Assembly (NCBI RefSeq): GCF_020171315.1
Contig: NZ_JAIUZP010000002.1
Span: 1 to 64,000 of the forward strand
From: Pseudooceanicola nanhaiensis
GTDB taxonomy: Bacteria > Pseudomonadota > Alphaproteobacteria > Rhodobacterales > Rhodobacteraceae
Length of the DNA stretch: 64,000 bases
Reading direction: 5' to 3'
Under the pieces are notes generated by a model. The model saw nothing but the letters and a program-made list of their open reading frames with translations. It ran no database searches and was not told where the DNA came from. This document shows, in pieces, positions 1 to 64,000 of this stretch (positions are counted from its first letter, which is position 1; each line of letters starts with the position of its first letter). The translations under genes and the position numbers were made by a program.

Positions 1-31
1 GGCGCGCGCGGATGCAGTATCCGCGCGCGCC
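1..31 (-). terminator. Hairpin terminator after the minus-strand RTX gene
   Basis: A perfect 12-bp GC-rich stem (GGCGCGCGCGGA pairing with TCCGCGCGCGCC) closes a 7-base loop, 6 bases past the stop codon of the RTX gene. Any U-tract would lie beyond the window start, so it cannot be confirmed. Confidence 0.6.
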
Positions 32-37
32 ACGCGA

Positions 38-1528
38 TCAGAGCAGGAAATCTGCTTCGGTCAGGCCAACGGTGCCTAGAAGATCAATCCGCATGTCGCT
101 GGCGCCGTCGCCGTCAATATCGACGCGCACGATGGTGTTGCCAGCAGCTTGTTCGGAGGTGCGGATCGACGGGCCAGTTCCCGGGAAGCTCCCCAGCAGG
201 ACGATGTCGAAGGTGCCATCAATCACGCCGGACAGGTTCAGAAGATCCTCGCCCACTGTGAAGTCCAGGATCTGGTCGGGGGTTGCATTTGTGCTGACAG
301 CCGCCCGGTTGAAGACGAAGACGTCAAGTCCTTCGCCACCCGTCATCTCATCCGTGCCCAACCCGCCGTTCAGGGTGTCGTTTCCATCATCGCCTTTCAG
401 CGTGTCCGAGCCACGCCCGCCTTGCAGGAGGTCGTCGCCGTCCCCGCCATTGAGCGTGTCCGATCCGACCCGGCCCATCAGCACGTCGTCGCCGGCGTCG
501 CCGTTCAGCTTGTCATTGCCGCGCCCGCCATCGAGCGTGTCCTGGCCCAGCCCGCCGTCGATCGTGTCGACGCTGCCGTCGCCCGAAAGCATGTTGTCGC
601 CGGCGTTGCCAATCAGGAGGTTCTTGGACTTGTTCCCGCCGCCGTCGATATCCTCGGATCCCAGAAGCGTCAGGTTCTCTATGTTGTCGCTAAGAGTGAA
701 ACTGACGACGCTCTGCACCGTGTCCAGACCTTCGTCGTCCAGTTCGGACAGCGACATCGCTGAATCATCGACGATGAAGGTGTCGTCGCCCGCCCCGCCA
801 AACACTGTGCCTTGCACGATGCCGCCGCGCCCGTCGAATACGTCGTTGCCCTCGTCGAGGGTGACGTCCCCGACAATCTCGCCGGAGTTGAGGATCGTGT
901 CGGCCCCGAACGACCCTTGCACGGCGACGAGGTTGCCGCCGGTGATCAGCCCGGTGTTGATCAATGTATTGTCGTCTCCGGAGAAGCGGACCCCGGTCCT
1001 GGTCGCTGAGACCGTTCCGGAGTTCACGATTGTCGCAGTTCCGGCCGCGTCGATGCCGACGGTCCCGGTGCTGCCATCGGTCTGGATGATGCCCGCATTG
1101 GACACGTATCCGCCCTGACCGTCGATCACGATCCCACGCGCCCCGAATATCTGCCCGGTGTTCGTCACGGACGCGGCGTCGCCTATGATCTGGACCCCCG
1201 CGTCTGACACCCCCCGGATGAACCCGGCGTTTGCGATCTTGTGATCGGCACCGAACAATTCGATCCCGTCGCTGCCGGCAATGATCGACCCACCTGCGTC
1301 GACTGTGATCTTATGGCCGCTCGATCCGCTGTCCGAGCTGACGCCGTCGGCGTCCTCACTAAAGATCGAGCCCTGTACGACGAGATTCACGTTGGACAGC
1401 GCTTGAAAGTCGAAGGCGTCTGCGAAGCCCGAATTCGACAAACGTCCGGTCTCGATCACCACCACCATGTCGCCGCTTGCCGCAACGTCGAATCCGTCAG
1501 AATCAATTCCAATAAATGTAAGTGTCAT
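38..1528 (-). CDS. RTX calcium-binding protein, probable type I secretion substrate
   Basis: A 496-residue acidic protein with no Sec signal. The first ~230 residues are degenerate repeats of the type xxNxGxIxG, suggesting a beta-helix or adhesin-like stalk. They are followed by a DTVQSVVSFTL...NIENLTL segment common in RTX proteins, then about eight GGxGxDxLx nonapeptides (residues ~310-420) that should form a Ca2+-binding beta-roll. The C-terminal ~75 residues would carry the uncleaved type I secretion signal. The ATG at 1528 was chosen because AGGAGG lies 6 bases upstream; the reading frame also extends 13 codons further without a ribosome site. It is divergent from a second RTX gene across ~300 bp of shared promoter DNA. 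No ABC or HlyD exporter is in the window. Exact function (adhesin, S-layer or enzyme) is unknown. Confidence 0.85.
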   Translation of the reverse strand: MTLTFIGIDSDGFDVAASGDMVVVIETGRLSNSGFADAFDFQALSNVNLVVQGSIFSEDADGVSSDSGSSGHKITVDAGGSIIAGSDGIELFGADHKIANAGFIRGVSDAGVQIIGDAASVTNTGQIFGARGIVIDGQGGYVSNAGIIQTDGSTGTVGIDAAGTATIVNSGTVSATRTGVRFSGDDNTLINTGLITGGNLVAVQGSFGADTILNSGEIVGDVTLDEGNDVFDGRGGIVQGTVFGGAGDDTFIVDDSAMSLSELDDEGLDTVQSVVSFTLSDNIENLTLLGSEDIDGGGNKSKNLLIGNAGDNMLSGDGSVDTIDGGLGQDTLDGGRGNDKLNGDAGDDVLMGRVGSDTLNGGDGDDLLQGGRGSDTLKGDDGNDTLNGGLGTDEMTGGEGLDVFVFNRAAVSTNATPDQILDFTVGEDLLNLSGVIDGTFDIVLLGSFPGTGPSIRTSEQAAGNTIVRVDIDGDGASDMRIDLLGTVGLTEADFLL

Positions 1529-1826
1529 TGATAGCCTCCTGCTACCGTGCCAAAATCGACAGACCATCGTAGCCGGTTTGGTGTTCGCATTCTATCGGGT
1601 TGAAACGGGGGGGCTGATTGGGGCGGGAAGGACGTTTCCGCGCTTGGTGTCCTCCAATGGGAACCTCGTTGGAGTTGAGGGACGAGCAGGGGGCAGGTCA
1701 TAGGGCCTGATCTCTGGCTCGTCCGGTCTCGGGTGGGCCATTCGACAACTCGGGGTTGAGAGCCGTTGAAGCGATGAAAAGTCCATGTTTTTATGACCAG
1801 AACTTTTCGCCAACGGGGGACGTGGC

Positions 1827-3368
1827 ATGGCAATCATTGATGGAACGACTGACAGCGAGACGCTCAACGGCACTGTCGGTGATGACACGATCAACGGATT
1901 GGCCGGCGACGACACGATTTTCGGTGACGACGGAAATGACGAATACAATGGTGGGGATGGCGACGATCATTTCTACAATAGCGAAGGGGATGACACCTCC
2001 TATGGTGGGGCCGGTGCGGACTGGTTCCACTTCTCCCTCGAGAAGACGACGGTGCTCGACGCCGAAACCTTCGACGGTGGCGACGGTGACGATGTCCTCG
2101 ACATCGACCTGAGTGCCGAAACAACCGCCTTCACCCTTGACACCCGCCCCGACGGCGATGGGTTCGGCACCGCTAGCTACGGGCTGCGCTTCACCGGCGT
2201 GGAGGAATATTCCATCCGCTCCGGGGCCGGGGATGACGTGATCTACATCGACAACGCCAAGCGGGCCGAGGTGCAGTCCGGCGACGGGAACGACTACGTC
2301 GAAGCGGGCAACAGCGCCCAATGGGAGAGCAATGGCGGCGCCCTTTGGTCGTCGAGTGCAACCGTGTTCAAGGGCGGTGGCGGCGACGACACGCTGGTGG
2401 GGGCGAATGGCGAGGATTCCCTCCTCGGGGGTAGCGACAACGATTCCCTCATCGGCGGGGGCGGCGACGACGTGCTGGAAGGCGGTGGTGGCGACGATGT
2501 CCTGCAGGGCGACAGCGGCAAGGATCTCCTCGTCGGCGACGGCGGCAACGACACGCTCTCCGGTGGTGGCGGTGGCGACCGGCTGATCGGTGGCCAAGGG
2601 GCCGATCTGCTCGATGGCGATAGCGGTCATGACACGCTGTTCGGCGGCGATGGCAACGATACGCTCTACGGGGGCGGCGGTAGTGACGAACTCTACGGTC
2701 AGAACGGCAGCGACGTCATGTTCGGGGGGCGCGGCAACGACACGCTGTGGGGAAGCGATGGCGGTGACCTTATGATGGGCAACAATGGTGCCGATGATTT
2801 CTATGGTCTCGCGGGAAAGGACACCATCAAAGGCGGTTCGGGCAATGATCGGATGTTTGGAGGGGATCAGGCGGACCAGTTGGAAGGCGGCGGCAATGCG
2901 GATACCATGTACGGTGAAGGTGGCGACGATATCCTCTACGGGGGGTCGGGCAATGACCTTATGGCGGGGTCCGACGGCAACGACACGCTCTATGGGGGCA
3001 ACGGCGCGGACGTCCTCTTTGCCGTAGTCGGGGCGGATATCCTTTTCGGCGACGGCGGAAACGACAGATTCCATTTTGACCAGGGGATCCACACTGCGAC
3101 CGGTGGCGGAGGCTATGACACTTTCACCTTCGTGTCCGATTCCGATACCGTGGTGATCACCGATTTCGACGCGGATAACCGGGAAAAGATTGATCTGCGC
3201 GTCGTGCCCAACGTTGTCGATTTTGCCGATATGCTGGCCAACCACCTGGTCGACGACGGCGGCAACGCCAAGATCGTCTACGGGACCATCTCTATCCTGC
3301 TGGAGGGTATATCGGTGTCCGAGATCGGTTTCGGTTTGGCCTATTCGGGTTCGGACTTCTACTTCTAG
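1827..3368 (+). CDS. RTX repeat protein (hemolysin-type calcium-binding)
   Basis: A 513-residue, very acidic protein made almost entirely of GGxGxDxLx nonapeptides: a short block at residues ~10-65, a non-repeat insert at ~70-180, then an almost continuous array at ~185-420. The C-terminus (ITDFDADNREKIDL onward) looks like the serralysin-type RTX tail that carries the type I export signal. No protease HExxH or other catalytic motif is visible, so it may be structural or an adhesin. The ATG at 1827 is preceded by a GGGGGA ribosome site. It forms a divergent pair with the RTX gene at 38-1528, and both may share one secretion system encoded elsewhere. Confidence 0.85.
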   Translation: MAIIDGTTDSETLNGTVGDDTINGLAGDDTIFGDDGNDEYNGGDGDDHFYNSEGDDTSYGGAGADWFHFSLEKTTVLDAETFDGGDGDDVLDIDLSAETTAFTLDTRPDGDGFGTASYGLRFTGVEEYSIRSGAGDDVIYIDNAKRAEVQSGDGNDYVEAGNSAQWESNGGALWSSSATVFKGGGGDDTLVGANGEDSLLGGSDNDSLIGGGGDDVLEGGGGDDVLQGDSGKDLLVGDGGNDTLSGGGGGDRLIGGQGADLLDGDSGHDTLFGGDGNDTLYGGGGSDELYGQNGSDVMFGGRGNDTLWGSDGGDLMMGNNGADDFYGLAGKDTIKGGSGNDRMFGGDQADQLEGGGNADTMYGEGGDDILYGGSGNDLMAGSDGNDTLYGGNGADVLFAVVGADILFGDGGNDRFHFDQGIHTATGGGGYDTFTFVSDSDTVVITDFDADNREKIDLRVVPNVVDFADMLANHLVDDGGNAKIVYGTISILLEGISVSEIGFGLAYSGSDFYF

Positions 3369-3881
3369 GAGGGGCAGGACGCATAGCCAGAACATGACGG
3401 TCGCGTTGGCCGCTATCGTGCTGTTCTGGGTATGAGCCCTGAGCCTAAGCCTGATAGTGGGAGACGGGTGCCAGCATCTTGTCCCTATCCTCGTGGACGC
3501 CATCTCCGTCACACGACCTGGGCCTGCATCCCGACAGTGATCGTCGTGGGTGCCGGCCTGAATGACTGAGCACTCCTGTGTGCTGGCTGCACCGTTCGCC
3601 GGGTTAGTTTCCAGCCTCTCCGCTAGCCCAGCGATCCGCACTGGCTTTGGTCCCTCTGGATGCACCCGGCATCTCACGGTTATGCCGAGACACTAGAGGC
3701 TGGGCCGGGGGGGGCGCTGCCACGCGACGGATCATGTGAAGGTGCCAGCCTGGCAGGCACGGTGATTCCGAGCCGCTCAACTGCGGGACACTCTGCCTGT
3801 AAGTCATTGATCTATAATAGGCAGATCGGCCCGATGCGCGGGGCGCTCATGCGCTGACTTGTAACGATTTTTCGGGGGAAG
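3369..3881. other. Non-coding gap of about 510 bp
   Basis: Lies between the RTX gene and tRNA-Tyr. The short frames in it have no convincing ribosome sites or domain-like composition. I see no promoter pair, repeat or transposase remnant that I can defend. Confidence 0.5.
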
Positions 3882-3965
3882 TGGTGGGCGACCCTGGAAT
3901 CGAACCAGGCATGGGTCTCCCCGGCGGAGTTACAGTCCGCTGCCGCACCTTGCAGCTCGTCGCCC
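3882..3965 (-). tRNA. tRNA-Tyr (anticodon GUA)
   Basis: The minus strand folds as a class II tRNA: 7-bp acceptor GGGCGAC/GTCGCCC, anticodon stem GCGGA/TCCGC around the loop CTGTAAC (GUA at the anticodon), a long variable arm, and T-stem CCTGG/CCAGG with loop TTCGATT. Discriminator A and an encoded CCA follow. The D-stem is short (3 bp), as expected for this class. Confidence 0.93.
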
Positions 3966-4164
3966 ACATCCGTCAGCCGCCGTAGCGTGCCGCTGATGTG
4001 AGGGGGTGATTACAAGCGCGGTCGGGGGGCGTCAACAGGAAAATCCCGACTTTTTCGGTGCCGGTCCTAACGGCAAGCGACTTGCGCCTGCGGGCGGGCA
4101 ATGTCACAGACATGAGACGGTGCAGAGGGCGCGGAAACCGCCCGGAACAGGAAAGATCGGCGCG

Positions 4165-4941
4165 ATGAAAAAGCCCAAGTGGGTCATCGAGAAGGAGCAG
4201 GGCCGCAAGGCCGCCGCGGCAGAAACCGTCTGGCTGTTCGGCCTGCATGCGGTGCGCGATGCGCTCGAGAACCCCGCCCGCGAGAAACTGCGCCTGATGG
4301 TCACCAAGAACGCGGCCGACAAGCTGGCCGAGGCGATCGCCAAGGGCGGGATCGAGCCCGAGGTCGTCGACCCGCGCAAGTTCACCGCGCCCATCGATCC
4401 GCAGTCCGTTCACCAGGGGGCCGCGCTGGAGGTCAAGCCGCTCGACTGGGGCTCGCTGACGGACCGCTGCCTGGGCGACGGTCAGCGCCCGCCGCGCGTG
4501 GTGATGCTGGACCGGGTGACCGATCCGCACAACGTGGGCGCGATCCTGCGCTCGGCCGAGGTCTTCGGCGCCGTGGCCGTCGTGGCCCCGCGCCATCATT
4601 CCGCGCCCGAGACCGGCGCCCTGGCCAAGACCGCCAGCGGCGCCCTGGAACGCCAGCCCTACCTGCGGGTGCGCAACCTCTCCGACGCGATGGAGGAACT
4701 GCGCAAGATGGGCTACCTCCTGCTGGGTCTGGACGGCGAGGCGGAGCAGACCATCGAACAGGCCGTCGAGGGCCATCGCGACCGCCCCGTGGCGCTGGTG
4801 CTGGGGGCCGAAGGCCCGGGCCTGCGCCAGAAGACGCGCGAAACCTGCGATGCGCTGGTAAAGATCGAATTCGCTGGCAGCTTCGGGTCGCTCAACGTCT
4901 CCAACGCGGCGGCGGTGGCGCTCTACGCGGCCAAGGGCTGA
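4165..4941 (+). CDS. rlmB: 23S rRNA 2'-O-ribose methyltransferase, RlmB type (SpoU/TrmH family)
   Basis: A 258-residue cytoplasmic enzyme expected to methylate the 2'-OH of the conserved guanosine 2251 of 23S rRNA using SAM. Residues ~15-85 form the N-terminal substrate-binding domain (VWLFGLHAVRDAL). The SPOUT knot domain shows the three family motifs: LDRVTDPHNVGAILRSAE, ALVLGAEGPGL and SLNVSNAAAVALY. The ATG at 4165 has an AGGAAAG ribosome site; upstream in-frame codons run towards the tRNA and lack one. It is divergent from tRNA-Tyr. The specific rRNA target is inferred from family resemblance; a tRNA target is possible within SpoU. Confidence 0.92.
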   Translation: MKKPKWVIEKEQGRKAAAAETVWLFGLHAVRDALENPAREKLRLMVTKNAADKLAEAIAKGGIEPEVVDPRKFTAPIDPQSVHQGAALEVKPLDWGSLTDRCLGDGQRPPRVVMLDRVTDPHNVGAILRSAEVFGAVAVVAPRHHSAPETGALAKTASGALERQPYLRVRNLSDAMEELRKMGYLLLGLDGEAEQTIEQAVEGHRDRPVALVLGAEGPGLRQKTRETCDALVKIEFAGSFGSLNVSNAAAVALYAAKG

Positions 4942-5497
4942 GGCAGCCCGAGGGACGTTGATGCCCCGGACGTCGGGGCGCGATAAGGCCAGATTTGCGA
5001 CCGCAGTAGGGGCTCCGGCTCGGTATGCAGGCCGGGCGCCTCTCTCATGAAATCGCGCCCGCTCGCGACAAGGCAGGCCGGGTGACGCCCGATGATCGCG
5101 TCGCAGGCGGGACGGCAGGGCAGGCGGTTTGGCCGATCATCAGGCCGGGCGCTCAGGCGCAATGCGACAACCGTCGGCCCAACCGGGCGGACGACCCCGG
5201 ACGCCCCCGTCAACCGTTACATCCCGTTCACGTTTCCATGAGCGCCCCTTTTCTCGGCGCATGTGCCCCATATGTAACATCGCGAGACGTTGGTGCGGAA
5301 CCCCAGCGTTTCCTTTCACTGTCCCTCGTTCCGTGACTGTGCCCGGGGTATCGACCCCGGGCCTTTTTTTGTCCGCCATCACGGACCCGCCAGAAACCCC
5401 TGCCACGTCAGCCGCTTGGACGGTCCGCGCCAATGTTGTGGGCGGGGCTGCAGGCTTTGCGCTTCCCAGCTGGCGGGCAGGGGGATAGCGTGGCGAA
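4942..5497. other. 556-bp gap with an orphan terminator and possible small RNA
   Basis: No convincing protein gene. A short GCCCCG/CGGGGC hairpin without a U-tract follows rlmB. Near 5293-5336 GCGGAAC can pair with GTTCCGT to make a long-range stem, directly followed by the strong terminator at 5341-5370. This could be the 3' part of a plus-strand small RNA. No promoter could be fixed. Confidence 0.4.
5341..5370 (+). terminator. Rho-independent terminator without an obvious gene
   Basis: A 9-bp stem GCCCGGGGT/ACCCCGGGC with an ATCG loop, followed by C and seven Ts. It reads on the plus strand. The nearest plus-strand gene, rlmB, ends 400 bp upstream, and the next gene starts 128 bp downstream. 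Confidence 0.85.
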
Positions 5498-5971
5498 ATG
5501 AGCGAGACCTATTCCGACGCAGAGCTGAAGACGATTCTGACCACGACGAAGACGGTTGCCGTCGTCGGCGTGTCAACCAATGCGGTGCGGCCCAGCTATT
5601 ACGTGGCGCGCTATCTGAAGCTGAAGGGGTTCAAGGTGATCCCGGTGAACCCCGGCCATGCGGGGACCGAGATCTTCGGGGAACGCATCCGCGCGTCGAT
5701 TGCGGAGATCGACGAGCCCGTGGACATGATCGACATCTTTCGCCGGTCGGAACATGTGCTGCCCATCGTCGAGGAGGCGCTGGAGGCGCTGCCGGGGCTC
5801 AAGACCGTCTGGATGCAGATCGGGGTCGAAAATGCCGAGGCCGCGGCCCTGGCCCGGGCGGCGGGCAAGGCGGTGATCATGAACCGCTGCCCCAAGATCG
5901 AGTACCAGCGGCTCTTTGGCGAGCTGCGCCTTGGCGGCTTCGCGACGGGCGTGATTTCCTCGAAACTCTGA
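5498..5971 (+). CDS. CoA-binding domain protein (YccU/CoA_binding_2 family)
   Basis: A 157-residue single-domain Rossmann-like protein. The N-terminal VAVVGVSTN...RPSYYVARYL and KGFKVIPVNP match the CoA-binding fold shared with succinyl-CoA synthetase alpha subunits. The tail MNRCPKIEYQRL is typical of the short YccU-type proteins. No partner domain is present, and the cellular role of the family is not well defined. The ATG at 5498 follows a weak purine-rich GGGGATAG. It stands alone on the plus strand, convergent with hisE. Confidence 0.82.
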   Translation: MSETYSDAELKTILTTTKTVAVVGVSTNAVRPSYYVARYLKLKGFKVIPVNPGHAGTEIFGERIRASIAEIDEPVDMIDIFRRSEHVLPIVEEALEALPGLKTVWMQIGVENAEAAALARAAGKAVIMNRCPKIEYQRLFGELRLGGFATGVISSKL

Positions 5972-6030
5972 CGCCGCACGTCTGCGCCTGCGCCGTCCTG
6001 TACCGGCCCGGGGGCAGGGGCAGGGGCGGT

Positions 6031-6348
6031 TCAGCCCTTCGGGCGGGCCGCCTTCTCCGCGATGCCCGAGGTGCCCTCGCGCCGCGCCAACTCGCCATAG
6101 ACATCGTCCAGCGTCACGTCGCGCGCGGCCAGCATCACCAGCAGGTGATAGAGCACGTCCGCCGCCTCGCTGGTCAGCCGGGCCTTGTCGCCCCTGGTCG
6201 CCTCGATGATCGCCTCGATGGCCTCTTCGCCGAACTTCTCGGCGCATTTCTCGGGGCCCTTGGCAAAGAGCTTGGCGGTCCAGGAGGTGTCCGGGTCCGC
6301 GCCCTTGCGGCTTTCGATGGTGGCGAAAAGCTCGTCCAGAACGCTCAT
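6031..6348 (-). CDS. hisE: Phosphoribosyl-ATP pyrophosphatase
   Basis: A 105-residue all-alpha MazG-like protein that hydrolyses phosphoribosyl-ATP to phosphoribosyl-AMP, the second step of histidine synthesis. The metal-binding helices are visible: [13 protein letters not shown] and [14 protein letters not shown]. It is a stand-alone HisE rather than the HisIE fusion; hisI is not in the window. The start at 6348 overlaps the hisF stop by 4 bases (ATGA type), so the two are translationally coupled. It is the last gene of the minus-strand his run. Confidence 0.95.
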
Positions 6349-7106
6349 GTCTGCCTCACGGGGATGCCCGCCGCGGCCATGTGGGCCTTGGCCTCGGCAA
6401 TGGTGTAATCGCCGAAGTGGAAGATCGAGGCCGCCAGAACGGCAGAGGCGTGGCCCTCGGTGATCCCCTCGACGAGGTGGTCGAGGTTGCCGACGCCGCC
6501 CGAGGCGATGACCGGGATCGAGACCGCATCGGAAATCGCGCGCGTCAGCGGAATGTTGAAGCCCGCGCGGGTGCCGTCGCGGTCCATCGAGGTCAGCAGG
6601 ATCTCTCCCGCGCCCTTCTCGGCCACGGTGCGGGCGAATTCGACGGCGTTGATGCCCGTGGGCTTGCGGCCGCCGTGGGTGAAGATCTCCCACCGGCCCG
6701 GCGCCACGGTCTTGGCGTCGATCGCCACCACGATGCACTGTGCGCCGAAGTGATCGGCGGCCTCGGCCACGACATTCGGGTTCGCCACGGCGGCAGAGTT
6801 GAAGCTGACCTTGTCGGCGCCGGCCAGCAGCAGGTTGCGCACGTCCTGCACGGTCCGCACGCCGCCGCCCACGGTCAGCGGCACATAGCAGCTTTCGGCG
6901 GTGCGGGTGACCACGTCGAACATGGTGCCGCGGTTTTCGTGGGTGGCGTGGATGTCGAGGAAGCAGATCTCGTCTGCACCCGCGGCGTCATAGGCCTTGG
7001 CAGCATCCACGGGGTCGCCCGCATCGCGCAGGTCCACGAAGTTCACGCCTTTCACCACGCGGCCATCGGCCACGTCGAGGCAGGGAATGATCCGGGTTTT
7101 GAGCAT
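6345..7106 (-). CDS. hisF: Imidazole glycerol phosphate synthase, cyclase subunit
   Basis: A 253-residue TIM barrel. With HisH it turns PRFAR and ammonia into IGP and AICAR. Asp11 (IIPCLDV) and the second catalytic Asp (VVAIDAK) are present, as are the phosphate-binding glycine loops ([17 protein letters not shown]). Length is normal. It is coupled to hisE by a 4-base overlap. Its partner hisH is ~2.6 kb upstream on the same strand, with plus-strand genes in between. Confidence 0.97.
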
Positions 7107-7164
7107 GGTCGTCCTTCGTCGCGTTGCCTCTCTCTAGGCCCTTGCCGCAGGAAGGGCAATCACC

Positions 7165-7653
7165 TCAGCGGGTGGCGGCAACGCGGGCAAGCGCATCGCG
7201 CACGATCAGCCTGTGAAACGGCATCACTGCCGCAAGATAGAGCCGCCCCAGCAGGTTGTTGCGTTGCACCCATGTCGCCATGTGAAGCCGCTCTCCCTCG
7301 CGCAGCAGGGCAATGCGAAAGTTGAGGTGGCTGTCATCGAAGCCCAGCAGGATCTCTCCCGCGGTGTCGTCGCCGCCGCGGTAGGTGATGGGGAAGGGCA
7401 GGCGGCCCTCGGCGTCCGGCGCGGCCCGGCGCAGGCCGAAGGGGCGCATCAGCGTGTTGCGCAGCGCCAGCAGGCGCCGGGCCCAGCCGGGCATGGCAAG
7501 GGCGGTGGCAAGGGCCTGATCCAGCGGCAGGGCGCTGGTCACCGCGTAGCCGTCGATGAAATCGCCGGGGCGCACATGGGACCAGAGGTGGCTTCGGGCG
7601 GGCAGCGGCTCCACCGCGACGTTGCGCAGGGCGGTGCAGGGCAGGGACGACAT
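7165..7653 (-). CDS. DUF2867 domain protein
   Basis: A 162-residue protein lying between hisA and hisF on the his strand. The family signature region is seen in HVRPGDFIDGYAV near the N-terminus and GRLPFPITYRG...GEILLGFDDSHLNFR in the middle, ending with WVQRNNLLGRLYLAAVMPFHRLIV. The ATG at 7653 has GAGGAGG 6 bases upstream; the longer open frame above it is Arg/Pro-rich shadow. DUF2867 proteins have no established function. Position alone does not prove a histidine role. Confidence 0.8.
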   Translation of the reverse strand: MSSLPCTALRNVAVEPLPARSHLWSHVRPGDFIDGYAVTSALPLDQALATALAMPGWARRLLALRNTLMRPFGLRRAAPDAEGRLPFPITYRGGDDTAGEILLGFDDSHLNFRIALLREGERLHMATWVQRNNLLGRLYLAAVMPFHRLIVRDALARVAATR

Positions 7654-7886
7654 GGGCGGCCTCCTCGGACGGTGTCGGGCAGAGGGTCGGCGAGGGGGCG
7701 TTTTGGCGCAAGACGCCGCGGTGACGCAGGGTGGCAGGCATCGAGAACCCGTATGCTGCACGGCCCCTGCAATGGTCCCGGCATCTGCGCAGAGACCGGC
7801 CTCACCATCGGCGGAGCCTTGCCACGCAGGGCTCCCACGGGAACCGAGGCGCGTCTCAACGTGTTGGTGCGCAAAGGAGACACGTC

Positions 7887-8282
7887 ATGAAACAGATACT
7901 GGCAAGCTCCCTCCTGGCCGTCATGGCCAACCCAGAATTGTCCGCCCTCGAACGCGTGAGGTCGGACCGGAGCGTCACGGCCACGACCGATTTGCTCGAA
8001 GACATCCTGCGCGAGGTCGGCGTGCCGCTCTCGGCCCGCGTCGATCACGAGGAAGGGGCCGTCTGGGGCGCCCAGTCCCTTGCCCGGGCTCAACTGCTGA
8101 TCTTCGTGCCCCCCGGTGCCAAGGACAAGGTGCCGCTGCGCGTGCTGGTCTACGAGGACGAGACCGGGGAGGTCTGGCTGCGCTACGGCGAGATCGCCGA
8201 GGACAACTACCGCGCCGATCCGGAACTCTGCGCGGCCCAGATGGAAAGCGCCCTCGTGGCCATCGCCCGCGAAGCCGCTTGA
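7887..8282 (+). CDS. DUF302 domain protein
   Basis: A 131-residue protein, antisense to the surrounding his genes. The DUF302 core is recognisable: ARVDHEEGA, then QLLIFVPPG, LPLRVLVYEDE-like VPLRVLVYEDETGEVWLRY and a C-terminal helix. The ATG at 7887 follows AGGAGA. Members of this family are often periplasmic or lipid-binding-like, but no clear signal peptide is visible here. It converges with hisA and shares a bidirectional terminator with it. Function is unknown. Confidence 0.8.
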   Translation: MKQILASSLLAVMANPELSALERVRSDRSVTATTDLLEDILREVGVPLSARVDHEEGAVWGAQSLARAQLLIFVPPGAKDKVPLRVLVYEDETGEVWLRYGEIAEDNYRADPELCAAQMESALVAIAREAA

Positions 8283-8343
8283 GGGATGTTTGCAAACCGC
8301 CGAGGGGTTGTTTGCAAACTCTCTGCCCATAGCCCTGAACGAC

Positions 8344-8368
8344 AAAGGCGCCCAGCTTGGGCGCCTTT
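8344..8368. terminator. Bidirectional terminator between the DUF302 gene and hisA
   Basis: An 11-bp perfect stem AAAGGCGCCCA/TGGGCGCCTTT with a GCT loop. T residues flank it on both strands, so it can serve the convergent transcripts on each side. Confidence 0.85.
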
Positions 8369-8401
8369 ATGGGTTTGCTCTGCTGTGCGTCTGTTCGGGG
8401 C

Positions 8402-9124
8402 TCAGCCCTTCAGGACGGCAAGCGCCTCGGCGAGGTCGATGGCCCCATCATAGAGGGCCCGGCCCGAGATTGCCCCGTTCAGCGCCGCGCCGCAGTCCTT
8501 CAGCGCCTGCAGGTCCGCGATGGAGGACACACCGCCCGAGGCGATGACCGGGATCGAGACCGCGTTGGCAAGCGCAGCCGTCGCCTCGACGTTGGGGCCC
8601 TGCATCGCGCCGTCCCGGTTGATGTCGGTGTAGATGATCGCCGCGACGCCTGCGTCCTCGAAGCTCTTGGCGAGGTCGGTCACCATGACGTCGGTCTCTT
8701 CCGCCCAGCCCCGGGTCGCGACCCGGCCATTGCGGGCGTCGATGCCGACGGCCACCTTGCCGGGGAAGGCCGCGGCTGCCTCGCGCACCAGCGCGGGGTT
8801 TTCCACTGCCACGGTCCCGAGGATCACGCGGGCGAGACCCTTGTCCAGCCAGGTCTCGATGGTCTTCATGTCGCGGATGCCACCGCCCAGCTGTGCGGGC
8901 ACCTTGCACTCGCGCAGGATCGCCTCGACCGGGGCGGCGTTCACGGGCTCACCGGCAAAGGCGCCGTTCAGGTCCACGAGGTGCAGCCACTCGCAGCCCG
9001 CCTCGACAAAGGCCCGGGCCTGGGCCGCGGGATCGTCGTTGAAGACGGTCGCCTTCTCCATGTCGCCCTTGTAGAGCCGCACGGCATTGCCGTCCTTCAG
9101 GTCGATCGCGGGGTAGAGGATCAT
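8402..9124 (-). CDS. hisA: ProFAR isomerase (HisA)
   Basis: A 240-residue TIM barrel that isomerises ProFAR to PRFAR, the step before HisFH. Asp8 (YPAIDL) and the second catalytic Asp (IYTDINRDG) are present, with the phosphate loops QLGGGIRD and IASGGVSS. Two in-frame ATGs lie 6 bases apart (9130 and 9124). The inner one was chosen because GAAAGGG then sits at proper spacing. It is separated from hisH by a plus-strand DUF2147 gene, so it probably has its own promoter. Confidence 0.96.
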
Positions 9125-9271
9125 CTGCATCCCTTTCTTCTGGCCAGCGGGCCCTTCCGGCCGCGCGGGCGGTTTCGCATGACGTGACGGGATTTGCAAC
9201 GCGGCCCTCGCAAGGCTTGCGCGGTCCCGGGGCCTCGCGGCAGGATCGCGGCACATGCAAGGGAGGAGCGC

Positions 9272-9655
9272 ATGAGATACATGAAAACCGCACTGGCGGC
9301 GCTGGTGCTGACGGCCGGTGGTGCCCTGGCCGATCCGGTGGAGGGGATGTGGCAGACGCAGGTCGATGACGGGGCCTATGCCATCGTGCAGATCGCGCCC
9401 TGCGGCGCGGAAATCTGCGGGACCATTGCCCGCACGTTCCGGTCCGGCGGCGAGTACAAGAGCGACAATCTGGGCCGCAAGCTGGTCTGGGATATGGTGG
9501 CCAAGGGGGGCGGGGCCTATGGCAACGGCAAGATCTGGCAGCCGTCGACCGACAAGGTCTACCGCTCCAAGATGATGCTGAGCGGCGATACGCTGGCGGT
9601 CTCGGGCTGCGTGGGGCCGATCTGCAAGAAGCAGACCTGGACGCGGGTGAAATAG
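9272..9655 (+). CDS. Exported DUF2147 protein
   Basis: A 127-residue protein with a signal peptide ([20 protein letters not shown], cut before DP). The mature part is a small beta-rich domain: [36 protein letters not shown]-like [16 protein letters not shown]. These are hallmarks of DUF2147, which is periplasmic and uncharacterised. Four cysteines could form two disulfides. The ATG at 9272 follows GGGAGGAG. It sits opposite hisH and hisA, an arrangement I associate with Rhodobacterales. Confidence 0.85.
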
Positions 9656-9697
9656 GCCCGGACGTTCTTCACCCGGCCTGCGGGGCGGGGCATGAAA

Positions 9698-9719
9698 AAG
9701 GGCGCCTGCGGGCGCCCTT
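9698..9719. terminator. Bidirectional terminator between DUF2147 gene and hisH
   Basis: A 9-bp stem AAGGGCGCC/GGCGCCCTT with a TGCG loop between two convergent genes. A-runs precede it and T-containing sequence follows, so it may work in both directions. Confidence 0.75.
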
Positions 9720-9760
9720 ATCTGTCTGCTCTAAGCCAGTCAGGCCTTAGCCACGGTCGC

Positions 9761-10399
9761 TCACGGGTTCCATTTCAGGAAGTTGGCGATCAGGCGCAGG
9801 CCCGTCGCCTGGCTTTTCTCCGGGTGGAACTGGGTGCCCACCATGTTGTCGCGCGCCACGATGGCCGTGACGTCCCCGCCGTAATCCACGTGGGCCAGAA
9901 GCTCTTCCTCGCGGCGCACGCGCATCTGGTAGGAGTGCACGAAATAGGCGTGCTGGCCGGTCTCGATGCCGGCCAGAACCGGGTGCGGCTTGTCCACGAT
10001 CAGGTCGTTCCAGCCCATGTGCGGCACCTTCAGCGCGGGGTCGGCGGGCGTGATCTTTACCACTTCGCCGCCGATCCAGCCAAGGCCGGCGGTCGTCGCG
10101 TATTCACGGCCCAGCTCTGCCATCAGCTGCATGCCGACGCAGATGCCGAGGAAGGGGCGGCCCTTGCGCTCGACCGCTTCGCGCAGCGCGCCATATAGGT
10201 TCTCGCGGCCCTTGAGCGCCTGGCAGCAGGCTGGAAAGGCGCCGTCCCCCGGCAGCACGAGCCGATCGGCCCGCGCCACGTCCTCGGCGCGGGAGGAGAC
10301 GAGGATCTCGCCGCCACCGGTTTCCGCCGCCATCCGCTGGAAGGCCTTCTCGGCCGAGTGCAGGTTGCCGCTTTCATAGTCGATCAGAACGGTCAGCAT
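9761..10399 (-). CDS. hisH: Imidazole glycerol phosphate synthase, glutaminase subunit
   Basis: A 212-residue class I glutamine amidotransferase that feeds ammonia to HisF. The triad is visible: nucleophile Cys in GICVGMQ, and His and Glu in QFHPEKSQ. The oxyanion region LPGDGAF (usually LPGVGAF) is near residue 50. The ATG at 10399 lies directly behind the hisB stop (3 bases apart), so hisB-hisH form a tight operon on the minus strand. Confidence 0.96.
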   Translation of the reverse strand: MLTVLIDYESGNLHSAEKAFQRMAAETGGGEILVSSRAEDVARADRLVLPGDGAFPACCQALKGRENLYGALREAVERKGRPFLGICVGMQLMAELGREYATTAGLGWIGGEVVKITPADPALKVPHMGWNDLIVDKPHPVLAGIETGQHAYFVHSYQMRVRREEELLAHVDYGGDVTAIVARDNMVGTQFHPEKSQATGLRLIANFLKWNP

Positions 10400-10402
10400 G
10401 GG

Positions 10403-10990
10403 TCAGAGCGTCCCCTTGGTCGAGGGCACCGCGTCGGATTTGCGCGGATCGGTCTCCACCGCCTCACGCAGGGCGCGGGCCACGGCCTTGAAGGCGGCCT
10501 CGGCGATGTGGTGGCTGTTGATCCCGTGCAGTTGGTCCACGTGCAGGGTGATCCCGCCGTGGGTCGAGAAGGCCTGGAAGAATTCGCGCACCAGTTCGGT
10601 GTCGAAGGTGCCGATCTTCGGCGTCGGCAGGTCGACGTTCCACACGAGGTAGGGCCGCGCGGAGAGATCCAGCGCGGCGCGCACCAGCGCGTCGTCCATC
10701 GGCAGCAGGCAGGCGCCATAGCGCTTGATTCCGCGCTTGTCGCCAAGCGCCTTGGCCAGCGCCTGCCCGAGGGCAATGCCGGTGTCCTCGACCGAGTGGT
10801 GATCGTCGATGTGCAGGTCGCCCTCGCAGGTGATCTCCATGTCGATCAGCGAATGCCGTGCCAGCTGGTCCAGCATGTGGTCGAAGAACCCGATCCCGGT
10901 GCGGTTGTCGTAAGAGCCTGTGCCGTCAAGGTTGATCCGGACGCGGATCTTCGTCTCGGCGGTGTCTCGGGAAATGTCTGCGCTGCGCAT
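10403..10990 (-). CDS. hisB: Imidazoleglycerol-phosphate dehydratase
   Basis: A 195-residue monofunctional dehydratase that turns IGP into imidazole acetol phosphate. The Mn-binding motifs [23 protein letters not shown], and the second-half repeat [13 protein letters not shown] are intact. There is no N-terminal phosphatase domain, as is usual outside gammaproteobacteria. It is the first gene of the minus-strand his run, so its promoter should lie in the ~200 bp up to 11189. Confidence 0.97.
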
Positions 10991-11189
10991 CTTGGCCTCT
11001 GTCTGGTGACGCGGCTCTTATAGGGCGCAGCGGGACGAAGGCCAAGCGGGCAGGCGGTTCCCTGTGTCGTGGGAGTGTACGGCTTCCCCGATTGCGGCAG
11101 AATGGCCGCGGTCTGCCGCCGGGCTCGAATACCCGACAGGCGCGGTGCCGCCCGTCAAGTCGCTCTAAGGTGCCGTTCGTTCGGCTGCT

Positions 11190-12011
11190 CTAATAGGTCG
11201 GCCCCGGCCTGATCCCGTGCCATTCCCTTTGCTGGGCAGAGTGATCCTGCTCCGTGGCGGCCTCCGGCGCGCTGCCGGGCAGGGTGAATGCCACGCAGGT
11301 GCCGCGGTCATGGCCTGTCTCCCGCAGTCCGATCGTACCGCCAAGCGCCGTGACCACCTTGCGCGCAAGGGCAAGCCCGACGCCGCTGCCTTCGCAGGTG
11401 TCCCGTGGCTTGAGGGTGGTCATGAGGTCGAACACCCGGTCCCGAAACTTCTCCGGGATGCCCGGCCCGTCGTCCATGACGCGGAGAGAGACCATCGGGC
11501 CCTCGGGCTCAGAGATCACCCAGATCTGCCCTGCCGCCTGATCATGGTGCTTGCCGCAGTTGCTGATCAGTGCGGTGAAGAGGCGAAGCAGATCGTTGCG
11601 CGGGCCATAGACCTGCGGCGCATCCAGCCAGAATTCGGTCCGCAGCCCCGTGGGCAACTCTGACATGGCCGTGGCCTCCTCCAGCAGGGGGGCAAGATCG
11701 TGCAAACCGGGCGGGTCAGACAGGCGCCCCACGCGCGAAAACTCCCGCAGGTCGAGCAGCATCTGGTCGCCCCGGCGCGCCTGCGTCGTCAGCATCTCGA
11801 TATGTGGCATCACGATTTGCAGCGCTTCCGGCGCGCTCTTTTCCAGATCCTCGCAGATCCAGTCGGGGATCACCTTCATGGCGCGGAAGCAAGCCCGGAG
11901 GTCATGGGTGACATGGTAAATGAAATCCTCAAGCTGAGCGTCTGCCTGCCGCGGGGCCTGTCCGCGGTCGTCCGTGTGGCCTTCGCCCGGTTCGGAGGAC
12001 GCGGAGACCAT
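11190..12011 (-). CDS. Histidine kinase without a sensor domain
   Basis: A 273-residue kinase. A short acidic N-terminus leads directly into a HisKA-like helix (IYHVTHDLRA; His36 is the likely phosphorylation site), followed by a HATPase domain with N-box (ALISNCGKHH), G1 (DDGPGIP), F-box and G2 (GSGVGLALAR). No PAS, GAF or membrane segment is present, so the signal must arrive through a partner or an N-terminal interaction. AAAGGAGC lies before the ATG at 12011. It is divergent from the receiver gene at 12257 and belongs to a kinase/receiver island reaching to 15611. Confidence 0.88.
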   Translation of the reverse strand: MVSASSEPGEGHTDDRGQAPRQADAQLEDFIYHVTHDLRACFRAMKVIPDWICEDLEKSAPEALQIVMPHIEMLTTQARRGDQMLLDLREFSRVGRLSDPPGLHDLAPLLEEATAMSELPTGLRTEFWLDAPQVYGPRNDLLRLFTALISNCGKHHDQAAGQIWVISEPEGPMVSLRVMDDGPGIPEKFRDRVFDLMTTLKPRDTCEGSGVGLALARKVVTALGGTIGLRETGHDRGTCVAFTLPGSAPEAATEQDHSAQQREWHGIRPGPTY

Positions 12012-12256
12012 TCCCTTGCTCCTTTCTCTATTCCTGCCCCGGCGCGCGGTGCGACGGGAATGCGGGCTGCGCTCTTCGCGGCGCGAGGGCCCGTGGCATA
12101 GACTGCCGTCGAGGGGTTAACGGGGGCATAAACGGGGCAGGGCAAGCGCGTCGGATTTGATCTAAAGGCGAAAGATTTGCCGGGCGGGCGTTAAGGCTCC
12201 ACTCATGGAATTGGGGGCAGTCTCTGCAGCGAATGATGGTTCGAAGGAGCTTCCGC

Positions 12257-12941
12257 ATGTCTCATCAGCCTTCGCTTTCCGATCGGCCGGGGCCCTTGTC
12301 CCCTGCGATCGCTGCCCGCCTGCACCAGCCGGGTGTGCCGACCCGGCCCATAGAAATCCTCGTCCTCGACGATTCGGAGTTCGATGCCCGCGCGTTGGAA
12401 CGGACCTTCGAGAAGACGCATCTGCCGATCTCCGTCACCACCGCGGACACGCTCGACGCGTTTCGCATGGCCTTGGCGGAGCGGATCTATGACATCGTCT
12501 TCATCGACTACCTCCTGCCCGAGGGGGACGGCCTCGACGCGACGGAGATCCTGCGCGACAGCGGGCTGAACGCCGATGCGCCCGCCGTGATGATCACCAA
12601 CGACGCGCGCTATGATGTCGCCGTGGCCGCGATCCGGAACGGTTGTCTCGACTACATCGCGAAATCCGTTCTGGAGCCGGGGGGGCGTGAAGGACATCGT
12701 CCTGCAGGCCCTGCGCAAGAGGCGCGACCGGGCCGAGGCGCCCGTGCCGCAGGACGACATGATTTCCATCATCCGGGAGGTTCTGCGCGAGGAGATTTCT
12801 GCGTCGAGCGCCGGTCAGGACGAGGGCCTGTTGATCCGCACGCTGGCGGCGCACGGGGTGATCCCGGCTGCCGCGGCGAGCGTGGACTGGGATGACCTGC
12901 TGACGGACGACAACCAGACCTTCGTGTTCCGGACCCAATGA
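12257..12941 (+). pseudogene. Receiver-domain response regulator with an apparent +1 frameshift
   Basis: Residues 1-~145 encode a receiver domain: acidic pair in ILVLDDSEFD, phospho-acceptor Asp84 in IVFIDYLLPEGDG, Thr-equivalent in MITNDA and Lys in DYIAKSVLEPGG. At the run of seven Gs at 12679-12685 the sensible frame shifts by one base. Removing one G gives ...LEPGGVKDIVLQALRKRRD..., continuing to a stop at 12941, ~228 residues in all. As written, the first frame runs on into Arg/Gly-rich nonsense to 12895. This is either a sequencing error in the homopolymer, a real mutation, or slippage-based switching. The next gene overlaps the repaired stop by 4 bases, which supports the repaired frame. 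The ATG at 12257 follows GAAGGAG. Confidence 0.8.
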
Positions 12942-13546
12942 CAGACCCGCTGACAGGGGCCGGGGATGCCGCGGATGGACCCGCGGCCGGGACGGCGCCG
13001 CCGCTGCGCGTGATCGTCGTGGATGACAGTCGCATCGACCGTATCGTGCTGCGCAGAATGGTCGAAAAGGCCCTGCCGGGGGCCGAGATTTCGGAGTGCG
13101 AAACGCTGGAGGCCGCACGGAACTGTCTGGCCGCGACGGGCGCCGACCTCGTCCTGGCGGATGACCTCCTGCCCGATGGCCGGGGGCGCGCCTTTCTCGA
13201 GGAACTCGACCCGGCGACGCCGCGCCTGCTGGTGAGTGGCGTCAGCTCTCACGCGCCCGAGGGTGCGCGGTTCGTGGGCAAGGAGGACCTTGGGAGCGAT
13301 CTGCTGACCCTCAGCCTGTCAGAGGCCCGCGCCCTCGCGGAGGCCCGTGGTCGGGCCCGACCCGCCGGCGACGCGCTGGGCGAGGCGCTCCGAGAGGGGT
13401 TGGCGCAGACGCTGACGCGCGCGCTGCGCATGCTCCGCTCCAGCCGGCTGACGGATGCGGCCGTGTCCGAGGCGGATCGGCGCGAACGGCTGATCCAGAT
13501 CGAGGCTCTGTTGCTGGCAGCACGGGATGCGCTGACGCCCGGTTGA
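12938..13546 (+). CDS. Receiver-domain protein without an output domain
   Basis: A 202-residue protein with a Pro/Ala-rich leader, then a receiver domain: RVIVVDDSRIDR, phospho-acceptor near Asp75 in LVLADDLLPDG, and Lys in RFVGKEDLG. The last ~80 residues are Ala/Arg-rich helix without a DNA-binding motif. It could work as a phosphate shuttle or by protein contact. The ATG overlaps the end of the upstream receiver gene by 4 bases, so the two are translationally coupled. Confidence 0.78.
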   Translation: MTDPLTGAGDAADGPAAGTAPPLRVIVVDDSRIDRIVLRRMVEKALPGAEISECETLEAARNCLAATGADLVLADDLLPDGRGRAFLEELDPATPRLLVSGVSSHAPEGARFVGKEDLGSDLLTLSLSEARALAEARGRARPAGDALGEALREGLAQTLTRALRMLRSSRLTDAAVSEADRRERLIQIEALLLAARDALTPG

Positions 13547-13638
13547 GGGGGGGCGCCGGGTGCTCTTCACCCAGCCGGATCGCGCGCGCCTTCGCCGTGC
13601 TGGTCATTCGGATGCACGGTGCGTCGTCAGGCCCGGCG

Positions 13639-14067
13639 TCACCCGGCATAGCCGCGCGCGGTGTAATCTTGCAGGATCTGCGCAACGGCGGCATCGGTCA
13701 TGGGTTTCAAGAGATAGCGGCAGATCAGGGGCTGCTCTGCCGCGCGGCGCTTGTCCTCGGGGTTGTCGGAGGAGGTGAACATCATCACGACCAGCGGGTT
13801 CGGGGCGGGGATGTCGCGCAGGCGGCGGCCCATCTCCTCGATCATCTCGAACCCGTTGAGGCCGGGCATGTTGATGTCGACCAGCAGCAAGCAGGGGGCG
13901 TTGCCCTCCGGCAGGGAGGAACGGCCGGGCTGGGGCAGGTAGGTCGAGAGGAAGCTCTGGCCGTCCTGCGCCTCTCCGACCGGGCAAAACGCCCCGCTCT
14001 TCGACAGGCGCCTGCGGACGATGTAGCGATCGGCGAGAACGTCATCGACGATGATGGCGGGGATCAT
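13639..14067 (-). CDS. Single-domain response regulator (Rcp1-like)
   Basis: A 142-residue receiver-only protein. Visible are the acidic pocket (AIIVDDVLADR), phospho-acceptor Asp64 (LLLVDINMPGLNGFEM), the switch Ser/Thr region (VMMFTSSDNPED) and Lys (CRYLLKPMTD). The ~150-residue size and the VDINMPGLNGFE box resemble the small regulators that pair with phytochrome-type or PAS kinases. Its start overlaps the stop of the upstream PAS kinase by 4 bases, so they are cognate with high likelihood. Confidence 0.88.
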   Translation of the reverse strand: MIPAIIVDDVLADRYIVRRRLSKSGAFCPVGEAQDGQSFLSTYLPQPGRSSLPEGNAPCLLLVDINMPGLNGFEMIEEMGRRLRDIPAPNPLVVMMFTSSDNPEDKRRAAEQPLICRYLLKPMTDAAVAQILQDYTARGYAG

Positions 14068-15611
14068 GATGGCTCCTTCTGCACGGGCGGTGGCGGCAGG
14101 AAGACGTGGAAATCCGTGCCTTCCGGGCTGCTTTCCAGGCGGATGGTCCCGCCGAGGCGCCGCAGGTGCTTGTGAACGAGCGCGAGGCCCAGCCCATGGC
14201 CGCCCTCCGTCGCGAAGGTGCGGAACATGGAGAAGACCTCCTCCCGATGCTCGGGCGCGATGCCGGGGCCGTTGTCGGACACGACGACGGAGAGGCCATT
14301 GGGCCCGGCGTCGAGGCGAATGTTCACCCAGTGGTCCGGCTTGCCGGGGTCGCGGAAGCGGCAGGCATTCGAGAGCAGGTTCTCCAGCACGGTCAGCAGG
14401 GCCTGCGGATTGGTGCGGAACACCGGGTCGCCCAGGCACTGGATCGTCAGCACGGGGGGATCGGACTGGCTGCCCGTCAGGTCGTCCCAGATGCCCCGGA
14501 TGGCAGGTTCAAGCGCCACGTCGCGGGGCGGCTCTGCCTGCTGACCGGTCCGGGCGAGGGCGAGGACAGCCTCGACCTTGGCGGCATTGCGGCGTGCGGA
14601 TTGAAGCGCCTCGGAGATGGCGTGGCGGCCATCCTCCTCGGCGCCGGCATCGAGGTCTTCGAGCGCAAGTTCCAGAAGCCCGGCGATCGTGGCCAGCGGC
14701 GCCTTCAGGTCGTGGCTGGCGGAATAGGCGAACTGGGTCAGCTCCTCGTTCAGCTGGGTCAGCACCTCGTTGCGATCGTTCAGCGCGGCCTCGTGGGCGA
14801 GGCGTTCGGTGATGTCGACGATGGTCGCCATCACCTGCGTGCCGTCGGGGCCGTCGATGGGGGTGAGCGCGATTTCCACCGGCACCTCCGTCCCGTCCGG
14901 GCGGCAAAAGGTCAGATCGCGGTTCGCCCCCATGGCGCGGGCCTCTGCCTCGGCGCCGAAGGACTTGCGATAGACCGCATGGGCCTTGCGCAGCGCGGGC
15001 GGCAGGAAGGTTTCGACACTGCGGCCCAGCAAGTCGTCCTCGGGGGCGCCGGCGAGGGTGCAGGCGGCCGAGTTCACCAGCGTGATGCGCCCCGCCGCGT
15101 CGATCAGCATCATCGCACTGGCGGAACTGTCGAGCGCGCTGCGCAGCCGACGTTCGCCATTCTTGCGTTCGCTGATGTCCAGCACGGTGGCGAGAATCCA
15201 GGTCTCCGGTCCGACGGGCAGGGGTTCCAGCCCGATTTCCACGGGCAGGAGGTGTCCATCCGCCGTCAGGCCGAAGAGGTCGCGCCCGGCACCCATGCGG
15301 CGTTTGGCCGGGCGGTGCAGGAAGGCCTCCCGCTGTGCGGGATGATGCTGGCGGGCGGCCTCGGGCACCAGAAGGTCGATGCGCAACCCGTCGAGGCTGC
15401 CGGGGCGGTGGCGGAACATCGTCGTCAAATGGTCGTTCGCCATGGCGATCACCCCATCGGGGCGGCACAGCAGCAGCGGTGTCGGGGAGAGGTCCAGCAC
15501 CATGCGGTACTGTTGCAGCATCGTATCCTCGTCCGCGGCCGCGAGGGCGGGGTAGAGGGGCAACGTGGCCCGCGTCGCACCGGGCAGGGCGGGCAGGTCA
15601 GAGGCGGCCAT
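14064..15611 (-). CDS. PAS-PAS sensor histidine kinase
   Basis: A ~515-residue soluble kinase. PAS1 spans ~31-150 (ending in the typical ILATVLDISERK) and PAS2 ~156-270 (MATIVDITERL). The DHp helix has FAYSASHDLKAPL (His300), and the HATPase has N-box LENLLSNACRFR, G1 DNGPGI and G2 GGHGLGLALVHKH. No membrane segment or cofactor-binding Cys is obvious. The start is uncertain: ATG 15611 was chosen, upstream in-frame sequence to 15788 looks non-coding, and Met30 is another option. It is coupled to the receiver gene at 13639. The sensed ligand is unknown. Confidence 0.87.
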   Translation of the reverse strand: MAASDLPALPGATRATLPLYPALAAADEDTMLQQYRMVLDLSPTPLLLCRPDGVIAMANDHLTTMFRHRPGSLDGLRIDLLVPEAARQHHPAQREAFLHRPAKRRMGAGRDLFGLTADGHLLPVEIGLEPLPVGPETWILATVLDISERKNGERRLRSALDSSASAMMLIDAAGRITLVNSAACTLAGAPEDDLLGRSVETFLPPALRKAHAVYRKSFGAEAEARAMGANRDLTFCRPDGTEVPVEIALTPIDGPDGTQVMATIVDITERLAHEAALNDRNEVLTQLNEELTQFAYSASHDLKAPLATIAGLLELALEDLDAGAEEDGRHAISEALQSARRNAAKVEAVLALARTGQQAEPPRDVALEPAIRGIWDDLTGSQSDPPVLTIQCLGDPVFRTNPQALLTVLENLLSNACRFRDPGKPDHWVNIRLDAGPNGLSVVVSDNGPGIAPEHREEVFSMFRTFATEGGHGLGLALVHKHLRRLGGTIRLESSPEGTDFHVFLPPPPVQKEPS

Positions 15612-15857
15612 GGGCCCGGCCCCCGGGACGGCGCGCTGACGGTGATGGTGCAGATGGCCACCATAAGGCCCGCGCCATGATCTGAGCCGCCGGAGAGGGG
15701 CAAGCCCATGGGCGCCTTCCCCGCGCTGCAGGGGGCCGTCCGAACTGTCTATGTGCCAGTGCCTGTGCCATGAGTCGCCCTCCGGCACCGAGGCTACGCC
15801 CGCGGGCTTAAGGCTCCGTAAAGGGGTGCCGGGCCCTGCGTACTGGGACCATCCGGC

Positions 15858-16367
15858 CTACATCGTCTTGCCGATCTCGCCCACGTCGAGCACCGGCGCC
15901 GCGTCGATCCCATCGGCATCGAGCATACCCGCGACCCGTTCCAGCGTGGCGACGATCATCGCCTGTTCCCAATCCGCGAGGGCCTCGAACTGCTTGACGT
16001 AGCGCTGTTGCAGCGGATCGGGCGCGGCCTCCAGCGCATCGCGCCCGGCCTCGGACAGCACCACGTTGGTCTGCCGCCTGTCGGTCTCGGAGCGCTGCCG
16101 CTCGACCATGCCGCGGGCCACCAGCTTGTCGATCAACGCGGTCATCGTCGCCTGTGTCACGCCCATGCGGGTGGAGAGCGTCTTGGGCGTCGCCTGACCG
16201 GTCTCGGCCACGATCTGGAGCACGCGCAGCTGCGGGGCGGTCATGCCCGCCTCGCGCGCGAGCTGCCGGCCGTAAAGCTCTGTCGCGCGCAGGATCCGGC
16301 GCAGGGCGATCAGGCTGATGTCGGTGCGATCCATGGCAGTGTCGTCTGTTTTCAAGGCTTTTGCCAT
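15858..16367 (-). CDS. ectR: MarR-family regulator, probable EctR
   Basis: A ~169-residue winged-helix protein. Dimerisation helices flank the HTH (TPKTLSTRMGVTQATMTALIDKLVARGMVERQRSETDRR). It is divergent from ectA, as EctR-type repressors of ectoine genes usually are, so it likely represses ectABC-ask at low osmolarity. The start is the ATG at 16367, although no strong ribosome site is visible. A TTG further up and a Met 11 codons inside are alternatives. Its control region is the AT-rich segment before ectA. Confidence 0.85.
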   Translation of the reverse strand: MAKALKTDDTAMDRTDISLIALRRILRATELYGRQLAREAGMTAPQLRVLQIVAETGQATPKTLSTRMGVTQATMTALIDKLVARGMVERQRSETDRRQTNVVLSEAGRDALEAAPDPLQQRYVKQFEALADWEQAMIVATLERVAGMLDADGIDAAPVLDVGEIGKTM

Positions 16368-16448
16368 GGATACAGGCTTGCGCTGCCCTTGCAAGCTTTA
16401 CGGGGCGCGAGGTCTGAAAGAAAGCTTTGCCATGCGAAGTGTCATATG

Positions 16449-16500
16449 TTGGCAAGTGGTACGCTGTACGCCTTAAAAATATGGCAAATATGGCCATTTG
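16449..16500 (+). promoter_or_regulatory. Putative ectA promoter and EctR operator
   Basis: A sigma70-like pair TTGGCA (16449-16454) and TTAAAA (16473-16478) has an 18-base spacer. Inside the spacer is the inverted repeat GTAC-GCT-GTAC (16459-16469). Just downstream is a second palindrome, CAAAT-ATGGCC-ATTTG (16485-16500). Either could bind the divergent MarR regulator. This is inference from position and symmetry. Confidence 0.45.
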
Positions 16501-16582
16501 AGGCAAAAGTACTTAGAGGGTTGAAATAAATCGCGGCTGAAATATATTTAGCCACACGAAACAAAACGGAGGCGATGAGGCC

Positions 16583-17113
16583 GTGCAGACACTGAAGACC
16601 ATCCGCGGGGGCGAGACGCCCGTGCTGCGTAAACCTGAAGGAACCGATGGTTCGGCCATCTGGGAGCTGGTGCGTGAGTGCAAGCCGCTCGATGAGAATT
16701 CGATGTACTGCAACCTCATTCAGGCCGACCATTTCCGGGACACCTGCGTGCTGGCCGAACTGAACGGCGACATCGTGGGCTGGATCTCGGGCTACGTGAA
16801 GCCGGATGCGCCGGACACGGTGTTCGTCTGGCAGGTTGCCGTCTCCGAAAAGGCCCGCGGCCACGGCCTCGGCGGTCGGATGTTGAACGCTCTGATGGAA
16901 CGGGATGCCTGCGACGGCGTTACCAAGATGCAGACAACGATCACTGCCGACAATGACGCGAGCTGGGGCCTGTTCCGCCGTTTCGCCGAGAAGCGCGGCG
17001 CGGAGCTTGACGATGAACCCCATTTCAAGCGGGACGATCACTTCGACGGCCAACACGCGACCGAACACATGGTCACGATCGACATGGCTGTCGCGGACCA
17101 GCAGGCGGCCTGA
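16583..17113 (+). CDS. ectA: L-2,4-diaminobutyrate acetyltransferase
   Basis: A 176-residue GNAT enzyme that acetylates diaminobutyrate to N-gamma-acetyl-diaminobutyrate, the middle step of ectoine synthesis. The acetyl-CoA site VWQVAVSEKARGHGLGGRML is intact, and the family hallmarks PDTVFVWQ and TTITADNDASWGLFRRFA are present. Translation starts at a GTG behind GGAGGCGATGAGG. It is the first gene of ectABC-ask, ~80 bp before ectB. Confidence 0.96.
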   Translation: MQTLKTIRGGETPVLRKPEGTDGSAIWELVRECKPLDENSMYCNLIQADHFRDTCVLAELNGDIVGWISGYVKPDAPDTVFVWQVAVSEKARGHGLGGRMLNALMERDACDGVTKMQTTITADNDASWGLFRRFAEKRGAELDDEPHFKRDDHFDGQHATEHMVTIDMAVADQQAA

Positions 17114-17192
17114 CCGCCTTGCGTGAGGCGGCCTGAGGCTGAGGCCCGGCTGCCCGCCGTCCCCAAATCCCTGAGAGAACCGGAGAGATCCC

Positions 17193-18479
17193 ATGACAAC
17201 TGACATGTCAGTTGAGAAAAAAGTATTTGCCCGACGCGAGTCCGAGGCGCGCTCCTACTGCCGCAGCTTCGACACCGTCTTCACCTCGGCCAGCGGGTCG
17301 GAGATGACGGATGCCGCGGGCAACACCTACATTGATTTCCTGGCCGGCTGTTCCTCGCTGAACTACGGCCACAATGACCCGGACATGAAGGCCGCGCTGA
17401 TCGAGCATATCAGCAACGACGGCATCGCCCATGGCCTGGACATGTACACGCAGACCAAGGCCGCGTTCCTCGAGACCTTCGAGAACGTGATCCTGAAGCC
17501 GCGCGGCATGGACCACAAGATCATGATGGTGGGCCCGACCGGCACCAACGCTGTCGAGGCCGCCATGAAGCTGGCCCGCAAGGTGACTGGCCGCACCAAC
17601 GTGATCGCCTTCACCAACGGCTTCCACGGCATGACGCTGGGCGCGCTCGCCGCGACGGCCAATGCCGGCAAGCGCGGTGGCGCGGGCATGGACCTGTCCG
17701 GCGTGACCCGGATGCCCTACGAGGGCGCCTTCGGCGACGAGGTGGACTCGCTCTCGCTCATCGAGCAGATGCTTGAGAACCCGTCTTCCGGCATCGACGC
17801 CCCCGCCGCCTTCCTGATGGAGCCGGTGCAGGGCGAGGGTGGCCTGAACGCCGCCTCCAAGGAATTCATCGAGGGCGTGGCGAAGCTGGCCAAGAAGCAT
17901 GGCGCGCTGCTGATCCTCGACGACATCCAGGCCGGCGTGGGCCGGACCGGCACCTTCTTCTCCTTCGAGGAGATGGACGTGGAGCCGGACCTGATCCCGA
18001 TGGCGAAATCGCTGTCCGGCATGGGCCTGCCCTTTGCCGCGCTGCTGGTGAAGCCGGAGCATGACATCTGGAAGCCGGCCGAGCACAACGGCACCTTCCG
18101 GGGCAACACCCATGCCTTCGTGACCGCCCGCGTCGCGCTGGAGAAGTTCTGGAAGGACGACACCTTCCAGAAGGACATTCAAACCAAGGCGGCAATCCTG
18201 TCCGAGGCCATGCACGAGCTGGCCAAGGAGATCCCTGGCTCCAAGGTCAAGGGCCGTGGCATGATGATGGGCGTCGACGTCGGCTCGGGCGAGCTGGCAG
18301 GCGACATCTGTGCCGAAGCGTTCCGCCGTGGTCTCATCATCGAGACCTCGGGCGCCCATGACGAGGTCGTCAAGGTCCTCGCGCCGCTGACCACGCCGGT
18401 GGACACCTTCCGGGAGGGTCTGAAGATCCTCCTGCAGGCGGCCGCCATCCAGACCAAACACAAGATTGCTGCGGAGTAA
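17193..18479 (+). CDS. ectB: Diaminobutyrate-2-oxoglutarate aminotransferase
   Basis: A 428-residue class III PLP aminotransferase that makes L-2,4-diaminobutyrate from aspartate semialdehyde and glutamate, the first committed step to ectoine. Visible are the cofactor loop [34 protein letters not shown] and the PLP lysine region [12 protein letters not shown]. Length is normal. An unusual 18-base perfect palindrome covers the second to eighth codons and may fold over the ribosome-binding region. Confidence 0.97.
17197..17214. repeat. 18-bp perfect palindrome in the first codons of ectB
   Basis: CAACTGACATGTCAGTTG reads identically on both strands and begins directly after the ATG. In RNA it can make a 7-bp stem with a CAUG loop, next to the initiation site. 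As DNA it could be a protein-binding site. It may also be chance. Confidence 0.7.
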
Positions 18480-18486
18480 CCAAACC

Positions 18487-18888
18487 ATGATCGTTCGCGA
18501 CTTCAACAAGATCACTGCCGAAGAGAAAAACCGCGTCGTGTCGGACGCCAAGTGGACCTCGGTCCGCATGCTGCTGGCCGACGACGGCATGGGCTTCTCG
18601 TTCCACATCACCTTCCTCGAAGCGGGGTCGGAGCACACGTTCCACTACAAGAACCACTTCGAGAGCGTCTATTGCATGCAGGGCAAGGGCTCGATCACCG
18701 ACCTTGCCTCCGGCGAGACCCACGAGATCAAGCCCGGCGTCATGTACGCGCTGAACGAGCACGACAAGCACGTGCTGCGGGCCGAGGAAGAACTCGTCAT
18801 GGCCTGCTGCTTCAACCCGCCCGTGACCGGCACCGAGGTCCATCAGGCCGATGGCTCCTACGCGCCGGCGGTCGAGGAAGTCGCCTGA
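18487..18888 (+). CDS. ectC: Ectoine synthase
   Basis: A 133-residue cupin that cyclises N-gamma-acetyl-diaminobutyrate to ectoine. The family start MIVRDF, the cupin metal region [19 protein letters not shown] and [16 protein letters not shown] are all conserved. The ATG at 18487 is 7 bases past the ectB stop with GGAG upstream; a further upstream in-frame codon lacks support. No ectD hydroxylase follows, so hydroxyectoine is not made from this locus. Confidence 0.97.
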
Positions 18889-18931
18889 TCCCATCCGGAA
18901 CGGCTTCATCACGAAACGGACCAATGGAAGG

Positions 18932-18954
18932 CCGCCGGGGGAAAGCCCCGGCGG
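18932..18954 (+). promoter_or_regulatory. Stable hairpin between ectC and ask
   Basis: A 9-bp all-GC stem CCGCCGGGG/CCCCGGCGG with a GAAAG loop, ending 7 bases before the GTG start of ask. Its 3' arm contains the GGCGG that would serve as ribosome site. No T-run follows, so it is more likely an mRNA processing or translation-control element than a terminator. Confidence 0.5.
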
Positions 18955-18961
18955 AACGACA

Positions 18962-20401
18962 GTGACACACGCACAGCATACCGTCGAAAAAATCGGTGGC
19001 ACCTCCATGTCCCGGGTCAACGAACTCGTGGACAGCCTCTTCATCGGGGGCCGGGAGGGCGCCGACCTTTACGAGCGCATCTTCGTCGTCTCCGCCTTCG
19101 GGGGCATCACGAACCTGCTGCTCGAGCACAAGAAGACCGGCGAGCCCGGGGTCTATGCTCTGTTCTCGAACGCCGAGAACGATCATGGCTGGATGGACGC
19201 GCTCAACCGCGTCACCGAGGCCATGAACGCCGCGCACCGCGAGATCCTGACCCATCCCGCCGACCTGTCGGATGCCGATGATTTCGTCCGCGACCGGATC
19301 GAAGGGGCGCGCAACTGCCTCATCGACCTGCAGCGCCTCTGCTCCTACGGGCACTTCCGCCTGTCGGAACACATGGCCCTGATCCGCGAGCTGCTGTCGG
19401 GTCTGGGGGAGAGCCATTCGGCCTTCGTCACCACGCTGCTGCTGCGCCGTCACAGTGTCGACGCGCGGTTCGTGGACCTCTCTGGCTGGCGCGATGAGCG
19501 CGAGTTGACGCTGGAGGAACGCATCGCCACGGCGCTCGACGGGGTGGATACCTCAAAGGAGATGCCCATCGTCACCGGCTATGCCCAGTGTACCGAGGGG
19601 CTGATGAAGGAATACGACCGCGGCTATTCCGAGGTCACCTTCAGCCGCATCGCTGCCCAGACCAAGGCGCGCGAGGCGATCATCCACAAGGAGTTCCACC
19701 TCTCCTCGGCGGACCCGAACCTCGTGGGCGGCCATGTGCGCAAGCTGGGCCATACCAACTACGACGTGGCGGACCAGCTGTCGAATATGGGGATGGAGGC
19801 GATCCACCCCAAGGCGGCCAAGACACTGCGTCAGGCCGAGGTGCCGCTGCGCGTGACCAACGCCTTCGAGCCGGAGGACCCGGGCACGCTGATCGACGAC
19901 CAGAAGGCGGACACGCCCGCGGCTGAGATCGTCTGCGGCCTGCCGGTCTATGCGCTCGAACTCTTCGAGCAGGACATGGTGGGGGTGAAGGGCTACGACG
20001 CGGCCACGCTGGAGGTGCTCAAGCGCCACAAGGTGCGGATCGTGTCCAAGACCTCGAACGCCAACACGATCACCCACTACGTCGACGCCTCGCTCAAAGC
20101 GATGCGCCGGGTGGAACGCGACCTGGCCGAGATCTACCCCTCGGCCGAGCTGTCGGTGCAGTCGCTGGCGATCGCCTCGATCATCGGGCGCGACCTGCGC
20201 GGGCTGAAGGTTCTGACCCGTGGTCTGGACGCGCTGGAGACGGCAGGCATCGACGTGCTGGCCGTGCACCAGACGACGCGCTCGGTCGACGTGCAGTTCG
20301 TGGTGCCGCGCGACGCGCTGGATGCCACAGTCGGTGCGCTGCATGACGCGGTCGTGCCGGTCGAGAAAGAGACCGAGAACGAGGTCAAGGCCGCCGCCTG
20401 A
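18962..20401 (+). CDS. ask: Ectoine-operon aspartate kinase (Ask_Ect)
   Basis: A 479-residue aspartokinase of the ectoine-dedicated class. It makes aspartyl phosphate to feed EctB through aspartate semialdehyde. The N-terminus VEKIGGTSMS is the Ask_Ect version of KFGGTS, the GYAQCTEGLMKEYDRGYSEVTFS nucleotide/aspartate region is intact, and ACT domains lie at the C-terminus (~330-470). Start is a GTG at 18962, fitting the usual VTHTVEKIGG family start; the frame further upstream overlaps ectC. It is the last gene of the operon, before two hairpins. Members of this class are usually less feedback-inhibited, which is family knowledge. Confidence 0.95.
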   Translation: MTHAQHTVEKIGGTSMSRVNELVDSLFIGGREGADLYERIFVVSAFGGITNLLLEHKKTGEPGVYALFSNAENDHGWMDALNRVTEAMNAAHREILTHPADLSDADDFVRDRIEGARNCLIDLQRLCSYGHFRLSEHMALIRELLSGLGESHSAFVTTLLLRRHSVDARFVDLSGWRDERELTLEERIATALDGVDTSKEMPIVTGYAQCTEGLMKEYDRGYSEVTFSRIAAQTKAREAIIHKEFHLSSADPNLVGGHVRKLGHTNYDVADQLSNMGMEAIHPKAAKTLRQAEVPLRVTNAFEPEDPGTLIDDQKADTPAAEIVCGLPVYALELFEQDMVGVKGYDAATLEVLKRHKVRIVSKTSNANTITHYVDASLKAMRRVERDLAEIYPSAELSVQSLAIASIIGRDLRGLKVLTRGLDALETAGIDVLAVHQTTRSVDVQFVVPRDALDATVGALHDAVVPVEKETENEVKAAA

Positions 20402-20469
20402 GCGGACCTTCAAGACACATATCCCTGAGCGGGCCGTCCGGCTCTCTCAGGGCGGTCCTCAGGGAGCAG

Positions 20470-20496
20470 GGGCCCCGTTCCGATGGAGCGGGGCCC
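20470..20496 (+). terminator. Probable terminator of ectABC-ask
   Basis: An 8-bp stem GGGCCCCG/CGGGGCCC with an 11-base loop, followed by TTCACCTTT. A weaker hairpin CCCTGAG/CTCAGGG (20423-20452) precedes it. The T-tract is poor, so efficiency is uncertain. Confidence 0.55.
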
Positions 20497-20525
20497 TTCA
20501 CCTTTGCGGCCCCTCATCCGGTCCT

Positions 20526-20543
20526 CTGTCACGAAAGTGCCAT
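20526..20543 (+). promoter_or_regulatory. Candidate PhoB box upstream of phnC
   Basis: CTGTCAC-GAAA-GTGCCAT matches 11 of 14 positions of the tandem Pho box CTGTCAT-N4-CTGTCAT. It lies ~150 bp before an importer whose family is typically phosphate-starvation induced. Inference from one weak match. Confidence 0.4.
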
Positions 20544-20689
20544 GAAACAAGGCGCAGCGGGCAGGGCAGGGCGCCTGCCGTTGGGGAAATCGGGCCGGGA
20601 CGGGGTGCGTTACAAAACTTTCGCCAAACCGATACATTTCCGACTCCCGGCGCCAATAGCACCCCCCGTGAAAGATGTGGGGACAAAAC

Positions 20690-21508
20690 GTGCTGCGGAT
20701 CGACAACCTGACGAAGACCTTCGGGGCCAACACTGCTGTGGACCGGGCCACCATCCATGTGGACCGGCCGATGATGATCGGCATCATCGGGCGTTCGGGG
20801 GCGGGCAAGTCGACGCTGCTGCGGATGCTGAACCGGCTGACGCCCCATTCCTCGGGTACGATCACCTTCAACGGCCTCGACGTCACCGCGCTGAAGGGCG
20901 GCGACATGCGCCGCTGGCAGGCGCAATGCGCGATGATCTTCCAGCAGTTCAACCTCGTGCCCCGGATGGACGTGGTCTCGAACGTGCTGCACGGCACGCT
21001 GAACCGCCATTCCACGCTGGCCGCGCTCTTCAACCTCTACCCGGCCTCGGACATCCATCGCGCCATCGACATCCTCGAACGGCTGGGCATCGCACAACAT
21101 GCGCCCAAGCGGGCCGAGGCGCTGTCGGGTGGCCAGCAGCAGCGCGTGGCGATTGCCCGCGCCCTGATGCAGGACCCGCAGATCATCCTCGCCGATGAAC
21201 CCATCGCCTCGCTTGACCCGATGAACGCGCAGGTGGTGATGGAGGCCCTGCGCCGCATCCACGAGGAAGACGGCCGCATGGTCATCGCCAACCTGCACAC
21301 GCTCGACACCGCGCGCCGCTACTGCGACCGGGTAATCGGCATGCGCGACGGGCGCATCGTCTTCGACGGCCTGCCCGAACAGCTGACCACCGGCGCGGCC
21401 CGCGACATCTACGGCGCCGATGCGTCGTTCAGCGAGGCCGCCACCTCCACCGAAATCGACGCGCTCGACCGGCCTTCCGCCCACACCACCGCGCGCGTTC
21501 CTGCCTGA
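20690..21508 (+). CDS. phnC: Phosphonate/phosphate ABC transporter ATPase
   Basis: A ~272-residue ABC ATPase that powers uptake with PhnD and two PhnE proteins at the inner membrane. Walker [11 protein letters not shown]-loop FQQFNLVPR, signature LSGGQQQR, Walker [13 protein letters not shown] and switch His (NLHTLD) are all present. The GTG at 20690 is preferred, with GGGGA 6 bases upstream and the normal family N-terminus. An in-frame ATG at 20675 lacks a ribosome site. An intrinsic terminator separates it from phnD. Confidence 0.93.
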
Positions 21509-21518
21509 GTTTCATCTG

Positions 21519-21546
21519 CCCCCGTCGCCTGTCGCGGCGGGGTTTT
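21519..21546 (+). terminator. Intra-operon terminator between phnC and phnD
   Basis: A 9-bp stem CCCCGTCGC/GCGGCGGGG (one G-U) with loop CTGTC, followed by five Ts. It ends 20 bases before the phnD ATG. It should reduce read-through or give a stable 3' end for phnC mRNA. Confidence 0.75.
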
Positions 21547-21566
21547 TCAATCTGGGAGACCAACCG

Positions 21567-22466
21567 ATGAAAAAACTGATCGCGGCCGCCCTGGCCACCA
21601 CCACCCTGGCCGGCGCCGTTTCCGCACAGGACATCACCGAATTCCGCCTCGGCATCCTCGGCGGCGAGAACGCCCAGGACCGTCTGGCCTCGAACCAGTG
21701 CTTCGCCGACAAGATCGCCGATGCGCTCGGCGTCGAGGTGAAGGTCTTCACCCCCGCTGACTACAACGGCGTGATGCAGGGCCTCCTCGGCGGCACCATC
21801 GACGCAGCCTGGATGGGCGCCTCCTCCTACGCTGGCACCTACATTGCCGATCCGGAAGCGGTCGAGCCCGTGCTGGTCAAGCAGAACGAAGACGGCTCCA
21901 TCGGCTACTACTCGATCGGCTTCGCCCGTGCCGACAGCGGCGTGACCTCGCTGGACGACCTGAAAGGCAAGAAGTTCGGCTTCGGTGACCCGAACTCGAC
22001 CTCCGGCTACCTGATCCCCTCGATCGAGATCGCCGATGCAGGCTTCCCGATGGAGCCCGGCCAGTTCTTCGGTGACGTCGTCTTCACCGGCGGCCACGAG
22101 CAGACCATCGTTGCCGTGAACAACGGTGACGTGGACGCGGGCGTGACCTGGGCCGACGGCCAGGGCGCATGGGAAGACGGTTACAACTCGGGCGCGCTGC
22201 GCAAGGCCGTGGACGCAGGCCTCGTCGACATGAACGACCTCGTGCAAATCTGGCAGTCGAACGTGATCCCCGAAGGTCCCTTCGTCCTGCGCAAGGCCCT
22301 GCCGCAGTCGGTCAAGGACACCGTGACCGAGCTGACCGCGAACCTCTGGGAAGAAGACGCCGATTGCGCCTACGGCGTGGCCGCAGGCGACGCGAAGGAC
22401 TTCATCCCCGTCACCCACGAGACCTACAAGTCGATCGTCGCTGCCCGCCAGTCGAAGATCAACTGA
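21567..22466 (+). CDS. phnD: Phosphonate/phosphate-binding periplasmic protein
   Basis: A 299-residue periplasmic binding protein with signal peptide (MKKLIAAALATTTLAGAVSA, cut before QD). The PhnD fold is recognisable: FRLGILGGENAQDRLA, VKVFTPADYNGVMQGLLGGTIDAAWMGASSYAG and GKKFGFGDPNSTSGYLIPS, which carries the STSG oxyanion-binding loop. GGGAGA precedes the ATG. Terminator-like hairpins lie on both sides of this gene. Whether the ligand is phosphonate, phosphite or phosphate cannot be told from sequence. Confidence 0.94.
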   Translation: MKKLIAAALATTTLAGAVSAQDITEFRLGILGGENAQDRLASNQCFADKIADALGVEVKVFTPADYNGVMQGLLGGTIDAAWMGASSYAGTYIADPEAVEPVLVKQNEDGSIGYYSIGFARADSGVTSLDDLKGKKFGFGDPNSTSGYLIPSIEIADAGFPMEPGQFFGDVVFTGGHEQTIVAVNNGDVDAGVTWADGQGAWEDGYNSGALRKAVDAGLVDMNDLVQIWQSNVIPEGPFVLRKALPQSVKDTVTELTANLWEEDADCAYGVAAGDAKDFIPVTHETYKSIVAARQSKIN

Positions 22467-22482
22467 TCCTGACCGCTTCGAG

Positions 22483-22509
22483 GGGTCCGCGTCCGCGCGG
22501 GCCCTTCTT
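22483..22509 (+). terminator. Attenuating hairpin between phnD and phnE
   Basis: A 9-bp stem GGGTCCGCG/CGCGGGCCC (one G-U) with TCCG loop, followed by TTCTTT. It lies 16 bases after the phnD stop. A hairpin here would raise PhnD relative to the permeases. Confidence 0.6.
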
Positions 22510-22525
22510 TATTCAGGGATACCCC

Positions 22526-23416
22526 ATGGCCGACCAGACCGCCGCCTCCATCGAGGACGCAAGCCCCGCGGAGATCCGCGAAAGCTATCTTGCCCAGACC
22601 CGTCGCAAACGCCTCTACAGCGGGATGCTGCTGGCGGTCTTCGTGGCGCTGATGGCCGGGGGCTTCATCACCGCCGACAGCCGCAACGCCGGTGGCTTCT
22701 GGGACGGCCTGCACCGCATCTTCGACTTCCCCGCCGGGGTCATCGCCGAGACGGTCGAGAAGATCGACCGGATGCCCGCGAACCTCGTGAAATTCTTCCC
22801 CGCGCTGATGGAGACGATCAACATCGCCGCCGCCGCCACCCTGCTGGGCGCGCTTGGCGGGATCGTCCTGTCGATGCTGGCGACCCGCGGCATGGCCCGC
22901 TGGCCACGCCTGATCCCGGTGTTCCGCCGGATCATGGACGTGATGCGCGCCGTGCCCGAGATCGTCATCGCGCTGGTGCTGATCTTCGTTCTCGGCGGCG
23001 GGCCGGTGCCGGCGATGATCGCCATTGCCTTCCACACGGTCGGTGCCCTCGGCAAGCTCTTCTCCGAGGTGAACGAGAACGCCTCGCTCAAGCCCGTCGA
23101 GGGGCTGGCCTCGGTGGGTGCCAACTGGTCGCAGCGGATGCTGCTCGGCGTCGTGCCGCAGGTGGCGCCGAACTACCTCAGCTATGCGCTGCTGCGCTTC
23201 GAGATCAACATCCGCGCCTCCGCCATCCTCGGCTTCGTGGGCGCGGGCGGCATCGGCTACGAGCTCAAGAACGCCATCGGCTGGGGCATCGGGCGCTATG
23301 ACGAGGCGGCGGCGATCTTCTTGCTGCTGTTCCTGACCATCGTCGTGGTGGACCAGTTCTCGTCCTATGCCCGCGACCTGCTGACCCACGGCCGCAAGAA
23401 GGAGATGCTGGCATGA
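22526..23416 (+). CDS. phnE: Phosphonate/phosphate ABC permease (first PhnE)
   Basis: A 296-residue inner-membrane permease with about six helices, the first at residues ~35-53. The EAA-like loop AFHTVGALGKLFSEVNENASLKPVEGL and the GFVGAGGIGYELKNAIG segment are typical of PhnE. AGGGAT precedes the ATG at 22526; the longer open frame upstream overlaps phnD and is a shadow. Its stop overlaps the start of the second permease by 4 bases. Confidence 0.93.
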   Translation: MADQTAASIEDASPAEIRESYLAQTRRKRLYSGMLLAVFVALMAGGFITADSRNAGGFWDGLHRIFDFPAGVIAETVEKIDRMPANLVKFFPALMETINIAAAATLLGALGGIVLSMLATRGMARWPRLIPVFRRIMDVMRAVPEIVIALVLIFVLGGGPVPAMIAIAFHTVGALGKLFSEVNENASLKPVEGLASVGANWSQRMLLGVVPQVAPNYLSYALLRFEINIRASAILGFVGAGGIGYELKNAIGWGIGRYDEAAAIFLLLFLTIVVVDQFSSYARDLLTHGRKKEMLA

Positions 23417-24726
23417 CCCTCGCTGCCGATATGCCGATGGACGGGCTGAAGACCCGCGCCGAGGCGCTGTTCCGCCGCAAGCGCATGGTGGCCATCGCGC
23501 TGCCGCTGGTGCTGCTGGGCTATCTTGTCTACGCGCTCTTCGCCTTCAACGTGCCTGCGCTGCTGCAGGGGGCCAGCCTCGAGAACGGGGCCACGCTGAT
23601 CCGCGACAGCTACAGCTACAAGACCCACGTCACCCGCGACAACCGGTCGGGCGAGGTGAGCTTTGCCATCGAGGGCGAGCGCAAGGGCGAATACGCCCCG
23701 GGCACCCACCCGGACTGGGTGACGATCGAAGGCGATGACACGATCACCGACCTCGGCGGCGGGCACCTTGTGCATTACACGGCCGATGGTGTGTCTTACG
23801 AGATCCCCGGCTATGGCACGGTCAGCGCGCAGCCCGGCAATGGCGGCGTGAACGCGACCTTCCCGGAAGGCGCGCTGCCGGAGTGGATCAACGCCTCGAA
23901 GAACCGGGTGACGATCACCACCGATGCGGGCCGCGTGACGATCACCCGCAACCGGACCGAGGTCTTCCGCTACTCGCTGGGGTGGGAGCTCTTCTTCTTC
24001 ACCCTCGACAGTCCCTACCACGGGATGGGGCCGGGCGAGCTGCTGTCCCATGCACTTTCGGGCGAGGCGGGGGCGATCTGGGATGACTTCTGGAACAATG
24101 CCATGTGGCGCCACGGGGACGTGGCCTGGGCGCTGGTGGAAACCGTGCTGATGGCCTTCCTCGGCACTTTCGGGGCGGCCATCGTGGCGCTGCCGCTGGC
24201 CTTCCTCGCGGCGCGCAACTTCGCGCCCCTGATGGCGGTGCGCTTCACCTTCCGGCGGATCTTCGACTTCCTGCGCGGCACCGATGCGCTGATCTGGACC
24301 ATCGTGCTGTCGCGGGCCTTCGGGCCGGGGCCGATGACCGGGGCGTTGGCGATCCTGCTGACCGACACCGGCAGTTTCGGCAAGATGTTTTCGGAGGCGC
24401 TGGAGAACGTGGACGGAAAGCAGATCGAGGGCGTGCAGTCGACCGGGGCCAAGCCGCTGCTGCGCTACCGCTTCGGGGTGATCCCGCAGGTGACGCCGGT
24501 GCTGCTGAGCCAGGTGCTCTATTTCTTCGAGAGCAACACCCGGTCGGCCACGATCATCGGCGCGATCACCGGCGGCGGCATCGGGCTGATGCTGACCCAG
24601 GCGATGATCACCCAGAAGGACTGGGAGGAGGTGACCTATTACATCATCCTCGTGATCCTGCTGGTCTTCGTGATGGACTGGTTCTCGGGCTGGCTGCGGC
24701 GCAAGCTGATCGGGGGCGAGCCCTGA
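23413..24726 (+). CDS. phnE: Phosphonate/phosphate ABC permease (second PhnE, enlarged)
   Basis: A 437-residue PhnE paralog. After the first helix (~28-48) it carries a ~150-residue soluble, beta-rich insert (~60-210, e.g. GEVSFAIEGERKGEY and VTITTDAGRVTITRN) that should face the periplasm. The permease core follows (~235-430), with the EAA loop LTDTGSFGKMFSEALENVDGKQIEGV and GAITGGGIGLML. The 4-base overlap with the first permease indicates coupling and a heterodimeric channel. The insert may touch PhnD or the outer envelope; that is inference. Confidence 0.9.
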   Translation: MTLAADMPMDGLKTRAEALFRRKRMVAIALPLVLLGYLVYALFAFNVPALLQGASLENGATLIRDSYSYKTHVTRDNRSGEVSFAIEGERKGEYAPGTHPDWVTIEGDDTITDLGGGHLVHYTADGVSYEIPGYGTVSAQPGNGGVNATFPEGALPEWINASKNRVTITTDAGRVTITRNRTEVFRYSLGWELFFFTLDSPYHGMGPGELLSHALSGEAGAIWDDFWNNAMWRHGDVAWALVETVLMAFLGTFGAAIVALPLAFLAARNFAPLMAVRFTFRRIFDFLRGTDALIWTIVLSRAFGPGPMTGALAILLTDTGSFGKMFSEALENVDGKQIEGVQSTGAKPLLRYRFGVIPQVTPVLLSQVLYFFESNTRSATIIGAITGGGIGLMLTQAMITQKDWEEVTYYIILVILLVFVMDWFSGWLRRKLIGGEP

Positions 24727-24763
24727 GCGGGGCGCGCATCTGATACCTTGTTGATCCCTGAGG

Positions 24764-24799
24764 ACGGGCCGGAAAATGGAGATTTTCCGGCCCGTTTTC
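24764..24799 (+). terminator. Terminator of the phnCDEE operon
   Basis: A 14-bp perfect stem runs from 24764-24777 to 24782-24795 with a GGAG loop, ending in TTTTCTG. It lies 38 bases after the last stop. Confidence 0.85.
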
Positions 24800-24867
24800 T
24801 GTGCAGAAAACGGGCAGGGCGGTGAGGGCGGGGGCCCGTCGAGGCGCGCGGCCTTCGCGGGGAGGCT

Positions 24868-24986
24868 GGAAGAATTTTCGAAAATTCTTCCCAAAATTCT
24901 TCGAAGAATTTTGGAGGGGGCTGTCTGCCCCCTCTTGCAGGCTGCGCCTGCAATTCACCCCCGAGGATATTTTCGGCAACGAAAAT
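24868..24986. repeat. Paired palindrome element, copy 1, with three extra stem-loops
   Basis: Unit A (24868-24891) is a 24-bp perfect palindrome with core AAGAATTTTCGAAAATTCTT. It runs into unit B (24891-24914), another 24-bp palindrome with core AAAATTCTTCGAAGAATTTT. Three further stem-loops follow: GAGGGGGC/GCCCCCTC (24914-24934), TTGCAGGC/GCCTGCAA (24935-24953) and ATTTTCG-GCAA-CGAAAAT (24969-24986). It lies between convergent phnE and the RND gene. A and B recur at 34688 and 51027 in the opposite order. Confidence 0.9.
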
Positions 24987-25016
24987 GAAAAGGGGCGCGC
25001 CGCGGGTCTTGGTGTG

Positions 25017-28000
25017 TCACTCGGCGGCGCGCAGGCCGGGCTTGTTGGCGGGGAGGACCTCGATCTGGTGGTCGGGGCCGGCGTCCCAGAGGATTTCCGG
25101 GGCCTTCAGGCGGCGGGCGGCGCGGCGCAGGGTCCAGTCGCGGGCGGCCTGGCTGGTGCGGCCGAAGGAGAGCCGCGCAAGCAGGGTGGCCAGCAGGTTC
25201 ACGTAGGTCGAGGCCCAGACCCGCAGCGCCAGCATCGCGGGCGTGAAGACGAGGGTGAGCACCGTCGCGATGCCGAGGCCGAAGACCACCGCCGTGGCAA
25301 GCTGCTTCCACCAGAGCGCGGTGGGGCTGTCGATGGAATAGCCGCCGCCGAAGAAATCGAGCGAGAGGCCGAACATCATAGGGGCAAGGCCGGCCATGGT
25401 GGTGATCGTGGTCAGCAGCACCGGGCGGATGCGGTCCTCTGCCGTGCGGATGATCGCCTCGATCCTGGGCATGTACTGCGAGTATTCCTGGTAGGTGTCG
25501 ATCAGCACGATGTTGTTGTTCACCACGATGCCCGCCAGGGCCACGATCCCGGTGCCGGTCATGATGATCGAGAAGGCCTGATCCATCACCAGCATGCCGA
25601 TCAGCACGCCCGTGGTGGAGAGCACCACGGCGAGGAGCACCAGCACCGAGTTGTAGAAGGAGTTGAACTGGGCCAGCAGGATGATGAACATCAGCGCGAG
25701 TGCCGCGGAGAAGGCGGACATGAGGAACTGCTGGCTTTCCGCCTGGTCCTCCTGGTCGCCGGTCCAGACCGTTTCGATCCCGGGGGGGAGATCGGCCTCG
25801 GTGTCGAGCCAGTGCTGGAGCGTCTCGATCCGCTCGGTCGCGGTGATCGGCAGGGGTTTGCCCTCCGGCCCCTCGGTGGTGAGGCCGGGCAGCACTGCGG
25901 CCTTCACGTCGAAGTAGCGGGTCTGGTCGACGCGCTTGATCTGGGCCAGTTTCTCCACCGGCTTGCGGGTGATGAAGTTGGAGAGCGGCACGAGCCCGTC
26001 GGAGGTGCGGACCTTGAGGTTGTCGAGGGTGGAGAGCACCCGGTCCTCGGCGGGCAGGCGGACGCGGATGTCGATCTCCTCGTCGGAGCTGTCCACCGAC
26101 ATCGTGTCGAGCAGGATGCCCCTGGTGACGAGCTGCACCATGGCGCCCACGGTGGCCACGTCGGCGCCGTAGCGCCCGGCCTTCTCCACGTCCACGTCGA
26201 TCTGCCAGTCGATGCCGGGCAGGGGCAGGCTGTCTTCCACGAGGTCGAGGCCCTCGGTCGCGTCGAATTTCGCGCGCACCTTCTCGGTGGCGGCGACGAG
26301 GGTGTCCCAGTCATCGCCGCGCACCTGCAGGTGCACCGGCTTGGCCGAAGCGGGGCCCATGGAGGCCGAGAGGATCTCGATCTTGATGCCGGGCACCCCG
26401 GCGAGGGCGCTATTCAGGTCGGCGATGACCACGTCGCCGTCGAGTTCCGGCAGGCCCTTACGGTCTTCCCAGGGCACGATTTCCAACTGGATCTGCCCGA
26501 TGGTGTCGAGCGGCGCCTCGGCCCCGCCGGTGTTGGTGTTGAGCCCGCCGTCGCCCGCGAAGGAGAAGGCGTTGAGCACGCCGGGGTGTTGCAGGACGAT
26601 GTCCTCCACCGCGTGCATCAGCGCATCCTTCTGGTCGAGGCTGAGGTTGCCGCGGGCGCGCACATAGACGATGGCCTGTTCCGGCTCGCTCTCGGTGAAG
26701 AATTCGACGCCCTTGTTGTTCTGGCCGAAGGTGACGAAGGTCGCCATCACGAAGGCGATCACCGTGCCGATGGTGACCAGCGGCATCACCGGGTTGCCGG
26801 TCAGCAGCTTGATGAACCACCCAAACGGCGTGCGGCGGCGGCCGACGCGAACCTTGCCGCCCCGGCGCAGGGGCAGCTTGGCGGCGGTGACGGTGATCGA
26901 GGCCGCCACGGCGGCAAGGCAGAAGAGGATCAGGCCGGGCAGGGGGGCGGCCATGCCGGGTAGCAGGGCGCTGCCGGTGAGATAGGCGGGGTTCACCGCC
27001 CACATGGCGCCCACGAACATCGCGTACATCGCCACTGGCACGAGGGCCGCGCGGGCCCACCAGGGCAGGGCGGATGTCAGACGCGCGGCGGAGCGGTCGA
27101 AGGTGCGGGCGATGCGGCCCGTGACGCCGCCCATGACCGGCAGGTAGATCAGCGCCACCACCAGCGAGGCGGAGAGCACGAAGATCAGCGTCACCGGCAG
27201 CATCCCCATGAACTCGCCCGGGACGCCGGGCCAGAACAGCATCGGCAGGAAGGCGCAGAGCGTCGTGGCGGTGGAGGAGATCACCGGCCAGAACATCCGC
27301 TGTGCTGCCTCCACGTAGGCGTGCATCGGGCCGGTGCCCTCGCTGATCCGCCGGTCGGCGTATTCGACGATGACGATGGCGCCGTCGACCAGCATCCCCA
27401 CGGCGAGGATCAGGCCGAACATGACGATGTTGGAGATCGTGATTCCCATGGCGGCCAGCAGCACGAAGCAGAGCAGGAAGGAGGTGGGAATGGCAAAGCC
27501 CACCAGCAGCGCGGGCCGGGGGCCGAGGGCGGCGAGGATGACGATCATGACGAGCGCGATGGCGGTCAGGACCGAGCCTTCGAGCTGCTGCACCATGGAT
27601 TCCACCACGCGGCTCTGATCGTTCGAGGTGCCCATGTGGATCGCGGATTGCAGCCCCTCGGGCCAGTCTGCGCGGGCCTCGGCCACGACGTCCTTTACCG
27701 CGGCCACGGTGTCGATCAGGTTGAAGCCCTTGCGCTTGACCACCTGCAGCGCGACCGTGGTCTGGCCGTTGAAGCGGGCGGTGCCGGTGCGGTCCTCGAA
27801 GGTGAGGCGGATGTCGGCGAGATCGCCGAGGGTCACAACGCGGTCGCCGTTGATCTTGACCGGCAGGGCATAGATGTCGCGCGGTTCCTGGAAGGAGCCG
27901 GGGATCTTCACCGCGAAGGTGCCGCCCGCGCTGTCGACCTCGCCCGCGGCGATCAGCTGGTTGTTGTTGGTCACCACGTTGATCAACTCGGCCGCGGTGA

Positions 28001-28589
28001 CGTTGTAGGATTCCAGCCGCAGCGGGTCGATCACCACCTCGACCATCTCGTCGCGCTGCCCGGCGATGCCGGCCTCCAGCACCGAGTCGAGCCCCTCGAT
28101 CCGGTCCTGCAGGTCCTGGGCCACGCGGTTCATCGTGCGCTCGGGCACGTCGCCAGTCAGGTCCACGATGAGGATCGGGAATTCGGAGAAGTTGATCTCG
28201 CTGATCGTGTATTTGTCGGCGCCTTCGGGGAACTTGCTTTCCGCCGTCTGCATGGCGTCGCGCACGTCGGCCATGGTCCTGGTCTTGTCCCAGCCGAACT
28301 CGAACTCCAGCGCGACCCCGGCATAGCCTTCGGCCGCGGTGGCGCTCATCTTGTCGAGCCCGTCGAGATCGGACAGCTCCGTCTCCATGGGCTTGACCAA
28401 CAGCCGCTCGCTGTCGGCGGCGGAGATGCCGGGGAACTGGACCGAGACGTAGAGCGCGGGGATCTCGATGTCGGGCTCGCCCTCCTTGGGGAGGTTGGCA
28501 TAGGTGAAGCCGCCCGCGATCAGCGACAGCGCGATGAAGGCGAGGATCATGCGGGCGCGGTTGGCCGCCGCCGCGACGATCCCGTTCAC
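25017..28589 (-). CDS. RND-family multidrug efflux pump, inner-membrane component
   Basis: A 1190-residue HAE1-type RND transporter. It has the usual two-fold layout: TM1 at ~14-32, a porter domain, TM2-6 (~335-500), then the second half with TM8-12 near the C-terminus (e.g. AALALMFIILLAQFNSFYNS). It is longer than the usual ~1040 residues because of a ~100-residue hydrophobic and basic insert around 500-600, between the two halves. In TM4 the usual Asp pair is VDGAIVIVE, and in TM10 the Lys position reads VVNNNIVLID, so the proton-relay residues differ from AcrB. It starts inside the end of the adaptor gene (4-base overlap). No outer-membrane channel gene is nearby. Confidence 0.92.
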   Translation of the reverse strand: MNGIVAAAANRARMILAFIALSLIAGGFTYANLPKEGEPDIEIPALYVSVQFPGISAADSERLLVKPMETELSDLDGLDKMSATAAEGYAGVALEFEFGWDKTRTMADVRDAMQTAESKFPEGADKYTISEINFSEFPILIVDLTGDVPERTMNRVAQDLQDRIEGLDSVLEAGIAGQRDEMVEVVIDPLRLESYNVTAAELINVVTNNNQLIAAGEVDSAGGTFAVKIPGSFQEPRDIYALPVKINGDRVVTLGDLADIRLTFEDRTGTARFNGQTTVALQVVKRKGFNLIDTVAAVKDVVAEARADWPEGLQSAIHMGTSNDQSRVVESMVQQLEGSVLTAIALVMIVILAALGPRPALLVGFAIPTSFLLCFVLLAAMGITISNIVMFGLILAVGMLVDGAIVIVEYADRRISEGTGPMHAYVEAAQRMFWPVISSTATTLCAFLPMLFWPGVPGEFMGMLPVTLIFVLSASLVVALIYLPVMGGVTGRIARTFDRSAARLTSALPWWARAALVPVAMYAMFVGAMWAVNPAYLTGSALLPGMAAPLPGLILFCLAAVAASITVTAAKLPLRRGGKVRVGRRRTPFGWFIKLLTGNPVMPLVTIGTVIAFVMATFVTFGQNNKGVEFFTESEPEQAIVYVRARGNLSLDQKDALMHAVEDIVLQHPGVLNAFSFAGDGGLNTNTGGAEAPLDTIGQIQLEIVPWEDRKGLPELDGDVVIADLNSALAGVPGIKIEILSASMGPASAKPVHLQVRGDDWDTLVAATEKVRAKFDATEGLDLVEDSLPLPGIDWQIDVDVEKAGRYGADVATVGAMVQLVTRGILLDTMSVDSSDEEIDIRVRLPAEDRVLSTLDNLKVRTSDGLVPLSNFITRKPVEKLAQIKRVDQTRYFDVKAAVLPGLTTEGPEGKPLPITATERIETLQHWLDTEADLPPGIETVWTGDQEDQAESQQFLMSAFSAALALMFIILLAQFNSFYNSVLVLLAVVLSTTGVLIGMLVMDQAFSIIMTGTGIVALAGIVVNNNIVLIDTYQEYSQYMPRIEAIIRTAEDRIRPVLLTTITTMAGLAPMMFGLSLDFFGGGYSIDSPTALWWKQLATAVVFGLGIATVLTLVFTPAMLALRVWASTYVNLLATLLARLSFGRTSQAARDWTLRRAARRLKAPEILWDAGPDHQIEVLPANKPGLRAAE

Positions 28590-29869
28590 TGGCCTGCCCC
28601 CTCTGCGGGCGGCGCGAAGGTGGCGGCCACCGGCACGCCCGCGATGACGAAGTCCTGCCCGATCACGATCACGTCCGCCTGCTCCGGCAGGCCGGTGAGC
28701 CAGACGCCGGTGGCCGTGTCGCGCATCAGGTGGACGGGCACGAAGGCCGCCTTGCTGTCACCGTCCACCACGCGCACGCCAAGGACGCCATCGTCGTTCA
28801 GGGTGAGCACCGATTGCGGCAGCAGATGCGCCTGAACGCCTTCGGCGGAGATCGACATCTCGACCGTCTGGCCGTCGCGGATCGCAAGGTCGGGGTTCTC
28901 GACCGTCACTTCCACCTGGAAGGTGCGGGTCTCGGGATCGGCGGAGCGGGCGATATAGGTCACCTGGCCGGTCACCTGCGCCCCGCCGGAGGCAAGCCGA
29001 CCCGAAGCCATGGCGCCCATCTTGACCCGGTCCACCTGAAGCTCGGGCACATAGGCCACCAGCTTGATCGGGTCGAGCTGGGTGACCGTGGCGCAGAGGC
29101 TGCCGCTTTGCAGGAGCGTGCCCAGTTCGGCGGTGTCGCTTTCCAGCAGGCCGCCGAAGGGCGCGGTGATCGTCAGCTTGGTGATCTCGTTCTGCGCCGA
29201 GGCGACGGAGGCCTGCGCGGCCTCGACGGCGGCATCGGCACTGGTCAGCCCCGACCGGGCAGAGGCGAGCGAGGCCTCGGCCGCGCGCACAGCGGCGCGG
29301 GCGGCGGCAAGCTGCGTGTCGGAGGAGAAACCGTCGCCCTTCAGCCGGTCGCGGACCGTGAAGGTGATCTGCGCCTCGTCCAGCGCGGCCTGGGCCTCGG
29401 CAACACGGGCGTCGGCGGTGGGGCGGGCGGCCTCGGCCTCGGCCAGGGCGGCCTGGGTCTGGGCGAGTGTCGCCTGCCGTGTGCCGGGGTCGAGCTGGCA
29501 GAGCGCCGCGCCTTCCTCGACCATCGTGCCCTTGCGCAGCGGCTCGGAGATGACGCGGCCCGTGGTCTCGGCCATCAGGTCGACCTCGCGGGCGGCCCGG
29601 GTCTGGCCGCGCACGATGACGGCGCTGTCGATCTCGCGCGCGGCGGAATGCGTGGCGACGACGCGGACGGGCGCGGTGTCATGGGTCTTCTCGGCAGAGG
29701 CGGCAAGGCTTTCGGGGCTCATCGCCGGGGTGTCCTCGGCCTTGGCCACGGCGACGGCCTCCTCGATTCCCTCGCCACGCGCAAAGGCCAGCAGGGCATC
29801 GCGCTCGATCACGAGCAGGTAGAGAAAGACCGTGACGGCGATGGCCGTCAGCAGGGGAAACAAACGCAT
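28586..29869 (-). CDS. RND efflux periplasmic adaptor (membrane fusion protein)
   Basis: A ~427-residue HlyD/AcrA-type adaptor. It has an N-terminal anchor (RLFPLLTAIAVTVFLYLLVI), the barrel-sandwich lipoyl half-motifs (VMAETTGRVISEPLRKGTMVEEGAALCQLDP and TITAPFGGLLESDTAELGTLL), a long Ala-rich coiled-coil hairpin between them (~145-230) and a beta-barrel/membrane-proximal C-terminus. The ATG at 29869 was chosen to start the anchor properly; the upstream 21 codons look untranslated. It is first in the two-gene efflux operon. A TetR-type operator-like repeat lies ~85 bp upstream. Confidence 0.9.
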   Translation of the reverse strand: MRLFPLLTAIAVTVFLYLLVIERDALLAFARGEGIEEAVAVAKAEDTPAMSPESLAASAEKTHDTAPVRVVATHSAAREIDSAVIVRGQTRAAREVDLMAETTGRVISEPLRKGTMVEEGAALCQLDPGTRQATLAQTQAALAEAEAARPTADARVAEAQAALDEAQITFTVRDRLKGDGFSSDTQLAAARAAVRAAEASLASARSGLTSADAAVEAAQASVASAQNEITKLTITAPFGGLLESDTAELGTLLQSGSLCATVTQLDPIKLVAYVPELQVDRVKMGAMASGRLASGGAQVTGQVTYIARSADPETRTFQVEVTVENPDLAIRDGQTVEMSISAEGVQAHLLPQSVLTLNDDGVLGVRVVDGDSKAAFVPVHLMRDTATGVWLTGLPEQADVIVIGQDFVIAGVPVAATFAPPAEGAGQ

Positions 29870-29952
29870 ACCAAATTGACCCTGTTGCTGCGCGCGTAAT
29901 GCTTCAGCCCAGATGGGGCGGCCGCCGGACAATGCAAGGTCGGCCTGAAAAA

Positions 29953-29974
29953 TTCTGAACTGTCCGGTTCAGAA
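29953..29974. promoter_or_regulatory. Operator-like inverted repeat upstream of the RND operon
   Basis: TTCTGAAC-N6-GTTCAGAA is a perfect 8-bp inverted repeat with a 6-base centre. It lies in the divergent region between the efflux adaptor and the YfgM-like gene. Size and symmetry suit a TetR-family repressor, but no regulator gene is adjacent. Confidence 0.55.
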
Positions 29975-30243
29975 TAGGCAGGTTCGCTGCGCGGCGCAAC
30001 CACGGGAACAGGGGCTGGCAGCCGCCGCAGCCGCACCTGCGCCAATGGGTCGCGTCGTGTCCGCGCCGCGCGCGTGGCGAAGGCGGAGCCGGTGGGGAAG
30101 CGGGCTTTTCGGTCAGGGCTGTCCACTTCGGGGGCATCACGTTTGTGCGGGCGGTGCGGCCGATCCCGGCCCGCGCGGACCCGGCCCCTTGGCACGCCCC
30201 AAGTGACGCGATAAGAGGGGTCGATCCGGTTCAGGGGGAAGAC

Positions 30244-30915
30244 GTGAGCGACACTGACAGCTTCATCGACGAGGTGACCGAAGAGGTTCGCCGTGACCGC
30301 CTTTTTGCGCTGATCAAGCGCTATGGCTGGATTGCGATCCTCATCGTCCTTGTCATCGTGGGCGGTGCCGCCTGGCGTGAGTACAGCCGTGCGACGCAGA
30401 CGCGGCAGGCGCAGGATCTGGGCGAGGCCCTTCTGGCCGCGCTGGATCAGGACACGCCGGAAGCGCGGGTCGCAGCCCTCGACGCCGTTGCGGTGGACAC
30501 CACCGGCGGCCGGGCGCTGCGCGCCTTCCTGAAAGCCTCCGAGGCGGCCGAGGCCGGCGACAGCGCCGCCGCGGCAGATGCGCTCGAAGCGCTCGCAGGG
30601 GAGCAGGACCTGCCGATGGTCTATCGCCGCGTGGCCTCCTTCAAGGCGCTTGGCCTGCAGGCCGGCACGATGTCGCCCGCTGACCGCCGTGCCGGTTACG
30701 AGGCGCTGCAAGGCGGTGCCGCGGACTTCCGCCTGCTGGCGCAGGAGCAGATTGCCCTGACCTATATCGAAGAGGGTGACGCCGAGGCCGCGCTCGAGGA
30801 ATTGCGGGCAATTCAATCGGATGCAGAGGTAAGCGCAGGCTTGCGTCGCCGCGTCACACAGTTGATTGTGGCGCTTGGGGAGCCGGCAGCGGCTCCCGGG
30901 ACCGACAACGGGTAA
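30244..30915 (+). CDS. YfgM-like TPR membrane protein
   Basis: A 223-residue protein. A short acidic N-terminus (DTDSFIDEVTEEVRRDRLF) leads to a single membrane helix (WIAILIVLVIVGGAAW, ~28-45), then helical TPR-like repeats in the periplasm. This is the DUF2133/YfgM family, which in E. coli binds the SecYEG exit side with PpiD. GTG 30244 was chosen because GGGGGA lies 5 bases upstream. It sits directly before bamB, the same order as yfgM-bamB-der in E. coli, which supports the call. Confidence 0.85.
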   Translation: MSDTDSFIDEVTEEVRRDRLFALIKRYGWIAILIVLVIVGGAAWREYSRATQTRQAQDLGEALLAALDQDTPEARVAALDAVAVDTTGGRALRAFLKASEAAEAGDSAAAADALEALAGEQDLPMVYRRVASFKALGLQAGTMSPADRRAGYEALQGGAADFRLLAQEQIALTYIEEGDAEAALEELRAIQSDAEVSAGLRRRVTQLIVALGEPAAAPGTDNG

Positions 30916-30935
30916 GAACAGAGGGCCGGGCAGCC

Positions 30936-32318
30936 ATGACGCAGGATACGTCCAACATTTGGACCGGAACCGGTGCGCCGCGCGGAATGCGCGCCCGCCT
31001 CATGCTGGGTGTCGGCCTGTGCGGCCTCGTCGCGCTGACCGCGGCCTGCTCTGAACCCGAGGTGATCCTCACCGGCACGCGCGAAGACCCGCGCTCGGTC
31101 CTGCAGGACCCGGCGCCCGGCGATCTGCACACCGAAACGGTGAACGAGGCGCGCCCGATCTCGCTGCCCGCGCAGACGGGCAACGCCAACTGGCCGCAGC
31201 GCCACACGACGCCCGCGACCCGCGTGGCCCATGCCGCGCTGCGCGCCAACCCGCAGCTGGCCTGGACCGCCGACATCGGCGAGGGCGACAGCCGCAAGTT
31301 CCGCATCACCGCCGATCCCGTCGTCTCGGACGGGCGTATCTTCACGCTGGATGCCGTGGCGACGGTCACCGCCGTCTCGACCGGCGGGCAGGTGCTGTGG
31401 TCGCAGGACCTCGTGCCGCCGCGTGACAGCGACGGCGATGCCTCGGGCGGCGGTCTGGCCGTGGGCGGCGGGCGGCTCTATGTCTCCTCCTCCTTCGGGA
31501 TGCTGACCGCGCTGGACCCGTCCACGGGCCGCGAACTCTGGACCCAGCGGCTCAACGCCACCGGCTCCGGTACGCCGACCTATCACGACGGCATGGTCTA
31601 CGTGACCTCGGGTGATAACCTCGCCTGGGCCGTGAAGGCCGATACCGGCCGGGTGCAATGGCAGCTTTCTGCCGCGCCGGACATCAACAACATGGTGGGC
31701 GGCCCGGCCCCCGCCGTGACCGATCAATACGCCGTCTTCGGCTTCGGCTCGGGCGAGGTGCAGGGCGCCTACAAGGGCGGCGGCATGCGGCTCTGGGATA
31801 CGATCGTCAACGGCCGCCGCGAGGGCTATGCCCGCGCCAACGTCGACGACATCACCGGCGATCCGGTGATCGTGGGCAACACGGTCTACGTCGGCTCCTC
31901 CTCCGGGCGGATGGTCGCGCTGGACCTGGCCAGCGGCGACCGGATCTGGAGCACCGAGGAAGGCCCGATCTCGCCCGCATGGATCGCGGGCGGCTCTGTC
32001 TTCCTGCTCTCCGACCGGAACGAGCTTGTGCGGCTAGACGCCAGCGACGGCAGCCGGATCTGGGCGCAGCCGCTGCGGTTCTTCGTCAAGGACAAGCCGA
32101 AGAAGCAGAAAGAGGTCTTTGCCTACTACGGCCCGATCCTCGCTGGCGGGCGGCTGGTGGTCGCCTCGAACGAGGGCTACGTCTACTTCTTCGACCCCGC
32201 CAGCGGCAGCCTGACCGGGCAGGTCGAAATCGCGGGCGGCGCCACCTCGGCCCCCGTCGTGGCGGGCAACACGCTCTATGTCGTCGGGGCAGACGGCAAG
32301 CTCTACGCCTATCGCTGA
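30936..32318 (+). CDS. bamB: Outer-membrane assembly lipoprotein BamB
   Basis: A 460-residue lipoprotein of the BAM complex. The lipobox LTAAC lies ~35-39 residues in; a second Met at residue 18 would give a shorter signal and may be the true start. The mature part is a PQQ-like WD beta-propeller with repeats such as GGRLYVSSSFGMLTALDPSTGRELW and GNTVYVGSSSGRMVALDLASGDRIW. The end GNTLYVVGADGKLYAYR closes the last blade. It lies 20 bp after the YfgM-like gene and 67 bp before der. Confidence 0.92.
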   Translation: MTQDTSNIWTGTGAPRGMRARLMLGVGLCGLVALTAACSEPEVILTGTREDPRSVLQDPAPGDLHTETVNEARPISLPAQTGNANWPQRHTTPATRVAHAALRANPQLAWTADIGEGDSRKFRITADPVVSDGRIFTLDAVATVTAVSTGGQVLWSQDLVPPRDSDGDASGGGLAVGGGRLYVSSSFGMLTALDPSTGRELWTQRLNATGSGTPTYHDGMVYVTSGDNLAWAVKADTGRVQWQLSAAPDINNMVGGPAPAVTDQYAVFGFGSGEVQGAYKGGGMRLWDTIVNGRREGYARANVDDITGDPVIVGNTVYVGSSSGRMVALDLASGDRIWSTEEGPISPAWIAGGSVFLLSDRNELVRLDASDGSRIWAQPLRFFVKDKPKKQKEVFAYYGPILAGGRLVVASNEGYVYFFDPASGSLTGQVEIAGGATSAPVVAGNTLYVVGADGKLYAYR

Positions 32319-32385
32319 GCTTGACGCTTTCCCCGCGCGGACAAATCGTGTAACGGGGCGGCTTGATCCGTCTTTGGAGTGACAG

Positions 32386-33870
32386 ATGTCTTTTTCGCTC
32401 GCCATCGTGGGCCGGCCCAACGTGGGCAAGTCCACGCTGTTCAACCGCCTCGTGGGCAAGCGCCTGGCCCTGGTCGATGACCAGCCGGGCGTGACGCGCG
32501 ACCTGCGCGAAGGCGAGGCGAAGCTGGGGGATATCCGCTTCACGGTGATCGACACCGCCGGTCTGGAAGATGCCACCGACGACTCGCTTCAGGGTCGGAT
32601 GCGCCGCCTGACCGAACGCGCCGTGGACATGGCCGATGTCTGTCTCTTCATGATCGACGCCCGCACCGGCATCACGCCGACTGACGAGATCTTTGCCGAG
32701 ATCCTGCGCAAGCGCGCCGCCCGCGTCCTGCTGGCCGCCAACAAGGGCGAGGGCGCCGCCGCCGACGCCGGTGTGCTGGAAGCCTGGAACCTGGGCCTGG
32801 GGGAACCGCTGCGCCTCTCCGCCGAGCACGGCGAGGGGATGAGCGACCTTTACACCGCGCTGATGCCGATTGCCGACGAATTCGCCGAGAAGGCCGCCGA
32901 GGCCGAGGCGGAGGCACCGGTGATCGAGGTCTCCCTTCCCGAGGACCTGACCGAGGCCGAGGGCGAGGAGCTGGAAAACGACGAGAGCTGGCGCCCGAGC
33001 GAGTTCAAGCCCTTGCAGGTTGCCGTTGTGGGCCGCCCGAACGCGGGCAAGTCCACGCTGATTAACCGCATCCTCGGCGAAGACCGCCTGCTGACCGGCC
33101 CCGAGGCCGGGATCACCCGCGATGCCATCTCGCTGCGCATCGACTGGGAGGGCACGCCGATGCGGATTTTCGACACCGCGGGCATGCGCAAGAAGGCCAA
33201 GGTGCAGGACAAGGTCGAGAAGCTGTCGGTCTCCGATGGGCTGCGGGCCGTGAAGTTCGCCGAGGTCGTGGTGGTGCTGCTGGATGCGGCCATCCCGTTC
33301 GAGCAGCAGGACCTGCGCATCGCGGATCTGGCCGAGAGGGAAGGCCGCGCCGTCGTCATCGCGGTGAACAAGTGGGACGTGGAAGAGCACAAGCAGGAGA
33401 AGCTGCGCGACCTGAAGGAAGCCTTCGAGCGCCTCCTGCCGCAGCTGCGCGGCGCGCCGCTGATCACCGTTTCGGCCAAGACGGGCCGGGGTCTCGACCG
33501 GCTGCACGATGCGATCCTGCGGGCGCATGAGACGTGGAACCGCCGCATCTCGACCGCGAAGCTGAACCGCTGGCTGATCGGGATGCTGGAACAGCACCCG
33601 CCACCCGCGCCGCAGGGCCGCCGGATCAAGCTGCGCTACATGACGCAGGCCAAGACCCGTCCGCCGGGGTTCGTCGTCATGTGCTCGCACCCCGACAAGA
33701 TCCCCGACAGCTATTCGCGCTACCTCGTGAACGGGCTGCGGGCGGACTTCGACATGCCCGGTACGCCGATCCGGCTGACCATGCGCGGGCAGGGGAACAA
33801 GAACCCCTACAAGAGCCGCCGCGAGAAGAACGCCGGCGCCTTGAAGAAGCACCTCGACAAGAAGAAGTGA
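32386..33870 (+). CDS. der: GTPase Der (EngA), ribosome assembly
   Basis: A 494-residue protein with two tandem GTPase domains and a KH-like C-terminus. G1 motifs are [13 protein letters not shown] (~9) and [13 protein letters not shown] (~218). DTAG appears in both domains ([16 protein letters not shown]) and NKWD marks the second specificity loop; the first reads AANKGEG. It helps assemble the 50S ribosomal subunit. An acidic linker of ~40 residues joins the domains. GGAG precedes the ATG. Confidence 0.96.
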
Positions 33871-33874
33871 GGCG

Positions 33875-34582
33875 TCAGCTCACCGCTGCCTGACGGGCGG
33901 CGGTGAGGCCCACGGCCAGAAGCGCCAGCCCCGTGGCGAGCAGCATCACCGTGTTCAGCGGGTCGATGTTCGAGGCCAGCACGCCGATCAGCGCCCAGAC
34001 GAGGGCCGCGGCATAGCCCCAGCTGCGCGGGCGCAGACGCAGCACGCCCAGCCCCAGCACGATCGCCAGCCAGAGGAAGGCCACGTGGATCGGCGTCACC
34101 GGCGCGGCGCCATAGCCGGTGGCCAGCACGGCAGTCGCCACGCAGGAGGCGGCGGTGAGCCACCCGGCGTAGAGCCCCAGCGGCATCTCCAGCCACCACG
34201 GATCGACCTTGGGCGCGCGCAGCAGCGCGAGCACGGCCGTCCCCCACATGATCCAGATCAGCACCGTGGCCCAGATCGGCGACAGGTTCGCCACGGGGAT
34301 CCACGCCGCGCCCACCACGAGGCTGGCGATCAGCGGCGCGCGGGTCCGGTCCCAGCGGGGATCGGTGTCGCGTTTCAGCAGGCCATAGCCGGCCGAGACG
34401 ATCAGCCAGAGGTAGATCACCCCCCAGATCGAAAAGGCCCAGCCCGCCGGCTGCAGCGGCGGATCGGTCTGGGGCACGGGAAACTGGTCCGGCGAGAAGC
34501 CGTTGAACCCGGTACTGACAAGCGGCGAGGCGGCAAAGGCCAGGGCCGCGGCGAGCACGAAAATCGCATTCATCTTCATCAT
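33875..34582 (-). CDS. TspO/MBR-like membrane protein
   Basis: A ~235-residue integral membrane protein with six or seven helices. It is Trp-rich, with family-like segments PAGWAFSIWGVIYLWLIVSAGYG near the N-terminus and WWLEMPLGLYAGWLTAASC. It is larger than classical TspO (~160) and fits the extended tryptophan-rich sensor-like branch. ATG 34582 (M-M-K-M) is the likely start, because the upstream codons run into the palindromic repeat. No clear ribosome site is visible. A tGAAC-N17-CGTT pair ends just before the ATG and could be an ECF-type promoter. Confidence 0.7.
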   Translation of the reverse strand: MMKMNAIFVLAAALAFAASPLVSTGFNGFSPDQFPVPQTDPPLQPAGWAFSIWGVIYLWLIVSAGYGLLKRDTDPRWDRTRAPLIASLVVGAAWIPVANLSPIWATVLIWIMWGTAVLALLRAPKVDPWWLEMPLGLYAGWLTAASCVATAVLATGYGAAPVTPIHVAFLWLAIVLGLGVLRLRPRSWGYAAALVWALIGVLASNIDPLNTVMLLATGLALLAVGLTAARQAAVS

Positions 34583-34687
34583 GTGCGTGAAACGTTCCAA
34601 ACGCCCAAGTGGTTCACTCTCAAACGGAATACCTGCCATGAGACAGGCGGATGCCTTTCGGTTTCCGCCCCGGTATCCCGGTTGTGC

Positions 34688-34734
34688 GGAAAATTCTTCG
34701 AAGAATTTTCCCAAGAATTTTCGAAAATTCTTGG
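34688..34734. repeat. Paired palindrome element, copy 2
   Basis: Unit B (34688-34711, core AAAATTCTTCGAAGAATTTT) is followed by unit A (34711-34734, core AAGAATTTTCGAAAATTCTT). Each is a perfect 24-bp palindrome and they share one base. Order is B-A on the plus strand, the reverse of copy 1. It lies between serS and the TspO-like gene. Confidence 0.92.
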
Positions 34735-34803
34735 TCGCGGGGGGCGAGGGTGGCGCAGCCCGCTGGCCGAAGACAGGGCCGCGACGGAGCCGGGCCCCAA
34801 AGG

Positions 34804-34827
34804 AAAACGGCGCCCCGAAGGACGCCG
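34804..34827 (-). terminator. serS terminator
   Basis: On the minus strand an 8-bp stem CGGCGTCC/GGGCGCCG closes a UUCG tetraloop and is followed by TTTTCC. It starts ~30 bases after the serS stop. Confidence 0.8.
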
Positions 34828-34859
34828 CTTGTCTTGTCGTTTGACCAGAGAGGGCCGGA

Positions 34860-36152
34860 TCAGACCAGCACGCCCTCGGCGCTCAGCGTGGTCTTGCCGC
34901 GCAGGTAGGGGTGCAGCACCGCAGGCAGCACGACCGAGCCGTCTTCCTGCTGGCCGTTCTCCAGCACCGCGATCAGCGCGCGGCCCACGGCGAGGCCCGA
35001 GCCGTTCAGCGTGTGCACGAACTCCGGCTTGCCACCCTCGGCCGGCTTGAAGCGGGCGTTCATGCGGCGGGCCTGGAAATCCCCGCAGACCGAGACCGAG
35101 GAGATCTCGCGGTAGGTGTCCTGACCGGGCAGCCAGACCTCGATGTCGTGGGTCTTGCGCGCACCGAAGCCCATGTCGCCGGTGCAGAGCACCACGGTGC
35201 GATAGGGCAGTTCCAGCTTCTCGAGGATCGCCTCGGCGCATTTGGTCATGCGCTCGTGCTCGTCCAGCGAGCTGTCCGGATGGGTGATCGAGACCATCTC
35301 GACCTTCTCGAACTGGTGCTGGCGCAGCATGCCCGCGGTGTCGCGGCCCGCGCTGCCCGCTTCCGAGCGGAAGCACTGGGTGTGGGCCACGTAGCGCCGG
35401 GGCAGGGTGCCTTCCTCGACCGTCTCGCCGTGGACGATGTTGGTCAGCGTGACCTCTGCCGTCGGCACCAGCCACCAGCCCTCGCGGGTCTGATAGCTGT
35501 CCTCGCCGAACTTCGGCAGCTGGCCGGTGCCCAGCATCATCTCGTCGCGCACCAGAACCGGGGTCCAGGTCTCGCTCAGGCCATGGTCCTCGACGTGGGT
35601 GTCGATCATGAACTGCGCAAGCGCCCGGTGAATACGGGCGACGCCCGCGCTCAGCACGACGAAACGCGCGCCCGAAAGCTTGGCCGCGGTCTCAAAGTCC
35701 ATGCCCGGCTTCACGCCGGCCAGCTCGTAGTGCTCCTTCGGGGTGAAGGAGAAGTTGCGCGGGCTGCCCCAGCGGCGGATCTCGACGTTGTCGTCCTCGT
35801 CCGCGCCCTGCGGCACGTCGGCGAAGGGCGCATTTGGGATGCCCATGAGCACGTCCGTCAGCTTGGCGTCGAGCTCCTTGGCCTCGGCGTTCATCGCCGC
35901 GACCTCGGCCTTCTTGTCGGCCACGAGGGCGCGCAGGCGCTCGAACTCGGCCTCGTCGCCGCGGCCCTTGGCGGCGCCGACTTCCTTGGAGGCCTTGTTC
36001 TGCTCGGCCTGCGCGGATTCGGCGGCGTGGATCTTGGCCCGGCGCTCATCGTCGAGCGAGAGGATCGACGACGACAGAGGCGCGGCGCCCCGCAGGGCCA
36101 GGGCGGCATCAAAAGCGGTTGGATTTTCGCGGATCGCGCGGATGTCGTGCAT
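34860..36152 (-). CDS. serS: Seryl-tRNA synthetase
   Basis: A 430-residue class II aminoacyl-tRNA synthetase. The N-terminal coiled-coil arm that grips tRNA-Ser is at ~35-100 (rich in Glu/Lys/Ala). The catalytic core has [13 protein letters not shown], motif 2 [25 protein letters not shown] and motif 3 [17 protein letters not shown]. The ATG at 36152 follows GGGAGA; a Met five codons up lacks a site. It is divergent from yajC across 330 bp. Confidence 0.97.
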
Positions 36153-36482
36153 GATCGTCTCCCTCATGAAGAATCGTGAGCGCCTTATGCGGGATTTTCG
36201 CGCGGGGGGAAACCGGGCGAGGGACGCAGGCCGGGGCGGTGGTGTGAGGGGGGCACAGGCCGGGCCGGTGGGGCCTGCGGCATCGGTGCGCCGGGGGCGC
36301 GCGCGGGCGGAGGGCGGTGGCCTGCGGGGCGTTCACGGGAAGGTGCGCGCACCCCGGCAGGAGCGCCGGGGCAGCGGGGCGTTTCGCGCCTTGCAAATAA
36401 CGCGGCTGCCCCATAGGTTCCCGGCGACTTGGACGCCGGGCCTTTGCCCTTCAACGACAAACAAAGAACAAGGACAATTCCC
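36153..36482. promoter_or_regulatory. 330-bp divergent region between serS and yajC
   Basis: No gene seen. A candidate yajC-secDF promoter is TTGCAA - 17 bases - TAGGTT near 36392-36420, about 65 bases before yajC. The rest is GC-rich without clear structure. Confidence 0.35.
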
Positions 36483-36770
36483 ATGGATGGTGGCGCAATC
36501 GCCCAGTTTCTCCCGCTCATTCTGATCTTCGCGATCATGTATTTCCTGCTGATCCGCCCGCAGCAGAAGAAGATGAAGGAGCACCAGGCGATGGTCAACG
36601 CCGTGCGCCGCGGCGACCAGGTCGTCACCCAGGGCGGGATCAAGGGCAAGGTTTCGAAGGTCCGTGACGATGGCGACATCGAGGTCGAGATCGCACCGGG
36701 CGTGAACGTCCGCGTGGTCAAGACGACCCTCGCGGCCGTCGTGTCGAAGACCGAACCGACCGAATCCTGA
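36483..36770 (+). CDS. yajC: Sec translocase accessory subunit YajC
   Basis: A 95-residue inner-membrane protein with one N-terminal helix (QFLPLILIFAIMYFLLIRPQQKKMKEH), the classic YajC signature, and a small cytoplasmic domain (RRGDQVVTQGGIKGKV). It associates with SecDF. The ATG at 36483 follows AAGGACAATTCCC. The next gene is secD, 27 bp on, so yajC-secD-secF form one operon. Confidence 0.96.
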   Translation: MDGGAIAQFLPLILIFAIMYFLLIRPQQKKMKEHQAMVNAVRRGDQVVTQGGIKGKVSKVRDDGDIEVEIAPGVNVRVVKTTLAAVVSKTEPTES

Positions 36771-36797
36771 TCCCTGAAATAACCCCCGGAGCGGCCG

Positions 36798-38432
36798 ATG
36801 CTGCAAATCGAGCTTTGGAAGAAGGTGGCCATCTGGCTGGTGGTCGTCGCAGGCCTCCTGCTGGCGCTGCCGAACGCCTTCTACAATCGCGTTGAAACTT
36901 ACAACGACAGCGTGGCCGCGACGGGCGAGGGGGAGGGCTGGCCCTCCTTCCTGCCCTCGAACCTGGTGAACCTGGGCCTCGACCTTCGGGGCGGGGCGCA
37001 CCTGCTGGCAGAAGTCCGTGTTCAGGACGTCTATGCCACCCGCATGCAGAGCATGTGGCCCGAGATTCGCGACCGCCTGCGCGATGCCCGCGCAGAGGTC
37101 GGCACCATCCGCCTGCAAGACAGCTCGGACCCGTCGGTCCTGCAGATCCGCATCGGTGAGGCCGGTGGCGTCGATCGCGCGGTGCAGCTGATCGAGGAAC
37201 TGGCCCGCCCGGTCACCAGCCTGACCGGCGCCGGGGCCACCGACATCACCGTTTCCGCGCAGGGCGACGTCATCACCGTGCAGCTTTCGGAGGCCGAGAA
37301 GCTGGCCACCGACGACCGCACCGTGCGCCAGTCGCTGGAGATCATCCGCCGCCGGATCGACGAGGTCGGCACCCGCGAGCCCACGATCCAGCGTCAGGGC
37401 ACCGACCGGATCCTGATCCAGGTGCCGGGCGTCGGCTCGGCCGCGGAACTCAAGGACATCATCGGCACCACCGCCCAGTTGACCTTCCAGCCGGTGATCA
37501 GCCGGACCTCCAGCGCCGACACCGCGCCGGGCGCGGGCAACGAAGTGCTGCCCTCGCTGGACGAGCAGGGCGTCTACTACGTGCTGGAAACCGCCCCCGT
37601 CGTCAGCGGCGAGGAACTGGTGGATGCACAGCCCTCCTTCGACCAGAACGGGCGGCCCGCGGTTTCCTTCCGGTTCAACACCTCCGGTGCGCGCAAGTTC
37701 GGCGACTATACCGCCAACAACATCGGCAACCCCTTCGCCATCGTTCTGGATGGCGAGGTGATCAGCGCCCCGGTGATCCAGTCGCATATTCCCGGCGGCT
37801 CGGGCATCATCACCGGCAACTTCTCCGTCGAGGAGAGCACCAACCTCGCCGTGCTGCTGCGCGCAGGTGCGCTGCCGGCCGGTCTCGACTTTCTTGAAGA
37901 GCGGACCATCGGCCCGGAACTGGGCGCCGACAGCATCGAGGCCGGCAAGATCGCGACCACCGTCGCCTTCATCGCCGTGCTCGTCTTCATGGTCGCCTCC
38001 TACGGGCTCTTCGGCATCTTCGCCAACATCGCCCTGATGGCCAACGTGGTGCTGATCTTCGGCCTGCTGTCGCTGCTGGGGGCCACGCTGACCCTGCCGG
38101 GCATCGCCGGTATCGTGCTGACCATCGGTATGGCGGTGGACGCCAACGTGCTGGTCTTCGAGCGTATCCGCGAGGAACTGAAAACGGCCAAGGGCCCGGC
38201 GCGTGCCATCCAGCTGGGCTACGAGAAGGCGCTGTCCGCGATCATCGACGCGAACATCACCACCTTCATCACCGCCGTGATCCTCTACGCCGTGGGCTCC
38301 GGCCCCGTGCGCGGCTTCGCCATCACGCTGGGCCTTGGGATCCTCACCTCGGTCTTCACCGCGATTTACCTGACCCGCCTGCTGATCGTGATCTGGTTCC
38401 AGCGGCGCCGTCCCAAGACCCTGGAGGTGTGA
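36798..38432 (+). CDS. secD: Protein-export membrane protein SecD
   Basis: A 544-residue six-helix RND-like protein that uses the proton gradient to pull secreted proteins through SecYEG. TM1 is at ~9-27. The D1 motif LGLDLRGGAHLLAEV precedes the large periplasmic P1 domain (~65-360), and the TM4-5 region has GMAVDANVLVFERIREE. It ends one base before the secF start. Confidence 0.97.
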   Translation: MLQIELWKKVAIWLVVVAGLLLALPNAFYNRVETYNDSVAATGEGEGWPSFLPSNLVNLGLDLRGGAHLLAEVRVQDVYATRMQSMWPEIRDRLRDARAEVGTIRLQDSSDPSVLQIRIGEAGGVDRAVQLIEELARPVTSLTGAGATDITVSAQGDVITVQLSEAEKLATDDRTVRQSLEIIRRRIDEVGTREPTIQRQGTDRILIQVPGVGSAAELKDIIGTTAQLTFQPVISRTSSADTAPGAGNEVLPSLDEQGVYYVLETAPVVSGEELVDAQPSFDQNGRPAVSFRFNTSGARKFGDYTANNIGNPFAIVLDGEVISAPVIQSHIPGGSGIITGNFSVEESTNLAVLLRAGALPAGLDFLEERTIGPELGADSIEAGKIATTVAFIAVLVFMVASYGLFGIFANIALMANVVLIFGLLSLLGATLTLPGIAGIVLTIGMAVDANVLVFERIREELKTAKGPARAIQLGYEKALSAIIDANITTFITAVILYAVGSGPVRGFAITLGLGILTSVFTAIYLTRLLIVIWFQRRRPKTLEV

Positions 38433-38433
38433 G

Positions 38434-39405
38434 ATGCGCCTTAAGCTGATCCCCGACGACACGAAGTTCGACTTCTTCAAGGCCTCCAAGATCTGGCTCG
38501 GCATCTCTGCCTTCCTGATCGTGCTGGCGCTCGTCTCGGTCTCGATCCGGGGCCTGAACTTCGGCATCGATTTCCGCGGCGGCACCACGATCCGGACCGA
38601 AAGCGCGCAGCCCGTCGATATCGCGGGCTACCGCGATGCAGTGGCGGCTCTGGATCTGGGTGACGTGACCATCACCGAGATCTTCGATCCGACCTTCCGC
38701 CCCGATCAGAACGTGGCGATGATCCGCATTCAGGCGCAGGACGACACCGAAGCCGTCTCGCAGGACCTGATCAACGCGGTGGAGGGCGCGCTGCAGGCGG
38801 CGGTGCCGGACATCAAGTTCGTCTCGGTCGAAAGCGTCGGGCCCAAGGTCTCGGGCGAGCTGATCAAGACCGCGGCCATTGCCGTCGTCCTCGCCATCGC
38901 GGCGGTGCTGGTCTACATCTGGCTGCGCTTCGAATGGCAGTTCGCCGTCGGTGCCGTGGTGGCCCTGATCCACGACGTGGCACTGACCATCGGCATCTTC
39001 TCGGAGGTGGGCATCCGCTTTGACCTTGCGATCATCGCGGCGCTGCTGACCATCGTGGGCTATTCGCTCAACGATACCGTGGTCGTCTTCGACCGGGTGC
39101 GGGAGAACCTGCGCAAGTACAAGCAGATGCCCCTGAAGGACGTGCTCAACCTCTCGATCAACGAGACGCTGAGCCGGACGCTGATGACCTCGGGTACCAC
39201 GCTGATCGCGCTGATCGCCCTGCTGGTGCTGGGTGGCGACGTGATCCGGGGCTTCGTCTTCGCGATGACCTGGGGCGTGATCGTCGGGACCTACTCCTCG
39301 ATCTTCGTGGCCTCGGCCCTGCTGCTGCGCCTCGGCGTGAAGCGGGACTGGACCAAGTCCGGCCCCAAGAACACCGGCAACAAGTTTGCCGACATCGATG
39401 CCTGA
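38434..39405 (+). CDS. secF: Protein-export membrane protein SecF
   Basis: A 323-residue SecD partner. TM1 at ~20-38 is followed by FGIDFRGGTTIR, and TM4 carries GYSLNDTVVVFDRVRENLR. The RND-like pair works as SecDF in protein export. The stop overlaps the start of the following permease gene. Confidence 0.97.
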   Translation: MRLKLIPDDTKFDFFKASKIWLGISAFLIVLALVSVSIRGLNFGIDFRGGTTIRTESAQPVDIAGYRDAVAALDLGDVTITEIFDPTFRPDQNVAMIRIQAQDDTEAVSQDLINAVEGALQAAVPDIKFVSVESVGPKVSGELIKTAAIAVVLAIAAVLVYIWLRFEWQFAVGAVVALIHDVALTIGIFSEVGIRFDLAIIAALLTIVGYSLNDTVVVFDRVRENLRKYKQMPLKDVLNLSINETLSRTLMTSGTTLIALIALLVLGGDVIRGFVFAMTWGVIVGTYSSIFVASALLLRLGVKRDWTKSGPKNTGNKFADIDA

Positions 39406-40162
39406 GACGATCCCGTCGGGGCTGGCCGCCGCACTGGCCAGCCCGGGCCTCATCTGGCTGATCCTGGCTATGGGAGCCGCGGGCCTTGTCCGCGGCTTCG
39501 CCGGTTTCGGGACCGCGCTGATCTTCATGCCCATCGCCACCCACCTGCTGCCGCTGCCCGTGGCCATCGTGGTGCTGTCCTTCACCGATCTGACGACCGT
39601 GCCCTCGCTGGTGCCCCGCGCGCTGCGTGACGCGGACAAGCGCGCAGTGCTGCTGATGGGCGTGGCTGCCATCGCCGCCATGACGCCAGGCATCTGGCTT
39701 CTGAACCTCGTGGACGAGGCGCTGCTGCGGTGGGCCGTTTGCGGGATCGTGGCGCTGACGCTGGCAGCGCTCGTCTCGGGCTGGCGCTACACCGGGCCGC
39801 AGGGCAGGGGCCTTCTGGTGGGCCTCGGCCTTGCCGCCGGTCTGCTGGGCGGCTCCACCGGGCTGGCCGGTCCGCCGGTGATCCTCTTCTACCTCGCCGG
39901 GGCGGCGGCTGCGGCCTCGGTGCGGGCCAACACGATCCTCTTCCTCGGCTTGATCGACGTGGGTATCATCGCGATGCTCTGGATCAACCAGCTGGTGACG
40001 GCGCAGGCGCTCTGGCTCTCGGCCGTGCTGGCGGTGCCCTTCGTGCTGGGCTCGCTGGCCGGGCAGGCGCTGTTCCGCCCCGGGCGGGAGAAGCTCTTCC
40101 GCGGGATCGCCTATACCACCATCGCGCTTGCCGCCGTCGTCGGCCTGCCGATCTTTGAATGA
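39398..40162 (+). CDS. TauE/SafE-family membrane permease
   Basis: A 254-residue eight-helix membrane protein. The start VRGFAGFGTALIFMP and the second-half repeat LLGGSTGLAGPPVILFYLAG are characteristic of TauE/SafE (sulfite/sulfoacetate or anion exporters). The ATG at 39398 overlaps the secF end, so it is co-translated in the sec operon. Substrate is unknown. Confidence 0.87.
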   Translation: MPETIPSGLAAALASPGLIWLILAMGAAGLVRGFAGFGTALIFMPIATHLLPLPVAIVVLSFTDLTTVPSLVPRALRDADKRAVLLMGVAAIAAMTPGIWLLNLVDEALLRWAVCGIVALTLAALVSGWRYTGPQGRGLLVGLGLAAGLLGGSTGLAGPPVILFYLAGAAAAASVRANTILFLGLIDVGIIAMLWINQLVTAQALWLSAVLAVPFVLGSLAGQALFRPGREKLFRGIAYTTIALAAVVGLPIFE

Positions 40163-40172
40163 GGAGACCCCG

Positions 40173-40526
40173 ATGCGTCTGAACGAAATCGACTATGGCA
40201 AGGCCCGCCCGATCGACGGCTACGGCCCCGGTTTCTTCCGCGTGGGCGGAGAGGTCATCCACGGCCCCTGCCTCGTCACCGCTGACAGCGTGGAGGCTTG
40301 GGCGGGGTTCGACGACCGGCAGGCGCTTCTGGACCTTGCGGGGCAGGTGGACGTGATCTTCCTCGGCATGGGGGCGGACATCGCCCATGCGCCCGCCGAC
40401 CTCGTGACGGAGTTGCGCGCCGCGGGCCTTGGTGTCGAGGCGATGAGCAGTCCCTCCGCCTGCCGCACCTTCAACGTCCTCCTCTCCGAGGCGCGCCGGG
40501 TGGCTGCGGCATTGCTGCCGGTCTGA
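40173..40526 (+). CDS. Mth938-like (DUF498) domain protein
   Basis: A 117-residue single-domain protein: IDGYGPGFFRVGGEVIHGPCLV, then VDVIFLGMGAD and LGVEAMSSPSACRTFNVLLSEARRVAAALLP. This matches the MTH938/NDUFAF3 family, often found near secF in alphaproteobacteria. The mitochondrial relative helps complex I assembly; the bacterial role is not established. GAGGAG precedes the ATG. It is 10 bp after the permease and 50 bp before ccmA. Confidence 0.85.
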   Translation: MRLNEIDYGKARPIDGYGPGFFRVGGEVIHGPCLVTADSVEAWAGFDDRQALLDLAGQVDVIFLGMGADIAHAPADLVTELRAAGLGVEAMSSPSACRTFNVLLSEARRVAAALLPV

Positions 40527-40576
40527 CCGGCGCTTAACCGCTTTTGCGACAGCCTGCTTTCGTCTAATCAACCCCT

Positions 40577-41197
40577 ATGTCACTGACGATCACCGATCTT
40601 GCCATTGCCCGTGGTGGCATCCCCGTCCTGAGGGGGCTGAGCTTCTCCCTCGCCGCCGGGGAGGCGTTGATCCTGCGCGGGCCCAACGGCATCGGCAAGA
40701 CGACCCTGCTGCGCACCATCGCCGGGCTGCAACCGCCGCTGGCGGGCGAGATCTCGGCCGACCGCGAGCTGATCGCCTATGCCGCCCATGCCGACGGGAT
40801 CAAGGCCACCCTGAGCGTCGAGGAGAACCTCCGCTTCTGGGCCGCGATCTACGGCACCGGCGACATCACCCCGGCGCTGGAGGGTTTCGACCTGACCAAG
40901 CTGACGGACCGGCCCGCGGGCGGGCTTTCCGCCGGGCAGAAGCGGCGCCTCGGGCTGGCGCGGCTGATGGTGACGGGGCGGCCGATCTGGGTGCTGGACG
41001 AACCGACCGTCTCGCTCGACGTGGCCTCTGTCGCGCTTTTCGCGCAGGCGGTGCAGCGGCACCTTGCGGGCGGGGGCATGGCGCTGATCGCCACGCATAT
41101 CGACCTCGGGCTCGACGCGCAGGTGCTGGACGTGACCCCCTTCAAGGCCCGCGCACCCCTGCGCGGCGAGGATGATTTCGACGAGGCCTTCCTGTGA
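40577..41197 (+). CDS. ccmA: Heme exporter ATPase CcmA
   Basis: A 206-residue ABC ATPase of the system I cytochrome c maturation machine. It drives release of heme-loaded CcmE with CcmB, C and D. Walker [12 protein letters not shown], signature LSAGQKRR and Walker [13 protein letters not shown] are all present. The stop overlaps the ccmB GTG. Confidence 0.95.
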
Positions 41198-41850
41198 TCG
41201 CCCTGCTGATCCGCGACCTGAAGCTGGCGTTGCGCGCGGGCGGGGGCTTTGGCCTTGGCCTTGCCTTCTTCCTGATCGTCACCGTGCTGGTGCCCTTCGC
41301 CGTGGGGCCGGAAACCGGGCTCCTGGCGCGGATCGCGCCGGGCATCCTGTGGCTGGGGGCGCTGCTGGCCTGCCTGCTGTCGCTCGACCGGATCTTCGCG
41401 CTCGATTGGGAGGACGGCACGCTTGACCTCATGGCGACCGCACCCCTGCCGATGGAGGCGATCGTCACCCTCAAGGCGCTCGCCCACTGGCTGACCACCG
41501 GCCTGCCGCTGGTGCTGGCCGCGCCGCTCTTCGGGCTGCTGATGTCGCTGCCGGGGGAGGGCTACCTCTGGCTCGTCCTGTCGCTCGCCATCGGGACGCC
41601 GGCGCTTTCTGTCCTCGGCACCTTCGGCGCGGCGCTGACCGTGGGGCTGAAACGGGGCGGGCTGCTGCTCTCGCTGCTCGTGCTGCCGCTCTACGTGCCG
41701 ACGCTGATCTTCGGGGCGGAAGTGGCCCGGCGCGGCGCGCAGGGGCTGGCGGTCGAGGCACCGCTGCTGCTGCTGGCAGGGATCACCTGCGGCAGTATCG
41801 CGCTGTTGCCTTTCGCCTCTGCTGCGGTATTGCGGGTGAACCTGCGCTAA
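41194..41850 (+). CDS. ccmB: Heme exporter membrane protein CcmB
   Basis: A 218-residue protein with six helices and the typical start [14 protein letters not shown] and [28 protein letters not shown] region. It is the membrane partner of CcmA. Translation begins at a GTG overlapping the ccmA end. Confidence 0.95.
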
Positions 41851-41891
41851 TGTGATTGGCCCCTGCGAGGGGGCAAAGCTAAGGGAAGACC

Positions 41892-42623
41892 ATGGCCTCG
41901 ATCTGGGAATACGCCAACCCGCGGAAGTTCATCCGCACGACCGACGTGGTGCTGCCGTGGGTGACTGCGGCGGCCGTGCTCTGTCTGGTGGGCGGGCTGA
42001 TCTGGGGCTTCTTCTTCACGCCCGAGGATTACCGGCAGGGTTCCACCGTCAAGATCATCTACCTGCATGTGCCGTCCGCGCTGATGGCGATCAACGGCTG
42101 GCTGATGATGCTGGCGGCCTCGCTGATCTGGATCGTGCGGCGTCACCACGTCAGCGCCCTTGCGGCCCGCGCCGCGGCACCCGTGGGGGCCACGATGACG
42201 CTGATCGCGCTGATCACCGGGGCGATCTGGGGCCAGCCGATGTGGGGCACGTGGTGGGCCTGGGACCCGCGGCTGACCTCCTTCCTGATCCTCTTCCTCT
42301 TCTACCTCGGCTACATGGCCCTCTGGGCCGCGATCGAGAACGACGACACCGCCGCCGACCTGACCTCGGTGCTTTGCCTTGTGGGCTCGGTCTTTGCGCT
42401 GCTCTCGCGCTATGCGGTGAACTTCTGGAACCAGGGCCTGCACCAGGGCGCGACGCTCTCCATGGACAAGCAGGAGAACATCGCGGACATCTTTTGGTAT
42501 CCGCTGCTGGTCTGCATGGCGGGGTTCATCCTGCTCTTCCTTGCCCTCGTCCTGCTGCGGACCCGGACCGAGATCCGCGCCCGCCGGATGCGGGCCCTTC
42601 TTGCACGGGAGCGTCTGGGATGA
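41892..42623 (+). CDS. ccmC: Heme exporter protein CcmC
   Basis: A 243-residue six-helix protein with the tryptophan-rich heme-handling motif WGTWWAWDPRLTS and flanking His residues (LHVPSALMAING, FWNQGLHQGATLS). It loads heme onto CcmE. AAGGGAAG precedes the ATG. It overlaps ccmD by 4 bases. Confidence 0.96.
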   Translation: MASIWEYANPRKFIRTTDVVLPWVTAAAVLCLVGGLIWGFFFTPEDYRQGSTVKIIYLHVPSALMAINGWLMMLAASLIWIVRRHHVSALAARAAAPVGATMTLIALITGAIWGQPMWGTWWAWDPRLTSFLILFLFYLGYMALWAAIENDDTAADLTSVLCLVGSVFALLSRYAVNFWNQGLHQGATLSMDKQENIADIFWYPLLVCMAGFILLFLALVLLRTRTEIRARRMRALLARERLG

Positions 42624-42784
42624 TGCCCGACCTTGGAAAATACGCGGGCGCCGTGCTGTCGGCCTATGGCGCCTCGCTGGGGCTGATCGTGGTGCTGGTG
42701 GCGGCCTCGCTCTGGCGTGCCCGCCGGGTGAAGGCCCAGCTGGCCGCCGTCGAGGCCCGCCGCAGCGAAGGGACCCCGCAATGA
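42620..42784 (+). CDS. ccmD: Heme exporter protein CcmD
   Basis: A 54-residue protein with one membrane helix (SAYGASLGLIVVLVAASLW) and a basic tail. Small size and place between ccmC and ccmG define it. It stabilises the CcmABC-CcmE complex. It begins ATGATG inside the ccmC stop and overlaps ccmG by 4 bases. Confidence 0.9.
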   Translation: MMPDLGKYAGAVLSAYGASLGLIVVLVAASLWRARRVKAQLAAVEARRSEGTPQ

Positions 42785-43317
42785 AGATCAAGCCGCTGAT
42801 GCTGATGCCCCCGGTGATCTTTGCCGGGCTGGCCGCCATGTTCTACATCGGGATGCAGCGCGACGATCCGGACCAGCTGCCGACGGCGCTGGCGGGGCGC
42901 ACGGCGCCGCCAGTGGTGCTGGAAAGCCTCGGCGCCCTGCCGGGCTTCAGCGATGAGGATCTGCGTTCGGGCGAGGTGACGCTGGTGAACTACTGGGCCA
43001 GCTGGTGCGCGCCCTGCCGGGTGGAACACCCCAACCTCACCACGCTTGCGCAGGAGGGCGTGACGATCCTCGGCGTGAACTACAAGGACCAGCCCGACAA
43101 GGCGCTCGGCTTCCTTGAGGAACTGGGCAATCCCTATAGCGCCGTTGGGGCCGACAAACAGGGCCGCATGGCGATCAACTGGGGCCTCTACGGCGTGCCC
43201 GAAACCTATGTCATCGACGGCGAGGGGACGATCGTCACCCGCTTCGCGGGCCCCATCACCCAGCGGGTGATCGAGGACACGATCCGCCCCGCCATCGAGA
43301 AGGCCCGCGGGAACTGA
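42781..43317 (+). CDS. ccmG: Cytochrome c maturation thioredoxin CcmG (DsbE)
   Basis: A 178-residue membrane-anchored periplasmic thioredoxin. The N-terminal anchor is at ~5-22, the active site WASWCAPC is at ~76-83, and the GVPETYVIDGEG cis-Pro region is intact. It reduces apocytochrome c before heme attachment. It is the last of the ccmABCDG cluster; ccmE, F and H are not in the window. Confidence 0.96.
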   Translation: MKIKPLMLMPPVIFAGLAAMFYIGMQRDDPDQLPTALAGRTAPPVVLESLGALPGFSDEDLRSGEVTLVNYWASWCAPCRVEHPNLTTLAQEGVTILGVNYKDQPDKALGFLEELGNPYSAVGADKQGRMAINWGLYGVPETYVIDGEGTIVTRFAGPITQRVIEDTIRPAIEKARGN

Positions 43318-43347
43318 GCCCGCCTGTTTGATCTCCTGCGGCCCGCC

Positions 43348-44076
43348 TCAGGCGTGGCCCGGGTGATAGCGCGGATGCATCGGATCGGCCTCCGCCTCCT
43401 TGTGGTGGGAATGATCCGTCATCCGCGGGTCCATCATGCCCTCCTTCACGCCTGCCTTGATCAGGGTGAGGTTGACCGGGTAGGCGGCCACCAGCCCCAG
43501 CGTCAGCGAAACCACCAGCGACGACCAGAAGATCACCTCGCCCATGCCGGCGTTACCGGCCAGCAGCAGGTCCACGCTGATCGCCACGATCTCCATCACC
43601 ATGATCGAGGGGGTCTCGGCCCGGAAGGTGTCCTTGAAGGCCTGCCAGGGGGCGACGCCATCCTGCAGCAGCGGCCCGAAGCCGAGCGCGAAGCCGATGG
43701 TATAGGCCAAGGCGAAGGTCACGAGCGCGGTCTGGATGTTCCCGGCCGAGAACAGCCCGACGGCGATCAGCACGCCGATGATCTCCCCCAGGCCGCAGCC
43801 CGAGTAGCAATGCGCGACCGAACGGAAGGCCCGCCGCCACGGTGCGTCGTCGGGGATCTCCTTGCGCCCGGTGCGCCAGTAGATCAGCAGGCCGAGCGGC
43901 CCGGAGTAGAGCACCGTCAGGACCCAGACGACCTTCATCAGCGACATGAGGTGGGCGTTCTTCGTGGTCAGATCGCGGATCACGATGGCCAGCGACGGCA
44001 GCATCAGCGCCAACCAGATGCCGAGGAACCACGGGCTGGAGACGATGGCTTGAATGGGGGTGAGAATATCACTCAT
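43348..44076 (-). CDS. DUF4396 membrane protein
   Basis: A 242-residue protein with about six helices. The core HCYSGCGLGEIIGVL and ALAYTIGFALGFGPLLQ identify DUF4396, a membrane family of unknown function. The C-terminal ~35 residues are His-rich (DHSHHKEAEADPMHPRYHPGHA), which suggests metal binding. GGAGGTACAGCC precedes the ATG. It converges with ccmG. Confidence 0.82.
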   Translation of the reverse strand: MSDILTPIQAIVSSPWFLGIWLALMLPSLAIVIRDLTTKNAHLMSLMKVVWVLTVLYSGPLGLLIYWRTGRKEIPDDAPWRRAFRSVAHCYSGCGLGEIIGVLIAVGLFSAGNIQTALVTFALAYTIGFALGFGPLLQDGVAPWQAFKDTFRAETPSIMVMEIVAISVDLLLAGNAGMGEVIFWSSLVVSLTLGLVAAYPVNLTLIKAGVKEGMMDPRMTDHSHHKEAEADPMHPRYHPGHA

Positions 44077-44213
44077 GGCTGTACCTCCTGCAGGGCCAAC
44101 CGCCAGTCGCCCGGCAGGTTCCCGCCAATCTGCGGATCGGGGCGCGCGGGCGGCGGTTCCGACGCATGCTGCTCAATTCTGCCGCAGAGGTCGCGTCCTG
44201 TCCTGATGCGCGC

Positions 44214-44242
44214 AAAGGAAAAGGGCCCCCGAAGGAGCCCTT
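44214..44242 (-). terminator. acnA terminator
   Basis: On the minus strand a 9-bp stem AAGGGCTCC/GGGGCCCTT (one G-U) closes a UUCG loop, followed by TTCCTTT. Same design as the serS terminator. Confidence 0.85.
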
Positions 44243-44270
44243 TCCGATCTCTGTCACAGCGCCTGACGGA

Positions 44271-47015
<2,745 letters not shown>

Positions 47016-47427
47016 GATTGGCCTCCCTCTGAGGTTAAACAAGGGGTGTTGCTACGGCTGGTTGTGCCCCAAGAGCAGGGCACGATCAATGGTCTTGCCT
47101 GAAATGTATACCATTGCACACAGTTTCAACCCTCTCCGGGAAAGCTTTCATGATGAGGGCTGTAGGAGGGCGGCGCGGGCAGCCCGAAGGCTGTGCGGCA
47201 TGGCCCGGTTTCGGCCGCGCCGGAGCCGCGCAGAGCGGCGCGCGCCGGGGGCATGACCAGATAACGCACAGCGCCGCCCTTGGTTCCGCAAAGGAAGGCA
47301 CAATCTGACCGGGAAAGTGGCGTCACAGGGCCACAGGATGGTCACTGGCACTTCTCGAAACCTTGATTGGCGCTGCAAAGGCCCTCTAGGTATTCACGGG
47401 TGGGTAGAAATGGGGAGTTCCAGTCGC

Positions 47428-48309
47428 ATGTTACTGTGGCGCCGCGGGGCCGCGATCGGCCTGATCATGTCCGGAATGTTGGCCTGTGCTGCGGGGGCTG
47501 TCTCTGCGCAATCGGGACCCGGCGGACAGGACGGTGCGGCCGGACAGGGGGCAGGCGGCACCGGAACGGCCACTGCCTCGGCCTCTGCGCCCGACCAGAG
47601 TGCAAACGGCGCACCCGGTGCAGCGGCCCAGTTGGGGGACGCGACGGGCTCGGGGTTCTCGCTGCCGGGGGACAAGCCCGTGGTGGTGGAACTCTTCACC
47701 TCGCAGGGCTGCTCCTACTGCCCGCCCGCCGACAGTTTCCTGACCATGCTGGCCGAGCGTGACGATGTCATCGCCCTCGCCCTGCACGTGGACTACTGGG
47801 ATTACATCGGCTGGGAGGACACCTTCGGCAGCCATGCCTTCACCCGCCGTCAGAAGGCCTATGCCCGCGAGGCCGGTCGCCGCGCGGTCTATACGCCCCA
47901 GATGATCATCGGCGGCGTGGACGAGGTGATGGGCAATCACCCGATGGACGTGGCCGACCTGATCCGCAGCCACCGCAGCACGCCCTACAGTGCCGTGCTG
48001 CAGATCGCGCGTCAGGGGGCAACCAGCCTGCGCCTGCAGGCTCGCCCCGTGGACGGAGCGGCACTGGGGCCCGTGCAGGTGGTCATGGTGCGCTACAGTC
48101 CCGAGCAATCGGTGAAGGTGAAGCGCGGCGAGAACGCGGGCAAGACGCTGACCTATTCGAACGTCGTGACCGAATGGAAGGTCGTCGGCGAATGGGACGG
48201 CAGTTCGACCCTCGATGAGACCCTGCCGATCGAAGGCGAGGCTCCGGTGGTCGTGCTGATGCAGAAGGCCGGTCCGGGCCAGATCGTCGCCGCCGCGCGC
48301 CTGCGTTGA
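47428..48309 (+). CDS. Exported DUF1223 thiol protein
   Basis: A ~293-residue exported protein. A signal peptide (MLLWRRGAAIGLIMSGMLACAAGAVSA) is followed by a Gly/Ala-rich linker, then the thioredoxin-like DUF1223 domain. That domain has VVVELFTSQGCSYCPPAD (CxxC pair), LHVDYWDYIGWEDTFG and YTPQMIIGGVDEV. It is probably a periplasmic redox protein, function unknown. ATG 47428 has GGGGAG 10 bases upstream; ATG 47410 is the alternative. Confidence 0.85.
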   Translation: MLLWRRGAAIGLIMSGMLACAAGAVSAQSGPGGQDGAAGQGAGGTGTATASASAPDQSANGAPGAAAQLGDATGSGFSLPGDKPVVVELFTSQGCSYCPPADSFLTMLAERDDVIALALHVDYWDYIGWEDTFGSHAFTRRQKAYAREAGRRAVYTPQMIIGGVDEVMGNHPMDVADLIRSHRSTPYSAVLQIARQGATSLRLQARPVDGAALGPVQVVMVRYSPEQSVKVKRGENAGKTLTYSNVVTEWKVVGEWDGSSTLDETLPIEGEAPVVVLMQKAGPGQIVAAARLR

Positions 48310-48500
48310 GGGGGCGCTGAGAGGGGCAGGGGCGGCCACGCCCACCTGCGGTGACGCAGCCCCTCCATCGCCAAGGTGATCCGCTGACGGGCCGCTCTGC
48401 GGCTCTGGCGCCGTTCCACCGGGACTAGGGTGCGCATGTGGTCCGGCACCGGTCTGACGGCGCAATCGACACCGCGCAGGGACAGTCCGCATGACGCGGA

Positions 48501-49391
48501 TTACTCCGGCTTGACCTTCCAGCGACGATGCACCCAGAGCCACTGGCCGGGGTGCTTGCGGACCATCACTTCCAGTCGGTCGTTGAACTCCTGGCTCATG
48601 GTCACTGCGTCGCTGTGGGGGATCGGGGCTTCGACGATCATCTGGAACGTCAGCCCGTCCGGCTTGCGCACCGCGTGGAAGGGGATCATCAGCGCATCGT
48701 ACTTCAGGGCCATTTCCGCCGCGGACAGGGTCGTGCGGGCCTTGCGGCCGAAGAAGGTCAGATCCGTGCCATTGCTGACGTATTGATCGATCAGCAGGCC
48801 CACCATGTGGCCGCTGCGCAGGAACTTCACCATCTCCGCCAGCCCGCGCCGCCCGCGCGGGAAGAGCGGCTGCGCCATGGCGTTCATCCGCTCGGCGTAG
48901 TGCCGGTTGAAGTAGATGTTGTTCTGCGGCCGGTAGAGCGCGCCCACCCTCTCGTAGCGCTGGATCAGCAGGCCGCGCATGGCGTCGTAATTGCCGAAGT
49001 GGCCGCCGACCATGATGATCGGACGCCCGGCGGCCTGGGCTGCGATCATCTGCTGCACCCCGTCGCCCTCCAGCGGCAGCTTGGCGAGGCGCTCCTTGAA
49101 TTCCTCGGTGGAATAGAGCTCTGCCAGGGTGCGCCCCGCGTTGTCGGGGACCTCGCGCAGGAGGCGTTTCACCTCCGCCTCGGGCAGGTCGGGCCAGACG
49201 AGGGCGAGGTTCGCGCGGATGCGCCGGTTGTAGCCCGCCAGCGGTGCGAAGACGCGGCTGGTGATCCAGCCGACCAGCGGCACGCGGGTCTCGTAGGGCA
49301 GCAGTTGGGCGAGGCGGATCAGCCCCTCGAAGGGGAGGTTCACGACGAACTGGCCGACCTTGCGCAGCGGTGTCAGTTGTTTGGCGGCCAT
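48501..49391 (-). CDS. LpxL/HtrB-type lipid A acyltransferase
   Basis: A 296-residue membrane-associated acyltransferase. The HxxxxD catalytic motif is in GGHFGNYDAMRG, followed by RPQNNIYFNR, GLLIDQYVSNGT and VPFHAVR-like IPFHAVRKPDG. The C-terminus PGQWLWVHRRWK is typical of the lipid A late acyltransferases. The ATG at 49391 was chosen; the 73 upstream codons are Arg/Pro-rich shadow. Which acyl chain it transfers is unknown. Confidence 0.88.
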   Translation of the reverse strand: MAAKQLTPLRKVGQFVVNLPFEGLIRLAQLLPYETRVPLVGWITSRVFAPLAGYNRRIRANLALVWPDLPEAEVKRLLREVPDNAGRTLAELYSTEEFKERLAKLPLEGDGVQQMIAAQAAGRPIIMVGGHFGNYDAMRGLLIQRYERVGALYRPQNNIYFNRHYAERMNAMAQPLFPRGRRGLAEMVKFLRSGHMVGLLIDQYVSNGTDLTFFGRKARTTLSAAEMALKYDALMIPFHAVRKPDGLTFQMIVEAPIPHSDAVTMSQEFNDRLEVMVRKHPGQWLWVHRRWKVKPE

Positions 49392-49587
49392 GATGCGATC
49401 CGATCCTCGTACGACAAGCGGCCTCCGGGCGCGGTGCGGCGCCGAAGGGTGCGCCTGACATAGACCCGCACCCCCGCAAGGACAAGCATCCGGGTGGGGC
49501 GGAGGCCGGATCGGGCGGGATCGGGCAGGCCGCGCCGTGCTGTTCATTGCGCGCCGGGACCGGACAGGGCGCGCCTTTGGGCCGTGC

Positions 49588-50637
49588 CTAACCCTCCTCT
49601 TCTTCCTCATCCGCGAGCAGGAGGATCTCGCCCGCGCCTTCCATCTCGCGGATGACAGAGACGACGTTGTTCATCGCTTCCTCGGCGTCGCGGGGTTTCA
49701 CCTTGCCCATCTCCTTGGCCTCCTCGCGCAACTGGTCCGCCATGCGGGCGGACATGTTGGCGAGGATGAACTCCGCCGATTTCTCGGCCTCCGCGTTGTC
49801 CTGCGCGGCGGCGATCGCGGTGACGAGCGCCATCTGATCGACGCCGCGCACCACCTTGGGCACGTCCCGGGGCGCGATCCGGCTTGGAATGTTCAGGAAG
49901 GTGAAGATCGCCTTGCGCACCTGATCGGCAAAATCGGCGTCCTCCTCCTCCAGCCCGCCCAGGACCTCGTCCCGGGTGGCGGCGGTGGATTGGTTCAGGA
50001 TCGCGCCGACCCGTTCCACCGGGCCCTTCTCGAAGACGCGGCCCGGTTGCTGGTCGATCTGCGTCGCCAGGGACAGGCCGATCCTGTCCACGGCCTCGGG
50101 CGTGATACCGGTGGTCTGGGAGACCGCGTAGGTGATGCGCCTGGCGCGAGTGCCCGGCAGCATGCCCAGCAGTGCTGCTGCCTTGGCGGTATCGAGCTTG
50201 GAGAGCATGACGGCGGCGACCTCCATGCTCTCCTCCTCCAGCAGGGGCAGCAGGGCCTTGGCCTCCATCGCGCGCAGGCGTTCCCAGGGATCGCCGGTCT
50301 GCCGCACGCCCGCTTCCTTGCGCAGCCGTGCCGCGGTGTGCGGGCTGATCCGCCCATCCAGCGCCGAGAGCGCATCGGCGACGCCGCGCGGGAAGGTCAG
50401 GCCGAGGCGGTCCAACTCCTCCGCGAATTCCTCGATCACGCCGGTCAGCGTGTCGCGGTCCACGTGGCGCATGGTGCCCATGAGCCGCGTCAGATCGGCC
50501 TGCATCTCCTCCGGCAGGTCGGTCAGGGGCAGGTCGGCCCCTTCCGTGAGCAAGAGCCGCACGATGATCGCCGCCTTGTGGCGGCGAGTCAGACCGGCGG
50601 GTGCGGTCGCTCCGCCGATCGGTGTCAGGTTGCCCAT
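49588..50637 (-). CDS. FliG-like flagellar motor switch protein
   Basis: A 349-residue all-helical protein of the FliG fold. The N-terminal domain begins LTRRHKAAIIVRLLLTEGADLPL, the middle armadillo-like region is at ~120-230, and the C-terminus has KSAEFILANMSARMADQLREEAKEMGKVKPRDAEEAMNNVVSVIREMEGAGEI, the stretch that contacts MotA. The usual EHPQ motif is replaced by EESMEV. It lies alone, without other flagellar genes. GAGGCG precedes the ATG. Confidence 0.83.
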   Translation of the reverse strand: MGNLTPIGGATAPAGLTRRHKAAIIVRLLLTEGADLPLTDLPEEMQADLTRLMGTMRHVDRDTLTGVIEEFAEELDRLGLTFPRGVADALSALDGRISPHTAARLRKEAGVRQTGDPWERLRAMEAKALLPLLEEESMEVAAVMLSKLDTAKAAALLGMLPGTRARRITYAVSQTTGITPEAVDRIGLSLATQIDQQPGRVFEKGPVERVGAILNQSTAATRDEVLGGLEEEDADFADQVRKAIFTFLNIPSRIAPRDVPKVVRGVDQMALVTAIAAAQDNAEAEKSAEFILANMSARMADQLREEAKEMGKVKPRDAEEAMNNVVSVIREMEGAGEILLLADEEEEEG

Positions 50638-50707
50638 TCACGCCTCACCGCTTGGTCCGTGTCCATCCGGGCGAGGATAGCGGCGGGGGCATGAAGAAAG
50701 ACTGAAC

Positions 50708-50869
50708 TCAGCCGGTGACTTTCTGCACGCAGGCGCCCTGGGTGCCGTCCCAGACGTAGCCTTCGGAACAGCTCTGGGCCTGCTTCTGGTGCTCATAGTC
50801 GCAGGTGGCAAGCGCGGCGCTGCCGCTGGCAAGGGTCAGCAGGACGGCAAGGATCACTCGGGTCGGCAT
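50708..50869 (-). CDS. Small secreted Cys-containing protein
   Basis: A 53-residue protein. A signal peptide (MPTRVILAVLLTLASGSAALA) leaves a ~32-residue mature chain, TCDYEHQKQAQSCSEG then YVWDGTQGACVQKVTG, with three Cys. The C-x-E-G-Y-x-W-D-x(5)-C spacing resembles short chitin-binding (peritrophin) or similar modules. The ATG at 50869 has GAGGAG 7 bases upstream, so translation is well supported. No function can be given. Confidence 0.75.
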   Translation of the reverse strand: MPTRVILAVLLTLASGSAALATCDYEHQKQAQSCSEGYVWDGTQGACVQKVTG

Positions 50870-51026
50870 GGCGCATCTCCTCTGGTTGCTGGAGCCACCC
50901 TACCATGACCTAGCGTCACTTTCACCTCTGCCATGCGCCTCGCACGGCAGGGTTTGCGCCTTCGACACCTGCGGTCTGATCTGGAAGGGCCGGTCTGGAC
51001 GTTGTGGGCCGCAGAGACCTGGCGCC

Positions 51027-51072
51027 CAAAATTCTTCGAAGAATTTTGCCAAGAATTTTCGAAAATTCTTGG
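51027..51072. repeat. Paired palindrome element, copy 3
   Basis: Unit B (51027-51048, 22 bp, core AAAATTCTTCGAAGAATTTT) is followed by unit A (51049-51072, 24 bp, core AAGAATTTTCGAAAATTCTT). Same B-A order as copy 2. It is between purB and the small Cys-protein gene, 25 bases past the purB terminator. Confidence 0.92.
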
Positions 51073-51098
51073 ACGCCCCGCCGCGGGCGATGCGCATG

Positions 51099-51129
51099 AA
51101 AAAGGGGCGGCTGCCTGCGCAACCGCCCC
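51099..51129 (-). terminator. purB terminator
   Basis: On the minus strand a 7-bp stem GGGGCGG/CCGCCCC with a 12-base loop is followed by five Ts. Confidence 0.8.
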
Positions 51130-51151
51130 CGATCCTGCGATATCAGCCGGA

Positions 51152-52459
<1,308 letters not shown>

Positions 52460-52532
52460 CGGCGGACGCTCCTTTACACGGGTTCGCGCGGTCTTTAACG
52501 CCGGGTGCAGTTTTGAGCAAGGGAAGGCAGGA

Positions 52533-52943
52533 ATGCGCGGTCTGGCGGACTTCGAGGGGCGGTGGCGGCTGGAGCGGCGGATCGAGAACGCCGTCGGCCC
52601 GGACGGGCGGTTCACGGGGCATGTCGACTTCCGCCCGGAGGGGGCCGGTCTTGTCGTCGAGGAGAGCGGCACGCTGCAGATGGGGCAGGCCCCCGCGCTG
52701 AAGGCCGAGCGGCGCTATCTCTGGGGCGCGGGCGGACGCGGGATCGCGGTGCGCTTTGCCGACGGGCGCGCGTTCCACGACTTCGATCCGGCCGGAGGCT
52801 GGGCCGAGGCCACGCATTACTGCGATCCCGACCGTTACGAGGTGGTCTATGATTTCACCGGCTGGCCCTATTGGCGGGCAGAGTGGCGGGTGAGCGGGCC
52901 GCGCAAGGGCTACTGGATGGAAAGCCTCTACAGCCCGATGTGA
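52533..52943 (+). CDS. DUF6314-like beta-barrel protein
   Basis: A 136-residue protein: LADFEGRWRLERRIEN, then HVDFRPEGAGLVVEESG, RRYLWG, FADGRAFHDFDP and a C-terminus YVVSGPRKGYWMESLY-like (WRVSGPRKGYWMESLYSPM). This looks like the DUF6314 family, a lipocalin-like barrel of unknown role. AAGGCAGGA precedes the ATG at 52533. It is divergent from purB. The family name is from memory and moderately certain. Confidence 0.7.
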   Translation: MRGLADFEGRWRLERRIENAVGPDGRFTGHVDFRPEGAGLVVEESGTLQMGQAPALKAERRYLWGAGGRGIAVRFADGRAFHDFDPAGGWAEATHYCDPDRYEVVYDFTGWPYWRAEWRVSGPRKGYWMESLYSPM

Positions 52944-53175
52944 GGCTGTTGTCCGGGTGATCCCACCGGTGGGGGTCGTGCGGGCGCAGGCCCCGGTCAG
53001 TGTCGCCCGCGCTGTCCGCAGCAGCGATCACCCTGCCGGGTGGCTTGCGGCCGGAAACTCCCGGCCGATAGTTCCCTGCCAAAATCCCCGGCACGCTGCC
53101 CGCGCCGCCACGTCGCGGCGCTGCTGCGGCGTTTTTCCCATAGGCGGGATGGCCGGGCGCGGCCTAATCAGGACC

Positions 53176-53928
53176 ATGCAAGAGATTCTCCAGACCCGAC
53201 TGCCCTACGAGATCGATCCGGCCCACCGGCTGCCCGGCACCCGTCCGCTGGACGAGGCGCAATGGCTGCTGCGTGACGAGGCCTTTGCCGGCCAGATGGC
53301 ACTGCGGGAAGAGCTGCTCTCCACCCGGCGCGACGACGTGCTGCGGCTCTCCGACCGGGCGCGCCCCGCGGCGGACGAATTGCTGGAGCTGGTGTTGGAT
53401 TTCCTGAAGGGCGATCCCGGCTACTCCCGCACGGGCGAGGTGATGACCCGGCCCGACGGTGTCGCGGTGACGATCGACCGGGCCGACCCGATGGGCACGC
53501 TCGGCCTTCTGGTGCAGGAGGACTTCTGCCTGCTGGAGAAGGCGCCGGACGAGGAGGAACACGTCCTCACCGGGGCCGTGCTCTGCTTCCCGGCAAGCTG
53601 GACGCTGGCCGAGAAGTTCCTGCACCCGATGATCCGCATCCACAAGCCTGTCGCGGTCTATGACGAGAACATCGCCAAGCGGGTGCAGCGTCTCTTTGAC
53701 GGGGTGCAGGTGGGCAAGCCGCTCTGGCGCTACAACTATCTGCACCACGGCAATCCCTCGCTCTACCAGCCGCAGAGCGAGAGCCGGAAAGACTATGCGA
53801 ATTATTCCAAGGCGCCGCAGACCTACATCCGGTCCGAGCGCCAGACCATGCGCCGCCTGCCGCAGACGCGGGCCGTGGTCTTTGGCATCCATACCTTCAT
53901 CCTGCGCCGCGCCGAAGCGGCAGAGTAG
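53176..53928 (+). CDS. DUF3445 (HODM-type heme-dependent N-demethylase) protein
   Basis: A 250-residue protein with the family core LGLLVQEDFCLLEK, LTGAVLCFPASWTLAEKFLHPMIRIHKPV, VQVGKPLWRYNYLHHGNPSLYQP and SERQTMRRLPQTRAVVFGIHT. DUF3445 contains the alpha subunit of heme-dependent oxidative N-demethylase, which demethylates small methylamines. No partner genes are next to it, so the substrate is open. The ATG at 53176 follows AGGACC. Confidence 0.8.
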   Translation: MQEILQTRLPYEIDPAHRLPGTRPLDEAQWLLRDEAFAGQMALREELLSTRRDDVLRLSDRARPAADELLELVLDFLKGDPGYSRTGEVMTRPDGVAVTIDRADPMGTLGLLVQEDFCLLEKAPDEEEHVLTGAVLCFPASWTLAEKFLHPMIRIHKPVAVYDENIAKRVQRLFDGVQVGKPLWRYNYLHHGNPSLYQPQSESRKDYANYSKAPQTYIRSERQTMRRLPQTRAVVFGIHTFILRRAEAAE

Positions 53929-53989
53929 GGCGCAGCCGGCAGGGCAGCGCCGGGATGACGACAAACGGGACTGTGAGAGACGGGAACGC

Positions 53990-54025
53990 AAAACCCCGGC
54001 GCACCGTGGGGGCGGTGCGCCGGGG
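53990..54025 (-). terminator. Terminator of the 356-residue hypothetical gene
   Basis: On the minus strand a 12-bp stem CCCCGGCGCACC/GGTGCGCCGGGG with an 8-base loop is followed by TTTTG. Confidence 0.85.
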
Positions 54026-54067
54026 CCTTGTGGCTGCGGGCCTGCGGACCCGGAAGGGACAGTCAGG

Positions 54068-55138
54068 TCAGAAGGGCAGCAGCGAGATGGTTTCCGCGAC
54101 AGCGCTGGACGAGACGCCGAGGGCTGCGAAGAGACCGGTCAGTCCCATGGCCTGGGCATTGAGGCGGAAATCCTCCTTGCGCAGGACGTTGTAGGTGAAG
54201 AGCGCGGCGGCCATCGGCGGCGAGAACACGGCCACGGCCCCGTTCATGGCCCAGGCGGCCAGACGCGCATCCAGCGGGCCGCGTTCGGCCTCGATACCGT
54301 CCTCGGGCTCCATGTCCTCGCGGAACACGGCGGCCAGGGTTTCCAGCGACGGGTCCTGGGTTTCCAGCTGACGCTGGTGCAGGCCCCAGTTGCTGGTGTT
54401 CAGCAGGCGGGACATCTCCGGATCGGTCTTCTCGCGCATCGCCGAGAGCCGGGTATCCAGCGCCTTCTCGGTCGAGTTGATCGCGGGGAAGACGTCCCGG
54501 GCGCGGTTGCGCGCCGCCGGACGAACCCGGCGAGGCACGGCACGGCCATCATCCATTGCAATGGCGGCCCCCATGGCCGGTGCCGATGCCATCGCCGCAG
54601 CGCCGGCGTGCAGGGAAGCCTGTGCGGCCTCCAGCGACGCAGCTTGACGCTGGTAGCAAATCGGGGTGAAGGCGGACTGGAAGCGCTTGGCGCTGAGCAC
54701 CACGTCGCGGTCCAGCCACTGCACGTATTGTGCGCCGGTTTCGGCAACGATCATGTGCAGGACCTCGGCGAGAACCGCCTTGGGCGTCTCGGGGTGCATC
54801 ATGTCGTCGGAAGTGTGGGCGGCGATGGTCACCTGGATCCAGCAGGAGGGATGCGCGACCGCGTCGCGGGTATCCTTGTCCAGCGTCCGGACCTCGGCGG
54901 CGGGCATCAGCTTCTGGGCTTCTGCATCCGTCTGCGGCGCGTCGTAGACCCGAAGTTCAACGTCCAGGCTGCGACCGCGGAGGCGCAGACCCGTTTCGTC
55001 GAACTCGACGGGCGCGACAGCGTCCTGACCGAAGGCTTCAAGGGTCGTTTGCACGGGCTCGGCCAGGTCACTGACCAGCACAGAGGTTTCATCCGTGAAG
55101 ATGAGGCCCGCTTGGTGTTTGATCATGTTGTAGGGCAT
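54068..55138 (-). CDS. Protein of unknown function with C-terminal membrane helices
   Basis: A 356-residue protein I do not recognise. The N-terminal ~165 residues look like a soluble alpha/beta domain (e.g. VRTLDKDTRDAVAHPSCWIQVTIAAHTSDDMMHPETP, ETGAQYVQWLDRDVVLSAKRF). An Ala-rich linker lies at ~170-190, with a charged helical region at 195-285. The C-terminus has two hydrophobic segments (WAMNGAVAVFSPPMAAALFTYNVL and AMGLTGLFAALGVSSSAVAE). Start M-P-Y-N is at 55138. It is preceded by an unusually AT-rich 550-bp region, so it may be strongly regulated. Confidence 0.7.
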   Translation of the reverse strand: MPYNMIKHQAGLIFTDETSVLVSDLAEPVQTTLEAFGQDAVAPVEFDETGLRLRGRSLDVELRVYDAPQTDAEAQKLMPAAEVRTLDKDTRDAVAHPSCWIQVTIAAHTSDDMMHPETPKAVLAEVLHMIVAETGAQYVQWLDRDVVLSAKRFQSAFTPICYQRQAASLEAAQASLHAGAAAMASAPAMGAAIAMDDGRAVPRRVRPAARNRARDVFPAINSTEKALDTRLSAMREKTDPEMSRLLNTSNWGLHQRQLETQDPSLETLAAVFREDMEPEDGIEAERGPLDARLAAWAMNGAVAVFSPPMAAALFTYNVLRKEDFRLNAQAMGLTGLFAALGVSSSAVAETISLLPF

Positions 55139-55689
55139 TTTTCCCGAACCTTTGTTTTTTGATGCTCCATATTTGTCGGGAGAAAACGGAATAATTTGGC
55201 CAGTTTTTTAGTGATTTTGACCGAAATGCGGCAGTCCCGTGGCGTTTCGCCAGATTTACGCCGTCTCGCGTCAATAATTTCATTTTGACGTGGGGGCACT
55301 TCGAACGAATAAGGCAGGTGCGCCTTAATTGCCTTTTATTTGCCTGAGGTTGTGGTGCTATATAGCGTCAGGTAGCCACAAAGTAGGCGGGTGATCTGAA
55401 GCATTCTCGCGTCATCCTCCCGTGCTTTTCCACAGTATTCCCCTGCGTCATGGAAACACTCTGCCCCGAATCCTGTCGATTTGATGGTCTGGGGAAACAA
55501 GTTTCTCGATTCGAGGCGGGGTGGATACAGGCTGAAACAGCTTTGTGTCAGCGTTTCAGCCGTTTCCTGCCGGATTTGGTTGCCAGCTTGGCAGGGTATA
55601 GCCGAATCTGCCACGCGGCCCGCTTGGCATGGGGCGGCGGGTCCTTCGAAATCCGGTCAATCGCGCAGGCACCGGTCAATCCGGGGCAA
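55139..55689. other. 550-bp AT-richer intergenic region
   Basis: No convincing gene. It contains an imperfect hairpin with TTGTGG/CCACAA ends (55350-55381) enclosing the palindrome GCTATATAGC, and TTGACG near 55293 (reads towards the hypothetical gene on neither strand with a good -10). TGAAAC/GTTTCA form another loose inverted repeat near 55530-55556. The AT content stands out against both flanks. Confidence 0.4.
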
Positions 55690-55720
55690 AAGAAAAGGGG
55701 CGCCCGATGGTGGGCGCCCC
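55690..55720 (-). terminator. glnA terminator
   Basis: On the minus strand a 9-bp perfect stem GGGGCGCCC/GGGCGCCCC with a 6-base loop is followed by TTTTCTTTT. Confidence 0.9.
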
Positions 55721-55745
55721 GATCCGTTGATCGCCGTAAAGCGGA

Positions 55746-57152
55746 TCAGCAGGAGTAGTAGAGAGCGTATTCCGCGGGGTGCGGGGTGTGCTCGTACAGT
55801 TCCAGCTCTTCCATCTTGAGGGCGATGTAGCCTTCGATCTGGTCCTTGGTGAACACGTCGCCGGCCAGCAGGAAGTCCATGTCCTTCTGCAGTTCGTCGA
55901 GTGCTTCACGCAGCGAGCCGCAGACGGTCGGGATGTCGGCCAGCTCTTCGGGCGGCAGGTCGTACAGGTTCTTGTCCATGGCTTCGCCGGGGTGGATCTT
56001 GTTCTTGATCCCGTCGAGGCCAGCCATGAGCAGGGCTGCGAAGCAGAGGTAGGGGTTTGCGGAAGGATCGGGGAAGCGGGCTTCCACACGTTTCGCCTTG
56101 GGCGACTCGGTCCACGGAATACGGACGCAGCCCGAGCGGTTGCGGGCCGAGTAGGCGCGCAGAACGGGGGCTTCGAAGCCGGGGATCAGACGCTTGTAGG
56201 AGTTGGTGCCGGGGTTCGTGAAGGCGTTCAGCGCTTTCGCGTGCTTCAGGATACCGCCGATGTAGTACAGCGCTTCGTCCGAGAGGTCAGCGTACTTGTC
56301 ACCTGCGAAGAGCGGCTTGCCGTCCTTCCAGATCGACATGTTCACGTGCATGCCGGAGCCGTTGTCGCCCTTGATCGGCTTCGGCATGAAGGTTGCCGAC
56401 TTGCCGTAGGCCTGGGCCACGTTGTGGATGACGTACTTGTACTTCTGGATCTCGTCGGCTTGCTTGGTCAGCGTGCCGAAGATCAGGCCCAGTTCGTGCT
56501 GGCAGGACGCCACTTCGTGGTGGTGCTTGTCGACCTTCATGCCCATGCGCTTCATGGTCGAGAGCATTTCGGCACGGATGTCCTGAGCGTCGTCGATCGG
56601 GTTGACCGGGAAGTAGCCGCCCTTGACGCCCGGACGGTGGCCGGTGTTGCCCATCTCGTAGGAGGTGTCGGTGTTCCACGATGCGTCGAGCGCGTCGACT
56701 TCGAAGGAGACCTTGTTGATCGCAACGGCGTATTTGACGTTGTCGAACAGGAAGAATTCAGCTTCCGGGCCCATGAACGCCGAGTCACCGATGCCCGAGG
56801 ACTTCAGGTAGGCTTCGGCCTTCATCGCGGTCGACCGGGGGTCGCGCTCGTAGGCTTCGTTGGTGTCGGGCTCGACGATCGAGCAATGGATGCAGATGGT
56901 CTTTTCTGCATAGAAGGGGTCCACGTACACGCTTTCGGTGTCGGGCATCAGCTTCATGTCCGAAGCTTCGATCGACTTCCAGCCTGCGATCGACGAACCG
57001 TCGAACATGAAGCCTTCTTCGAGGAAGTCTTCGTCGACCAGATCGGCGACGACCGTCACGTGCTGCAGCTTGCCGCGCGGGTCGGTGAAGCGGATATCGA
57101 CGTATTCGATGTCCTCATCCTTGATAAGCTTGAGAACTGCGTCCTTGCTCAT
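55746..57152 (-). CDS. glnA: Glutamine synthetase type I
   Basis: A 468-residue dodecameric enzyme that makes glutamine from glutamate and ammonia. Conserved parts are [26 protein letters not shown], the PGQHE-like region ([12 protein letters not shown]), [18 protein letters not shown] and the adenylylation loop [14 protein letters not shown], with the target Tyr. AAGGGA precedes the ATG. It is 33 bp downstream of glnB in the usual glnBA operon. Confidence 0.98.
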
Positions 57153-57185
57153 TCCCTTGATCCCTTCGTTTTAGAGAAGAATTTC

Positions 57186-57536
<351 letters not shown>

Positions 57537-57675
57537 TCACATGTCCACCGGAGGTCGTCAGACCACTTTCGTCTAACCGCCACAATTGACTAATGTGGAG
57601 GCGGCGACAAGAGAGCTTGACGCGAATTTTTGCAGCGCAAATCTTGGGCGCATTTGATCAAAAGTTAGGCGGAAA

Positions 57676-59190
57676 ATGAACGGCTTTCCCGGGGGGCTGC
57701 TGACCGGCGCACAGATGCGTCAGCTGGAGCGGACAGAGATCGACAGCGGCCGCGTGACCGGTGCCCGGCTGATGGAGAGGGCAGGGCGCGCCGTGGTCGG
57801 GGCCTGCCTGCGGGCCTGGCCGGAGCTTGCCACCGGCACGCACCGTGCTGAGGTGCTCTGCGGGCCCGGCAACAACGGCGGAGACGGCTTCGTCATCGCG
57901 CGGCGTCTGGCCGAGCGCGGCTGGTCGGTCCGGCTGCGGCTGCTCGGCGACGTCACGCGCCTGCCGCCCGATGCGGCGCGGATGGCGGCGCTCTGGCGTC
58001 CGCTGGGGGCGATCCTGCCGTTGGAGGCGCCCGCGCCGGAAAAACGGCCGGATCTCGTGGTGGATGCGCTGTTCGGCACCGGTCTTGCGCGCCCGCTGTC
58101 TGGCACCGCCGCCGATCTTGTCGCTGGGCTGCGGGGCGCTCGCGTCGTGGCCGTCGACATTCCCTCGGGGCTCTGCGCCGACAGCGGGCGGGTGCTGGGG
58201 CAGGCGGTGCGGGCCGATCTGACGGTCAGTTTCCACGCCGCCAAGCAGGGCCATTTCCTGGGCGAGGGGCCAGCCTTGTGCGGCCGGCTCGAGGTGGCGG
58301 ACATCGGGCTGCCGCAGGGCGCGGTGCCCGGCGCTTTGCCGCTGGCCGAACCGGACACTGAGGCGCTGTCCAAGCGGCAGGGGGCCAAGTTCGACCATGG
58401 GCATGCGGTTATGCTGGCGGGCGGCGTCGGCCATGGCGGGGCCGCGCGGATGGCGGCGCGGGCCGCGCTGCGGGTCGGGGCCGGGTTGGTGACGCTGGCC
58501 CCGCCGCCCGCGGCGCTGATCGAGAATGCCGCGCGGCTCGATGCTGTCATGCTGCACGCGCTGCGCGATGGGGCGGCGCTGACGGACTGGCTGCAGGACC
58601 GCCGGATTCGTGCCCTCGGCCTTGGCCCGGGGCTGGGGCTCGGCGCGCGGGAGGCGGGGCTGGTCGCGGCGGCGCTGGACTGGGGCGGGCCGCTCGTGCT
58701 CGACGCGGATGCGCTGACGCTGCTGTCCCGGGATGCGGCACTCGCCGCGCGGCTGCACGAGGGCTGCCTGCTGACCCCGCACCTTGGCGAGTTCCGCCGG
58801 ATGTTCCCCGACCTCGCCGCGCAGTTGACGGAGCCTGCCACCTCTGGCCCGGCGGTGTCGGCCCGCGATGTGGCTGAGGCCGCGGCAGAGCGCTGCGGCG
58901 CCGTGGTGCTGCTGAAGGGGCCCGCGACAGTGATCGCGGCGCCGGGGGGCGGGGTCTGGCTCAGCGATGCCTGCTACGACCGTGCGGCGCCGGACCTTGC
59001 GACCGCCGGGTCGGGCGATGTGCTGGCGGGCCTCGCGCTCGGGCTGCTCGCCCGTGGGATGGCCCCGGCGGCGGCCGCGACGACGGCGGCCTGGCTTCAT
59101 GTGGAATGCGGCCGTGCCCTCGGCCCCGGATTGATCGCGGAGGACCTGCCCGAGGCCCTGCCGGGTGTCCTGAAGGCACTGCTCGCCTGA
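57676..59190 (+). CDS. nnr: Bifunctional NAD(P)H-hydrate epimerase/dehydratase
   Basis: A 504-residue metabolite-repair fusion. Residues ~1-205 form the epimerase (YjeF_N) domain with GPGNNGGDGFVIARRLAERGW and VDIPSGL. Residues ~215-504 form the ADP-dependent dehydratase with HGHAVMLAGG, TPHLGEFRRMF and the catalytic TAGSGDVLAGLALGLLARG. It restores NADPH damaged by hydration. GGCGGAA precedes the ATG. It is divergent from glnB. Confidence 0.94.
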   Translation: MNGFPGGLLTGAQMRQLERTEIDSGRVTGARLMERAGRAVVGACLRAWPELATGTHRAEVLCGPGNNGGDGFVIARRLAERGWSVRLRLLGDVTRLPPDAARMAALWRPLGAILPLEAPAPEKRPDLVVDALFGTGLARPLSGTAADLVAGLRGARVVAVDIPSGLCADSGRVLGQAVRADLTVSFHAAKQGHFLGEGPALCGRLEVADIGLPQGAVPGALPLAEPDTEALSKRQGAKFDHGHAVMLAGGVGHGGAARMAARAALRVGAGLVTLAPPPAALIENAARLDAVMLHALRDGAALTDWLQDRRIRALGLGPGLGLGAREAGLVAAALDWGGPLVLDADALTLLSRDAALAARLHEGCLLTPHLGEFRRMFPDLAAQLTEPATSGPAVSARDVAEAAAERCGAVVLLKGPATVIAAPGGGVWLSDACYDRAAPDLATAGSGDVLAGLALGLLARGMAPAAAATTAAWLHVECGRALGPGLIAEDLPEALPGVLKALLA

Positions 59191-59302
59191 GGCCGGTTTC
59201 GTGCGAGGGGCACTTATATAGTATAGATAGTATAGGCTGCGCTGCACAGGCGCGCCGCCGTCATCGCAGGCGTGCTCGGGATGCGAGCACGTAGCCGGTC
59301 GT

Positions 59303-59338
59303 GGAAAACAAAGGGGCCGCCGGGCATGCCCGGCGGCC
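59303..59338 (-). terminator. Terminator of the Hint-domain gene
   Basis: A 24-base perfect GC palindrome (59315-59338, centred on GGGCATGCCC) is followed on the minus strand by CCTTTGTTTTCC. It may also stop nnr transcription. Confidence 0.75.
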
Positions 59339-59365
59339 TGTCACAAGCAAGTCCTTTGATCCGGT

Positions 59366-59878
59366 TCAGGCCGAGAGATCGGCCTTGGCTTCGGACGACG
59401 CCAGAATTTCCATCCCGCCGGCATAGATCGTCTGCTCCCGCTCGAACCGCAGTTCGTAAAGGCGCATCTCCGTCTCGCCGGCATCGGTGACGTAGTGCCC
59501 GTCCACGAGCCGCGCAGCCGGAATCGCCGCCTGCTTGCGGCCATAGAGCGTTTCGGCGCGCCAGTCGCGCACCAGCAGCTTCTGCCCGGCGGGCAGCAGC
59601 GTGTCTTCTTCCGGGCGGGTGTGGCCGAGAGAGCCCGCCGCGATCTTCACCGCGCGCGCCGTCACCTTGCGGACACGCATCGAGGTGATCACCGACATGC
59701 CGAAATCGCGGCTGATGATCCGGTCGCCGGGCGAGAGGAACTCCACCGGAAGCTCACCGTCCATCGTCAGGACAAGCGTCCCCGCGATCAGCCCCGCGGG
59801 GTCCGATTCTATCTGAGAGTCATCGCTGCCAGAGACGGCCTGCAAGCCGTCTGCGCGCTGTACCGTTTTCGGTTTCAT
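59366..59878 (-). CDS. Hint-domain protein
   Basis: A 170-residue protein with the Hint (hedgehog/intein) fold: GLIAGTLVLTMDGELPVEFLSPGDRIISRD at ~30-60, then LLPAGQKLLVRDWRAETLYGRKQAAIPAARLVDG and a final ELRFEREQTIYAGGMEILA. It is a stand-alone module lacking RTX repeats. The first Hint residue is Gly-Thr rather than Cys or Ser (AGTLV), so autoprocessing is doubtful. Such proteins are common in Roseobacters, with unknown role. ATG 59878 follows GGGAAGAG; a GTG seven codons upstream is an alternative. Confidence 0.82.
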   Translation of the reverse strand: MKPKTVQRADGLQAVSGSDDSQIESDPAGLIAGTLVLTMDGELPVEFLSPGDRIISRDFGMSVITSMRVRKVTARAVKIAAGSLGHTRPEEDTLLPAGQKLLVRDWRAETLYGRKQAAIPAARLVDGHYVTDAGETEMRLYELRFEREQTIYAGGMEILASSEAKADLSA

Positions 59879-60182
59879 GCGCTCTTCCCGTGTTGTCACT
59901 GCCTCATTATTGCCGCCAGATTACGGCAGAAATGGGCGCAATTCCAGAAAATCCCGGGGCAGCCCCCCATTTCTAACGGGTTTGCCTGGGGCGGTCGGGG
60001 GATGGTGTCGCGGTGCTGCCTCGTGATGGCCATGAAGTCATGTCCCATCTGGATACAATCCGGCCCTTAACAAATTATTGATGCCGGATCGGCTCCGTGG
60101 ACCGGGCGGAGGTGGGATGCGATTTCCTCTCGCCTCCGCCGCGGCGCTTTGCTAGACAGCGCGAGCGCCGGAGCAGGCGTAT
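59879..60182. other. 304-bp gap before tRNA-Leu
   Basis: Promoter region for the divergent Hint gene and the tRNA. I see a small inverted repeat GCCG/CGGC near 59909-59926 and no gene. Confidence 0.4.
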
Positions 60183-60266
60183 GCGGGTGTGGCGGAATTG
60201 GTAGACGCACCAGATTTAGGTTCTGGCGCCTTTGGCGTGGGGGTTCGAGTCCCTTCACCCGCACCA
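60183..60266 (+). tRNA. tRNA-Leu (anticodon UAG)
   Basis: Acceptor GCGGGTG/CACCCGC, anticodon loop TTTAGGT on stem CCAGA/TCTGG (UAG), long variable arm, T-loop TTCGAGT, discriminator A and encoded CCA. A prophage integrase gene begins the next block, so the 3' end is the probable attachment site. Confidence 0.95.
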
Positions 60267-60378
60267 TATTGATAAGAAATAATTTTTAGACATTCTTGGT
60301 TGGTATGGCGGCGCGCGGCGCGCGGCGTTTCGCATTTTGTTTCGCACTTTCCTGTTCCGTGCTTGTTCCGTTCTCACC

Positions 60379-61380
60379 TCAAGAATCTCGCATCTGCTGA
60401 GCGAGCTTCGATTGCCGCTTCTGGTCAGCTCTGGCGCGATACTTCTGCACCATGGCGAGGGTTCGGTGCCCGGTCACCGCTTGGATCTGTGCGTCACTAC
60501 AGCCTGCCTCGGCCAATTGCACTGCTGCTGTGTAGCGCCAACCATGGGGCACAAGGCGCTGCGCGCCGCGCATCACGCCGATCTTTTCTCTGACGGTCTC
60601 CACCGCCGCCTGCACCTGGCGCTTGCCGAGTGGCTGGGTAAGGTTCTTCGCCATGATGTAGGCGCCGCGCTTTGGCAGCGCCCTGAGGTATTCGCGTAGG
60701 CGAGCGGGGCAGTAAACCCAGACCTTCTCGCCGGTTTTCTCCTGCGCCACAGCCATGAACTCGCCGTCGAAGTCGACCCACATCATCTTGACGCAATCGC
60801 CGAGGCGCTGGCCTGTGCCGATCCCAAGCTCGTAAGCGGTGCGCGCGATATCGTGATCTGCGGCCGCATTCTCATAGGCGCGAAGTTTGGCCTCTGGCCA
60901 GGGCTCGTATTCGCCGCCCGACAGTTTCTCGATGCCTATCACCGGGTTGCGCTCGATCCATTCGAGATCCACAGCGTGGCGACAGAGTACGGAAAGGATG
61001 GCGACGCGCTCATTGGCCTTCGACCAGGTATCCTGCAGCGCATCCCGCGCCGCGAGCGCGTGCTTCCGGCGGAAGGTGCGCATGTCCTTGTCGCCGTTCT
61101 TTTCCCGGATTGCTTCGCAATGCCTTCGGTAGTTCGCCCGCGATCCCTTTGACAGCATCTTGAACGCGGGGCTGGAGTAGTAGCTGATGATCAGCGCATT
61201 CCACGTCGTCTTGGCTGGTGCGCTCCGCTTTCCATTCCGCGCCGACCAATATTCGATCGAGAACTCCTCGCTGTCTGGATTGTCCGGCAGGCGGTGTCGA
61301 AACTTGCCTTTCCGAAAATAGATGTACTGCCGCCCCTTGACGGTCTTGAACTCGAGGTAGGGCAGGTCGGGGCGTTTCAT
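60379..61380 (-). CDS. int: Phage tyrosine integrase
   Basis: A 333-residue site-specific recombinase. The N-terminal arm/core-binding domain (~1-165) is followed by the catalytic domain. Catalytic residues are seen as GTGQRLGD (Arg I), PHGWRYTA (His-x-x-Arg), TGHRT and the nucleophile in MVQKYRA (Tyr). It reads towards the tRNA, as usual for tRNA-integrating phages. The start overlaps the stop of the excisionase gene by 4 bases. Confidence 0.95.
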   Translation of the reverse strand: MKRPDLPYLEFKTVKGRQYIYFRKGKFRHRLPDNPDSEEFSIEYWSARNGKRSAPAKTTWNALIISYYSSPAFKMLSKGSRANYRRHCEAIREKNGDKDMRTFRRKHALAARDALQDTWSKANERVAILSVLCRHAVDLEWIERNPVIGIEKLSGGEYEPWPEAKLRAYENAAADHDIARTAYELGIGTGQRLGDCVKMMWVDFDGEFMAVAQEKTGEKVWVYCPARLREYLRALPKRGAYIMAKNLTQPLGKRQVQAAVETVREKIGVMRGAQRLVPHGWRYTAAVQLAEAGCSDAQIQAVTGHRTLAMVQKYRARADQKRQSKLAQQMRDS

Positions 61381-61586
61381 GTTTCGAATTCGTCTCCGTC
61401 GTTGACGTTCGCGCCGGTCAGGGCTGCGCGCAGGGTGTCGACCGGCCAGCGCTTGATTTTGGGTGTCAGGTGTACAGGTCGCGGGAGGGCGCCGGCATCC
61501 ACCAATTGCATGAACTCAGTCAGAGCAAGGGACAGCATGAACGCCGCCTCTTTCTCCGTCACTGCAAGCTTTTCACGGCGGGCCAT
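61377..61586 (-). CDS. Small HTH protein, probable excisionase
   Basis: A 69-residue AlpA/MerR-like protein: LAVTEKEAAFMLSLALTEFMQLVDAGALPRPVHL then IKRWPVDTLRAAL. The pattern (HTH, wing, W-x-x-D-T-L-x-x-x-L) is typical of phage excisionases and AlpA regulators. It overlaps the integrase start by 4 bases and is translated with it. Confidence 0.82.
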   Translation of the reverse strand: MARREKLAVTEKEAAFMLSLALTEFMQLVDAGALPRPVHLTPKIKRWPVDTLRAALTGANVNDGDEFET

Positions 61587-61648
61587 CTTAGCGCGCTTCC
61601 TTTCGCGGTGCGTTCATTGGGCGCCTCCAGCCTCATGATGGCGGCCCT

Positions 61649-61888
61649 TCATTCCGCCTTGCCTCCGATCTCCGGGAGCATGGGCAGCACGTTGTTGCCG
61701 TACTCGGCGAAAAGTTTTGCCGTCTTCAGTTGAAGGTCCGCATTCCCCGTGATCGGGTTTGCGATCGACACCATGGCGTCGGCGCGCTTCACTTCGATCT
61801 CCAGCTGCTCGGCGCTCATGTCGTCGACCGAGAGGCGCTCCATCTGTGCGAAGAGGTGGTTGTTCAGGTCAGACAGTTTGTTCTTTAT
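61649..61888 (-). CDS. Small phage protein, probable ATA start
   Basis: A phage protein of 64 residues from the first ATG (61843), or 79 from an ATA at 61888 that follows AGGAGA at normal spacing. The extra N-terminus, KNKLSDLNNHLFAQ, looks like a family of small conserved prophage proteins and continues into MERLSVDDMSAEQLEIEVKRADAM. Coordinates use the ATA start, a rare initiation codon. No function known; probably regulatory. Confidence 0.7.
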   Translation of the reverse strand: MKNKLSDLNNHLFAQMERLSVDDMSAEQLEIEVKRADAMVSIANPITGNADLQLKTAKLFAEYGNNVLPMLPEIGGKAE

Positions 61889-61941
61889 GTCAGTCTCCTG
61901 TCATCCGTCGCTGCCCCGGTGGCGGGTGGCGGGTGGCGGGC

Positions 61942-62067
61942 TCAGAACCATAGGGCCACGAGGGTCGCGGCGAGGCTGCCGGAGGTAATGAGCGCGGTGG
62001 CAACCATCCATCGGGTGATAAGCGTCGCGATGTCCGGCTGGCGGGCGGGGGCGGAACGGGGCCTCAT
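61942..62067 (-). CDS. Small phage membrane protein
   Basis: A 41-residue protein with one hydrophobic segment (ATLITRWMVATALITSGS, then LAATLVALWF). The ATG overlaps the upstream stop by 4 bases, so translation is coupled, and the preceding gene has a good ribosome site. Function unknown. Downstream of its stop is a short tandem repeat, GGTGGCG three times (~61917-61940). Confidence 0.6.
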   Translation of the reverse strand: MRPRSAPARQPDIATLITRWMVATALITSGSLAATLVALWF

Positions 62068-62357
62068 GCCGCGTCGCCCCCGTAATCGCCGTCGTCTGGG
62101 GGAGTGAAGTCGAAGAGAGGCAGCGGCCCACGCCGGCGCGCCAGCATCGACATGGCGGGCGCAGGCGGCGCGATCATTGTGGGGCCCGCCGAGGGGTGGC
62201 CGGTTTCGATCCGCGCCAGGCGCTCAACCGTGATGGGATGGCCCTGCTGCTCTTTCAACTGGAGCCAGGCGTCGGTGATCAGGGCGGGCTGTCCGAGGTA
62301 TTTTCCTGCGTGCAGGACGCGACTGCGGGCCGTGAGGACGTGAATGTACGATTGCAT
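62064..62357 (-). CDS. Phage protein of unknown function
   Basis: A 97-residue protein, start MQSYIHVLTARSRVLHAGK, with no known domain that I recognise. The C-terminus is Pro/Asp-rich. ATG at 62357 follows GGAGG by 4 bases. It is the first gene of the leftward operon and has a promoter with an operator-like site. Confidence 0.7.
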   Translation of the reverse strand: MQSYIHVLTARSRVLHAGKYLGQPALITDAWLQLKEQQGHPITVERLARIETGHPSAGPTMIAPPAPAMSMLARRRGPLPLFDFTPPDDGDYGGDAA

Positions 62358-62382
62358 AGTGCCTCCATCGGTGGATGAAGAT

Positions 62383-62411
62383 TTTTAACACTATGTAAAA
62401 CTGTGGATCAA
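62383..62411 (-). promoter_or_regulatory. Leftward phage promoter with operator in the spacer
   Basis: On the minus strand a -35 TTGATC (62411-62406) and a -10 TTAAAA (62388-62383) are 17 bases apart. The spacer contains TTTACAT, the complement of ATGTAAA at 62393-62399, which also occurs twice in the repressor/cro control region. Confidence 0.65.
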
Positions 62412-62463
62412 GAATAATTTTATATAAAGTAAATTCTGACTGGGTTGACGTTGGGGATGTGTG

Positions 62464-63129
62464 TCAACTCTCGGGTGGTGGTGCGCTCCGCACGAGCTTT
62501 GCGGGCCAGTGAAGTTCGATCGGGCCTGCCCAGAGAAGTTCGATATCGTGCATCGAGTTTTGGCGGTCGGTCGGGGCGATGAGGTGGAACGTGTCTGGGC
62601 GGTCGGCACGTATCACGCGGCGGAGCCAGAAGTTTCCGTTTCGATCGGCGCAGACGGACAGCTTGTTGATGGCGTCGCTCGGCACCCCGAGGCGTCTAGG
62701 GAAGTCGAAGAAGAGAATGTCCCCTGCGCTGTAGGGGGTGTCGGTCATCCGCTGGCCCACCTTTACCGCGGCAACACCTTCGGCGGGCAACTCCAACGGG
62801 CAGCTCACGTATTCCATCCCGCCCTTCAAGAAGAACTTGTCGAGCTCTTTTGGGTTCGCCGCCTTCAGGCGCTCGTGATTGCTGGGGAGAAAGATCTCCG
62901 CGTCCTCGATGAGTTCGCCGATCACTTTGATCGCTGCCCTGTCTTCTTCCAGCAAGGCTGACACGGGGACCTGAAAGATATTCGCAATGCCTTCCAAGTA
63001 GGTCTCATTCATCCGGCGCTTGCCGGTTTCGAGCCCGTTGTAGAGGCCTGTCGAGATGTTGAGCAGTTCAGCCATGTGTTCCTGGCTGAACCCGGCGGCC
63101 TTGCGGCGCTGGCGAATGTTGAAGCGCAT
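62464..63129 (-). CDS. Phage CI-like repressor lacking the autocleavage residues
   Basis: A 221-residue protein. An XRE HTH spans ~4-60 (RQRRKAAGFSQEHMAELLNISTGLYNGLETGKRR), then a linker and an S24-like C-terminal domain (~115-215). The LexA/CI catalytic Ser motif (GDSM) reads VGQRMTDTPYSAGD here, and the Lys-bearing strand reads FWLRRVIRAD, so neither the Ser nor the Lys of the dyad is present. It probably does not self-cleave on RecA activation. It is divergent from a cro-like gene. ATG 63129. Confidence 0.88.
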   Translation of the reverse strand: MRFNIRQRRKAAGFSQEHMAELLNISTGLYNGLETGKRRMNETYLEGIANIFQVPVSALLEEDRAAIKVIGELIEDAEIFLPSNHERLKAANPKELDKFFLKGGMEYVSCPLELPAEGVAAVKVGQRMTDTPYSAGDILFFDFPRRLGVPSDAINKLSVCADRNGNFWLRRVIRADRPDTFHLIAPTDRQNSMHDIELLWAGPIELHWPAKLVRSAPPPES

Positions 63130-63172
63130 GGGTGGTCAATGCCTCCCTTCGCGCTGCCGCGCCATCGACTCT

Positions 63173-63211
63173 ATGTAAAATGTCTTCTCAAAAGAATATA
63201 CATAATGTAAA
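63173..63211. promoter_or_regulatory. Phage immunity operators
   Basis: ATGTAAA occurs at 63173-63179 and 63205-63211. The second sits in a near-palindrome TACAT-A-ATGTA (63199-63209). They lie between the divergent repressor and cro-like genes. The same heptamer is in the promoter at 62383-62411. Confidence 0.6.
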
Positions 63212-63220
63212 TGATTCGAC

Positions 63221-63457
63221 ATGGAGCTGCGTAACCTCATCCAGAACAGCCCGCTGACACGGGCCGAGATTTGCCGCCGGGCCGGTTTCTCCCGTTCGTA
63301 CCTGTCGCTTCTTGAAGCGGGGGAACGCCGGGTTGGCCTAAGCAAGGTGTCTGCCCTGGCAGACGCCCTCGGCGTTGGGGTCGGGGACCTGAGGCCCGAT
63401 CTGGCCGAGCTCCTCGGACCGCACCAGCCACTGGCTGGGGAAGGGAGGCAGGTGTGA
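63221..63457 (+). CDS. Cro-like HTH regulator
   Basis: A 78-residue XRE-family protein: LIQNSPLTRAEICRRAGFSRSYLSLLEAGERRVGLSKVSALADALGV. It is divergent from the CI-like repressor and likely plays the Cro part. The start is at ATG 63221 with no ribosome site and operators just upstream, so the mRNA may have a very short leader. Confidence 0.8.
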   Translation: MELRNLIQNSPLTRAEICRRAGFSRSYLSLLEAGERRVGLSKVSALADALGVGVGDLRPDLAELLGPHQPLAGEGRQV

Positions 63458-63634
63458 GGCGACCTAGTGTCATTGCCTGCGCAACTCCTGTTTGGCGCTT
63501 CCGTGGAGCTGAAGTGTCGTTGACCGGTCCCGTCCGGTTTAGCGGGGCTCCGCGGTTGGCGCGCGCGGGACCTATCGCGGTGCCCTGCATCATTCATCAA
63601 ACAAACCAGAACCCGAAGGAAAAGGCGTTTCCAT

Positions 63635-64000
63635 GCAGCCGATGATCGCAGCTCAGATGTTCCGCAATTTGGTCAGGCAGGCGCAAGGCAAAGAGGCGGC
63701 GGCGGCCATGATCTCTTCGGCTGTGGGGCATTCGATCAGCATCGGGTCGCTCAGCCGGATCGAGCACGGAAACGCGGAGGTGCCACTTCTGTGGGCCTGG
63801 GCGTTGATGGACGGTACGGGGAACAGATGCTTCGACGAGTATCGAGTGCAAACCGAGCCTCCACCCGGCGACGCCTGTCCCTACGAACTCATAGGGGAGA
63901 CCTCGCGCGAACATGGCGAGTCTCTGGAGGCCAGTCTCCGCGCGGCGCGGTCCGAGACTGCGCAGGACTGGGCTCAGGCCGCGGTCGAACATCGCGAGGC
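63635..64000 (+). CDS. Phage regulator (HTH-like), cut by the window end
   Basis: An open frame from ATG 63635 (AAGGAAAAGG ahead) runs 122 codons to the end without a stop. The segment EAAAAMISSAVGHSISIGSLSRIEHGNAEVPLLWAWALMDGTGN looks like a helical HTH module, perhaps a CII-like activator. It could also be another early regulator. Partial. Confidence 0.6.

Follow-up and report, generated by a model that had tools for sequence, protein, structure and literature searches.

Tandem hairpins behind genes of Rhodobacteraceae: a probable protection of upstream mRNA, with REP-like dispersal in one lineage

The window considered here, i.e. the whole 64-kb stretch of DNA analysed at the start of contig NZ_JAIUZP010000002.1 of Pseudooceanicola nanhaiensis, holds three pairs of adjoining palindromes, A and B, located exactly where the original prediction had placed them. 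With X standing for AAGAATTTT, palindrome B is X'-CG-X and palindrome A is X-CG-X', so that X-NNN-X orients every element and the strand reading AAGAATTTT-NNN-AAGAATTTT is taken as the element strand. Copy 1 (24868-24914, minus strand) is made of A at 24868-24891 (GG-A-CC) and B at 24891-24914 (CC-B-GG), one base being common to both, and occupies a convergent gap between a gene for a binding-protein-dependent transport permease on its left (23413-24726, plus strand; PF00528) and a gene for an AcrB-type RND transporter on its right (25017-28589, minus strand; PF00873). Copy 2 (34688-34734, plus strand; B at 34688-34711, A at 34711-34734) and copy 3 (51027-51072, plus strand; B at 51027-51048, A at 51049-51072) are each found in a gap flanked by two minus-strand genes, the seryl-tRNA synthetase gene (34860-36167, minus strand; PF02403 and PF00587) having its 3' end towards copy 2 and an adenylosuccinate-lyase type gene (51152-52459, minus strand; PF00206 and PF10397) towards copy 3. 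Between copy 3 and the latter gene, about 30 nt from the copy, lies a terminator-like hairpin with a T tail (51103-51130, minus strand), identified as a consensus match only. The proposal that copies 2 and 3 sit beyond housekeeping terminators agrees with this hairpin for copy 3; for copy 2 it relies on a terminator seen by eye, which is absent from the scan list. The B-type core occurs three times exactly in the window and six times at up to two mismatches, compared to a mean of 0.01 at the latter threshold over 100 shuffles. Searching Rfam with the whole window returned a tRNA as the sole match, and nothing in the region around copy 2 (34600-34800) scored above the gathering score, the best hit being RF01055 with 18 bits where 36 are needed.

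Besides, a second pair of tandem hairpins, GC-capped and given without strand, stands about 50 nt from copy 1 (24769-24815), with D CCGGAAAATGGAGATTTTCCGG followed by C GCCCGTTTTCTGTGCAGAAAACGGGC. Such C/D tandem hairpins accompany many of the AB copies of the genome at about 70 nt and have the AB architecture with other stems, either CCGGANTTTTCGAAAANTCCGG / CCGGAAAATTCGAATTTTCCGG or CCGTTTTCTTCGAAGAAAACGG with CCGGAAAATTCGAATTTTCCGG. On its other side, copy 1 is abutted by a GC-rich repeat, GGGGGCTGTCTGCCCCC...TTGCAGGCTGCGCCTGCAA...CCCCCGAGGATATTT, at about 24915-24989, relatives of which abut several other copies.

In the source genome (4.82 Mb in 30 contigs), 70 B-type and 61 A-type cores are found at up to three mismatches, and none with the reversed control. 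The joined form AAGAATTTTNNNAAGAATTTT occurs at 67 places at up to one mismatch and at 11 further separate places at two mismatches, i.e. about 78 pairs in total; the 72 pairs that were read comprise all of the former and five of the latter, six 2-mismatch places and two hits of the covariance model (C13:28729 and C1:195232) standing outside this set. As the pairing of A with B and the 3-nt spacing are kept genome-wide, the palindromes are neither confined to the window nor paired there only; of note, all copies read have 3 nt between the cores of the two hairpins, a spacing that the search pattern itself demanded. The view of one composite unit in two orientations is likewise upheld, with 40 of the 72 pairs on the plus strand and 32 on the minus strand. 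Regarding the fixed perfect palindromes initially described, the description suits the type I copies, where the loop is CG, but not the type II copies (14 of 72, counted manually), which have longer loops such as GAAAC or CCTT and often a AAAAGTCTT/AAGACTTTT stem. With loops ranging from 2 to 5 nt across the copies, the units are hairpins rather than fixed TTCGAA-centred palindromes. The spacer and the closing bases also vary among copies with preservation of the pairing; among 42 own copies, for example, 16 have CCC as inner spacer and 7 have GCC. Type I pairs with spacer CCC, GCC, GGC or GGG are free of stop codons in all six frames, and those with GAG, ACC or GAC contain stops.

Each palindrome is one hairpin, and two hairpins abutting at 0-1 nt make up one element, with stems of 8-12 bp, A/T-tract bases at the foot and short variable loops. 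The alignment used for the analysis of covariation comprises 70 of the 72 copies, without the internally rearranged L090 and L100, and follows a structure derived from the very copies scored; over 21 pairs, 97.0% of the cells are paired and double-sided changes are present at nine pairs, with a covariation score of 0.160 vs. 0.044 upon shuffling (none of 500 shuffles reaching 0.160) and at most 0.052 in slid controls. Hairpin 1, for instance, is closed by G-C in 34 of these aligned copies, by C-G in 28 and by U-A in two, the closing bases being unpaired in six. Two abutting stem-loops were obtained in all ten sequences that were folded, eight of which are hslV-hslU junctions, with stems of 8-12 bp, loops of 3-4 nt, energies from -15 to -22.5 kcal/mol and z-scores from -3.1 to -6.9. 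Compensatory changes preserving the stems, as expected for a structured RNA, fit RNA or folded DNA alike, and the counts of sense-strand G.U and A.C, which bear on this distinction, are nearly equal, with 3 vs. 2 in 42 tandem copies and 13 vs. 11 in 49 convergent copies. Wider alignments did not show the long outer GC-rich stem around both hairpins that a few flanks had suggested.

The placement of the element was set against genes called by a purpose-written codon-based caller. None of the 72 own copies is inside a called gene, and 39 are in convergent, 30 in tandem and only three in divergent gaps; with the gaps of at least 60 nt in the window as a baseline (7 convergent, 20 co-directional and 10 divergent; n = 37), and taking 10/37 as the rule, the probability of so few divergent copies is about 5e-7. 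The tandem copies are closer to the upstream stop than to the downstream start in 23 of 30 cases, and they stand in either orientation to their genes, 14 of the 30 sharing the gene strand (manual count). In other genera, 29 best loci were fetched, two being dropped because they were cut with the match off the assumed place and one because it lay at a contig edge; the 26 readable loci are tandem in 17 cases, convergent in nine and divergent in none, with a median distance of 21 nt to the upstream stop in the tandem and of 8 nt to the gene ends in the convergent arrangement. In several of these genera, convergent gaps of 51-66 nt are wholly taken up by the element (L317, L329, L336 and L341). 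At one locus (L265:4527-4625, minus strand), the copy lies within an open frame of 32 codons, which runs from an ATGA at the stop of the upstream gene towards the downstream gene, and similar frames were seen by eye at L260, L268, L277 and L281.

The search of related Rhodobacteraceae that had been advised revealed the same architecture with other stems in further genera of the family. The B core at up to one mismatch is present in 23 of 295 family genomes, source genome included, and the GTDB collection has 28 stretches with the exact pair (any spacer). Maritimibacter alkaliphilus accounts for 11 of them, and the others are labelled as Rhodobacteraceae, e.g. Frigidibacter, Thetidibacter and Psychromarinibacter, with the single exception of one labelled Exiguobacterium. 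In this last record (L273; CP059262.1), named Exiguobacterium profundum SSD5, the exact pair is at an operon junction of Rhodobacteraceae type, and the MAG is probably mislabelled. When the covariance model was used (82.5 bits for copy 3, which was among the training copies of the model), 60 of 198 Rhodobacteraceae genomes matched at E <= 0.001, at most 28 candidates per genome being scored, both strands counted and weak matches lost under stricter filters, and 3 of 289 genomes of a class-wide sample at E <= 0.0001, all of them Rhodobacteraceae, with no family assigned to the unlisted rows of the sample. Among the genomes searched, the element is confined to the Rhodobacteraceae, and the copies initially described are the most uniform subfamily of a broader element. 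With 60 of 198 family genomes and 3 of 22 genus genomes carrying it, its distribution is patchy, which makes an essential role less likely.

The exact-pair loci read are mostly co-directional gaps, and the same junctions recur in different genomes, namely those between sugar ABC permease and ATPase, coaBC and dut, a 4Fe-4S protein and a CMD-family gene, formate-dehydrogenase-like subunits, hslV and hslU, as well as liv genes, one representative of each being identified by Pfam and the others by eye from flank likeness. At hslV-hslU, 31 junctions were read, i.e. the best 30 of 129 matching genomes together with a Thetidibacter record selected for carrying the element; ten have the double hairpin, one has a single hairpin, 15 have none and five contain 0.7-1.1 kb of other DNA, hslV and hslU being still adjacent in the 15 junctions devoid of it. 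The stop codon of hslV is within the first arm in all ten double-hairpin junctions. As these ten were selected for two hairpins, pairedness is given; their base-anchored double-sided changes affect five of eight positions in hairpin 1 and seven of eight in hairpin 2, with one row (L300) placed in register by hand, the unaltered script giving eight of eight. That different letters pair at one and the same place is the best indication that what has been kept is the fold and not the sequence.

The reading we favour, with a probability of roughly 55%, is that of an element of the Rhodobacteraceae made of two hairpins in tandem, located at cistron boundaries and at the 3' ends of transcripts, which probably protects the upstream mRNA and has been dispersed in a REP-like manner in one lineage. 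The unit would act folded, most likely in the transcript, where a double hairpin just behind the stop codon would stand in the way of 3'-to-5' exonucleases and might also mark a site of processing, with the upstream cistron being stabilised relative to the downstream one; between convergent genes, one element could act for both mRNAs, since either strand gives the same fold. This putative decay barrier is proposed by analogy with the intercistronic stem-loop of the puf operon of Rhodobacter capsulatus and with differential decay of the malEF type, both cited in PMC5927463. The puf stem-loop, also from this bacterial family, is likewise a hairpin that follows an upstream cistron within an operon and has a proposed function as decay barrier; unlike this locus-specific structure, the element is a double module that recurs at dozens of sites. 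In the lineage of the source genome and M. alkaliphilus, the unit would have multiplied to dozens in the manner of a dispersed REP/RIME-like repeat, and adjacent palindromic modules with it. Several points sit uneasily with the decay-barrier model, among them the lack of a fixed orientation to the genes and the 15 hslV-hslU junctions without a double hairpin. Copy 3, beyond a canonical terminator-like hairpin, could be transcribed by read-through only, which counts against a role in the transcript, and the stems are without a U tail, so that termination itself is left unexplained.

It is possible, if rather unlikely, that the element is instead a non-autonomous mobile repeat (REP-, RIME- or MITE-like) without host function, whose hairpins would be recognised by a transposase on single-stranded DNA and whose placement at 3' ends would merely reflect tolerated insertion. 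The copy numbers are suggestive in this respect: joined pairs at up to one mismatch are dispersed at 67 places in the source genome and 55 in its sister species, M. alkaliphilus SY-2-18 (G297), the closest relative met, with two more in a third genome among the 22 of the genus (G313), where the covariance model has 14 matches (both strands counted) and where the stems, in most of the eight loci read, are AAAANNCTT/AAGNNTTTT with covarying NN. The remaining 19 genus genomes have no model match at E <= 0.01. At one site (L077), the junction is readable in 20 of the 22 genomes, with the element in two, nothing in 17 and a two-hairpin unit with other stems in G313; in other words, 17 of the 18 other genus genomes readable there are without the element. 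At another (L081), matched in 22 genomes, only G000, G297 and G309 span the junction. Regarding a MITE, the one presence/absence site, judged by eye, gave no unambiguous target-site duplication. Some AB copies adjoin the GC-rich repeat, and the association with other repeats forms mosaics of about 200 bp, again as a mobile repeat might. The RIME and ABC intergenic mosaic elements of rhizobia are likewise intergenic, mosaic, palindrome-based repeats of alphaproteobacteria. At least two copies lie at or near a rearrangement with respect to the sister species (clear at L034 and L086); the alignment stops at or close to the element at L088 and L095, one flank is without a match or was not fetched at L064, L075 and L082, and the flanks of L055 fall on two fetched stretches, some 2.8 kb from each other. 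Separately, the sister-species copy L154 is devoid of the stretch found in L073 between the first and last AAAATTCTT, a loss expected from slippage between direct repeats.

Comparison with the sister species tells against a recent mobility of the element. Out of the 72 own copies, 49 are shared (at most 4 mismatches over the 18-base core, some being shortened, e.g. L057 and L089), two are remnant or diverged copies by eye although flagged absent by the script (L073 and L091), eight, those named above from L034 to L055, have flanks that do not co-map and 13, including all three copies of the window, are not covered. No empty site was found among the 51 comparable sites, which means that no recent movement is seen. 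The inner spacer specific to each copy is common to the orthologues in 36 of 42 cases, where 8.6 were expected from shuffling, indicating vertical descent without homogenisation of the copies; concerted evolution as the source of their uniformity is ruled out on this ground. The stems are also better conserved than their flanks: over 37 shared sites with type I loops, matched in length, substitutions reach 4.2% in the stems, 17.0% in the intergenic flank (within 60 nt) and 5.7% in the adjacent coding sequence, or 6.2%, 20.9% and 5.7%, respectively, when deletions are counted. This excess of flank over stem is about 4-fold, or about 2-fold if the picking of own copies by likeness to the consensus erased all own-branch change, such picking being able to explain up to about half of the gap; slower mutation of AT-rich DNA in a GC-rich genome may be another source of stem conservation. 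In favour of the mobile repeat, the stem changes between the two sister species are mostly uncompensated, with 27 one-sided breaks and 10 changes to G.U for a single compensated double change; compensation is visible over longer times, not between these two species. At hslV-hslU, on the contrary, the placement is kept across genera with compensated stems, which tells against a repeat devoid of host function.

As for the transposase that such a repeat might depend on, REP and BIME associated with RAYT (GTAG superfamily) are often-paired extragenic palindromes at convergent or unidirectional gene ends, for which roles in RNA stability and termination have been proposed (PMC3733652). The element likewise consists of multi-copy extragenic hairpins with a preference for convergent and unidirectional gaps, but differs in that its units abut and are mostly perfect AT-rich hairpins. 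The REP/BIME-like nature put forward in the original prediction consequently stands as far as a multi-copy, extragenic, two-unit palindrome at gene 3' ends is concerned, but fails for the transposase and the tag. The suggested check for a Y1 (RAYT) transposase (PF01797) gave none in the 22 genus genomes, source included, with the control positive in 5 of 14 named genomes, and no unpaired GTAG was found beside the hairpin on either side of the 72 copies; a RAYT-driven REP is rejected on these two counts. There is also a likeness with the CGTC-tagged REPs of alphaproteobacteria, including Rickettsia RPE-4/-6, that is 8-9 bp stems starting with A-T, 4-5 nt loops, paired units, alternative complementary stem letters, the lack of a dedicated transposase and the same gene contexts (PMC3733652), and the element, with folded stems of 8-12 bp and loops of 3-4 nt, has the stem, loop and paired units of this type. 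The tag itself (CGTC, TGTC or CCTC within 8 nt of the core) appears on the left in three and on the right in three of 72 copies, never on both sides, for a background of 165 in 2016 8-mers, and a CCA arises in the element only where the inner spacer runs into the next stem. Six names of Rhodobacteraceae searched in the main text of PMC3733652, figures aside, do not occur there, and no description of the element was found in the literature searched, subscription journals being outside this scope. The element is a variant of the extragenic palindromic elements for which no RAYT, tag or Rfam entry was found.

That the element is a bidirectional intrinsic terminator appears improbable. The short convergent gaps (51-66 nt) that contain nothing but the element would suit such a function, as would the four A and four T at the feet of the stems, reminiscent of the 4A/4T stem-loops, which are single, proposed bidirectional terminators of low-GC firmicutes (PMC1590033). 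Both kinds are AU-rich, start and end in A and T tracts and are typical of the 3' ends of genes, but the 4A/4T stem-loops are described as single and from low-GC bacteria, when the element is paired and belongs to a GC-rich family. Against this, the GC-rich stem and U run of an intrinsic terminator were both missing, the stems being AT-rich in a GC-rich genome and followed mainly by G/C with no U run behind either of them; a canonical terminator-like hairpin coexists with copy 3, and many copies are between co-directional genes of likely operons. Less probable still is the binding of a dimeric protein, either nucleoid-associated or akin to a repressor, to the DNA duplex at four 9-bp half-sites AAGAATTTT in alternating orientation, which the high uniformity of the type I copies, the constant 3-nt core spacer (required by the pattern) and the half-site spacing of 11-12-11 bp would favour, but from which the 2-5 nt loops shifting this spacing, the half-site letters changing jointly on both sides and the near absence from divergent gaps, where promoters lie, all detract. 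The protein-bound repeat initially envisaged is weakened as a fixed duplex dyad by these loops and compensated stems; a protein binding the folded strand would still fit.

Returning to the tandem-hairpin element at transcript 3' ends, a shape of two hairpins kept despite sequence drift suggests an undescribed structural signal in gene transcripts. A more ambitious version, to be taken as speculative and unlikely as it stands, would see in it an undescribed, family-wide class of cis-elements, whose abutting stem-loops would be read as one shape by a dedicated Rhodobacteraceae factor, i.e. an RNA-binding protein or a nuclease, setting cistron boundaries and convergent 3' ends; the sequence would be free to change as long as the fold is kept, and multiplication in a lineage would change the stability of mRNAs from dozens of genes at one stroke. 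The usual verdict on extragenic palindromic repeats is that they are either selfish DNA or RNA signals. Here, one architecture can be traced from single, position-conserved and compensated operon copies, at hslV-hslU and, by flank likeness, at coaBC-dut, formate-dehydrogenase-like, liv and sugar transporter genes, to a burst of dozens in one lineage of the Rhodobacteraceae, so that the choice between parasite and signal can be put to a direct test.
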